Assembly (NCBI GenBank): GCA_945860275.1
Contig: CAMAPN010000009.1
Location: 1 to 40,251, forward strand
Direction: 5' to 3'
Source: Bifidobacterium breve
Lineage (GTDB): Bacteria; Actinomycetota; Actinomycetes; Nanopelagicales; Nanopelagicaceae
DNA: 40,251 nucleotides
Part shown: positions 1 to 40,251 of the stretch, piece by piece
How the letters are laid out: each line of letters opens with the position of its first letter
Position numbering within the stretch: the stretch's first letter is position 1
Position numbers and translations under genes: made by a program
Notes under the pieces: generated by a model
Databases searched by the model: none
What the model was told of the DNA's origin: nothing
The model's input: the letters and a program-made list of their open reading frames with translations, nothing else

Positions 1-36
1 TACAACAAGGCTAAAAGCGCCTGTTGAGTTAATCAA

Positions 37-1482
37 ATGTCAGGACAAGGGTTGCGCGCAGGAGCAGTAAATCTCACGATTAATCCCGAGCTTGGCATGG
101 CAAAGGGAGGATTGCGCCTCTTTGGAAGCCCCATCGAGAAGGTGGATGATGACCTCTATCTTGGCGCCATTGTGTTGCAGTCAGGTGGCACCACACTCTG
201 TCTGATTGCCTGCGATCTTGGTAATTCACGGACCGAAGAAGCGCTTGAGATTCGGACTCGAGTAGCAGAAGCTCTGGAAATTCCTGTCGTGAATGTCATG
301 TTCAATCTCAGTCATAATCACAGCGCGGCTGACCTTCCAACCATGTTGCAAGGTAACGCTGAAAACGATGCAATCGTGCAAAGTGAGCGGTATTTCGAAT
401 TTGTCATCGATCAAGCAGTGACGGCGGCAACAACGGCACAGTCCCAATTGCGTCCCGCTCGAATGGCGCATGCGTGGGGCGAAAGTGATCTCAACATCTA
501 CCGACGAGAGTGGAATGGGGACCAAGACATCCTTGGTGAAGTTCCCGGCCATCGCGTCGATGATTCAGTTGGAGTTATTCGCTTCGACGATTTAGAAGGA
601 AACCCGATCGCGATTCTCTTTAGATACTCCTGCCACCCTGTTGTGAATGGCGCCCAATCCCCCACTCTCTCCGCAGATTTCCCAGGACCAGCGCGAAAGA
701 TCATCGAGAAGAATGTCGGCGGAACAGTTCTCTTTCTTCAAGGGTGTGGCGGAAATATCAATCCTCAGGTTGGTATCGGATACGAAAAAGATTGCTCCGA
801 AGAGGTCTACCGCATGGGCACAGCGTTGGGCGCTGAGGTCGTTCGCGTTGCCCTTGGTTTACGCACCAATAAGTTCCAAAAAGATCGCGTGCTACTGCAT
901 AACGTGCCGAACATCCTCTTCAAGCCATGGCGAGAGCGAAGCGATCATCCCGAAGTCATACTTAACGCGAGTCACGAAATTGCCAAATTCAATTTCGTCG
1001 AACTTCCAACAAAACAGGAAGCAGAAGCCCTGGCTAAATATTGGGAGAACGAGATTGTTGAGCGAGAAAAGCGCGGGGCTCTTACGTGGGAGATTCGCGT
1101 CGCCAAGAAGATGAAATTGTGGGCGGATTCTGTGGTTGCTGGCGTCGCCGAAGCTAATCCATCCCGTGATTTCGAAGCTCACGCATTCCGCATCGGCGAT
1201 CTTGCAATTGTTGGGCTCAATGTCGAAGCGTTCTTTGAAACTGGCGAGGAGATTAGAGCAAGCTCACCGTGGCCAGATACATTCGTCCTCGGATATACCA
1301 ACGGCACCATTATGTATCTGCCCCGCGCGCAGGATTATCCGAAGAACGGGTGGAAATGGCCCAACACCCATGCGCTTCCAGATTTGTTGCCACAGTCATA
1401 TTGTCAGCCAGCGCAATGGCACCCAGATTCCGAACAGAAAGCAGTACGAGCAGCTATTTCAGTGCTTAACAAATTGAAGTAA
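37..1482 (+). CDS. Neutral/alkaline ceramidase-like protein, probably cytoplasmic
   Basis: This 481-residue protein resembles the N-terminal catalytic domain of neutral/alkaline non-lysosomal ceramidases. Visible motifs are SHNHSA (His93, His95), RYSCHP (His200), SADFPG (Asp214) and FLQGCGGNINP (233-243), which match the spacing of the zinc-site His residues and the glycine-rich loop of that family. It is shorter than secreted ceramidases (about 650-700 residues), lacks the C-terminal domain, and has no signal peptide: the N-terminus is polar. Such short homologues often sit in sugar-catabolic clusters and have no proven substrate, so amidohydrolase activity is an inference. The ATG at 37 is the first in-frame start, and its Shine-Dalgarno is weak. 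It lies head-on to the SDR gene ending at 1505. Confidence 0.72.
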   Translation: MSGQGLRAGAVNLTINPELGMAKGGLRLFGSPIEKVDDDLYLGAIVLQSGGTTLCLIACDLGNSRTEEALEIRTRVAEALEIPVVNVMFNLSHNHSAADLPTMLQGNAENDAIVQSERYFEFVIDQAVTAATTAQSQLRPARMAHAWGESDLNIYRREWNGDQDILGEVPGHRVDDSVGVIRFDDLEGNPIAILFRYSCHPVVNGAQSPTLSADFPGPARKIIEKNVGGTVLFLQGCGGNINPQVGIGYEKDCSEEVYRMGTALGAEVVRVALGLRTNKFQKDRVLLHNVPNILFKPWRERSDHPEVILNASHEIAKFNFVELPTKQEAEALAKYWENEIVEREKRGALTWEIRVAKKMKLWADSVVAGVAEANPSRDFEAHAFRIGDLAIVGLNVEAFFETGEEIRASSPWPDTFVLGYTNGTIMYLPRAQDYPKNGWKWPNTHALPDLLPQSYCQPAQWHPDSEQKAVRAAISVLNKLK

Positions 1483-1504
1483 GGCGCTCACAAGTAATCT
1501 ACGT

Positions 1505-2266
1505 TCAGACGCGTAGATCAATTGTTGCGCCACCATCGACCACGATGGTTTGCCCATTAATGTACGAAGCTTTCCTTGAAGCTAAGAAGACGACAACCGC
1601 AGCTTGCTCCTCTGGCCGCCCCATCCGCTTCATCGGAACTGCTTGCGCAAATGCTTCATGCGTGACCTCTTTGCCATCGACAAAGATGCGATTTGCAGTT
1701 TTAGTAAACCCTGGCGCAACTGCAACTACGCGAATATTCTCCGGCGCCCATTCGACTGCAAGTGCGCGGGTGAGCGCTTCCAGTCCTGCCTTAGACACCG
1801 AGTAAGAGAGGCGACCTGGTAATCCAATTCTTCCCGCAATTGACGCGATGGAGATGATTGAGGGGAAGGGAGATTTCACAAGGTGCGGATATGCCGCGCG
1901 GCAGCATCGAAAAGCGCCATCCAAATGGACATTTGTAATAAAGCGCCAATCTTCATCGGTGTAACTACTAGTGAGACCTTGTCGGAAATTACCTGCGTTA
2001 TTTACGAGCACATCAAGTCGACCAAAACGCTTGATAATCGATTCGATTCCGCTATCAACTGAGGGCGTGGATCCAACATCCATGGCAACAGTAAGCACGT
2101 GCTCACCACTTGGATCTAGGTTTTTGGCCACCTCTAGCGCAGCTTCTTCGCGAAGGTCTGAGACGACTACGTCATACCCTTCATCGAGAAATTGCTTGCA
2201 CATTTCTGAACCTAGAGCGCCAGCGCTGCCTGTGACTAATACGACCGGTCTTTCATTTTTCGCCAT
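1505..2266 (-). CDS. SDR-family NAD(P)-dependent oxidoreductase
   Basis: This is a classical short-chain dehydrogenase/reductase of 253 residues. It has a TGSAGALG cofactor loop (12-19), NNAG (89-92), and the catalytic Ser142, Tyr155 and Lys159 (YSVSK). The C-terminal VDGGA signature sits near residue 245. Family members of this length oxidise sugars, polyols or keto-acids with NAD(P), but the sequence does not fix the substrate. It is divergent from the SDR gene at 2382, with 115 bp between the starts. No Shine-Dalgarno is seen before the ATG at 2266, so a leaderless transcript is possible. It is one of five SDRs in the window and a candidate sugar or 2-keto-3-deoxy-acid dehydrogenase. Confidence 0.88.
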   Translation of the reverse strand: MAKNERPVVLVTGSAGALGSEMCKQFLDEGYDVVVSDLREEAALEVAKNLDPSGEHVLTVAMDVGSTPSVDSGIESIIKRFGRLDVLVNNAGNFRQGLTSSYTDEDWRFITNVHLDGAFRCCRAAYPHLVKSPFPSIISIASIAGRIGLPGRLSYSVSKAGLEALTRALAVEWAPENIRVVAVAPGFTKTANRIFVDGKEVTHEAFAQAVPMKRMGRPEEQAAVVVFLASRKASYINGQTIVVDGGATIDLRV

Positions 2267-2359
2267 GAACGGAAGTCAAGCATTGTGCTGCGAGATAAAC
2301 AAGCGCTTTCGGCAGGGGTGAAATTCATATCCGTGAATGAGTTGATGTCACCAAATAGC

Positions 2360-2381
2360 AGGAGGCGGTAGGGTACCGCTC
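2360..2381 (+). promoter_or_regulatory. Distant Shine-Dalgarno with an inverted repeat before the start
   Basis: A perfect AGGAGG occupies 2360-2365 but lies 16 bases from the ATG at 2382, which is too far for normal initiation. Between them lies a perfect inverted repeat, GCGGTA (2365-2370), GGG, TACCGC (2374-2379). If it folds in the mRNA it would shorten the effective spacing, although its first G is also the last base of AGGAGG. It could instead be a DNA operator. No in-frame start codon lies close upstream that would fit the AGGAGG better. Confidence 0.4.
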
Positions 2382-3134
2382 ATGGAAATTTACGAAGGTC
2401 AGGACGTCATTGTTGCCGGCGGCGGCGCAGGTATTGGTGCCGCAGCTGCCACCCTACTTGCTTCGAGAGGCGCAATGGTCGTTGTCTCCGATGTCGTGCT
2501 CGCCAACGCTGAAAAAGTTGCTGCAGAGATAAATAGGTCTGGCGGCAAAGCTGTAGCGCGCGAGCTGAACGTAGCCGATCAAAGTGGAGTATCGAATTTC
2601 GTTAACTCCGTGGCAAAAGAATTCGGCAGACTCGATGCCATCGTCAATAGTGCGGGCATCGTTGGTCCAACTAATACTCCCCTAGAAAAGATCACTGCTG
2701 CAGATATCGAGAAGGTTCTGGCAATCAATCTGCTGGGCGCCATCTGGCTGACTCAAGCCGCTCTTCCCATCATGAAAGCTGCTCAGTATGGCCGAATCGT
2801 TCATGTTGCATCTATTGCGGGCAAAGAAGGCAACCCCGGCATGACGCCGTATGTACTCTCTAAGTCGGCGATGATTGGTTTTGTAAAAGCTGTCGCCAAA
2901 GAGGTAGCAACCGAGGGAATCACCGTCAACGCCATCGCTCCTGCTGTTATCAAAACGCCAATGAATGCAAATACCAGCGAAGAGACGCTTAAGTACATGA
3001 TTTCTCGAATCCCGATGGGGCGATTAGGCGAGGCCGATGAAGTAGCAGAGATGATTTCATTTGCAGCTTCAAAAGCGTGCTCGTTCACAACTGGGTTCTG
3101 CTTTGATACTTCAGGTGGCCGCGCAACGTACTAA
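2382..3134 (+). CDS. SDR-family NAD(P)-dependent oxidoreductase
   Basis: A 250-residue classical SDR with GGGAGIG (13-19), NSAG (89-92), catalytic Ser144, Tyr157 and Lys161, and a C-terminal DTSGGR. The fold resembles 3-oxoacyl-ACP reductase/2-keto-3-deoxy-acid dehydrogenase-like SDRs. Its partner is probably the acid-sugar dehydratase encoded convergently at 3140-4258 (5-bp gap). A dehydratase plus SDR pair is what the oxidative (diketo) routes for L-fuconate or L-rhamnonate use, so it may oxidise a 2-keto-3-deoxy acid. That role is inferred from neighbours only. Confidence 0.88.
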   Translation: MEIYEGQDVIVAGGGAGIGAAAATLLASRGAMVVVSDVVLANAEKVAAEINRSGGKAVARELNVADQSGVSNFVNSVAKEFGRLDAIVNSAGIVGPTNTPLEKITAADIEKVLAINLLGAIWLTQAALPIMKAAQYGRIVHVASIAGKEGNPGMTPYVLSKSAMIGFVKAVAKEVATEGITVNAIAPAVIKTPMNANTSEETLKYMISRIPMGRLGEADEVAEMISFAASKACSFTTGFCFDTSGGRATY

Positions 3135-3139
3135 TTGAG

Positions 3140-4258
3140 CTACCTAAGCTCTAGCGCGCTCCAGTCCGGATCACTATCAATTCCCACTAATTCATCAGGA
3201 AGCTCTGGCATAGTAAATCGCCAGCCAGTTGTCGCGCTTTCGCCCTCAATTTTCTGCTTTGCAACAATAAGTTCGGCGAGCGCATCAACACTCGCCCCGG
3301 GCGCTGAGTACTCAATGGAAATACTCTCGACATCAAGAATTGATGCGACTTGGCTATGCCAGTTGTCGTATACGTGCCACGAGACCGGAAGATTCTTCTC
3401 GGCTAAATAATCATTGAGTTGAAGCAATCTTGATAGTCCGCCCTGGCAGGTGGTGTCCAGGCGCAAGATATCTACTGCGCCAGTTTCGACAAATGCTTGA
3501 GGGTGATAAAGATGCGTCTCATCATCTCCACTTGCAAGTGGAGAATTAAGAAGCGAGCGTAATTTCTTCAATTCCATGAGGCTGCCAGAGACAAATGGAT
3601 CTTCTACCCACGCTAAATCAAGGCCACCAACAATCTTCATAACATCCTCTGCCGTGCGGCAAGAGAATGCCAAGTCAGTTGACACCGGGCAGAGCTTGGT
3701 ATCAAGTGCGGCAATGATCCGCTCACGAGTTAACTCTGGCGTGAGTCCAACCGGAAGTTTGACGCCTTTGGCACCTGCGGCAACTGCAGCGCGTACCTCC
3801 CATTCAATATCTTCTGGGCCGCGCGAAGGTGGATAGCCAATCACAGCCCACTTTGCAATTTTCTTCTCACTCTTTCCAAAGAGTTGAGCCACGCTCTTAC
3901 CCGCGCTCTTTGCAACCGCTTCGTGTGCTGCCAAATCAACTAAAGAAAATCCGCGAAGTGCAGCGCCTGACGACAATGGTGCACTTGCTCTGCGATAGAG
4001 CGCATCCCAGGCAGCCACGGGATCACCAGTGAAGATTTCTTTATACGCTGGTGCAATCAACGTGTTCACGCACTCCGCAACAGGAAGGCCGCGATCTAAA
4101 CCGTAAGCATGACCGACGCTGCCATCTGTTAACCGAACGGTGGCTAGGCAATACCCCCGCGCCTTGATGAGGTACTCGCCAAGCTGGACAGGACGTGGCA
4201 GAACCACGGTTATCCGGCGTGCGGATACTTCGGCAATTCGAGCAGTCACTTCTCTCAT
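3140..4258 (-). CDS. Mandelate racemase/muconate lactonizing enzyme family protein (acid-sugar dehydratase or racemase)
   Basis: An enolase-superfamily protein of 372 residues. From the ATG at 4258, visible active-site elements are Lys167 in VKLPVG, metal ligands Asp195 (STDLAF), Glu219 (WVEDPF) and Asp245/246 (SGDDE), and the His-Asp dyad Asp268 (RLDTTC) plus His295 (SWHVYDNWH). This is the mandelate-racemase type arrangement found in dehydratases of sugar acids. The second-strand motif is K-x-P, not the common K-x-K, so the exact family is unclear. I chose the ATG at 4258 because AGGTG lies 6 bases upstream. A GTG at 4282 would add eight residues but has a poorer site. Substrate is unknown; the sugar-acid context favours aldonate dehydration. 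Confidence 0.85.
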   Translation of the reverse strand: MREVTARIAEVSARRITVVLPRPVQLGEYLIKARGYCLATVRLTDGSVGHAYGLDRGLPVAECVNTLIAPAYKEIFTGDPVAAWDALYRRASAPLSSGAALRGFSLVDLAAHEAVAKSAGKSVAQLFGKSEKKIAKWAVIGYPPSRGPEDIEWEVRAAVAAGAKGVKLPVGLTPELTRERIIAALDTKLCPVSTDLAFSCRTAEDVMKIVGGLDLAWVEDPFVSGSLMELKKLRSLLNSPLASGDDETHLYHPQAFVETGAVDILRLDTTCQGGLSRLLQLNDYLAEKNLPVSWHVYDNWHSQVASILDVESISIEYSAPGASVDALAELIVAKQKIEGESATTGWRFTMPELPDELVGIDSDPDWSALELR

Positions 4259-4469
4259 GGAAGACACCTTTTCGCCCTTCACTGCCTGCCGTCAAATGCC
4301 CCTCCAATGGCGCTAGCGCGGATTTTGAGGGTTTTTCGGTGGCCGGAAAGGTCGCGACGAGAGTGGATGAGCTCTTATTCGCCTACCCCAAACGTTATGA
4401 AAAATACATATAAATTCTCCATAAATGCCTTGATTCACTCGCGGAAAACTGGTGGGCTTGGCGGACAAA

Positions 4470-4518
4470 TAGGGCTCCGGAAGGGCCCTAACTTGAGCTC
4501 CATTTCACTTGGCGCCAA
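4470..4518 (+). promoter_or_regulatory. Leader hairpin and palindrome upstream of the sugar-transporter operon
   Basis: The 279-bp gap between the divergent starts at 4258 and 4538 contains no gene. Two symmetrical elements lie near its transporter end. An 8-bp stem (4470-4477 with 4483-4490, one G-T pair) encloses loop CGGAA. A perfect 10-bp palindrome, TTGGCGCCAA (4509-4518), ends just before the AGGAG at 4526-4530. The palindrome is well placed for a repressor operator; no regulator gene is present in the window to pair with it. A TATAAA at 4409-4414 could be a -10 element, but I see no convincing -35. Confidence 0.35.
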
Positions 4519-4537
4519 CTGAGTTAGGAGAAAGTAA

Positions 4538-5791
4538 ATGAAGAAATTCCGTACCCGCATTGCGGCGATTGCAGCAGTGAGCTTTGCTGCAACCTTCGCA
4601 GTAGCGGCTCTGCCATCACAAGCAGCAGATGTAACCCTTAAGCTGGTTATGGCTGCTTACACCGATGACATGGTCGATTACTACGATGGCCTTGCTCAAG
4701 ACTTCGAGAATGCCAACCCAGGAATCAAGGTTGAGGTTGACGTTGTCGCATGGCCAGAAATTGGTCAAAAGGTCAAGACCCTCATTGCCTCTGGTCAATC
4801 ACCAGACATCGTAAACAACGATGAATTCGCAGGCGAAGCCGCAGCAGGTCTGCTCTATCGTGCAGATCAAATTGTTAGCGCACCTGTCCTCAAGGACATC
4901 ATCCCTGCATTCCTCGATAACTCAAAGTACAAGGGAACTGCTTATGCAGTACCTGACCTAGCTTCTGCTCGTGCGTTCTTCTGGAACAAGCAACTTATTG
5001 CAGGCGCTGGCGTTAAGGCTGCTCCAAAGACTTGGGATGACATGCTCGCAGCTGCGAAGGCAGTGAAGAAGAAGTATCCAAATGTCTACCCATACTGCCT
5101 CCCACTAGGACCTGAAGAAGCACAGATGATCTTCACTACCTGGGGTGGCGGAAATGGCGCACGTCTATTCGACGCAAAGGCCAACAAGTACACACTGAAC
5201 AACAAGGATTTCAAGGCATCACTTGACTTCCTCAAGAAGCTCGTCGATGAGAAGTTGACGCAGCCAAACCCAGGTAAGACCAACCGTACCGATGGCTGCT
5301 GGGCGCTCTTTGCAGCGGGCAAGGTAGCTATGGTTGACGGTGGCGTCTTCCTTCCAGATTGGCTATCAAAGAACGGTGGCGAGAACATTGACTGGGCAGC
5401 GGGTGCATTCCCACATGCCAAGGGCAAGTCAGATATCACCGTAGGTGTTCAGGATTACTTCAAGGGTTACAAGGCCAATGGCCGTCAAGCTGAAATCCAG
5501 AAGTTCCTCACCTTCCTCTTCGAGCCAGCTAACTACCAAGGCTTCTTGAAGGCAGCCGGTGGATTCATCCCTGCAACAAAGAGCGCTGGAAAGCTTGCTG
5601 AAGAGGACGCAATCATCGGGCCTTACGTCAAGCTCCTTCCAAAGGCGATCTTCTACCCAGGAACCGTTGGATCATGGCAGGCATGTAAGACCGCGATCGT
5701 CACCTACATGGGTAACGCAATGTCGAACACTGGCAAAGCGCTCTCAAGCATGCAAGCAAAGTGCGATGCTGCACATAAGAAGACTAAGTAA
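4538..5791 (+). CDS. Sugar ABC transporter substrate-binding protein
   Basis: A family-1 extracellular solute-binding protein of 417 residues. It captures a sugar outside the membrane and delivers it to the two permeases that follow. The N-terminus is a Sec signal peptide: basic MKKFRTR, a hydrophobic stretch to about residue 24, and a likely cut after SQA (27-29). No lipobox cysteine is present, unlike the second binding protein in this window. AGGAG lies 7 bases before the ATG. Codon choice is uniform and the site is strong, consistent with high expression. The ligand cannot be read from the sequence; mono- or oligosaccharides are usual for this family. Confidence 0.93.
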   Translation: MKKFRTRIAAIAAVSFAATFAVAALPSQAADVTLKLVMAAYTDDMVDYYDGLAQDFENANPGIKVEVDVVAWPEIGQKVKTLIASGQSPDIVNNDEFAGEAAAGLLYRADQIVSAPVLKDIIPAFLDNSKYKGTAYAVPDLASARAFFWNKQLIAGAGVKAAPKTWDDMLAAAKAVKKKYPNVYPYCLPLGPEEAQMIFTTWGGGNGARLFDAKANKYTLNNKDFKASLDFLKKLVDEKLTQPNPGKTNRTDGCWALFAAGKVAMVDGGVFLPDWLSKNGGENIDWAAGAFPHAKGKSDITVGVQDYFKGYKANGRQAEIQKFLTFLFEPANYQGFLKAAGGFIPATKSAGKLAEEDAIIGPYVKLLPKAIFYPGTVGSWQACKTAIVTYMGNAMSNTGKALSSMQAKCDAAHKKTK

Positions 5792-5839
5792 CCAGAGAAC
5801 CGGTTAGTTACCCTTCTGCAATTAGCATGAAGTAACTGA

Positions 5840-5878
5840 GCAAAGGCAAGGCCTCATTAACTGAGGTCTTGCCTTTGC
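5840..5878 (+). promoter_or_regulatory. Strong intra-operon stem-loop between binding-protein and permease genes
   Basis: A 17-bp stem (5840-5856 paired with 5862-5878, one G-U pair, otherwise perfect) closes a 5-base loop. No T-run follows; the next bases are CGATACATC, so it is not a classical intrinsic terminator. Its place after the binding-protein gene and before the first permease fits a known arrangement in which a hairpin protects the upstream mRNA from 3' decay or partly attenuates read-through, raising binding protein over permease. Confidence 0.7.
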
Positions 5879-5910
5879 CGATACATCAAAACCTTTATTA
5901 AGGAGTCGCC

Positions 5911-6807
5911 GTGGTAGCCGCACCTGTGAAGAAGGAACCTTTCTATAAAGCTCTTCCTTGGCTCAGCGGAACTCTTATTCTCATCATTGGCTTCGTCTTA
6001 TGGCCCACCCTTGAGCTCTTTCTTATGTCATTTCGAGCAGTTGATATCTCAGGGCTTATTGAAGGTTGGGCAGGGCTGGAAAATTATCGCGCCCTGATTG
6101 CCAACATCGACCTGCCTCCCGTTCTTCGGAGAACCGTCATTTGGTTAGTCGTTGTCGTAGGAATGACTTTGGCGCTCTCTTTGCCGCTTGCACAATTAAT
6201 GAATGCCAAATTCAAAGGACAAAAAGTACTTCGTTACTCCATCATTATTCCTTGGGCAGCTTCGCTTGTAATCACTGCGACTTCCTTCAAATGGATTCTT
6301 GATCCTTATTACGGAATGATGAATTTGATCCTTAAAGACTTGGGAATAATCAATGAAGATGTAGATCTGCTGGGTAATCCATCTACCTCTTTCATAGTCT
6401 TGCTCGTCGTGGCGATCTTCGTCTCCCTTCCCTTTACAAGTTATGTACTTTTAGCTGGCTTGCAATCCATTCCTGGTGAAGTGCTCGAAGCTGCGAAGGT
6501 AGATGGCGCTGGCGCATGGAAGGGATATTGGACGATTATCTTCCCGCTACTTCGACCAGCCTTCCTCGTTGCAGCCGTGATTAATGCCGTCTACGTATTC
6601 AACTCATTCCCTGTCATCTGGGTGATGACTAAAGGAGGTCCCGGTTATGAAACCGATACTTCCACCACCTTTGCCTATAAGGTCGCCTTTGGAGATCAAG
6701 ATATTGGGCAATCAGCATCGCTAGCTGTTGGCAACTTCCTTGTTATTTTCATCTTTATCATGTTCTTCCTGAAATTATCTAAGTGGCGGGAGTCGGATCA
6801 AACATGA
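5911..6807 (+). CDS. Sugar ABC transporter permease, MalF/UgpA type
   Basis: An inner-membrane permease of 298 residues with about six hydrophobic helices. The ATPase-contact EAA loop is visible as EAAKVDGAGAWKGYWTI followed by FPLLRP, near residues 193-215. It starts at GTG 5911, with AAGGAG 5 bases upstream. It pairs with the next permease to form the channel of the importer whose binding protein is encoded at 4538. No ATPase gene is in this operon; in actinobacteria a shared MsiK-type ATPase usually serves several such importers. Confidence 0.93.
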   Translation: MVAAPVKKEPFYKALPWLSGTLILIIGFVLWPTLELFLMSFRAVDISGLIEGWAGLENYRALIANIDLPPVLRRTVIWLVVVVGMTLALSLPLAQLMNAKFKGQKVLRYSIIIPWAASLVITATSFKWILDPYYGMMNLILKDLGIINEDVDLLGNPSTSFIVLLVVAIFVSLPFTSYVLLAGLQSIPGEVLEAAKVDGAGAWKGYWTIIFPLLRPAFLVAAVINAVYVFNSFPVIWVMTKGGPGYETDTSTTFAYKVAFGDQDIGQSASLAVGNFLVIFIFIMFFLKLSKWRESDQT

Positions 6808-7649
6808 GCGTACCTGCGCTAATTGTGAAGCGACGGATAAAAGGTTTCATTCTCTCCGTCGTGGGTTTGGCAACGGCTGTAATCTTCCTCTTTCCCTACA
6901 TCACGATGTTAAGTACCGCGCTCAAGCCCAAGAGCGATATCACTGATATCCCACCTACCTATCTGCCAAAGGAATACATCTGGAGTAACTTCATCAAAGT
7001 CTTCTCGGAGATTGCCTTTGGGACGTACATGAAGAACACGATCTTCATTGCCTTGGCAACGATGATCATCGGACTCATCGCCTCAATTCCTGCCGGTTAC
7101 TACGTCGCCCGACACCACTTCCGCGGCCGAACGTTCTTCTTACTGGTTGTGCTCATCACGCAGATGTTCTCTCCCACCACGTTACTCATTGGAATTTTCC
7201 GAGAGATGTCGGTTCTTGACCTTATTAACACGTATACGGGCCTAATTTTGGTAAACGCCGCGTTCAACTTAGCCTTTGCCGTTTGGATCCTCTCAAGTTT
7301 CTTCCGTTCGATCCCGAAAGAGATTGAAGAGGCAGCGCAAATTGATGGCTGCACCAAATTCCAAGCATTTCGAATTGTTGCGCTCCCCCTCGCACTTCCT
7401 GGAATTGTGACCACTGCAATCTTTATCTTCATCGCAGCATGGAACGAGTTCGTTGTTGCCTACACCTTGGCCAGCCAGCCTGCGAAGCAACCATTCTCGG
7501 TTGGTCTCTCGCTTCTTACTGGCTACTACGAAGTGAAGTGGAACTACCTCTTCGCTGGTTCGCTCATTGCGATCATTCCGGTCGTGCTTCTCTTTATCTT
7601 TATCGAGAAATATCTCGTGAGTGGACTTACCGCCGGTAGCGTGAAATAA
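6804..7649 (+). CDS. Sugar ABC transporter permease, MalG/UgpE type
   Basis: The second permease subunit, 281 residues, with six predicted helices. Its EAA loop is visible (EEAAQIDGCTKFQAFRI followed by LPLALPG). I chose the ATG at 6804 because it overlaps the preceding stop as ATGA, the usual coupling in this genome. A GTG at 6783 would add seven residues and a longer overlap. It is the last transporter subunit in the operon, and the unknown gene at 7652 follows after two bases. Confidence 0.92.
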   Translation: MSVPALIVKRRIKGFILSVVGLATAVIFLFPYITMLSTALKPKSDITDIPPTYLPKEYIWSNFIKVFSEIAFGTYMKNTIFIALATMIIGLIASIPAGYYVARHHFRGRTFFLLVVLITQMFSPTTLLIGIFREMSVLDLINTYTGLILVNAAFNLAFAVWILSSFFRSIPKEIEEAAQIDGCTKFQAFRIVALPLALPGIVTTAIFIFIAAWNEFVVAYTLASQPAKQPFSVGLSLLTGYYEVKWNYLFAGSLIAIIPVVLLFIFIEKYLVSGLTAGSVK

Positions 7650-7651
7650 CC

Positions 7652-8839
7652 ATGGGGCGTTACAACGCCTTCACCTTCCCCTACACCTTCTTTCGCGAAC
7701 GCGCCTCGACGGTAATTCCCCAGCTACGCGAAGTGGGCTTTACCGGAATTAACCTCGCGCTCAACTATCACGCAAGCCGTGACTTCCTTATTCGTCAAGG
7801 GCCAGCGCTTGAATATCTTGCCGATGGTTTTCATTACTATCGCCCCAATTATTCAAAGTATCCAATAGGGGCAATCACTCCCCATGAGTCAGACACCCTC
7901 CCCGATAATCGAGCGCTTGAGGAAGTTCTCGAAGCAGCGGCAACCGAAAACTTTGAAATTAATGCGTGGGCCGTCTTTATGCATAACTCAGCAATTGGAA
8001 TCCGTCATCCTGAGGCTACCGTTACTAATTGCTTTGGCAATCGCTTCATTTCGGAGCTCTGCCCGAGTAGTCCAATGATTGCCGGTTACATCTCTGGGCT
8101 GACCGCCGACCTCAGCTCGCGCGGCATAACTACCCTTGCCATTGAATCGCTCCACTTCCATGGCGCACACCACGGCGAGCACCATGAGCGTTTCTTTCTC
8201 GACATGGGCCCGGTGACAGCTTTTTTGCTCTCGCTCTGCTTCTGCCAATGGTGTATCTCGCTATTCTCCGGCGATGGCCACGCTCTGAAAAATAAGGTGG
8301 CCGAACTCTTACAACCGTTCCTGTCAGATAGCGATCCCTGGCTCACGCTCCCGCTAACGAAAACCACTCTTGGTGAAATCTGCGGAGTTGAACTGCTCGA
8401 ATACCTCTCCTCACGAGAGGTGGTTATCGCGCAGCGCTATAAAGAAGTTTCCGAGATTGCCACAAGCCATAATGTGCAAACCAAGTTCATTGATCAGGCT
8501 CCTCTGATTGATGGTTCTGATAGCGCTCCCCTAGCCAAGAGCTGGCAAGTGGGCATTAATAACGCGCTAGTCGACCAACATATTGATGTGTACGAGCCCT
8601 TGATTTATCGAAAAGGTGCGCAGGAGGTAAGCGAGGTTGCAGCACATTATCGAAGTGAGCTCACAAGTGATATCACCGCAATATTACGCCCGACATTTCC
8701 CGATAATTTGAGCGAGCAGTCTCTCACTGAAAAAGTAGCAGCACTTCGAGCGTCAGGAATTTCAGATATTGATTTCTATCTTCTTGATGCGATGCGCCCA
8801 CGCGATGTGGAATGGATTAAGCGAGCTCTTACTTCTTAA
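7652..8839 (+). CDS. Uncharacterised TIM-barrel/glycosidase-like protein linked to a sugar importer
   Basis: I do not recognise this 395-residue protein with certainty. It has no signal peptide or membrane segment. Its alternating strand/helix pattern suggests a TIM barrel. Distinct features are a histidine-rich stretch (His168, 170, 173, 174, 177 and 178) and a CFCxxC motif (196-201). Cys motifs of that type occur in several glycoside-hydrolase-like barrel families, so a sugar-acting enzyme, perhaps metal-bound, is reasonable but unproven. It begins two bases after the permease stop, so it is co-transcribed with the importer and likely acts on the imported compound. Its 3' end overlaps the convergent SDR gene by 11 bases. 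Confidence 0.75.
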   Translation: MGRYNAFTFPYTFFRERASTVIPQLREVGFTGINLALNYHASRDFLIRQGPALEYLADGFHYYRPNYSKYPIGAITPHESDTLPDNRALEEVLEAAATENFEINAWAVFMHNSAIGIRHPEATVTNCFGNRFISELCPSSPMIAGYISGLTADLSSRGITTLAIESLHFHGAHHGEHHERFFLDMGPVTAFLLSLCFCQWCISLFSGDGHALKNKVAELLQPFLSDSDPWLTLPLTKTTLGEICGVELLEYLSSREVVIAQRYKEVSEIATSHNVQTKFIDQAPLIDGSDSAPLAKSWQVGINNALVDQHIDVYEPLIYRKGAQEVSEVAAHYRSELTSDITAILRPTFPDNLSEQSLTEKVAALRASGISDIDFYLLDAMRPRDVEWIKRALTS

Positions 8840-9596
8840 TCCAAGGGATTCGCTTTGGAGTAAAGCCGCCGTCAATGGTGAGAATCTCGCCAGTGATGTA
8901 GCTAGCATCATCCGAGAGAAGGAACTTAACTCCTCGAGCAATCTCATCTGGCTCGCCGAAACGATTCATCGCATGCATCCCCTGAATGGATGGATCCAAA
9001 TACCCATTCTTCGTGGCATTTACGACCAGTGGCGTATTGATATAGCCAGGAGCAATTGCATTGATGCGGATTCCAAATTCTGCCCATTCCACAGCAAGGG
9101 TACGAGTGATGGCATCGATACCTGATTTCGCAACCGAGTAGGGCAACCTGCGCGGCCATCCAAAATTATGCGCCAGCGATGAGAAGTTTACGAATGCGCC
9201 TGGCTTTTCATGTTTGATCAGATAGCGGGCTACTGCTTGGTTCATAAAGAAATGGCCATCAAGGTGAACATCAAGTACCTCGTGCCATTGCTCTGGGGTC
9301 ATATCAATGCTCGCATGATTGGTGCTATTGCCCGCACAGCACACAAGACCAGAGATATCTCCAGCCCACTCGAGAGTTTTTCCGACTACAGCGGCCGCTC
9401 CGATGTCGGTGGTAATCACTGATTCAATAAATAGCGCACGCCCTGGGAACTTCTTGGCCAGCTCCTCGAAGCCACCAATTTTTAAATCGGCGGAGACAAC
9501 TTTTACGGTGGGCCAATCCGTAAGCAATCGCTCTGCTGAGGCAAGACCAATTCCGCTGCCGCCACCAGTGATGATTACCGTTGAATGCTCAGCCAT
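8829..9596 (-). CDS. SDR-family NAD(P)-dependent oxidoreductase
   Basis: A 255-residue classical SDR. It shows TGGGSGIG (10-17), Ser139/140, Tyr153 and Lys157 (YSVAK) and the C-terminal IDGGF. CCAG (86-89) replaces the usual NNAG, a mild variation. It begins two bases after the stop of the RidA-like gene at 9599 and is the last gene of the minus-strand operon that runs from 15528. Substrate is unknown. Its partners suggest oxidation or reduction of a sugar or hydroxy-acid intermediate. Confidence 0.88.
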   Translation of the reverse strand: MAEHSTVIITGGGSGIGLASAERLLTDWPTVKVVSADLKIGGFEELAKKFPGRALFIESVITTDIGAAAVVGKTLEWAGDISGLVCCAGNSTNHASIDMTPEQWHEVLDVHLDGHFFMNQAVARYLIKHEKPGAFVNFSSLAHNFGWPRRLPYSVAKSGIDAITRTLAVEWAEFGIRINAIAPGYINTPLVVNATKNGYLDPSIQGMHAMNRFGEPDEIARGVKFLLSDDASYITGEILTIDGGFTPKRIPWIKK

Positions 9597-9598
9597 GG

Positions 9599-9985
9599 CT
9601 ACTCGACCCAGAGCGTTGCTTCAACTTCAACGCATAGTTCCGGCAACATCAGTCGACTAATCTCAACGAACGAACATGCTGGCAGAATGTTGGCGAAGAA
9701 TTCGCCATGCGCCTTTGCTACTCCCGGCCAATCTTCGATATTGGTGAGAAAGACTCGAGTGCGAATGGTGTTCTCATACGTAGCGCCAAGTTCTTTCACT
9801 GCTTTTTCGATTTCAGCGAGAATGTACTTCATCTGCCCGTAGGCATCATGTGGGTGCATTACCTGGCCATCACGCGTGGTGGCGCTAGTTCCGCTGACCT
9901 CAATCAAATTACCCATTCGAACAGCACGGGAGTATCCAACAATCGGAGCCCAAGGACGATTACCGTCTACGCGACCAATTTCCAT
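9599..9985 (-). CDS. RidA/YjgF family protein lacking the signature arginine
   Basis: A 128-residue protein of the YjgF/YER057c/UK114 (Rid) family. Family members form trimers, and canonical RidA deaminates reactive enamine/imine intermediates. Here the segment that normally reads P-x-x-R-T (the substrate-carboxylate Arg, Arg105 in E. coli RidA) reads LPACSFVEIS, with Cys104 at the Arg position. The VEVEA segment is kept. Rid subfamilies without this Arg lack classical imine deaminase activity, so its function is probably different. It lies between the D-aminoacylase-like gene (23-bp gap) and an SDR gene (2-bp gap). A second, canonical RidA is in the same operon at 12413. Confidence 0.85.
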   Translation of the reverse strand: MEIGRVDGNRPWAPIVGYSRAVRMGNLIEVSGTSATTRDGQVMHPHDAYGQMKYILAEIEKAVKELGATYENTIRTRVFLTNIEDWPGVAKAHGEFFANILPACSFVEISRLMLPELCVEVEATLWVE

Positions 9986-10008
9986 TTCGTGGAAACCTCT
10001 CTCATAAA

Positions 10009-11601
10009 TTATTTCTGCAATGAATTTCGTACTGCACGCCCTGGAAGATTATCCGTTCGAACTCCATCCCACAATGTTGGTGTTCCGTCTATCCAAACAT
10101 TGACGAAACCAGCAGCTGGAACTCTTGGTGATTCATACGTTGATCGATCAATGACTGAATCTCGGTGTAGAAGAACCAGATCTGCTCGATAACCCTTCTT
10201 CACCAATCCACGGTCTGCCAAACCCAATCGACGTGCCGGACGCCCGGTCATTCGTGCTACTGCACCTTCAAAGCTCAGTACGCGCTCATCCCGACCATAG
10301 ACACCTAAGTAACGAGCGAATGTCCCATACCCGCGAGGATGTGGGCGGTTGCCTACAAGAATGCCATCGCTGCCCGCCATATGTTTCGGGTGCGCCATGA
10401 TGGAGCGGACATTTGGTTCATGTCCTCCATGAAGGACTGCGGAAACTTTGTAGTTTTCCGCATCTAGGAAATCCAGATAGAACTCGACTGGATCTTTGCC
10501 GGCACGTTTTGCCGCTTCGTCAAAGCGCATTCCAACGAATTCGAGCGATTTTTCAACGCCAGCAATAACAATGGTTTCGAAATTCAGAATATTCCCATGG
10601 GCGCCATCAGAACCGGTGACCATCAGTTCATGGATAACTTTCTTTCGCACCTCAGGTTCACGAAGTCGCATTCGCATCGTTTCGATTCCCCCTGCTTGCA
10701 CCCATGATGGCAAGAGCGCATGCAGATATGTCATGCCAGCTAAATATGGATAGCTATCCAAGGTGATATCTACCCCGGATCGTTCAGCCTGGGAAATGAG
10801 GTCAAATAACAACTCTGTTTTCCCATGATATTGCGGAGAGCTCATATGGCAATGTGTCAGATGGAGCGGCGCACCAGAGGAATGGGCGATTTCAATGCAA
10901 TCAGTCACCGCTTGCAGGAAGTCGCGGCCGTAGTTTCGATGGTGCGGGCAGTAGTAACCGCCAAACTTTGCCACTACAGAGTTCAATGCGATTAACTCAT
11001 TATCATCTGCATACATTGCCGGTGTATACGTTAGTCCCGCAGAGAGCCCCATTGCGCCCTCTTTCATACCTTGCTCGACGATTGCCTGCATCGACTTTAA
11101 TTCGTCAGCAGTGGCAACCCCTGGTTCACTCCCCTTCACTAGCATCCGCACATTTCCATGTGGAATCAGATAGGCAACGTTCACAGCGGCGCCGTTGTCG
11201 ACATAGGTTAAATACTCAGCAACTGACTTGAAGTTCCAATTGATATTTGTTGGATTTCCATTCCAGCCAAAGAGCTGTTCGCGAATCTCCTGTTGCGTCT
11301 GCTCGTTAGTTGGCGCGTAACTCAAGCCATCTTGTCCAACTACTTCCAGGGTTACCCCTTGGGTTACTTTTGCCAAGTGCTCATGATCGGAAATGACTGC
11401 GAGGTCTGAGTGGGCATGCATATCGATAAAACCAGGAGTAATAGTGAGCTCTGAGCCATCAATTACCTTGCCTCGCTCATCACCTTTAAGGACATCCCCA
11501 ACCGTGGCAATCACGCCATCAATTACTTGAAGATCAGCCTTTACCGCCGGACGTTCACTTCCATCGATAACACTTCCACCACGAATGACAAAGGTGCTCA
11601 A
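10009..11601 (-). CDS. N-acyl-D-amino-acid deacylase-like amidohydrolase
   Basis: A 530-residue metal-dependent hydrolase of the amidohydrolase-3/D-aminoacylase type. It shows the N-terminal beta-sandwich, PGFIDMHAHSD (His62, His64), MGLSAGLTYTP, a mid-protein HLTHCHMS histidine motif, and a late GSDG metal aspartate, followed by the ADLVLLH C-terminal strand. Characterised relatives deacylate N-acyl-D-amino acids, but many annotated members act on other amides or cyclic ureas, so the substrate is open. It overlaps the upstream SDR by four bases (ATGA). Its operon also holds two Rid proteins and two SDRs, which suggests an amine-containing or amide-containing substrate. Confidence 0.85.
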   Translation of the reverse strand: MSTFVIRGGSVIDGSERPAVKADLQVIDGVIATVGDVLKGDERGKVIDGSELTITPGFIDMHAHSDLAVISDHEHLAKVTQGVTLEVVGQDGLSYAPTNEQTQQEIREQLFGWNGNPTNINWNFKSVAEYLTYVDNGAAVNVAYLIPHGNVRMLVKGSEPGVATADELKSMQAIVEQGMKEGAMGLSAGLTYTPAMYADDNELIALNSVVAKFGGYYCPHHRNYGRDFLQAVTDCIEIAHSSGAPLHLTHCHMSSPQYHGKTELLFDLISQAERSGVDITLDSYPYLAGMTYLHALLPSWVQAGGIETMRMRLREPEVRKKVIHELMVTGSDGAHGNILNFETIVIAGVEKSLEFVGMRFDEAAKRAGKDPVEFYLDFLDAENYKVSAVLHGGHEPNVRSIMAHPKHMAGSDGILVGNRPHPRGYGTFARYLGVYGRDERVLSFEGAVARMTGRPARRLGLADRGLVKKGYRADLVLLHRDSVIDRSTYESPRVPAAGFVNVWIDGTPTLWDGVRTDNLPGRAVRNSLQK

Positions 11602-12389
11602 GGTTTACGTCCTTCAATGGTGTTAAACATCGGCGTGTACCCAGCTAGCAATCCGCCATCGACAACTAGTTCCGCACCAGAAATCCACTCGGATCGGTCT
11701 GAGACAAGGAAGAGCACCATCTCGGTAATATCTTTTGGCGTACCCACTCTCCCCATCGGATACCAAGGCTTTAAATCGTCAAAGACTTGTGGGTTCGATT
11801 TTGCTCGCTCAATCCACGCCTCAGTCGCAATCGTTCCTGGGACAACCGTATTGCAGCGCACGCCGTATTCACCATATCGCACCGCCACAGAGCGAGTGAG
11901 TTGATGGACGCCAGCTTTTGCAACCGAGTAAGCATCGCTGCCGAACATGCCCTTTGCATTAACCGTGCCAATGTTAATGATGTTTCCACGTTTGCGATTC
12001 ATAAACATGGGTAGTACCTCTTTGATGCACAGGAATGCGCCAGTTAACGTGATTTTCAGGGAGTTATTCCATGATTCAAGTGAAGTCTCATGGAGTGCTT
12101 CTGCCTCATGGACCATTGCATTGTTCACTAATACATCTATCTCACCAACATCTTGGGCAATCTTCTTGAATGTTGCTTTGACAGCCTGCTCATCACCAAG
12201 GTCAAGCTGATATCCGTACGCCTTACCGCCTTTTTCGTGGATATCACTCAAGGTTTTTGAAAGCGTATTTGGGTCAATCTCGATAAGCGCAACTATCGCT
12301 CCATCGGCACACGCTCTGAGCGCCATTTCTCGACCAATACCTCTACCCGCACCCGTGATGACAATTTTCTTTCCTGCGATATCACTCAT
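11598..12389 (-). CDS. SDR-family NAD(P)-dependent oxidoreductase
   Basis: A 263-residue SDR with TGAGRGIG near residues 12-19, the NNAM variant of NNAG, Tyr154 and Lys158 (YSVAK), and VVDGG near the C-terminus. The usual catalytic Ser position reads Thr142 (NIGTVNA), a conservative change. I chose the ATG at 12389 because AAGGAG ends five bases upstream. A GTG at 12395 overlaps that Shine-Dalgarno and is unlikely. The gene is coupled by ATGA overlap to the downstream D-aminoacylase-like gene, so the two products probably act in one pathway. Confidence 0.87.
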   Translation of the reverse strand: MSDIAGKKIVITGAGRGIGREMALRACADGAIVALIEIDPNTLSKTLSDIHEKGGKAYGYQLDLGDEQAVKATFKKIAQDVGEIDVLVNNAMVHEAEALHETSLESWNNSLKITLTGAFLCIKEVLPMFMNRKRGNIINIGTVNAKGMFGSDAYSVAKAGVHQLTRSVAVRYGEYGVRCNTVVPGTIATEAWIERAKSNPQVFDDLKPWYPMGRVGTPKDITEMVLFLVSDRSEWISGAELVVDGGLLAGYTPMFNTIEGRKP

Positions 12390-12412
12390 CTTCACTCCTT
12401 TAGTAAGCGGAT

Positions 12413-12799
12413 TTACAACGCGACGACAAAATCAATTTCCACAAGTATGTTTGCAAGATCGGATCCCACGGTGGTGCGGACCGGAAATGGCGCTGTGAAA
12501 AATTCTTGATACACCTTGTTGTAAGCAGCAAAATCTCGATTCACGTGCTGCAAATGTGTCGTCACTTTGACTACTTGATCAAGCGTTGCGCCTTTCTCTG
12601 CCAATATCGCTTGCAGATTCTTCAGTACTTGACGGGTCTGATCTTCGATTCCCTCTACTTCGACTCTGTTCGTAACTGGATCGGCAGGACCCATGCCACA
12701 GGTATAGAGAAAACCGTTGGCGACCACGCCATGTGAATAAGCGCCGCCTGGATTTGGTGCGCCATCAGAGAAGAAATGTTCAATTACTGGTTTTGCCAT
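12413..12799 (-). CDS. RidA family enamine/imine deaminase
   Basis: A 128-residue Rid-family protein in which the signature arginine is kept (Arg108 in FPVRTTVG) together with the LVEIDF segment. It is therefore expected to hydrolyse 2-imino acids released by PLP or flavin enzymes, or to act on related reactive intermediates. It starts 12 bases after the glpX stop, and 23 bases separate it from the SDR that follows. It forms a contrast pair with the Arg-less Rid protein at 9599 in the same operon. Confidence 0.9.
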   Translation of the reverse strand: MAKPVIEHFFSDGAPNPGGAYSHGVVANGFLYTCGMGPADPVTNRVEVEGIEDQTRQVLKNLQAILAEKGATLDQVVKVTTHLQHVNRDFAAYNKVYQEFFTAPFPVRTTVGSDLANILVEIDFVVAL

Positions 12800-12811
12800 A
12801 GGTAGCTGCTC

Positions 12812-13780
12812 CTAATTCATTCGCTCGAGTGGATGTTCGGTATCAATCACGCGGATGGTCCGAGATTTACTTCGCATTACTATCGACTGGCTTCGCATGC
12901 CAGCGTTGGTGTAGCGAATTCCTTTAAGTAATTCGCCATCAGTGATGCCAGTTGCAGCAAAGAAATGATCCTCGCCAGATACCAAATCGTTTGTGGTGTA
13001 AACGCGGCTGAGATCAAGTCCTGCCAAATCGGCAGCAGCGCGTTCTTGATCAGAGCGCGGATGAAGCTTTCCTTGGATCTCTCCGCCCATGCATTTCATG
13101 GCACACGCGGCGATGATGCCTTCGGGGGTGCCCCCAATGCCCATCAAAACATCGATGCCAGTCTCTGGCCGAGCGGCCATCACAGCTCCTGCAACATCGC
13201 CATCGGTAATGAACTTGATACGCGCGCCTGCTTCTCGAATCTCAGCGACTAACTGATCATGGCGAGGGCGATCTAGCGTGACCACCGTCAATGAGCTCAC
13301 TGACACTTTCTTTGCTGCAGCGATTGCTCGCAAGTTCTCGCCAGTGCTCTTGTTGATGTCGATCGCACCTGCTGCCTCAGGTCCAACTACCAATTTGTTC
13401 ATGTAGAAGACTGCAGAGGGGTCGAACATCGCACCGCGCGGGGCCACGGCAATGACGCTAATTGCATTACTCATCCCTTTGGCGGTGAGCGTCGTACCGT
13501 CGATGGGATCTACCGCGACATCACATGCCGGACCTGTGCCATCACCGACCTGCTCGCCATTAAAGAGCATCGGTGCTTCATCCTTCTCGCCTTCGCCGAT
13601 AACAACTAAGCCATCCATCGAAACCGAAGAAATCATTCTGCGCATCGCATCTACCGCTGCTTTGTCGGCGAGATTCTTCTCCCCCATACCAATCCAGCGC
13701 GATGCGGCAATGGCAGCAGTCTCAGTGACGCGCACCAATTCCAACGCAAGATTTCGCGAAGAGATTGGTTGGTGACTCAT
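12812..13780 (-). CDS. glpX: Class II fructose-1,6-bisphosphatase GlpX
   Basis: This 322-residue protein hydrolyses fructose 1,6-bisphosphate to fructose 6-phosphate, the committed step of gluconeogenesis. It carries [11 protein letters not shown], the metal-binding [12 protein letters not shown], and [18 protein letters not shown], all typical of GlpX. Length is normal for the family. It sits eight bases after the stop of the IlvD/Edd-type dehydratase gene, within an apparent sugar-acid operon. That suggests its expression is tied to growth on substrates that feed in below hexose phosphate. No strong Shine-Dalgarno precedes the ATG at 13780, and translational coupling to the dehydratase is likely. 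Confidence 0.96.
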
Positions 13781-13788
13781 ATCGGTAA

Positions 13789-15528
13789 CTAGTGTGAGTG
13801 TCTGCCGACCCAGTTACCAGAGCTTCCAACGAGGAAGTCAAGATCTGCGCCGTGGTGAGATTGGTTAACGTGATCGAAGTAAAGCTTGACCCAGCCACGT
13901 GGTTCTGGCGAAGTGGGTGGAGACCATTTCTTCTTCCGCTCTTCCAATACTTCTGGAGCCACGAGAAGATCAAGTCGTCGATTGGCCACATCCATTTCAA
14001 TCTCATCGCCAGTCTCAACAAAAGCTAGCGGTCCGCCCACTGCTGCCTCAGGTGATACGTGAAGCACAACAGTGCCGAACGCCGTGCCGCTCATGCGTGC
14101 ATCGGAGATGCGAATCATGTCGGTTATGCCTTTAGCCAAAAGTGACTTCGGCATCGATGCATTCGCAACCTCAGGAAACCCTGGGTATCCCTTCGGGCCT
14201 GCATTTTGAATCACGAGAATGTCATTTTCGTCAACGATGAAATCATCGCGATCTGCATCTTCGACATAATCTTCGATAGCCGAATAGACCAAGGCTTTGC
14301 CACGATGCTTGAGCAGATGTGGTGATGCAGCAGATACCTTAATGACAGCGCCATTGGGAGCAAGCGAACCAAAGAGCACTGCGGTCGCGCCTCCTGGCTT
14401 CTGGAATGGTTCAGCAACAGAGGTGATGACTTCTCGGTTCCAGTTCTTTACCCCTGCGATATTTTCAGCAACGGTCTTTCCAGTGACCGTGATGTGATCG
14501 CGGTGAATCAAGTCGCCAAGTTCTTGCATAATCGCTGGGATACCACCTGCATAATAGAAATCTTCCATCAAGTACTTGCCAGATGGCATGAGATTTGCAA
14601 GCACTGGAAGATCTCTTGTTAATGAATCAAACTCTTTAAGTTCCAAATCAACGCCGATTCGACGTGAGATGGCAAGTAGGTGGACAACTGCGTTGGTAGA
14701 ACCACCAATAGCAGCGACGATCTTGATTGCATTCTCGAAGGCTTTCTTATTGAGAATCTTCGAGAGGGTAAGGCCTTCTTCGACCATCTTCACGATGCGA
14801 CGACCAGCAAGTTGCGCCATCGCATAACGACGGGAATCAACTGCAGGAATTGCAGCGCTACCCGGAAGTTGTAGACCAAGAGCTTCGGTCACTGATGCCA
14901 TTGTGGAGGCAGTTCCCATAGTCATGCAGTGGCCAGCGCTTCGCGACATACATGTCTCGGCCTCGATGAACTCTTCTTCGGTCATGGTGCCTGCACGTAC
15001 TTCTTCAGCAAACTTCCAGGCATCGGTACCAGAACCAATATCTTTGCCGCGGAACTTACCGTTTAGCATCGGACCGCCGGTCATCATCAACGTTGGAATA
15101 TCCACGCTCGATGCACCCATCAACATTCCAGGTGTCGTCTTATCGCAACCTGAAAGGAGTACCACTCCATCCATTGGGTTGGCACGAATCAACTCTTCAG
15201 TTTCTAGTGCGAGCAGATTTCGATACAACATCGTGGTCGGACGCATCGTTACTTCACCTAACGACATCGCAGCGAACTCCAACGGGAATCCACCCATCTC
15301 CCACACGCCACGCTTCACAGACTCTGCTACGCGTCGAAGGTGCGCGTTACATGGAGTGAACTCAGACCATGTGGTACCGATGCCAATCACAGGACGTCCA
15401 TCCATCACATCAGGGGCGAAACCTTGGTTGCGCATCCACGAACGATGAATAAATCCGTTCTTTCCTTCAGCGCCGAACCATTCGCGGCTACGCGCTCCGG
15501 CGGGTTGGGTACGGTGATGTGCTGGCAT
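13789..15528 (-). CDS. IlvD/Edd-family sugar-acid dehydratase (L-arabinonate/aldonate dehydratase-like)
   Basis: A 579-residue iron-sulfur dehydratase of the IlvD/Edd family. Cluster cysteines are visible at Cys60 (TPCNAH), Cys128 (SGCDKTTPG) and Cys201 (AGHCMTMGT). The N-terminal block [18 protein letters not shown] is characteristic of the pentonate/aldonate dehydratase branch rather than biosynthetic IlvD or phosphogluconate dehydratase. It would convert an aldonate to a 2-keto-3-deoxy-aldonate, feeding KdgK/Eda or the KdaD-like enzyme in this window. GGAG six bases before the ATG supports the start at 15528. It is the first gene of the long minus-strand operon and is divergent from the FAH-family gene at 15697, with a 168-bp shared control region. 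Confidence 0.88.
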
Positions 15529-15696
15529 TGCGCTCTCCCCCTAGAAACTAGATCGGTCTGGATGTGACCTTTGGAAACCTGCGGCCAAACCTATCGGAGG
15601 AAGGGTGAAAACCCATAAGATTCGAAGGTAGCGGCAAAACCCTGCTAACTTATAAATCCCTGAGTCACCTACCGAACTACCAATGAGGAGTACGCG

Positions 15697-16545
15697 ATGA
15701 AGTTTGCCCGTCTCGGCGCTATCGGCCAAGAAAAGCCCGCTGTAATGGTCTCTGAGAGCGAAGCGGTCTTTGTTGACCATCTCATCTCAGATTGGAACCG
15801 AAGCGAGCTCGAGAAGGGCGCAATCGCGAAAGTGGCCGCTGCTGACCTATCTACGCTACCCCGGGTGAAAGTTTCGGATTACCGAATCGGCTCCCCGTTG
15901 GCGCGACCAACCAACATCATCTGCGTTGGCCTCAACTATGCCAAGCATGCAGCCGAATCAGGCATGACCCCACCGCCAGAGCCAGTGGTCTTTACCAAGG
16001 CGCCCGATACTGCAATCGGTCCAAATGACGACATCATCATCCCGCCCAACAGCCAGAAGACCGATTACGAAGTAGAGATTGCAATTGTCATCGGCAAGAA
16101 GGCTTCCTATATCTCCTCAGTTGACCAAGCTCCTGATTACATCGCTGGGTACACCATCAGTCAGGATGTCAGCGAGCGCCATTGGCAGATTGAGCGCGCC
16201 GGTCAATGGACTAAAGGAAAGTCTTTCCCGACGTTTAATCCGTTTGGACCTGTTGTCGTCACCTCCGATTCTTTCGATCCACATAATGTGCGCGTTTGGT
16301 GCACCGTTGATGGCGAGAAGCGTCAAGATTCGTCAACAAGCGATCTGATCTTCGGAATCAATCACATTGTCTGGTATATCAGCCAATTCATGGAGCTCCA
16401 CCCTGGTGACATCATCAACACCGGAACACCAGAGGGCGTTGGTATGGGATTCAAGCCAGAGAAGTTCCTACGTGCTGGTCAGACCGTTGTCACAGGAATC
16501 GAAGGCATTGGTCAATTCACCAACAAGGTGATTGCCCACAAGTAA
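15697..16545 (+). CDS. Fumarylacetoacetate hydrolase family protein, 2,4-diketo-3-deoxy-L-fuconate hydrolase-like
   Basis: A 282-residue FAH-fold enzyme. Metal ligands are Glu125 and Glu127 (DYEVEIA) and Asp157 (SQDVSERHWQIER). The segment SERHWQIERAGQWTKGKSF is close to that in 2,4-diketo-3-deoxy-L-fuconate hydrolases, which split the diketo acid to pyruvate and lactate. Ureidoglycolate-lyase-like and isomerase members of this family are the alternatives. GAGGAG precedes the ATG. SDR and MR/MLE genes nearby supply the other steps of an oxidative L-fuconate/L-rhamnonate-type route, although no L-fuconolactonase-type gene is seen. Confidence 0.87.
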   Translation: MKFARLGAIGQEKPAVMVSESEAVFVDHLISDWNRSELEKGAIAKVAAADLSTLPRVKVSDYRIGSPLARPTNIICVGLNYAKHAAESGMTPPPEPVVFTKAPDTAIGPNDDIIIPPNSQKTDYEVEIAIVIGKKASYISSVDQAPDYIAGYTISQDVSERHWQIERAGQWTKGKSFPTFNPFGPVVVTSDSFDPHNVRVWCTVDGEKRQDSSTSDLIFGINHIVWYISQFMELHPGDIINTGTPEGVGMGFKPEKFLRAGQTVVTGIEGIGQFTNKVIAHK

Positions 16546-16548
16546 TAG

Positions 16549-17478
16549 CTAGCTGATATCGCCCGCGATAATCACATTCTCCAGGCCCTTGCCTTGAGCT
16601 AAGCGAGCCAACTGCGCTTCGACTAATCGGCGCGCTCTTGGTTCGAATGCAGATGTGTTACCACCAACATGGGGCGCAATCATCACGCCACGAGCGCTCC
16701 ACAGTGGATGGTCTGCCGGTAGCGGCTCTGGATCGGTGACATCAAGCGCTGCGGTTATTCGACCTGAATTCAACTCAGCTACGAGAGCATCGGTATCAAC
16801 GATGCCACCGCGCGCCACGTTCACAAGGAGCGCACCGTCTTTTAATAGTGCAAGGCGCTCTTTGTTAAACATCTTACGCGACTCATCATTGAGCGGCAAA
16901 ATTAAAATTACGACATCAAAAGTTGGTAGCTGGCTATCTAGATCTGCGATCTTGAGCGCGCCATCACTTCCAGAACGCGAGAATGGCACAACAGTTACAT
17001 CGAAACCAGAGAGATTACGCGCAACCGTCTTGCCGATAGATCCATAACCAATGATTGCGACCTTCTTATCATTGATCGATTGTTGACGGCTATGCACCCA
17101 CTGGCCTCTATCTTGATTGCGAACAAATTCTGGGAAGCCACGTAGCGACGCGATAGCAAGGCCAACTGCAAGTTCGGCGGTGGAGGCATCATGAATTCCG
17201 CGCCCATTACATAAAGTCATCCCGGGACGAGTGAACTCAATTGCATCTTCATAGCCAGCATTTGGCATCTGGAGCACTTTTAGGTTTGGCATCTTGCGCG
17301 AGAATTCCAGCGCAGTCCGTCCGCCCATGTAGCTAGGCACATAGAAAGAAATATCGCTGAGCGCAGTTTCGCTTGCACTTGCTAGATCGGTATTGGCAGG
17401 CGAACGGAGTGTGAAGCCCGCGGGAACTACCAAGTCATCCCACTGCGCCCAAATCGTAAGACCTGATTGTTGGCTCAT
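16549..17478 (-). CDS. D-isomer-specific 2-hydroxyacid dehydrogenase
   Basis: A 309-residue NAD(P)-dependent dehydrogenase that interconverts 2-hydroxy acids and 2-keto acids. It has GYGSIG (144-149) for dinucleotide binding and the catalytic triad Arg223 (NVARGG), Glu251 (DPEPLP) and His270 (APHVGG). It overlaps the upstream KdaD-like gene by four bases (ATGA), so the pair is translationally coupled. The substrate may be glyoxylate, hydroxypyruvate or a sugar-derived keto acid; the sequence does not decide. Confidence 0.92.
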   Translation of the reverse strand: MSQQSGLTIWAQWDDLVVPAGFTLRSPANTDLASASETALSDISFYVPSYMGGRTALEFSRKMPNLKVLQMPNAGYEDAIEFTRPGMTLCNGRGIHDASTAELAVGLAIASLRGFPEFVRNQDRGQWVHSRQQSINDKKVAIIGYGSIGKTVARNLSGFDVTVVPFSRSGSDGALKIADLDSQLPTFDVVILILPLNDESRKMFNKERLALLKDGALLVNVARGGIVDTDALVAELNSGRITAALDVTDPEPLPADHPLWSARGVMIAPHVGGNTSAFEPRARRLVEAQLARLAQGKGLENVIIAGDIS

Positions 17479-18353
17479 GACTTTAACGCGTTCTGGAATT
17501 TCTTATTGATATCTAGCGGAATCTCCATTACTTCATTTTCTAGCGTGCCGATTCCTGCGACATCAATCGTCACAACATCGCCTTCAAGCATGATGAAATC
17601 TAGCGGCGGAATAATTCCAGTTCCAGTAGAGAGAACTACGCCATCAGGAAATGTCTGACAGCGAAAGAGATATCCCACTAAATGTTCGAGCGACTTATTG
17701 AGGGAACTCAGTGCAGTATCTGCGCTCCACACCACTTCACCATTGCGAGTGATGCGCGCAGCGATAGTCATCTTCGAGTGCTCGGGGGCGAGCCAGCTTG
17801 GAGTAATTCGGGGGCCAAGCGCGGTCGAGCCAAGGTAGCTTTTTGCCTGCGGCAGATAAAGCGGATTCGCACCTTCAATGGAACGAGAGGTCACATCATT
17901 ACAAATAGTGAAGCCCACAATCTCTTCGTGGGCGTTGACCACAATTGCAACCTCAGGCTCAGGGACAGTTGATGTGCAATCTGCACGCTTACCTACCACG
18001 TCGCCATTTCCCACTGTGCGTCGGAAATTCGCCTTGAAGAAGAGTTCTGGGCGATCTGCCTCGTACACCTTTTGATAGACATCGGGTGTTCCACTCTCTT
18101 CTTTCCGCGCATCGCGGGAACGTAAATAAGTGACGCCAGCCCCCCACACTTCACTCTCTGGAGCCAGTGGTGGCAACTCACGGCCATGGATCTCTGGGCC
18201 ATTTGAACGTTCGAGAATCTCGCGCAATTGCGCCAGCGGAATCTTGAGCGCGGCAGTAAGCGTCGGCAGCTCGTTAATTGCAAAATACTTGCCGTCAACA
18301 TACTTCGCCAAAGCGAAAGGATTCTCTGCGCTCTCTACCACTGCAAGTTGCAT
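17475..18353 (-). CDS. 2-keto-3-deoxy-D-arabinonate dehydratase-like protein (FAH fold)
   Basis: A 292-residue FAH-superfamily protein. It resembles the Sulfolobus 2-dehydro-3-deoxy-D-arabinonate dehydratase (KdaD): VWGAGVTY (69-76), a segment beginning VYEADRPELFFKA (96-108), metal ligands Glu132 and Glu134 (EPEVAIVV), and Asp153 before NPLYLPQAKSY. KdaD produces 2-oxoglutarate semialdehyde from a 2-keto-3-deoxypentonate. The semialdehyde dehydrogenase that would complete that route is not in the window. It follows ppdK after 37 bases and overlaps the hydroxyacid dehydrogenase gene. Assignment is from motif memory, so related acylpyruvase activities remain possible. Confidence 0.82.
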   Translation of the reverse strand: MQLAVVESAENPFALAKYVDGKYFAINELPTLTAALKIPLAQLREILERSNGPEIHGRELPPLAPESEVWGAGVTYLRSRDARKEESGTPDVYQKVYEADRPELFFKANFRRTVGNGDVVGKRADCTSTVPEPEVAIVVNAHEEIVGFTICNDVTSRSIEGANPLYLPQAKSYLGSTALGPRITPSWLAPEHSKMTIAARITRNGEVVWSADTALSSLNKSLEHLVGYLFRCQTFPDGVVLSTGTGIIPPLDFIMLEGDVVTIDVAGIGTLENEVMEIPLDINKKFQNALKS

Positions 18354-18390
18354 GTCAATCCTCCGAGAATCGATTGGTTACGTATTGAGA

Positions 18391-21102
18391 TTAGGCAGTG
18401 CTTGAGGTTGAACTCTTCACAATCGTGGCGCGTCCTGACTCAAGTCGCGCCACAGGGACTCGGAAAGGAGAACACGACACGTAATCAAGGCCCACCGAAT
18501 GGAAGAAGTGAATACTGCGCGGATCTCCACCATGTTCACCGCAGACGCCGAGTTTGAAATCTGACCGAAGCGATCTGGCAGCTTCAGATGCCATCTTCAC
18601 AAAGAGGCCCACGCCATCTTGATCCAACGACTCAAAGGGATTGAACGGGAGTAATTCAAGATCAAGATATCGAGGCAAGAAGGTTGACTCCACATCATCA
18701 CGACTAAATGCCCACGTTAATTGAGTGAGGTCATTAGTTCCAAAGGAGAAGAAATCTGCGTAATCGGCAACGCGCTTGGCAGTAATTGCCGCGCGGGGCG
18801 TTTCAATCATGGTGCCAATTGGGATATCCAGCGTTTGGCCGGTGCTCGAAAGGGTATGGGCAATCTCTTCCTCGAGCGTCTCGCGCAGATGTAGTAGCTC
18901 GCGCTGCGTCGCCACCAGTGGAATCATGATTTCAGGCTTTGGATCATGTCCAAGACGACGAACTTCGATGGCAGCATGCACAAGCGCGCGTACTTGCATC
19001 TTAAATAGCTCTGGAATCAAGATGCCAAGGCGCACGCCACGTAGACCCAACATCGGATTAGATTCGTGAAGTCGTTTTACCGCTGCAAATATCGCTTGCT
19101 CTCGTGGTGAGACATCACTGCCAAGTGCTTCGGCGCGTGCCATTTCGCCAGTCATCTCAGCAAGATCGGGAAGGAATTCGTGGAGAGGTGGATCGAGCAA
19201 TCGGACGGTAACTGGCAGTCCAGACATCGCCATCATGATGCCGACAAAATCACCGCGCTGCAGTGGTTCCATTTCGGCGATAACGCCACGTTGTACTTCT
19301 TCATTCTCGGCAAGCACTAATCGCTCGACGAAGAGTCGGCGTTCACCGAGGAACATGTGTTCAGTTCGACAGAGACCTACTCCTTCAGCGCCAAGAATTC
19401 GTGCGCGCACGGCATCTTCTGGTGTATCTGCATTTGCGCGGACGCGGAGTGTTCGTTTCTGGTCGGCGTACTGAAGAATTCGATCAACGGCTTTAACCAC
19501 TGGAGTTGCTTGGTTGGAGTCTGCAGAGAGCCTGCCCTCCAAATAAGCGGTAACTGGTGATGCGATAACAGGAACGACGCCGGTGTAGACCGCGCCAGTA
19601 GAACCATCAATCGAAATCGTTTCACCTTCATAAACAGTTAGACCACCCACAGTGAACAGATGCGCGCGCTCATCGACAGAGATGCTCTCGGTACCACAGA
19701 CTGCAGTTTTACCCATCCCGCGGGCCACCACTGCCGCATGAGAGGTCTTTCCGCCACGGCTAGTCAAGATTCCTTCGGCTGCAACCATTCCCACTAAGTC
19801 ATCAGGACTTGTCTCGCGTCTTACCAAAATTACTTTCTTCCCAGAGCGAGCTAAATCAAATGCGCGTTTTGAGTCGAAAACTACTTCGCCAACTGCGGCT
19901 CCTGGCGATGCCGGAATGCCACGGGCAATCTCTTTCACCGAACCTGATAGGTCAAATTGCGGGAACATAAGCGAAACTAATTGATCACCAGAAGTTCGTG
20001 AAAGCGCCTCATCCATGGAGATTTTCTCTTCATCGACCATGTGACAGGCAATCCGAAATGCCGCTTCAGCGGTGCGCTTACCAACACGAGTCTGCAGAAT
20101 CCATAACTTGCCTCGCTCAACGGTAAATTCGATATCGCAGAGATCGCGATAGTGCGTCTCTAAAAGATCCATCACGCGTTGCAACTCGTCAGAAACTACG
20201 GGGTACTTCTCCTTCATATCCTGAAGTGACATGGTGTTTCGAATTCCAGCTACTACATCTTCACCTTGTGCTCGCTCAAGATAATCTCCGTAGCTGCCGT
20301 GCTCACCTGTCGCGGGGTCACGTGTGAATGCCACGCCTGTTCCAGAGAGATCATCAAGATTTCCAAAGACCATGGATTGGATGTTTACTGCAGTTCCAAG
20401 ATCAGAGGGAATTCGCTCTCGTCGACGATATAGACGGGCGCGTTCTGAATTCCAAGAACGGAATACTGCTTCAATAGAACTTAAGAGATGCTCTCGCGGA
20501 TCTGTGGGAAATGCCTTTGAAGTCACTACTTCAATCACCTTGATGAAAGCTTCGGCGAGCGCCTTCAATCCTTCTACATCAAGCTCTGCGATCGAAGAGA
20601 CTTTCTTATTCTCAAGAATTCGATGTTCGACTTTATGGAATTCACTTGGTGGTACATCGCACACAATGCGGCCAAACATATCCACGAATCGTCGATAAGA
20701 GTCCCAAGCAAACCGAGGGTTACCACTTGCCTTCGCAATTCCTTCTGCCACTTCAGGAGTCATACCTACATTAAGAACAGTCTCCATCATTCCCGGCATG
20801 GAAAACTTTGCGCCAGAGCGAACAGAAACTAAAAGCGGATTACTGGAATCGCCGAATTTCTTCCCTAAGGATTTCTCAAGCTCGGCAAGTGCTTGATTGA
20901 CTTCTGTCAGCAGCGCCGATGACATCTGCTCGCTGGCAAGATATTCACGACATGCTTCGGTTGTGATGGTGAATCCAGGAGGAACCGGAAGCCCCATCCG
21001 CACCATTTCGGCAAGGTTTGCACCTTTGCCGCCAAGCAGATCAGATTGAGTTCTATCACCGACAGTAAATGGGTAAATCAGCGCCTTTGCCTGGGATGCC
21101 AT
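18391..21102 (-). CDS. ppdK: Pyruvate, phosphate dikinase
   Basis: A full-length 903-residue PPDK that interconverts pyruvate + ATP + Pi and PEP + AMP + PPi. In order it has the N-terminal ATP-grasp domain (GGKGANLAEM, SVRSGAKFSMPGMMETVLN), the phosphohistidine domain with His455 in GGKTSHAAVVARG, and the PEP/pyruvate barrel ending in VCGEHGGDP, whose Cys is catalytic. It lets the cell form PEP from pyruvate produced by the aldolases here, in concert with glpX. The gene is divergent from an SDR across a 137-bp region with 11-bp tandem repeats, and probably heads an operon with the KdaD-like and hydroxyacid dehydrogenase genes. Confidence 0.97.
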   Translation of the reverse strand: MASQAKALIYPFTVGDRTQSDLLGGKGANLAEMVRMGLPVPPGFTITTEACREYLASEQMSSALLTEVNQALAELEKSLGKKFGDSSNPLLVSVRSGAKFSMPGMMETVLNVGMTPEVAEGIAKASGNPRFAWDSYRRFVDMFGRIVCDVPPSEFHKVEHRILENKKVSSIAELDVEGLKALAEAFIKVIEVVTSKAFPTDPREHLLSSIEAVFRSWNSERARLYRRRERIPSDLGTAVNIQSMVFGNLDDLSGTGVAFTRDPATGEHGSYGDYLERAQGEDVVAGIRNTMSLQDMKEKYPVVSDELQRVMDLLETHYRDLCDIEFTVERGKLWILQTRVGKRTAEAAFRIACHMVDEEKISMDEALSRTSGDQLVSLMFPQFDLSGSVKEIARGIPASPGAAVGEVVFDSKRAFDLARSGKKVILVRRETSPDDLVGMVAAEGILTSRGGKTSHAAVVARGMGKTAVCGTESISVDERAHLFTVGGLTVYEGETISIDGSTGAVYTGVVPVIASPVTAYLEGRLSADSNQATPVVKAVDRILQYADQKRTLRVRANADTPEDAVRARILGAEGVGLCRTEHMFLGERRLFVERLVLAENEEVQRGVIAEMEPLQRGDFVGIMMAMSGLPVTVRLLDPPLHEFLPDLAEMTGEMARAEALGSDVSPREQAIFAAVKRLHESNPMLGLRGVRLGILIPELFKMQVRALVHAAIEVRRLGHDPKPEIMIPLVATQRELLHLRETLEEEIAHTLSSTGQTLDIPIGTMIETPRAAITAKRVADYADFFSFGTNDLTQLTWAFSRDDVESTFLPRYLDLELLPFNPFESLDQDGVGLFVKMASEAARSLRSDFKLGVCGEHGGDPRSIHFFHSVGLDYVSCSPFRVPVARLESGRATIVKSSTSSTA

Positions 21103-21154
21103 ACCCGAAATCTACCCACCCGCAGGGGGTGCTCGGTACCAATTACTCGCCAAA

Positions 21155-21200
21155 TCGGCACCTGTTCGGCACCCGTTCGGCACCCGTTCGGCACTGCCGA
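21155..21200. repeat. 11-bp tandem repeat array ending in an inverted repeat
   Basis: The unit TCGGCACCCGT is repeated head to tail at 21155-21165 (one C-to-T difference), 21166-21176 and 21177-21187, then partly at 21188-21195. The last partial copy forms half of a 13-bp inverted repeat, TCGGCA-C-TGCCGA (21188-21200). The array lies in the divergent region between ppdK and the SDR gene. The 11-bp period is about one helical turn, so identical half-sites would face the same side of the DNA. It is a candidate multi-site operator. Confidence 0.8.
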
Positions 21201-21227
21201 GAGTTTTCCGAGGGAGCCCCGAAGTAT

Positions 21228-21233
21228 TAGATT
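21228..21233 (+). promoter_or_regulatory. Candidate -10 element for a leaderless transcript
   Basis: TAGATT fits the actinobacterial TAnnnT pattern and ends six bases before the GTG at 21240, so transcription could begin at the start codon itself. No Shine-Dalgarno at usual spacing is present. A -35 element is not obvious, which would fit activator or operator control by the nearby repeat array. Confidence 0.4.
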
Positions 21234-21239
21234 AGGCGC

Positions 21240-22004
21240 GTGAGCGAGCGCGGAATTGATCTGGAATTTGCTGGCCTGACGGCCGTGATCACCGGAGCAG
21301 CCTCCGGAATCGGGTTAGCCACTGCTCAACTACTCCACCAACGTGGCGCTTCCATCATCGGCCTAGACCTCAACGAAGGTGAGCTAAAAAACTTCGCCCA
21401 GTGGATTCAATGTGATGTCAGCTCCAGCGACTCCGTTGCCCAGGCTTTCGCCGAAGTTCAGAAACTCACTCCAGTGATTGACGTGTTGATTAACAACGCG
21501 GCTATTGGTTCAACCGGTACCGTCGAGAGTGAATCAGAAGAGAATTGGCAAAAAGTTTTCAACATCAATGTTTTCGGAGTAGCAAGAGTGTCAAAACTTG
21601 CGATTCCCCTACTACGGAAATCAAAATTTCCTGCAATCGTTAATACCTGTTCAGTAGCGGCAGTTGCCGGCATTCCCAACCGGGCGATATATGCCGCATC
21701 TAAGGGAGCTATTCGGACACTGACCTTTTCTATGGCCTGCGACTTGCTAAAAGATCGAATCCGAGTTAATTGCGTAAACCCAGGGACCGCCGATACGCCT
21801 TGGGTGCAACGTCTGCTTAGCCAGACCAATGATCCTGCGGCAGAGCGTGAACGCCTTGAAGCTCGTCAACCATGGGGTCGCCTGGTTTCTGCGGATGAGG
21901 TTGCTAGTTCGATTGCCTACTTGGCAAGCCCACGACAAGGCTCTACTACTGCAACCGAGATTTCAGTTGACGGTGGCATGCTTAATCTCCGCGTGCCAAA
22001 GTAA
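21240..22004 (+). CDS. SDR-family NAD(P)-dependent oxidoreductase
   Basis: A 254-residue classical SDR starting at GTG. It shows TGAASGIG near residues 18-25, NNAA in place of NNAG (85-88), Ser138, Tyr151 and Lys155 (YAASK), and VDGGM near the C-terminus. It resembles sugar/2-keto-3-deoxy-acid dehydrogenases of the L-fuconate and L-rhamnonate oxidative routes, but the similarity is too general to fix the substrate. It is divergent from ppdK and convergent with the operon ending at 22037. Its likely leaderless promoter lies beside the 11-bp repeat array. Confidence 0.87.
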   Translation: MSERGIDLEFAGLTAVITGAASGIGLATAQLLHQRGASIIGLDLNEGELKNFAQWIQCDVSSSDSVAQAFAEVQKLTPVIDVLINNAAIGSTGTVESESEENWQKVFNINVFGVARVSKLAIPLLRKSKFPAIVNTCSVAAVAGIPNRAIYAASKGAIRTLTFSMACDLLKDRIRVNCVNPGTADTPWVQRLLSQTNDPAAERERLEARQPWGRLVSADEVASSIAYLASPRQGSTTATEISVDGGMLNLRVPK

Positions 22005-22036
22005 CTTCTCAACGACTTGCGTCAATCAAAAATCTT

Positions 22037-22975
22037 TTAAGCCAAGCCGTAGCGTTTAAGCATTCCTACACCGATGCTCGCGCGGCGCACGCGCTCTCTG
22101 CTTGTCGATTCCACAAGCCCTTGAATATGTCCACCTGATGGATAGAGACCTGGCGCGTTACGAACGGTGAATTTAAGGTAGATCGGCGCTGCAACGCGCA
22201 CGAGATCAGGTACCTCATAGTGACGCACTGCACCGCCAAAGTCATCAGCAGCCTCCACGTATACATCAACGGGAATATCGACCTGCGCACGGATAGCAGC
22301 GATCTGTGCCAGCGACAGATCGGTTGTGAGATTTAACGTTGAGGCTCCCAAATCTTCATAAAGTGCAGCCGTTGCTGGGTTATTACATGGCAGCGCCACG
22401 GATGTCTTCAAGACAAAATCACTTGGTAAGTCACCTTTACGTTTTGCTTCACCTAGGACTTTTAGTAAGCCCACATCTCCGACGAGAATCGAACGCACGC
22501 CGAGAGCGGCTCCGTGTAGAACATCTTCCATCGCAAACCGAACTTGATCTGCGCCTCGAAGTGAAGGATGAACAGTTGCACTTGATGTTCCAACCGTTGC
22601 TCTTCCAATATCCCACGATGAGCGCGGGCCAACGAAGAGACAGACCTCAGCGCCAGACTCTTTGCCGAGCGCCAGATACTCTTTGATCTCTTCATCGCGA
22701 AGCATCATGATTCCGCTGCCTTGGCTCACGCGATGAAAATCGAGCGAATACTTCTTCGCTTCGTCGATAACTGCGCGCATCGCGGCGGGGCCTTCTACTG
22801 AAGGAATCTCAACTTTCCATCGCGCACCGTCGCTAAAGCGCTTTGCGCTCTCAGGAAGTCCATCAAGATCCTCGTAACCCACGCCTTGCGCAGCAAGTGC
22901 AGCAATCGCGCGCTTCATTGGTCCTTGCGGATCGCGCGAGCTCTTCCACTCAGTATCTGAATTCTCTGCTGCCAT
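22037..22975 (-). CDS. Conserved TIM-barrel-like protein (U32-peptidase-like) in a KDG/KDPG operon
   Basis: A 312-residue soluble protein that I cannot assign firmly. Features include FHRVSQGSGIMM, a GPRSSWDIGRA segment, an internal CNNPATAALYEDLGA stretch and a C-terminal half rich in short strands, together suggesting a TIM barrel. Similar actinobacterial proteins are sometimes labelled U32-family peptidase, but no peptidase signature is visible to me. It begins two bases after the KDPG aldolase stop and is the last gene of the SMP-30/KdgK/Eda operon. A role in sugar-acid metabolism, perhaps an aldolase or epimerase-like step, is an inference from position only. Confidence 0.7.
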   Translation of the reverse strand: MAAENSDTEWKSSRDPQGPMKRAIAALAAQGVGYEDLDGLPESAKRFSDGARWKVEIPSVEGPAAMRAVIDEAKKYSLDFHRVSQGSGIMMLRDEEIKEYLALGKESGAEVCLFVGPRSSWDIGRATVGTSSATVHPSLRGADQVRFAMEDVLHGAALGVRSILVGDVGLLKVLGEAKRKGDLPSDFVLKTSVALPCNNPATAALYEDLGASTLNLTTDLSLAQIAAIRAQVDIPVDVYVEAADDFGGAVRHYEVPDLVRVAAPIYLKFTVRNAPGLYPSGGHIQGLVESTSRERVRRASIGVGMLKRYGLA

Positions 22976-22977
22976 GC

Positions 22978-23595
22978 TTAACCCCTCGCCTTCGCTACCG
23001 CTGCTAAGAATGCTTTCACATTACCTTCAATTGCGTCTAATCCACCTTTGATGAGTGGACCACCCACGCCCACGATATTCGCGCCAGCGGCAAACCAATC
23101 GCCCACAGAATCTGCGCTAATTCCTCCGGTGGGACACCAGAAATTACCCGGGAAGGGATCGCGCAGCGCCTTCAAATGGCCAGGACCAAAAGTTGACGCC
23201 GGAAAGAGTTTCAAAATATCTGCGCCATATTTTTTCGCCGCAGCTACCTCACTTGGCGTGACAACACCTGGCAGTGAGAGCAGACCTTGTCGTTTAGTTT
23301 CGCCAATGACCTCTTCATCAGTATTGGGTGAGACGATGAATGTTGCGCCTGCGTTCTTGGCGCGCACGACATCTGCGCTCTCGACAACAGTGCCCACTCC
23401 AATGAAAACGTCACTACGTGCCGCTAGACGCTCGATAATTCGAAGGGCGCCTGGATTAGTTAAAGTAATTTCGATGGTGGTCAAACCTGAGGCAACTATC
23501 CGATCTGCGACGAGTTGACCTGACTCTTCATCGGGCATGCGAACGATGGCAACTGCTCCCGCGCGTAAAAGTTCTTCTTTAGTAACCATTCTCAT
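22978..23595 (-). CDS. eda: KDPG/KHG aldolase
   Basis: A 205-residue class I aldolase that cleaves 2-keto-3-deoxy-6-phosphogluconate to pyruvate and glyceraldehyde 3-phosphate (or related keto-hydroxyglutarate substrates). Visible residues are Arg19 (AIVR), Glu42 (TIEITLTN), the GVGTV loop, LPGVVTPSE, the Schiff-base Lys129 (LKLFPAS) and PTGGIS for phosphate binding. Length is normal. It overlaps the kinase gene upstream by four bases (ATGA), so kinase and aldolase form a coupled semi-phosphorylative Entner-Doudoroff module. The phosphorylated substrate is consistent with that kinase. Confidence 0.94.
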   Translation of the reverse strand: MRMVTKEELLRAGAVAIVRMPDEESGQLVADRIVASGLTTIEITLTNPGALRIIERLAARSDVFIGVGTVVESADVVRAKNAGATFIVSPNTDEEVIGETKRQGLLSLPGVVTPSEVAAAKKYGADILKLFPASTFGPGHLKALRDPFPGNFWCPTGGISADSVGDWFAAGANIVGVGGPLIKGGLDAIEGNVKAFLAAVAKARG

Positions 23596-24545
23596 TTCGC
23601 CTTTCCTAGAATTTCCTCGACAAAACTCTTATCTGTAATCCCATTCTTGCCGCGAGGTAGTCCAGCCCAATCGCCAAATTGACTTGCCACTCGAGCGCCA
23701 GAAATTGTTCCTTGAGAAATCGCATCAGCGATAGTCAAACCAGCAAGCAATCCAGAGATGACACCACTTGTGAAGGCATCCCCTGAACCCACCGGATCCA
23801 CCGACTGCACGCGGGGTGGATGGACGGTATGAAAAGCGCCATCTGCGGCATAACTAAGCAGCTCTGGCCCCTTCGTCATAATCGCGAATGTAGTTCCACG
23901 TGCAGCTGCGATAAGGAGCGCTTCCTGTGGATCGCTGGTACCAAAGACTGCGCAGTATTCATCTTCGCCACCAATTAATAGGTCAACATCACGCGCCAAC
24001 GGTTCAAGAACCTTGCGCGCCTGCTCCTCACTCCACAATTTCCGACGAATATTGAGATCAAAGCTCTTTTTGATACCAATCTTGCGCGCAACGTCCAAAC
24101 CGGCCGCAGCAGTTGCTGCTGCGCTCGTTGAGATAGCGCAGGTTATTCCGGTTGTGTGGAGCCATCGAGATTGGGAAATTACGTTGTGATCAAGATCTTC
24201 CGGTCGCATTAATGAAGCAGCGGCGCCTTTTCGCAAGTAGCTGGCTTCAACGGGAGCGCTGGTGCCAGGATTACGGACCATTGCGCTACTAAAACTATCG
24301 ACTCGCTTTACTCCAGAAAGATCTACACCTTCGCTCTCAAAATCTGCGATGACAGCGCTACCTAATTGATCATTTCCCATCAAAGTAAAGAAGTGCGCAG
24401 AGAGCCCTAGTCTTGCTACACCAACGGCAACATTTCCTTCAGCTCCAGCTGTGCTCCGCGAATAGGTGCGAGCAGTGAGCACTGAGTCGGTGTCGTTGGC
24501 GAGAAAAAGCGCCATCGCTTCACCGAAGGTATATAAATCAGGCAT
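23592..24545 (-). CDS. kdgK: 2-keto-3-deoxygluconate kinase-like PfkB-family sugar kinase
   Basis: A 317-residue ribokinase/PfkB-family kinase. It has AGAEGNVAVGVARLG (33-47), typical of KDG kinases, and the signature DPVGSGDAF with catalytic Asp256 (250-258). It would phosphorylate 2-keto-3-deoxygluconate to KDPG with ATP for the coupled aldolase. It overlaps the lactonase gene upstream by eight bases and the aldolase gene downstream by four. Fructokinase-like specificity is the main alternative, but the aldolase partner makes KDG (or 2-keto-3-deoxygalactonate) more likely. Confidence 0.88.
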   Translation of the reverse strand: MPDLYTFGEAMALFLANDTDSVLTARTYSRSTAGAEGNVAVGVARLGLSAHFFTLMGNDQLGSAVIADFESEGVDLSGVKRVDSFSSAMVRNPGTSAPVEASYLRKGAAASLMRPEDLDHNVISQSRWLHTTGITCAISTSAAATAAAGLDVARKIGIKKSFDLNIRRKLWSEEQARKVLEPLARDVDLLIGGEDEYCAVFGTSDPQEALLIAAARGTTFAIMTKGPELLSYAADGAFHTVHPPRVQSVDPVGSGDAFTSGVISGLLAGLTIADAISQGTISGARVASQFGDWAGLPRGKNGITDKSFVEEILGKAK

Positions 24546-25440
24546 TGGCTGATGCTACTGAGAAGGTAAAGGCATTAGTAACTTTGCCACGGACACCAGG
24601 GGAAGCAATAAAAGTCATGCCTGCCTCAGGAGCCTCTCCAGCTTCATCGTCATCGCGGGCGCTAGTGATAATCAATTGATCGAGATTTGCGCCAGCAAAT
24701 GCACCGGAAGTGATTCTCCGCGCTGGTAAGTCAATCTGTTCGATTAACTTTCCATTCTGACCATCGAAACATCTAATCGCAGAACCTTCCCAGAACGCAA
24801 CCCAGAGATTATCGCTGGCATCCATACAGAAACCATCTGGCATACCAAACTCATCAGGAAAATTAATAAAGGTGCGGCGGTTTTTAATGTCACGCTCCTC
24901 TACATCAAATTTATCCACGCGTCGAAGTGGTGTATCCACATAGAACATCGTCTTTTGGTCAACGGTCCAATCGATACCATTGCTAATAGTCACATCGCCA
25001 AAAAGACGACGAATATGCTGACCGCCTTTTTGTAATTGATACAGCGCACCAGCATTTGTCTCGAAGTCATAGGTCATAGAACCCAAGAAGAGATCGCCCC
25101 AAGGGGCAACTTTGGCATCGTTCCATCGCAAATTTTTCGATTGCAGGTAACCATCAGCTTCAACTCGACCAGGAACTTTTCGATAACTACCGGAGAGATC
25201 TCGTACGTGCGGCCCATGAGCGGTGCCGAGTAATTGGCCACCTTCGGCTAGAGGAATGACGAATCCAACATCCTCAGGTGTTTGGTACTCCCCAACTTCA
25301 CCGCTTTCGAGGTTTCGCCACCGGACAGCTTTGCCATAGATATCAACCCACATCACGTGGTTATTGCTCGCACCTGACGAGGTGGGACCTTCACCAAGAA
25401 CATTTCGACGGGAATCAAAAACTTCTGCCTTCAGTGCCAT
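24538..25440 (-). CDS. SMP-30/gluconolactonase family protein
   Basis: A 300-residue six-bladed propeller lactonase. Metal-site residues are visible as Glu17 (GEGPT), the Asn of NGIDWT and the Asp of MPDGFCMD near residue 200. It would open aldonolactones to aldonates, upstream of a dehydratase and the kinase/aldolase in the same operon. I chose the ATG at 25440, with AGAGG nine bases upstream. An upstream start at 25527 would overlap the divergent glcD start and adds a segment unlike the family. It is the first gene of the four-gene minus-strand operon. Confidence 0.9.
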   Translation of the reverse strand: MALKAEVFDSRRNVLGEGPTSSGASNNHVMWVDIYGKAVRWRNLESGEVGEYQTPEDVGFVIPLAEGGQLLGTAHGPHVRDLSGSYRKVPGRVEADGYLQSKNLRWNDAKVAPWGDLFLGSMTYDFETNAGALYQLQKGGQHIRRLFGDVTISNGIDWTVDQKTMFYVDTPLRRVDKFDVEERDIKNRRTFINFPDEFGMPDGFCMDASDNLWVAFWEGSAIRCFDGQNGKLIEQIDLPARRITSGAFAGANLDQLIITSARDDDEAGEAPEAGMTFIASPGVRGKVTNAFTFSVASANA

Positions 25441-25503
25441 GATTGCAAGCCTCTCACTATCGCCTTTCACCCAGTAGCCTAGGGGTACTTTAGAGGAGGG
25501 GAA

Positions 25504-26886
25504 ATGGCAGATACGCCTTTGGCACAAGCCCTTCGCACCCTTCTTGGTCCAGATCGCGTGCTCGACGACCCCGCCGCGCGCGAGGCATATAGCCGCGATG
25601 CAACGCCCTTATTTAAGGGGTTGCCAGAAGTCATCGTCACACCACATTCCACCGCAGAGGTAAGCGAAGTGGTCAAGTTCGCACGACAATCGAAGACCCC
25701 AATTATTGCTCGTGGCGCTGGCAGTAACTTGTGTGCAGCAACAGTGCCATTGCAAGGTGGCATCGTGTTAAGCATGATGCAAATGAAACAAATCCTTGAA
25801 GTCTCACGGAATGAACTCCTGGCCGTCGTGCAACCAGGTGTCTCGACACAGCAACTAGATGATGCGGTCGCCAAAGAAGGTTTGATGTATGTACCTGATC
25901 CTGGCTCAAAGACTGTTTCGACAATCGGCGGAAATGTTGCCACGAGCGCGGGTGGTTTACGTGGCTTGAAATACGGCACTACAAAGAACTACATCCTGGC
26001 ACTTGAAGCAGTACTAGGAACCGGCGAAATCATCCGAACGGGTGGCCGGTTAGTCAAAGATGTTGCAGGCTATGACATCACGCGATTACTTATTGGCAGC
26101 GAAGGAACGTTGGCGATCTTTACCGAAATCACCACGGTGCTTAGCCCTCGACCAAAAGCGTCGAAGTATGGCGTTGCGTATTTCAATAATCTCGCGGATG
26201 CATCCGTTGCTGTCGACTCGATTGTGGCAAGCGGAATTTTGCCTGCGACCTTGGAATTCCTCGACAACACCTGCATCAAAGCGGTTGAAGATTTCGCACA
26301 TCTTGGCCTCGATAAAGATGCTGGCGCGCTCTTGCTTTTTGGCGATGATGGCAGCGCAGAGAGCGTTGCAAAGGCAGTAACTGAAATGGCTGATATCTCA
26401 GCTTCCGCGCGTGGAGTGCGCGCAGTCACGCTTGCACCAGATGTAGCTGCTGCAGAAGCGCTGCTCTATGCCCGCAGATGCTCACTTCCTGCACTGGCTC
26501 GTCTTGGCTCAATGTCGATTCTTGAAGATATCTCTGTTCCTCGGCCACAAATGAGCAAAGCTGCTGATGCGATAGAACGAATTGGCGAAAAATACTCACT
26601 GTTGATAGGGACCTTTGGCCATGCTGGTGATGGAAACCTTCATCCAACAATAGTCATTAACAAAGATGATGCAGATGAGGTGGCGCGCGCAGAAAAATCC
26701 TTAGCTGACATTTTTAATCTCGCATTAGATCTTGGCGGGACAATTACTGGCGAACACGGCGTCGGCAGCGCAAAGCTCCCCTACTTACGACAGAAACTCG
26801 GGGATGTTTCACTCGCGCTTCATCGCAATATCAAATCTGTATTTGATCCCGATGGAATTCTTAACCCTGGTCGTGTGGGCTCATGA
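25504..26886 (+). CDS. glcD: FAD-linked oxidase, glycolate oxidase subunit GlcD-like
   Basis: A 460-residue flavoprotein of the vanillyl-alcohol-oxidase/GlcD type. The FAD-binding PCMH domain shows ARGAGSNLCAA, PDPGSKTVSTIGGNVATSAGG and GSEGTLA. The C-terminal domain carries FGHAGDGNLHP and GEHGVGSAK. It oxidises a 2-hydroxy acid, glycolate or D-lactate being typical, and passes electrons to the iron-sulfur subunit encoded next (ATGA overlap). GGAGGGGAA precedes the ATG. The second flavin subunit GlcE of E. coli is absent, which is common in actinobacteria. Glycolate is a typical freshwater algal exudate and also a by-product of aldolase cleavage of pentonate-derived keto acids. Confidence 0.9.
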   Translation: MADTPLAQALRTLLGPDRVLDDPAAREAYSRDATPLFKGLPEVIVTPHSTAEVSEVVKFARQSKTPIIARGAGSNLCAATVPLQGGIVLSMMQMKQILEVSRNELLAVVQPGVSTQQLDDAVAKEGLMYVPDPGSKTVSTIGGNVATSAGGLRGLKYGTTKNYILALEAVLGTGEIIRTGGRLVKDVAGYDITRLLIGSEGTLAIFTEITTVLSPRPKASKYGVAYFNNLADASVAVDSIVASGILPATLEFLDNTCIKAVEDFAHLGLDKDAGALLLFGDDGSAESVAKAVTEMADISASARGVRAVTLAPDVAAAEALLYARRCSLPALARLGSMSILEDISVPRPQMSKAADAIERIGEKYSLLIGTFGHAGDGNLHPTIVINKDDADEVARAEKSLADIFNLALDLGGTITGEHGVGSAKLPYLRQKLGDVSLALHRNIKSVFDPDGILNPGRVGS

Positions 26887-27938
26887 ACGAAGATCGCCCA
26901 CTAGGAAAATTCACTCAATCAAAACTAGATCGCTGCATTTCGTGCGGATACTGCTTGCCCGCCTGTCCTACCTACCAATTAACTGGTGAAGAACAATCAT
27001 CTCCTAGAGGTCGCATTACTTTGATGCGAGCTCTCCAAGATGGCCGCTTACCGTTTGCTGATGCTGGCGCACAGGAGCAAGCTTCCTTCTGCCTCGGATG
27101 CCGCGCATGTGAACCGGTCTGTCCAGCAGGTGTGGAGTACGGCGTCCTCCTTGAAGAGTGGCGCGATATCACCTGGCGCGGTCGCAAACGTCCATTGATC
27201 ATTAAGGCTCTCTTCCAGATGGTCAATGCCCCTTGGCGAGTGAACCTGATGAGCGCGCTCTCTCCTATAGCGAGAAATCGACGAGCTTCCACTGATGTAC
27301 ATCTTGCGCTTGGCTGCTTCGAGCGCCGACTTTTTCCAAAGGTGAGTAAGGCGGTTGCGCGACTTGCACCAGAGGTTTCAATCGATCGGTCGCAAGGATG
27401 TTGTGGCGCACTCCATGCGCATAACGGAGACCTCGAAGGCGGCAATGAGCTAGCCAAGCAGCTCGGCGAAAAGCTTCCCGGAACGATTCTCTCCACGGCT
27501 GGTGGCTGTGCAGCGCATCTATCCTCAGTGCTCGGCAAGGATCGAGTCCAAGAATTCTCACAATGGTGGGAGCAATCGCTATCACCGATCATGAAGAACG
27601 GGAAACCGATTCGAGTTGGACTACAAGATTCGTGTCACTTGAGGAACGGAATGGGCGTCTTTAAAGAGCCACGAAAAATTCTCCAACAACTTGGCGAGTA
27701 TGTCGAAGTTCCAAACGCACAGGGATGTTGTGGCGCTGCTGGAAGTTACTCACTTCTACGTTCTCGTGACAGCAAGCGAGTCATCGCTCCTAAAGTTGCA
27801 GCGATTAAGGCACTTGAGCTTGATTTTCTCGTCAGCGTCAACCCTGGATGTACGCGCCAACTTAAGAGCGCGCTCCGTAAAGCACGGATGAAAACTAAAG
27901 TCGTCCATATCGCAGAATTAATAGCGCTTGCTCCATGA
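26883..27938 (+). CDS. glcF: Iron-sulfur oxidoreductase subunit GlcF-like
   Basis: A 351-residue protein with two [4Fe-4S] motifs: Cys18, 21, 24 and 28, then Cys70, 73, 76 and 80. Two CCG domains follow, each with QGCCGA, at about 175 and 285. This is the domain order of glycolate oxidase GlcF and related membrane-associated heterodisulfide-reductase-like subunits. It takes electrons from GlcD and probably passes them to the quinone pool. It overlaps glcD and the next gene by four bases each, so the three genes form one unit. Confidence 0.92.
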   Translation: MNEDRPLGKFTQSKLDRCISCGYCLPACPTYQLTGEEQSSPRGRITLMRALQDGRLPFADAGAQEQASFCLGCRACEPVCPAGVEYGVLLEEWRDITWRGRKRPLIIKALFQMVNAPWRVNLMSALSPIARNRRASTDVHLALGCFERRLFPKVSKAVARLAPEVSIDRSQGCCGALHAHNGDLEGGNELAKQLGEKLPGTILSTAGGCAAHLSSVLGKDRVQEFSQWWEQSLSPIMKNGKPIRVGLQDSCHLRNGMGVFKEPRKILQQLGEYVEVPNAQGCCGAAGSYSLLRSRDSKRVIAPKVAAIKALELDFLVSVNPGCTRQLKSALRKARMKTKVVHIAELIALAP

Positions 27939-28870
27939 GCGAGGTTTTTGCGCAGCGCACCCTCGAGAAATTGCTCGGTAAACATGATTTCACTGTAGAT
28001 CTGCTCTCTGGTGGCGTTTCTTGCGATACCGCTAAAGTCTCTTGGGCAGGCACGAATGGTGCCGTCGTAAAACGTGCATTAGCGCAATTAAGAGTTCCCG
28101 GACAATGGGAAGCTGATGTCGACCGAATTCTCGCTGAGGCAGATGCAATCGAGCTTTTTGGCGCTATTACGCCAGAGAATGTGCCGCGACTAATTTCAAG
28201 AAGCGATGAAGAGCTTGCCATTGCTATCGAATTAGCAGCAGCAGATATGCATGACTGGCGATATTCGATGCTCTCCGGAATTGTGGAGCCAGAAGTTGGC
28301 GCGACATTAGGAAAAGTTCTCGCAACATGGCATACCAAGACGCGGGCACGCGCGTTGCCTACTCGAATTGCCGCAGGGAAGAAGCGATTATTCGATCTGC
28401 GTGCGGGTGCGTTTTACGGTGGCATGGCGCGCACCTGGCCAGAGTTCGCTCCCCTCATTAATGAACTGTCAGCAGAGCTGATGGAATCTCAAGAGTGCGC
28501 AGTACACGGTGACTTCAGTCCTAAAAATGTTCTGCATGGCCCAAGCGGAACGTGGGTCTTGGATTTTGAGGTGACGCATCAAGGCGCTCCAGTCTTTGAT
28601 GTGGCTTACATGTGCGCCCATCTAAATCTCAAGGCAATCGCACTCGTTGCGCACCGTGATTTGGTAGCGCAGACGGTGCAGAACTTTCTCCACTCGTATT
28701 CACTTCACGCAGGCGTGATTCCGCAGAACGTTTCCTCTCATACAGGAACCATCATGGCGGTGCGGGTAGCAGGCATATCACAGGTGAATTACCTGAGCGA
28801 CGACCAGAGAGAGCGCGCTGTGGTGCGCGCCAAGGAGCTACTAAATGGAGCGCCTGTACTTATCCCTTGA
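27935..28870 (+). CDS. Aminoglycoside-phosphotransferase-fold small-molecule kinase
   Basis: A 311-residue protein of the APH/choline-kinase superfamily. It shows Lys46 in a VVKRA strand (candidate ATP lysine), the catalytic loop VHGDFSPKNVL with Asp193 and Asn199, and VLDFE with metal-binding Asp210. It starts in an ATGA overlap with glcF, so it is part of the glycolate-oxidase-like operon. The substrate is probably a metabolite rather than an antibiotic. A sugar, sugar acid or glycerate-like compound would fit, but there is no direct evidence. Its 3' end overlaps the convergent permease gene by 11 bases. Confidence 0.8.
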   Translation: MSEVFAQRTLEKLLGKHDFTVDLLSGGVSCDTAKVSWAGTNGAVVKRALAQLRVPGQWEADVDRILAEADAIELFGAITPENVPRLISRSDEELAIAIELAAADMHDWRYSMLSGIVEPEVGATLGKVLATWHTKTRARALPTRIAAGKKRLFDLRAGAFYGGMARTWPEFAPLINELSAELMESQECAVHGDFSPKNVLHGPSGTWVLDFEVTHQGAPVFDVAYMCAHLNLKAIALVAHRDLVAQTVQNFLHSYSLHAGVIPQNVSSHTGTIMAVRVAGISQVNYLSDDQRERAVVRAKELLNGAPVLIP

Positions 28871-29771
28871 GTGAACCGCTGAGCAATCCGCGCAAGAAGT
28901 AGCGCCCCAAGAAGATATAGACGATTAGGGTTGGCAACGAGACGATTAAGGATGCCGTCATATTCAAGCCATAGAAGACTTGGTTGCTTGAACCAGTGAT
29001 GAAGTTCAGCGCAGTTGTAGCAACCGATAATTTTGGTGATCCACCAGTCAAGAAGATTGCGAAGAGGAAGTCGTTCCACGCCGAGGTGAACTGCCAAATG
29101 AGCACGACCACGAATGCAGGTAATGAAAGCGGCAGAATGATTGAGCGATAGATTCGAATTCGTGAAGCCTTATCAACCAGACCTGCCTCGATTAATTCAT
29201 CTGGAATGCTTGCGTAGTAATTTCTGAATATGAGCGTGCAGATCGGAATTCCATAAATGACGTGCGCCATCACCAGCACATAAATTGTTTTGTTGACCCC
29301 TAGGTTTGTAACAAATTGCACCAGCGGAATCATCACTGCCTGGTAAGGGATAAACATTCCAAAGAGGAAGAGTGTGAAAACCACGTTTGAGCCTGGAAAC
29401 TTCCATTTAGCAAATACGTACCCGTTGATCGACCCGATGATTGCCGAGATGATCGAGGATTGCAGGACGAAAAAGAGCGTACGAAGCATCGATTCACCCA
29501 AGCTAAATGCCGAGAAGTAATCGCCGCCACTCCACGCCGTTGGCCAAGCTGAAAAGTCTAAGCTCTTTGGTAGATCGAAAGCATTCACCAGGTAAACATC
29601 CTTAACGCCTTTGAGTGAATTGACCACCAAAACGTAGATCGGCATCACAATCAGGAACCAGATGAAGGTAAGCGAGGCGTACCGGAAGATCAACCAGAAT
29701 TGTTCTTTTCCGGAGCGTTTTCTCCTATTCGCTAGCGGAGTGATTTTTCTCTCGAGCAATTCGGCGCTCAT
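28860..29771 (-). CDS. Sugar ABC transporter permease, MalG/UgpE type
   Basis: A 303-residue membrane protein with six predicted helices after a basic N-terminus. The EAA loop appears as ELIEAGLVDKASRIRIYR followed by ILPLSLPA near residues 197-220. It overlaps the upstream permease gene by four bases (ATGA) and is the last gene of the second importer operon. No ATPase gene accompanies it. Confidence 0.93.
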   Translation of the reverse strand: MSAELLERKITPLANRRKRSGKEQFWLIFRYASLTFIWFLIVMPIYVLVVNSLKGVKDVYLVNAFDLPKSLDFSAWPTAWSGGDYFSAFSLGESMLRTLFFVLQSSIISAIIGSINGYVFAKWKFPGSNVVFTLFLFGMFIPYQAVMIPLVQFVTNLGVNKTIYVLVMAHVIYGIPICTLIFRNYYASIPDELIEAGLVDKASRIRIYRSIILPLSLPAFVVVLIWQFTSAWNDFLFAIFLTGGSPKLSVATTALNFITGSSNQVFYGLNMTASLIVSLPTLIVYIFLGRYFLRGLLSGSLKG

Positions 29772-30676
29772 CGATTCTCCTCTTCCTGCTTAATAACCCA
29801 ACGTAGGTAAGGAACGATAATCAAGGCAATGAGAAGCAAAAGAACGACTGCAATAGCAGTTCCCTTTGCGTAGTTTCGCTGATCGAATGTGGACTCCCAC
29901 ATGTAGACAGCAACAACTTGGGTGACATAAGACTTTCCATTGATGCCGATGATCAAATCAAAAACCTTCATGGACACGTGGCCCAAAATAATTAAAACAG
30001 TGAAGAGAGTTGGAGTCAGTTGCGGGAAGAGCACGTATCGGTAAATCTTCGATTCGGAAGCGCCATCAACGCGCGCGGCTTCACGTAAATCATCTGGAAT
30101 GCCACGGAATCCAGCGAGAAATAGTGCGAGAACGTAACCTGCCATCTGCCAGATTGCTGGGAGCGCCAACGCATAGGCGGCTCCATTTTCAGATAGATAC
30201 CAAGAGTTCTGTAAGAATCCCAAGCCAGCTTTTTGCAAAAGTAAATTAAGTCCACCAGCATCCGCATCGACATTCGAATTAAGTAGCCAGTTCCACACTG
30301 TTCCCATCGCGATGAAAGAGATTGCTAGCGGATAAAGATAGAAAGAGCGGAAGAACCCCTCGCCTTTGATTCCCTTCTCCAAGAGCAAAGCCATGATGAA
30401 GCCAGCAATTGTTGTGCCAACAATAAAGACGAAAGTGAACTTGAGAAGATTTTCAAACGCATGAGTAAATCGAGAATCTGAGATGAGATTCGAGTAATTC
30501 TGTAAACCTACGAACTTAGGCTCTTTGATGGAGGCGCTAATTCGATCTGTCATCGAAATCCGAACGGTCCACGCAATCATGCCGTAGACGAACACTGCTA
30601 CAGCGGCAATTGACGGCACGACGAGCAAGAAGCCACCTATCCAAGTGGAGAATCGCCTATTCGTCTGGAGCGCCAT
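29768..30676 (-). CDS. Sugar ABC transporter permease, MalF/UgpA type
   Basis: A 302-residue permease with a hydrophobic N-terminal helix and the EAA loop REAARVDGASESKIYRY followed by LFPQLTP near residues 200-225. AGGTGAG lies nine bases before the ATG at 30676. The first bases of that site come from the edge of a seven-copy heptanucleotide repeat, so repeat changes would sit directly against the ribosome site. It pairs with the next permease, and with the lipoprotein binding protein encoded upstream across a strong hairpin. Confidence 0.93.
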   Translation of the reverse strand: MALQTNRRFSTWIGGFLLVVPSIAAVAVFVYGMIAWTVRISMTDRISASIKEPKFVGLQNYSNLISDSRFTHAFENLLKFTFVFIVGTTIAGFIMALLLEKGIKGEGFFRSFYLYPLAISFIAMGTVWNWLLNSNVDADAGGLNLLLQKAGLGFLQNSWYLSENGAAYALALPAIWQMAGYVLALFLAGFRGIPDDLREAARVDGASESKIYRYVLFPQLTPTLFTVLIILGHVSMKVFDLIIGINGKSYVTQVVAVYMWESTFDQRNYAKGTAIAVVLLLLIALIIVPYLRWVIKQEEENR

Positions 30677-30690
30677 CGTTGTTATCTCAC

Positions 30691-30739
30691 CTATTTTCTA
30701 TTTTCTATTTTCTATTTTCTAATTTCTAATTTCTAATTT
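30691..30739. repeat. Seven-copy heptanucleotide tandem repeat in a permease leader
   Basis: On the plus strand four copies of CTATTTT (30691-30718) are followed by three copies of CTAATTT (30719-30739). On the transcribed minus strand this reads as A-rich AAATTAG then AAAATAG units immediately upstream of the permease Shine-Dalgarno. It contains no dyad symmetry and no unique spacers, so it is not CRISPR. It may act as an unstructured ribosome-loading region or a slippage-prone spacer. Confidence 0.9.
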
Positions 30740-30769
30740 CTTTCTCTACTGCAATTGAGGTAATCATGA

Positions 30770-30799
30770 AACTGGTGGGCAGTTGCCTGCCCACCAGTT
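30770..30799 (-). promoter_or_regulatory. Strong intra-operon stem-loop after the binding-protein gene
   Basis: A perfect 13-bp stem (30770-30782 with 30787-30799) closes a 4-base loop. With one bulged A it extends about four pairs further. In the minus-strand transcript it lies between the binding-protein stop and the permease leader. No T-run follows it there, so it is more likely an mRNA-stabilising or attenuating hairpin than a full terminator. It is the counterpart of the hairpin at 5840-5878 in the other importer operon, though the sequences are unrelated. Confidence 0.7.
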
Positions 30800-30825
30800 C
30801 ATTACTGCGTTACGGCTTAAGAGAT

Positions 30826-32136
30826 TTAAGCCTGTCCTGCATCGTATGCAGCTTGGAGATCTGCAGCGAGGCCCTTGTTATCTTTTGCGCCACCGCTGAA
30901 GTACTTACCAACTGCTGCGTTGTATGCAGCCATCAAAGCGTTGTTGCCAGTGACGCCGTGGACAGTTGAACCGACGAGGCGGTCTGTCTTCCACTGCTCC
31001 ATAGCAGCCTTGAGGTAATCGTCATAAAGGGCGGTATCAGCATCGGTACGAGCTGGGATTGAGCCCTTCTTTGGATTGAAGGCATCTTGTCCGGCCTTGG
31101 AGCCAGCAACAGTCAACCAAGCAATTCCTGCATTGCGGTGCTTTGCACCAACAGGAAGTGTGAAGGAATCTGATAGCCACTGGTACACGCCTACAGTTCC
31201 TGGAGCAGGTGCCCAGGTGTAGTCAGTTCCAAGCGTCAAGCCATCAGCTTGCCACTGAGCAGATGCCCAGTCGCCCATGATGAAGAAGCCTGCTTTGCCA
31301 GAGGTTACGAGCTTGCCAGCGTCTGGCCAGTCGAGGTTTCCTGCACCCTTATTTCCATAAGAGAGCGCCTTCTGGAAGTTCTTCAATGCAGCTTCAACTT
31401 CTGGACCAGTCCAGGAAGTATTGCCGTTGAAGAGACCTTCGAATGCATCTGGACCAAGAGTTGCAAGGAGCATCCAGTCAAGGAGGTGAGCAATTGCCCA
31501 GTCACCCTTACCAGCAAGTGCTAGTCCTGGAATTCCAATTTTCTTGAACTTATCGAGAGCTGCGAAGAACTCATCGAGCGTTGCTGGAGCGGCAGTGATG
31601 CCAGCCTTCTCAGCAGTTGCAGGGTTCCACCAAAGTACGTTTGCACGGTGGATGTTCACTGGAACTGAGTAGATCTTTCCATCAACGGTAAGAGTCTTCA
31701 CGAGATCTGCTGGGAAGATTGTGTCCCAACCTTGCTCTTTGTAAAGGAAGGTGAGGTCTTCGAGCTGTCCACCCTTGACGTAACCGTCAAGCTCCATACC
31801 AGCGTGTGCTTGGAATGAGTCTGGTGGATCATTTGCATCGAGGCGGCTCTGAAGAACTGCCTTTGCGTTTACACCGGCGCCACCAGAAATTGCGGCATTG
31901 ATGTACTTAGTATCTGGGTTGTTTGCTGCGAACTCAGCTTCCAAGCCGGCAAGGCCTGCTGCTTCTCCACCTGCAGCCCACCAGGTAAAGATTTCGAGCT
32001 CAGGATCAGCTACTACTTCAGCTGACTCTTCCGATGCGGTCTCTTCTGACGCGCTGTCGCTCGAGGATGAGCAACCTGCTGCGAGAAGTGCGATAGCAAA
32101 TAGACCAGCAACGAATTTATATGTGCCTTTACGCAT
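30826..32136 (-). CDS. Sugar ABC transporter substrate-binding lipoprotein
   Basis: A 436-residue family-1 solute-binding protein. The N-terminus is a lipoprotein signal ending in LLAAGC, with Cys22 as the lipid anchor, followed by a Ser/Glu-rich linker (about 23-45) that tethers the binding domain to the membrane. It resembles glucose/oligosaccharide binders of actinobacteria (FTWWAAGGEAAGL at the mature start), but the ligand is not certain. Its gene is divergent from the RraA-like gene at 32336, and a palindrome and a TTGACA element lie between them. Confidence 0.93.
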   Translation of the reverse strand: MRKGTYKFVAGLFAIALLAAGCSSSSDSASEETASEESAEVVADPELEIFTWWAAGGEAAGLAGLEAEFAANNPDTKYINAAISGGAGVNAKAVLQSRLDANDPPDSFQAHAGMELDGYVKGGQLEDLTFLYKEQGWDTIFPADLVKTLTVDGKIYSVPVNIHRANVLWWNPATAEKAGITAAPATLDEFFAALDKFKKIGIPGLALAGKGDWAIAHLLDWMLLATLGPDAFEGLFNGNTSWTGPEVEAALKNFQKALSYGNKGAGNLDWPDAGKLVTSGKAGFFIMGDWASAQWQADGLTLGTDYTWAPAPGTVGVYQWLSDSFTLPVGAKHRNAGIAWLTVAGSKAGQDAFNPKKGSIPARTDADTALYDDYLKAAMEQWKTDRLVGSTVHGVTGNNALMAAYNAAVGKYFSGGAKDNKGLAADLQAAYDAGQA

Positions 32137-32208
32137 GCATATTCCATTCTCTGCGAGGGTTTGTTGTAGCAGAACTACGTGGCCAAGATTTGTTCATATT
32201 GCGGAACT

Positions 32209-32249
32209 TGTCAATTTTTATGAGGAAAGACACAGGTAAACAATTGTTT
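32209..32249 (-). promoter_or_regulatory. Candidate promoter and palindromic operator of the second importer
   Basis: On the minus strand a perfect -35 hexamer TTGACA occupies 32214-32209, but no good -10 lies 16-18 bases further on. A perfect 12-bp palindrome, AAACAATTGTTT, occupies 32238-32249, about 24 bases upstream of that hexamer and about 87 bases before the divergent plus-strand start at 32336. It could be an operator serving both genes. The rest of the 199-bp gap holds an inverted repeat, ACTCTC (32253-32258) and GAGAGT (32270-32275). Confidence 0.35.
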
Positions 32250-32322
32250 CTGACTCTCGACCTCTTGTTGAGAGTGCTGCTACATAGCGCGCTAGTTGTA
32301 GCGGCTAGAGCCACGCTGCCCC

Positions 32323-32328
32323 TACCCT
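32323..32328 (+). promoter_or_regulatory. Candidate -10 element for a leaderless transcript
   Basis: TACCCT fits TAnnnT and ends seven bases before the ATG at 32336, where no Shine-Dalgarno is found. This spacing would put the transcription start at or next to the A of the ATG. No clear -35 is seen. Confidence 0.3.
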
Positions 32329-32335
32329 TTGGCTC

Positions 32336-32998
32336 ATGACCTCACTATTGCGCCCTGACCTAGATCCGCTCCGCCCGATTTTTAACGCCGCCTTGACCTC
32401 CGATTGCCTTGACCACCTTGGCTTTCGAAACCAAGTGCTGGGCTCGGATATCGCAATGATCTCTGGCGATGGCGTGATGATGGGCTATGCCTTTCCCGTC
32501 AAGCTCGAGCCAGTTGAGGTTGCTCCAGAAATCCCATACGTCGGTTTACTTAAAGCGCTCGATGCAATTGGCAAAGATGATGTCTTCATTAAACCATCTA
32601 GTCGTCGACACACATCTGCGCTCTGGGGCGAATTACTTTCCAATGCCTGCAAATTTAAAGGAGCTGCTGGGGCGCTTACTGATGCTCCTGTGCGCGATGT
32701 TGCACGGACTCGAGCGCTTGGTTTCAAAGTATTTGGAACGGGCACATGGCCAATTGATATCAATAGTCGTTATGAAGTTGTTGCACATAATGTGCCTGGC
32801 GAAATAGATGGAGTAGAGATTAATCCAGGCGATTTAATCGTTGGCGATGTTGATGGTGTTGTTGTCGTTCCCAATCATTTAATTCCACAGGTGATTGCGT
32901 TCGTAGAGGAGAAGAATTCCGGCGAGAATCTCTTTCGCAAAGCGGTAAAGGAAGGAATGTCACCCAGCGAAGCATTTGCAAAATTTGGAGTGCTGTAG
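32336..32998 (+). CDS. RraA/HMG-aldolase-like protein
   Basis: A 220-residue protein of the RraA/4-hydroxy-4-methyl-2-oxoglutarate aldolase family. It shows WGELLSNACK (97-106), GAAGALTDAPVRD with Arg120-Asp121 that bind substrate and metal, and GDLIVGDVDGVVVVP (165-179). Enzymatic members cleave 4-carboxy-4-hydroxy-2-oxo acids or decarboxylate oxaloacetate. RraA proper inhibits RNase E and is shorter (about 160 residues). The catalytic residues and the metabolic context favour an aldolase/lyase. It is two bases from the enolase-paralogue gene, so both products probably act on consecutive intermediates. It is divergent from the second importer. Confidence 0.85.
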   Translation: MTSLLRPDLDPLRPIFNAALTSDCLDHLGFRNQVLGSDIAMISGDGVMMGYAFPVKLEPVEVAPEIPYVGLLKALDAIGKDDVFIKPSSRRHTSALWGELLSNACKFKGAAGALTDAPVRDVARTRALGFKVFGTGTWPIDINSRYEVVAHNVPGEIDGVEINPGDLIVGDVDGVVVVPNHLIPQVIAFVEEKNSGENLFRKAVKEGMSPSEAFAKFGVL

Positions 32999-33000
32999 CG

Positions 33001-34278
33001 TTGAGCGAAATTTCGCAGATTGACCTCTGGCAAGTCCTCGATTCTCGAGGAAATCCAACAGTGGCCGCGCGAGTTCATATCGGCTCACATCTTGCGATTG
33101 CTATCGCTCCCGCTGGTGCGAGCACTGGTAGCCATGAAGCGCTCTTCTTGCGCGATGGTGGAGATTCGTACGACGGAAAGAGCGTGCAACAGGCAATCGA
33201 ACGTTTCGCGCGCGAAGTTTCACCTTCTTTGATTGGCCTTGCCGGAAATGACTTTTACGAGCTGGATCGAGCGTTGCGCACCATCGATTCTTCAGCAACC
33301 CAATCTCGCTATGGTGGACATATCCCAGTGGCGATCACCATTGCCGCCTGGTTGGCGTACGCAAAGCAAAGTAACTCCCAGCCCTTCGAAGTGATTGCCG
33401 CGCACCTAAACTGCGCACCTGTACTGCCTATGCCAATGGTCAATATCTTCTCTGGTGGCGCGCATGCAGCTAGCGCAATCGATATTCAAGATATTCTCGC
33501 AATCCCCACTCGCGCTTCATCTTTTAGTGAAGGCTTGGAATGGGTATGGAGAATTAGGGAAGCAACTAAAAAGAGCCTTGCTTCGAAAGGCTTTGATACC
33601 TCACTCGTTGCAGATGAAGGTGGCCTGACTGCAAGATTGGGAAGCGATGAAGAAGCAATCGTCTTAGTTTCTGATGCAATCTCTGAAGTTGGGTTGTCGG
33701 GAAAAGCACATATCGCTCTCGATATCGCAGCAAATCAACTTTTCAGCGACGGCAAATACCTCATTCATAAGAATGGCAATGAGGTCGCCTTGGACTCAGA
33801 AGATTTTGTGGCTCACTGGAGCGCTTGGCTAGATAAGTATCCCATCATCTCGGTTGAGGATGGTGCGGCGGAAGATGATGAATCAGGATGGCTCGCGCAA
33901 CGTGCTCTAGTCGCACGAATTCAAATTCTTGGCGATGATCGGTATGCAACGCAATCATCGAGGCTTGAAGTAGGCCTGTCTAAGAGCGAAGCGAATGCCA
34001 TCTTGATCAAACCGAATCAAGCAGGAACGCTATTCGCTGCAATCTCAACGCTTGGTTTGGCAAAGCGAAATAATTGGAACACGGTTGTATCTGCCAGATC
34101 AGGTGAGACAGAGGAGAGTTGGCTCGTCGACCTTGCTACTGGAAGCGCGGCTGGGCAGATAAAAGTGGGCTCCACCCATAGATCTGAGCGCACTGCCAAG
34201 TGGAATCGTTTATTGGAACTTACTTACGATGAAGCCGCGCCTTTTAATAGCGGGCAATCGCTCCGCAAATTTATTTAA
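33001..34278 (+). CDS. Enolase paralogue with altered active site
   Basis: A 425-residue protein with the complete enolase fold. Retained residues (yeast numbers in brackets) are Ser41 (S39), His155 (H159), Glu206 (E211), Asp241, Glu286 and Asp312 (metal ligands), Lys337 (K345), Arg366-Ser367 and Lys388 (K396). Two active-site positions differ. The usual Glu of IQEFM is Asp164 (E168), and the usual His of VSHRSGET is Ala365 (H373). In yeast enolase both take part in the leaving-hydroxyl side of the reaction, so ordinary 2-phosphoglycerate dehydration is doubtful. It starts at TTG 33001, two bases after the RraA-like gene, with no gene of lower glycolysis beside it. A related substrate, or a lyase/racemase step feeding the RraA-like enzyme, is an inference. 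Confidence 0.85.
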   Translation: MSEISQIDLWQVLDSRGNPTVAARVHIGSHLAIAIAPAGASTGSHEALFLRDGGDSYDGKSVQQAIERFAREVSPSLIGLAGNDFYELDRALRTIDSSATQSRYGGHIPVAITIAAWLAYAKQSNSQPFEVIAAHLNCAPVLPMPMVNIFSGGAHAASAIDIQDILAIPTRASSFSEGLEWVWRIREATKKSLASKGFDTSLVADEGGLTARLGSDEEAIVLVSDAISEVGLSGKAHIALDIAANQLFSDGKYLIHKNGNEVALDSEDFVAHWSAWLDKYPIISVEDGAAEDDESGWLAQRALVARIQILGDDRYATQSSRLEVGLSKSEANAILIKPNQAGTLFAAISTLGLAKRNNWNTVVSARSGETEESWLVDLATGSAAGQIKVGSTHRSERTAKWNRLLELTYDEAAPFNSGQSLRKFI

Positions 34279-34522
34279 CTGATTGCTTGATAGGTTCTAT
34301 AGAAAGGACTTCGACTCCGCCGATCTGTCCCAATACATTTAAAAGATCAGTCGGGTCGGTCCCTGGAATCGCGATCACCACATCATCAATTCCTTTTCCA
34401 CCTTCGTTGCTGACTACAGTGAAATTTCGAATATCGCCACCTGCAAATCCAATTGCGGAAGCAACTGACCCAAGGGAACCTGGTCGATCAGGTAGAGAGA
34501 TCTTCAAATGGAATTCAGCCAT
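34271..34522 (-). CDS. Small ACT-domain protein
   Basis: An 83-residue protein made of a single ACT domain: LKISLPDRPGSLGSVASAIG at the start, then GGDIRNFTVVS, with a final beta strand EVLSIEP. ACT domains bind amino acids or similar ligands and usually regulate metabolic enzymes; stand-alone ones act in trans or as dimers. The target is unknown. The gene overlaps the convergent enolase paralogue by eight bases and follows the HtrA-type protease gene after 16 bases. Confidence 0.85.
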   Translation of the reverse strand: MAEFHLKISLPDRPGSLGSVASAIGFAGGDIRNFTVVSNEGGKGIDDVVIAIPGTDPTDLLNVLGQIGGVEVLSIEPIKQSVK

Positions 34523-34538
34523 GTGGTGAGCCTAGTGG

Positions 34539-35717
34539 CTATTGATTAGCCGGCGCAGAGCCCAAGGTCACTGAAAACGTTTTCGTCTCCCGACTAGGCA
34601 GTTCTACAGTGATCGATACGGTGCTATTTGGCGCATATGAGCGGATGCGAACAACCGCATCGATATCGCTCTTGATCGAGAATCCGTCGATGGATTTGAT
34701 GGTGCTATTGACGGGGATGCCAGCTTTTTCGGCAGCTCCATCCTTTACTAGCCCAAGAATTTTTCCATTTCCACTGTAAGTTCGATCGAATTCAACGCCA
34801 AGGAGTGGTCTGGTTGATTTCCCAGTTGCAATGATTTCGTTTACGACGCGCATTGCCTGATTCACGGGAATTGCAAAACCCAAACCGATATTTCCCGTGG
34901 ATGATGAACCAAGTGATGCAATCGCCGAATTTACTCCGATCATTCGCCCCTGACCATCAACGAGTGGGCCCCCGGAGTTGCCCGGATTTATCGCCGCATC
35001 TGTTTGCAGCGCATCGATATAGGAGGCTCGATCGGTGGTTCCCGTGAGCACTGGACGATTGAGCGCAGAGATGATTCCACTGGTCACCGTTCCTGAGAGG
35101 CCAAGTGGCGAACCAATAGCAACTGATAGGTCTCCGATGACCGCCTTAGATGAGTCGCCAATCTCAATTGTTGGCAGATTGCCTTTACTTACTTGGAGCA
35201 CCGCCAAGTCGTAGGCGATATCGCGCCCCTTGATTGTCGCATCTAGTTCAGTTCCATCTTGGAATTCGACTTTCACTTTCCCATTGAGGACAGCGTCATC
35301 AATCACATGGTTATTTGTCACGATAAAGCTCTTTGAGCCATCGCTTTGCACCACTGATCCAGTTCCACCGCTGCCAGTTGAGGTTATGGAAATTGAAACC
35401 ACCGTCGGAAGCACCTTCTTGGAAATATCTTTGATGGATAAGTTTCCCGAATTATCTTTTGTAACCCCATCCTTACCAGCAGGACCTTCAGGTCCCGAGA
35501 CGTTCCAGCTGACCAAAGTGCGCCCCACAGGACACTTAGTTTTTTCAGTGAGGTACATGACTTTGGTGCGGTTATCCACGCATGCTGAAATCTTTGGTGA
35601 GGTCGAGGTCACCGCATAGGCGCCACCGCCAGCAATGGCCATTCCGATAAAGAAGGCAAGGGTTGCCCGAGCGTTTGGTGAACGCAGTGATGTACGGAAG
35701 GAGAAACGGCTAGCCAT
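34539..35717 (-). CDS. HtrA/DegP-type membrane-anchored serine protease with PDZ domain
   Basis: A 392-residue protein. A single N-terminal membrane anchor (about 19-36) is followed by an extracytoplasmic stalk, the trypsin-like domain with His137 (NNHVI), Asp170 (AYDLAVL) and Ser248 (NPGNSGGP), and a C-terminal PDZ domain (from about 300). It would degrade or refold damaged envelope proteins. The stalk has two cysteines (ACVDN and KCPVG) and a short collagen-like GPEGPAGKDG, an uncommon addition. I chose the ATG at 35717 because GAGGTGAT, fully complementary to the 16S 3' end, lies ten bases upstream and covers the GTG/ATG alternatives at 35732 and 35729. Confidence 0.92.
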   Translation of the reverse strand: MASRFSFRTSLRSPNARATLAFFIGMAIAGGGAYAVTSTSPKISACVDNRTKVMYLTEKTKCPVGRTLVSWNVSGPEGPAGKDGVTKDNSGNLSIKDISKKVLPTVVSISITSTGSGGTGSVVQSDGSKSFIVTNNHVIDDAVLNGKVKVEFQDGTELDATIKGRDIAYDLAVLQVSKGNLPTIEIGDSSKAVIGDLSVAIGSPLGLSGTVTSGIISALNRPVLTGTTDRASYIDALQTDAAINPGNSGGPLVDGQGRMIGVNSAIASLGSSSTGNIGLGFAIPVNQAMRVVNEIIATGKSTRPLLGVEFDRTYSGNGKILGLVKDGAAEKAGIPVNSTIKSIDGFSIKSDIDAVVRIRSYAPNSTVSITVELPSRETKTFSVTLGSAPANQ

Positions 35718-35783
35718 GGCGGTAATCATCACCTCATAAACTCAAAGGTCCCTGAGAGAAACTTTATTGCTAGGTAAGAAAAG

Positions 35784-35856
35784 CTCCCCGACTTGGACTC
35801 GAACCAAGAACCTGCCGGTTAACAGCCGGCTGCTCTGCCAATTGAGCTATCGGGGA
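35784..35856 (-). tRNA. tRNA-Asn (GTT)
   Basis: The 73-base sequence folds into a standard cloverleaf: acceptor TCCCCGA/TCGGGGA, D stem GCTC/GAGC, anticodon stem GCCGG/CCGGC with loop CTGTTAA, and T arm with GGTTCGAGTCC. The anticodon GTT is at 35823-35821, tRNA positions 34-36. CCA is not encoded; the next bases are CTT. It lies between dnaG and the protease gene. Confidence 0.97.
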
Positions 35857-35903
35857 ATGAACCCGGCGTACTTTATCGCAGCGGTACCCCAGAGGCGAAA
35901 ACA

Positions 35904-35917
35904 GGGCTGGATAGCCC
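35904..35917 (-). terminator. Weak intrinsic terminator after dnaG
   Basis: In the minus-strand transcript the 5-bp stem GGGCT/AGCCC with loop ATCC is followed by TGTTTT. It begins 14 bases past the dnaG stop. The stem is short, so it may be only partial. Confidence 0.4.
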
Positions 35918-35930
35918 AAAAGACGATGGC

Positions 35931-37733
35931 TTAGAGCAGCGCCTCGCCAAGGCCCTTTTCGTGGAGGCTACGACGAAGGGCCTCAAGCGCGATGAGCTCA
36001 GAGAATGTTGGCCCGTACTCGGCAGATTCAGGATCAAGGCGCAGCAGCGTTGATTTCAACTCGGCGATCTTTCGCGTGAGCGAAACCTCACGTACCCGCG
36101 CTATCAAGCTCACCACAAAACTCTCCGTTGCCTCAGCAGAACGTAGCGGCTCGACAGTCAATTCGGTGATCAATGCGGCGCTATCTGGCTCCAGTTCGCG
36201 CATTAGCTCTGTGAGATCTGAGAGGGCTTGTGGGCGCTCATTGATGAGCGCAAAAACCGCGCGAAGTGATTCATCAGAAAAATCATCGGCTGCCAATTCG
36301 CGCCATGTTGTTGAAAGATCAGAGAATTGCAAAATGGATTTAACTACTTCACGCTCTAAAAGATAAGTCGGTGAGTTCTTTTCGACATTTGTTCGAGCGC
36401 CCGAAGCGCTTTCACGGGTATTTCTACCGACTGCTTCGCGAACCAATTCGATATCTATGCCAATCCAACCCGAAAGAGCACGCACATACTCTGGTCGAAG
36501 GGCTTTATCTCGAATTTTCATGATGAGTGGGGCGCATTCTTTTAGTGCGCTCACCCGACCTTCGGCAGTGGCAAGATTGAAAAGTTTTAACTTAGATTTG
36601 ATGGCAAATTCAAAGAGCGGAACTCGACGTGCGATTAAGTCGCGAACTGCCGCATCACCATCTTTAATGCGGAGATCACATGGATCAAGCCCTCGTTCCT
36701 CAACGGCCACGAAGGTTTGTGAGACAAATTTCTGATCATCATCGAAAGCGCGCAGCGCTGCCTTCTGTCCTGCAGCATCGCCGTCGAAGGTGAAAATCAC
36801 TTCGCCGCGGAAGGCATCGTCATCCATCAATAATCGACGCAAGATTCGAATATGTTCATCGCCAAATGCTGTGCCACAGGTAGCAACTGCTGTCTCAATT
36901 CCCGCCAAATGCGCTGCCATCACATCGGTATATCCTTCAACAACGACAACCTGGCGCTTTTTTGCAATCTCTTTCTTGGCAATCTCAAGTCCATAGAGCA
37001 GCGCACTCTTTTTATAAATCGGTGTTTCAGGGGTATTGAGATACTTCGGTCCGGTATCAGCCTCGCTCAAGCGTCGAGCGCCGAAACCGACAACATCTCC
37101 AGATATTTCATGTATGGGCCAGACCAATCGATTGCGAAAACGATCGATATATCCACGTTGTCCCTCTTTTGTTAATCCCGCTAATTCCAATTCGGCGTCG
37201 GTGAAGCCGCGCGCTTTGAGAAGTTTTGAGAGCGCATCCCATTCATCAGGGGCATAGCCCACTCCAAATCGCGCTGCCGCATCCTTATCAAAGCCACGGG
37301 ATTGTAAAAACTCTCGACCTACTTGCGCTGGCCCTGGCTGTTGCAGCTGCTCTTGATAGAAAAGCGCAGCCAATCGGTTTGCTTCAAGCAGGCGCTTTCG
37401 ATCGCTACCACCAGTTCGCGTTGGCCCATCTTCATAGGTGAGCTGATAATTCATTCGGTCGGCAAGTCGTTCCACCGCTTCAGTGAAAGACATATGTTCG
37501 ATTTTCATGACAAAAGAGATGACGTCACCGCCAGTCTGGCAACCAAAACAATGATAAAAACCTTTGCTCGGTGTTACATGAAACGATGGGCTCTTCTCGT
37601 CGTGAAATGGACAAAGCCCTTTTTTCTGCCCACCACCAGCGTTCTTCAGTTGAACATAATCTCCGACTACATCGTCTATATGACTGGAGTGACGTATGTG
37701 CGAGACATCCTCGTCGCGAATTCTTCCAGCCAT
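35931..37733 (-). CDS. dnaG: DNA primase
   Basis: A 600-residue bacterial primase that makes RNA primers at the replication fork. In order it has the CHC2 zinc finger (Cys41, His44, Cys62, Cys65), the catalytic core, the TOPRIM domain (VVVEGYTDVMAAH and FTFDGDAAGQKAA) and a C-terminal DnaB-interacting region. I chose the ATG at 37733: AGGA lies seven bases upstream, while a GTG at 37739 is too close to that site. It follows dgt after 22 bases. Confidence 0.97.
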   Translation of the reverse strand: MAGRIRDEDVSHIRHSSHIDDVVGDYVQLKNAGGGQKKGLCPFHDEKSPSFHVTPSKGFYHCFGCQTGGDVISFVMKIEHMSFTEAVERLADRMNYQLTYEDGPTRTGGSDRKRLLEANRLAALFYQEQLQQPGPAQVGREFLQSRGFDKDAAARFGVGYAPDEWDALSKLLKARGFTDAELELAGLTKEGQRGYIDRFRNRLVWPIHEISGDVVGFGARRLSEADTGPKYLNTPETPIYKKSALLYGLEIAKKEIAKKRQVVVVEGYTDVMAAHLAGIETAVATCGTAFGDEHIRILRRLLMDDDAFRGEVIFTFDGDAAGQKAALRAFDDDQKFVSQTFVAVEERGLDPCDLRIKDGDAAVRDLIARRVPLFEFAIKSKLKLFNLATAEGRVSALKECAPLIMKIRDKALRPEYVRALSGWIGIDIELVREAVGRNTRESASGARTNVEKNSPTYLLEREVVKSILQFSDLSTTWRELAADDFSDESLRAVFALINERPQALSDLTELMRELEPDSAALITELTVEPLRSAEATESFVVSLIARVREVSLTRKIAELKSTLLRLDPESAEYGPTFSELIALEALRRSLHEKGLGEALL

Positions 37734-37755
37734 GGTCACATCCTATGTTTAAGCA

Positions 37756-38982
37756 TCAGGTGCGCGAGGCAAGTCTGGCAAGCAGAAGCGGCACCGCTGG
37801 ATCTGTGAGGGAGGCTATTTGGTCAACGACAATGCGAAGTCTGGCTCCCTCATCCTGACCTCGCGCCGCCTCCCAGGAACGGGCAAAATTGCGCTCCAAC
37901 AGCGCGCCATCGGTTTCCAACAATCCCTCTGCAAGGCGATGAATAAGGGCTCGCTCCTGGAGATAGCGCTCTTGTGATTGCTCAGCCCGGAAGATGTAAT
38001 GCGCTGCAAACGATTTAATGAGAGCAACTTCAACACGTTCTTCGCGTGGAACGATTAAATGTGCGTGATAGCGGGAAAGCTCTCCGGCGCCATATTTGTC
38101 GCGAGTTGCCCGCTCAGCTACTTGAGCAAATCTGCCGATTAATTGGCTAGTGAGATCTTTTAGTCGAGCAAGACTCTCATGCGAACCATCGAAAGTTCGA
38201 GGCCAGCAAGAGAGCTTCGTTAAACGTGCGTATGCATCGTTAATTTCCTGCGCAGTTACATCAGATAAGTAATCGCTCTGTGCAACTTCAAAAAAACTCT
38301 CTAGATCGTTCGGAAGTGAATCCACCTTTATCTGACCGGAGTGGACCGAATCTTCGAAATCATGGACGCTGTATGCGACATCATCTGCCCAATCCATAAT
38401 CTGAGCTTCCAAAGGGGCTTGTGCATGCGTGAGACCTATCTTGACCCAGTCAAATATCTTGAGGTCATCCTGATAGACGCCAAATTTTTGTGCATTCTTA
38501 TTTGCACTCCATGGATACTTGATAGCGCTATCGAGAGTTGCTCGTGTGAGATTTAAACCAGCGCTCTCACCTTCTAGATTAAGTGTCTTTGGTTCTAGTC
38601 GCGTCAAAATTCGAAAACTTTGTGCATTACCTTCGAAGCCACCACACGCGCGCGCGATCTCTGCAAGCGCCGTTTCACCATTGTGACCAAAGGGTGGATG
38701 GCCTAAATCATGTGCTAAACATGCGCTCTCTACTAAATCAGGATCAGCGCCTAAGGCAGCGCCTAGTTCGCGTCCAACTTGTGCACATTCAAGGGAGTGC
38801 GACAACCGGGTGCGCGGAAAATCATTTGCCCACGGCTGAGCCACTTGTGTTTTCGCAGCGAGTCTTCGTAGCGCTGATGAGTGGATGATTCGTGCGCGAT
38901 CGCGAGCGAATTCTGTCCGCCCAGGACGTTTGGCCGGTTCGTCGACGAACCGCGCTAAATCTGCTAGTTGATAACTACTCAT
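37756..38982 (-). CDS. dgt: Deoxyguanosinetriphosphate triphosphohydrolase-like HD protein
   Basis: A 408-residue HD-superfamily phosphohydrolase that removes triphosphate from dNTPs. The metal-binding residues are visible in HSLECAQVG, the HD pair of CLAHDLGHPPFGHNGE, and the distal Asp of DWADDVAYSVHD. The start overlaps the DUF218 gene by eight bases, and dnaG follows, a common actinobacterial order. It probably controls dNTP pools. Confidence 0.95.
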   Translation of the reverse strand: MSSYQLADLARFVDEPAKRPGRTEFARDRARIIHSSALRRLAAKTQVAQPWANDFPRTRLSHSLECAQVGRELGAALGADPDLVESACLAHDLGHPPFGHNGETALAEIARACGGFEGNAQSFRILTRLEPKTLNLEGESAGLNLTRATLDSAIKYPWSANKNAQKFGVYQDDLKIFDWVKIGLTHAQAPLEAQIMDWADDVAYSVHDFEDSVHSGQIKVDSLPNDLESFFEVAQSDYLSDVTAQEINDAYARLTKLSCWPRTFDGSHESLARLKDLTSQLIGRFAQVAERATRDKYGAGELSRYHAHLIVPREERVEVALIKSFAAHYIFRAEQSQERYLQERALIHRLAEGLLETDGALLERNFARSWEAARGQDEGARLRIVVDQIASLTDPAVPLLLARLASRT

Positions 38983-39634
38983 GGCCAGTTCGCACCGCGC
39001 TTTCGCTAGCCTGTTTACTGCTGTGGTCGCTCAAATGAATTCCTCTTCGCCCTAACGTGATGTATGCAAGATACGCCCCTGCCTCTCGGAATAGATAGCG
39101 TCTACTCGCATTTTCCAGAGTGTTTGGCCCCTTTTCCACTGGCACACACTTTGCTTGGAGCGCGAAGTCGTGCGCCATTGTGACGGCACGTAAACAATGC
39201 CACGGGTCTGTGACAACGAAGATCTGCTGAGATTTATCAGGAATTTTTTGCGCATACGCCACCGTGCTGGTGTAGGTATCAGTGCCAGCGCTGACGACGA
39301 TTACGTCATTCCTTGTCACGCCATTTGCCCGAAGCCATGCCGCCCCGGCTTTTGCCTCTGTCGTGCGATCTCCAGGTTGGCTAAAGCCCACTGTGATGAT
39401 CTTCTCGACTCGGTTGCTCTTGTACAAATCGCGGGCTTGAGTCAGTCGCGCAGTTAGTACTGCACCTGGTCTGCCATTTAACTGTGCCGCTCCAAGTACG
39501 ACCGCATACTTTGCGCTTCCCTCGGCAGGATGAATTCCAGTCCACCAAACGCGAGCAGTTGAAATAAGAGGAATTGCGATTATCAGTGCGAGCAGAAATG
39601 CAATTGCCTTGAAGAGTAATTTAAAAAAGATCAT
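38975..39634 (-). CDS. YdcF/SanA-type DUF218 membrane protein
   Basis: A 219-residue protein with an N-terminal membrane helix (about 8-27) and a DUF218 domain beginning YAVVLGAAQLNGRPG, with the conserved acidic/Thr-rich segment SQPGDRTTEA and later GTDTYTSTVAYA. Relatives SanA and ElyC affect envelope integrity and YdcF binds S-adenosylmethionine, but the reaction is unknown. It overlaps dusB by four bases (ATGA) and dgt by eight, so it belongs to the dusB-dgt-dnaG unit. Confidence 0.9.
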   Translation of the reverse strand: MIFFKLLFKAIAFLLALIIAIPLISTARVWWTGIHPAEGSAKYAVVLGAAQLNGRPGAVLTARLTQARDLYKSNRVEKIITVGFSQPGDRTTEAKAGAAWLRANGVTRNDVIVVSAGTDTYTSTVAYAQKIPDKSQQIFVVTDPWHCLRAVTMAHDFALQAKCVPVEKGPNTLENASRRYLFREAGAYLAYITLGRRGIHLSDHSSKQASESAVRTGHE

Positions 39635-40251
39635 CCGCCTGATACCGAATCGTCAAGTGCAATCGCAGGGATCTCATCGGGATCTTCGAGCCAACGATGC
39701 GGCAATGAAACTTGGCGCACACCTGAACTTCGCCCGCGTGGCGCCTCTCCAATTTGCTGCGGATACGGCTGCTCTTCGATTTGATCAAGCAACATCTGCA
39801 TCTGATTGAAATTCTCAATCATCGCCAGCTGTGATCGAATCTCACTTCCAACACGGAATCCTTTGAGATACCACGCCATATGTTTTCGTAAATCTCGTGC
39901 AGCGCGAAATTCATCCTCGAAGTATTCACTCAGCAGTTGGCCATGTCGGACCATGATCTGCGCAACAGCGCGCAAGGTTGGCGCTTCTGGCGCTGGTCGT
40001 CCTTCGAAAGCTGCAACCAATTCGGCAAATAACCACGGCCTTCCCAAGCAGCCACGGCCAACGACCACGCCATGACATCCACTCTCTGAGACCATCCGCA
40101 AACCATCAGCCCCTGACCAAATATCGCCATTACCTAAGACGGGTACGCCATAAGGCTCGAGCGCGCTCACTAATTCGCTAATGGCGCTCCACTGCGCATT
40201 ACCCGAATACATCTGAGCGGCAGTGCGTGCGTGTAAAGCCACCCAGGAGAC
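39631..40251 (-). CDS. dusB: tRNA-dihydrouridine synthase, DusB-like (5' end outside window)
   Basis: The reading frame runs off the window end without a start, so only the C-terminal 206 residues are seen; normal length is about 330-390. The visible part includes HARTAAQMYSG, GNGDIWS (the FMN-binding strand), GRGCLGRPWLF and the C-terminal helical domain with FRAARDLRKHMAWYLKG. The enzyme reduces uridines in the tRNA D-loop with FMN and NADPH. It is the first visible gene of a unit continuing into the DUF218 gene, dgt and dnaG. Confidence 0.95.
   Translation of the reverse strand, partial: VSWVALHARTAAQMYSGNAQWSAISELVSALEPYGVPVLGNGDIWSGADGLRMVSESGCHGVVVGRGCLGRPWLFAELVAAFEGRPAPEAPTLRAVAQIMVRHGQLLSEYFEDEFRAARDLRKHMAWYLKGFRVGSEIRSQLAMIENFNQMQMLLDQIEEQPYPQQIGEAPRGRSSGVRQVSLPHRWLEDPDEIPAIALDDSVSGG

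Follow-up and report, generated by a model that had tools for sequence, protein, structure and literature searches.

Enolase is treated as a one-reaction family. What, then, is the function of an enolase-like protein that has two altered active-site residues, and whose gene is coupled to a gene for an RraA-like protein? Such a gene lies in the actinobacterial DNA analysed here, a stretch of 40,251 nucleotides (hereafter the window). A preliminary description of this DNA noted an enolase-like open reading frame (ORF) that starts with TTG two bases after an RraA-like gene, carries Ala365 and Asp164 in place of a His and a Glu, and is divergent from a sugar importer. It proposed that the protein acts on a different hydroxy acid and that the two adjacent genes encode a new two-step route. 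Its statements on the sequence are all right: the TTG codon is located two bases past the stop codon (32996-32998) of the RraA-like gene, and an ABC sugar-type importer is encoded on the opposite strand. The pair and the codons of interest are as follows.

32336-32998, plus strand: RraA/HMG-aldolase-like protein, 220 aa (PF03737, 98 bits; VRD motif kept)
33001-34278, plus strand: enolase paralogue (Ala/Asp type), 425 aa, TTG start (Pfam, NCBIfam, AlphaFold model)
33451-33453, plus strand: codon for Ser151, four residues before H155 (yeast His159)
33490-33492, plus strand: codon for Asp164 (GAT), Glu168 in yeast enolase (codon reading, alignment)
34093-34095, plus strand: codon for Ala365 (GCC), His373 in yeast enolase (codon reading, alignment)
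34165-34167, plus strand: codon for Val389, which adjoins K388 (yeast Lys396)

The paralogue carries the Pfam domains Enolase_N and Enolase_C (PF03952/PF00113) and passes the NCBIfam model TIGR01060 'eno' (355.8 bits, cut-off 300), and MR_MLE_N and MR_MLE_C domains were absent from it in the Pfam search. Eleven of 13 aligned active-site positions are canonical (S39, H159, Q167, E211, D246, E295, D320, K345, R374, S375 and K396 in yeast numbering), the changed ones being D164 and A365, and the metal, base and phosphate ligands are all retained. Identity to canonical enolases is approximately 37-40%, and the fold in the AlphaFold model (pLDDT 93) superposes on enolases, with a TM of 0.94 to the M. 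tuberculosis enzyme. A search of the PDB with the window and Paracoccus sequences recognised no structure from the clade described below; the best matches are labelled ordinary enolases, and the top three alignments were checked residue by residue. A promoter scan around the RraA-paralogue pair gave one weak match, fewer than in shuffled sequences. Convergent with the paralogue is an unlisted 83-aa ORF (34271-34522, minus strand), by eye like a small ACT-domain protein, whose end overlaps the paralogue stop codon.

The window gene is an extra enolase, because its genome (G000; actinobacterial, 1.30 Mb, approximately 92% complete) has a canonical eno on contig C56 that carries both His and Glu. 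The Enolase_C scores of the two are 433.8 bits for the C56 gene and 233.2 for the paralogue. The earlier judgement that the window protein is not the glycolytic enzyme therefore holds, and the idea that the paralogue stands in for a missing eno is ruled out. The sole genome with an Ala/Asp copy only is G006, which is 78% complete. Chance or sequencing error behind the residue changes is also ruled out, since the same residues are present in relatives at 70-79% identity and across phyla.

Among 135 aligned sequences, 93 have Ala and Asp, 41 have His and Glu, one has Gly and Asp, and none is mixed; these rows are not independent, and a few contigs are present twice via different routes. The patterns of the contig scan included SARSG, so Ala was partly selected for whereas Asp was not, and a search of relatives by homology only returned the same two types without pattern selection. 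When a tree of 66 rows was computed with IQ-TREE and both trait columns were left out, the Ala/Asp rows fell on one side of a 100/99 branch, as a clade apart from the glycolytic enolases. The two changes thus define a clade. Four positions split this clade from canonical enolases completely (S151, D164, A365 and V389), and the first and last of these were lacking from the preliminary description, as was the linked kinase at 27935-28870. Position 151 is Asn in all canonical enolases aligned and Ser or Gly in the clade, and position 389 is Thr, Ser or Ala in the former and Val or Ile in the latter. The metal, base and phosphate-site residues are kept in all 93 clade members. As judged from these sequences, neofunctionalisation of the paralogue is well supported. 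One clade member (L107, 1423-2697) has SGRSAE for SARSGE, so that Gly occupies the His position and the following Gly is Ala.

Among 60 relatives searched, the window's genus and a neighbouring one have paralogues at 66-79% identity. Many other members of the family, and a few genomes outside it, have a second set at approximately 43-47%. Further Actinomycetota members of the clade, found by the contig scan, are in Embleya, Frankia, Streptomyces, Actinocorallia, Nocardia and Microbacterium. Others are in Acidobacteriota, Planctomycetota, Chloroflexota, Bacteroidota, Armatimonadota, Pseudomonadota and Bacillota (about eight phyla in all); many come from metagenome-assembled genomes, so single phylum labels may be wrong. 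Plasmid-borne members occur in Paracoccus, Roseibium, Rhizobium, Azospirillum, Cupriavidus and R. opacus. A second, different group of actinobacterial enolase paralogues keeps His and Glu (L056, L057, L059 and L163); the first three are at 34-36% to the window gene, and a representative on a Mycobacterium branderi plasmid resides among hydrogenase/NADH-dehydrogenase-like genes.

The preliminary description held that the equivalents of the changed residues matter for the hydroxyl, and published work agrees. In Synechococcus enolase, Glu168 and His367 hold water near C3 of phosphoenolpyruvate (PEP) (PMC8996150). The hydroxyl of 2-phosphoglycerate has contacts to Glu166 and Glu207, as numbered in S. 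aureus, in other enolases (PMC4667285). The changes therefore sit at the C3 hydroxyl end of the site and not at the metal, base or phosphate sites. The four separating positions are at or beside H155, Q163, R366 and K388. Three changes (N to S/G, E to D and H to A) bring smaller side chains, and the fourth (T to V/I) is to a non-polar one. Such replacements would suit an extra group on C3, and the clade may thus accommodate a substituent at C3 or eliminate the C3 group in another way.

The RraA-like protein has the RD motif of the RraA/HMG (CHA) aldolase family (PF03737), but all of its NCBIfam matches are under cut-off and its pairing with the paralogue is confined to two genera. The gene is conserved upstream, VRD motif included, in six relatives (G001-G004, G015 and G028), and an immediately preceding RraA gene is limited to the window's genus and a neighbouring one (seven genomes). 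All seven RraA-eno pairs found are of the Ala/Asp type, and none has the canonical His and Glu. Elsewhere, none of 53 contig-scan loci with enough flank has RraA within 3 kb of an Ala-type paralogue, which rules out RraA as a universal partner. The expectation that clade members neighbour RraA-like genes is consequently borne out in seven genomes of two genera and fails in those 53 loci, and an enolase-RraA route as the core of the system is not supported. Since the partner shared between phyla is a kinase, RraA makes more sense as the downstream enzyme of one lineage.

In the window, this kinase is 4 kb upstream of the RraA-paralogue pair, across the importer and at the end of a different gene run, which the GlcD-like gene opens.

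25504-26886, plus strand: GlcD-like FAD 2-hydroxyacid oxidase subunit (TIGR00387, 449 bits, below the cut-off of 568)
26883-27938, plus strand: GlcF-like iron-sulfur subunit (NF008434, 149 bits, below the cut-off of 333)
27935-28870, plus strand: APH-fold kinase, 311 aa (PF01636); its start overlaps the glcF-like stop
28860-32136, minus strand: ABC sugar-type importer between the kinase and the RraA-paralogue pair, divergent from the latter (permeases 28860-29771 and 29768-30676; binding protein 30826-32136)

Importer synteny is kept in G003, G004 and G015. The window kinase is orthologous to the one next to the paralogue in other phyla, and it has the catalytic motifs HGDFSPKN and LDFE and intact ATP-binding motifs. 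Its closest solved structures, by sequence and by fold, are methylthioribose kinases, and its best NCBIfam match is S-methyl-5-thioribose kinase (MtnK, TIGR01767). However, the match fails with a score far under the cut-off (48.2 bits against 275; 48-75 bits for the kinases overall), and the kinase has a conserved ARVDGKSPVEYL stretch that sets it apart from MtnK. No methionine-salvage genes were recognised among the neighbours examined.

Kinase and paralogue are coupled across the clade. The kinase is adjacent and on the same strand for 68 of 93 clade members versus 0 of 41 canonical enolases (Fisher p about 2e-17, with rows that are not independent), and it is somewhere in the locus for 80 of the 93. 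Outside the window's genus and its neighbour, it often overlaps the paralogue by 4 nt. Three of the 13 members without a kinase in the locus belong to the window's genus or its neighbour and are on short contigs. In the window's family, 25 genomes were compared: 14 of the 15 with the paralogue have the kinase, the one exception (G001) being 85% complete, and none of the 10 without the paralogue has it. Kinase and enolase distances correlate over 59 non-redundant pairs (r 0.79; best of 5000 permutations 0.14), to which shared vertical descent could contribute. Of the closest relatives from beyond the family (50-51%), two (L073 and L074) encode a xylose-isomerase-like protein upstream, where the kinase would otherwise be.

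We also searched from the kinase side, in 148 actinobacterial genomes drawn across the phylum and chosen without regard to enolase sequence. Besides the window's own genome there were two strong matches, each adjoining an Ala/Asp enolase in a genome that also carries a canonical eno, whereas three weaker matches (E 1e-31 to 1e-52) were in genomes with canonical enolase only. With a strong kinase in 2 of 148 other genomes across the phylum, the module is rare outside the window's family. The kinase-enolase pair of Enterobacter gave no DNA match to E. coli genomes. The kinase-enolase module is a larger finding than the enolase-RraA pairing.

Further genes around the paralogue give indications of the pathway. 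A scan of 82 neighbour proteins returned nine FAH-family hydrolases, five 2-hydroxyacid dehydrogenases, five xylose-isomerase-like proteins and three short-chain dehydrogenases (SDRs); 2-hydroxyacid dehydrogenases of the PGDH/GhrB family recur. R. opacus PD630 has the row FAH, 2-hydroxyacid dehydrogenase, paralogue, kinase, FAH. Paracoccus and Roseibium plasmids have a kinase-enolase-FAH-SDR-sugar ABC importer cluster, within 19 kb of which no IlvD- or MLE-type dehydratase is annotated. The Paracoccus FAH protein most resembles 2,4-didehydro-3-deoxy-L-rhamnonate hydrolase, at 352 bits against a cut-off of 500. Acid-type transporters (TctABC, and a TcuC-like symporter) are found in other clusters, and an IlvD-type or MLE-type dehydratase is next door in several Nanopelagicaceae clusters. 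The FAH hydrolase, SDR and 2-hydroxyacid dehydrogenase partners suggest sugar-acid catabolism. In the known L-fucose route, a dehydratase makes a 2-keto-3-deoxy acid, which goes either to an aldolase or to an SDR plus a hydrolase (PMC11199699). By analogy, the kinase-paralogue pair would occupy the place of the dehydratase, and the SDR and FAH proteins, or the RraA-like protein in the window's genus, would occupy those of the two continuations. This comparison, too, makes RraA one lineage's downstream enzyme.

Several observations on gene surroundings are recorded here. On three Rhizobium plasmids (L153, L158 and L168), the paralogue is accompanied by an extradiol-dioxygenase-like VOC protein, a cupin and an alcohol dehydrogenase, with PEP carboxylase, a 2-hydroxyacid dehydrogenase and the kinase on the other strand. 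The PEP carboxylase scores as canonical (1113.7 bits, cut-off 815), and the idea that it is a paralogue hinting at a PEP analogue was dropped. Positions 1-32136 of the window form a dense catabolic island in this 1.3-Mb genome, with two sugar ABC importers, several SDRs, an IlvD-type dehydratase, two FAH-like proteins, a 2-hydroxyacid dehydrogenase, SMP30 lactonase, KDG kinase, KDPG aldolase, PPDK and an MR/MLE-like protein, some of these genes being named by eye. At 22037-22975 (minus strand), a 312-aa protein with a weak Pfam U32-peptidase match and without an NCBIfam family adjoins the KDG-kinase-like and KDPG-aldolase-like genes. In other family members, its homologues are located within the kinase-paralogue run itself, and the protein is possibly an uncharacterised sugar-acid enzyme.

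We propose, with a probability of roughly 0.5, that the gene belongs to an enolase subfamily of old origin and wide distribution, which has no glycolytic role and acts together with an APH-fold kinase in sugar-acid breakdown. The substrate of the kinase would be a 2,3-dihydroxy sugar acid that exceeds glycerate in size, with at least four carbons, and the phosphate would be placed on its C2 hydroxyl. With the carboxylate bound to Mg, Lys337 of the paralogue would take the C2 proton and the C3 hydroxyl would leave, as in the action of an aldonate dehydratase, to give the enol phosphate of a 2-keto-3-deoxy acid. The phosphate would then be lost. Different lineages would finish the pathway with an SDR plus an FAH hydrolase or with a set that includes a 2-hydroxyacid dehydrogenase, and in the window's genus the RraA-like protein is predicted to act as a pyruvate aldolase that cleaves the downstream 2-keto acid. 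Some findings weigh against this proposal. The IlvD/MLE-type dehydratases nearby in several Nanopelagicaceae clusters indicate that the module is no simple replacement there, and no gene for removal of the enol phosphate was identified. In addition, some clade members are without a kinase in the locus, the window kinase is at a distance in a different run, and the Rhizobium kinase run with its canonical-scoring PEP carboxylase fits PEP as the product.

This last observation leads to the main rival, in which the kinase makes 2-phosphoglycerate and the paralogue is an enolase isozyme that converts it to PEP, for dedicated salvage of glycerate or hydroxypyruvate. The Rhizobium plasmids, on which genes for PEP carboxylase, a 2-hydroxyacid dehydrogenase and the kinase form a run close to the paralogue, the position of the window kinase after glycolate-oxidase-like genes and the recurring PGDH/GhrB-family enzymes all speak for it, and hydrolysis of a six-carbon diketo acid by an FAH protein would, by known chemistry, give glycerate. 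However, the canonical eno that is also present would do the same reaction, the absence of His and Glu, a fixed trait across phyla, is not easily squared with unchanged chemistry, and four pocket positions change together; we regard the isozyme as unlikely. Also quite unlikely is the elimination of a leaving group other than hydroxide, for example if the kinase phosphorylated the C3 hydroxyl and the phosphate then left. Acid help from Glu168 and His373 would be unneeded in such a reaction, and it is the C3 hydroxyl with which the lost residues deal. Moreover, an APH-type 25-hydroxysteroid kinase, which is among the fold matches of the kinase model, acts in an ATP-dependent dehydration (PMC8449060). 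Against this, the clade shows no variation in the binding site for a phosphate on the C2 oxygen (yeast S39, H159, R374 and S375), which argues for phosphorylation at C2.

The retention of Lys337 and Glu206, which flank the substrate in enolase, next to a changed hydroxyl-handling pair would also fit a racemase or epimerase that acts at C2 of a 2-phospho acid without dehydration, such as one converting an L-glycerate-derived 2-phosphate to the D form. Nevertheless, all members retain an acid at this position in the form of Asp164, and the partner genes point to 2-keto-3-deoxy chemistry, so that this reading is improbable. A free hydroxy acid as substrate, with the product passed to the RraA-like enzyme as first suggested, draws on the tight coupling of the two genes in two genera, on the kept RD motif and on a more distant, convergent RraA-like gene in G006. 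It is made highly improbable by the conserved phosphate site and the attached, conserved kinase, and by the lack of RraA elsewhere in the clade. Two changed catalytic residues could, finally, mark a dead or moonlighting enolase, but the other catalytic residues are invariant over many phyla and the genes are in operons with metabolic genes, so we give this reading hardly any weight.

The clade has consequences for annotation. TIGR01060 accepts the Ala/Asp clade (356-415 bits, cut-off 300) and does not separate the two clades, and members are therefore annotated as a second glycolytic enolase, as is seen for the phosphopyruvate hydratases of Rhodococcus opacus PD630, Paracoccus, Roseibium and Rhizobium. 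The clade probably marks an overlooked route of sugar-acid breakdown that is mislabelled as ordinary enolase in databases. If it does have another substrate, the second enolase in the metabolic models of many environmental bacteria is false, and a catabolic step is missing from them. The clade would then also be a natural test of how enolase specificity changes, with four separating positions and the other machinery intact.

A change of substrate has a precedent among enolase relatives in carboxyphosphonoenolpyruvate synthase of bialaphos (phosphonate) biosynthesis; no phosphonate genes were seen among the annotated neighbours of the clade paralogues. A search of the open literature returned nothing relevant on 2-phospho aldonates or on a kinase paired with an enolase paralogue, subscription journals being mostly outside its coverage. 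The authors who described the 25-hydroxysteroid kinase name only one ATP-dependent dehydration system besides their own (PMC8449060), and kinase-primed dehydration in sugar-acid breakdown would lengthen this short list.

Compared with enolase itself (phosphopyruvate hydratase, EC 4.2.1.11), the paralogue shares the two-domain fold, the Mg ligands, the Lys base and the phosphate-site residues, but it has the Ala, Asp, Ser/Gly and Val/Ile changes, forms a separate clade and is coupled to a kinase. Sugar-acid dehydratases of the MR/MLE and IlvD/Edd types have the same proposed place in a pathway, from aldonate to 2-keto-3-deoxy acid. These enzymes act on the free acid without ATP, whereas the paralogue belongs to the enolase group (PF00113/PF03952) and not to MR_MLE. 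With somewhat less than even odds, the kinase-enolase module could be a third kind of sugar-acid dehydratase, distinguished by a 2-phospho intermediate and a PEP-like enol phosphate. The 25-hydroxysteroid kinase and C-O lyase of Sterolibacterium likewise use a phosphotransferase-family kinase to prime an alcohol for dehydration, and there the lyase is separate and not known, and the phosphate is the leaving group (PMC8449060). The kinase described here, by contrast, comes with an enolase-type enzyme, whose product is expected to retain the phosphate.
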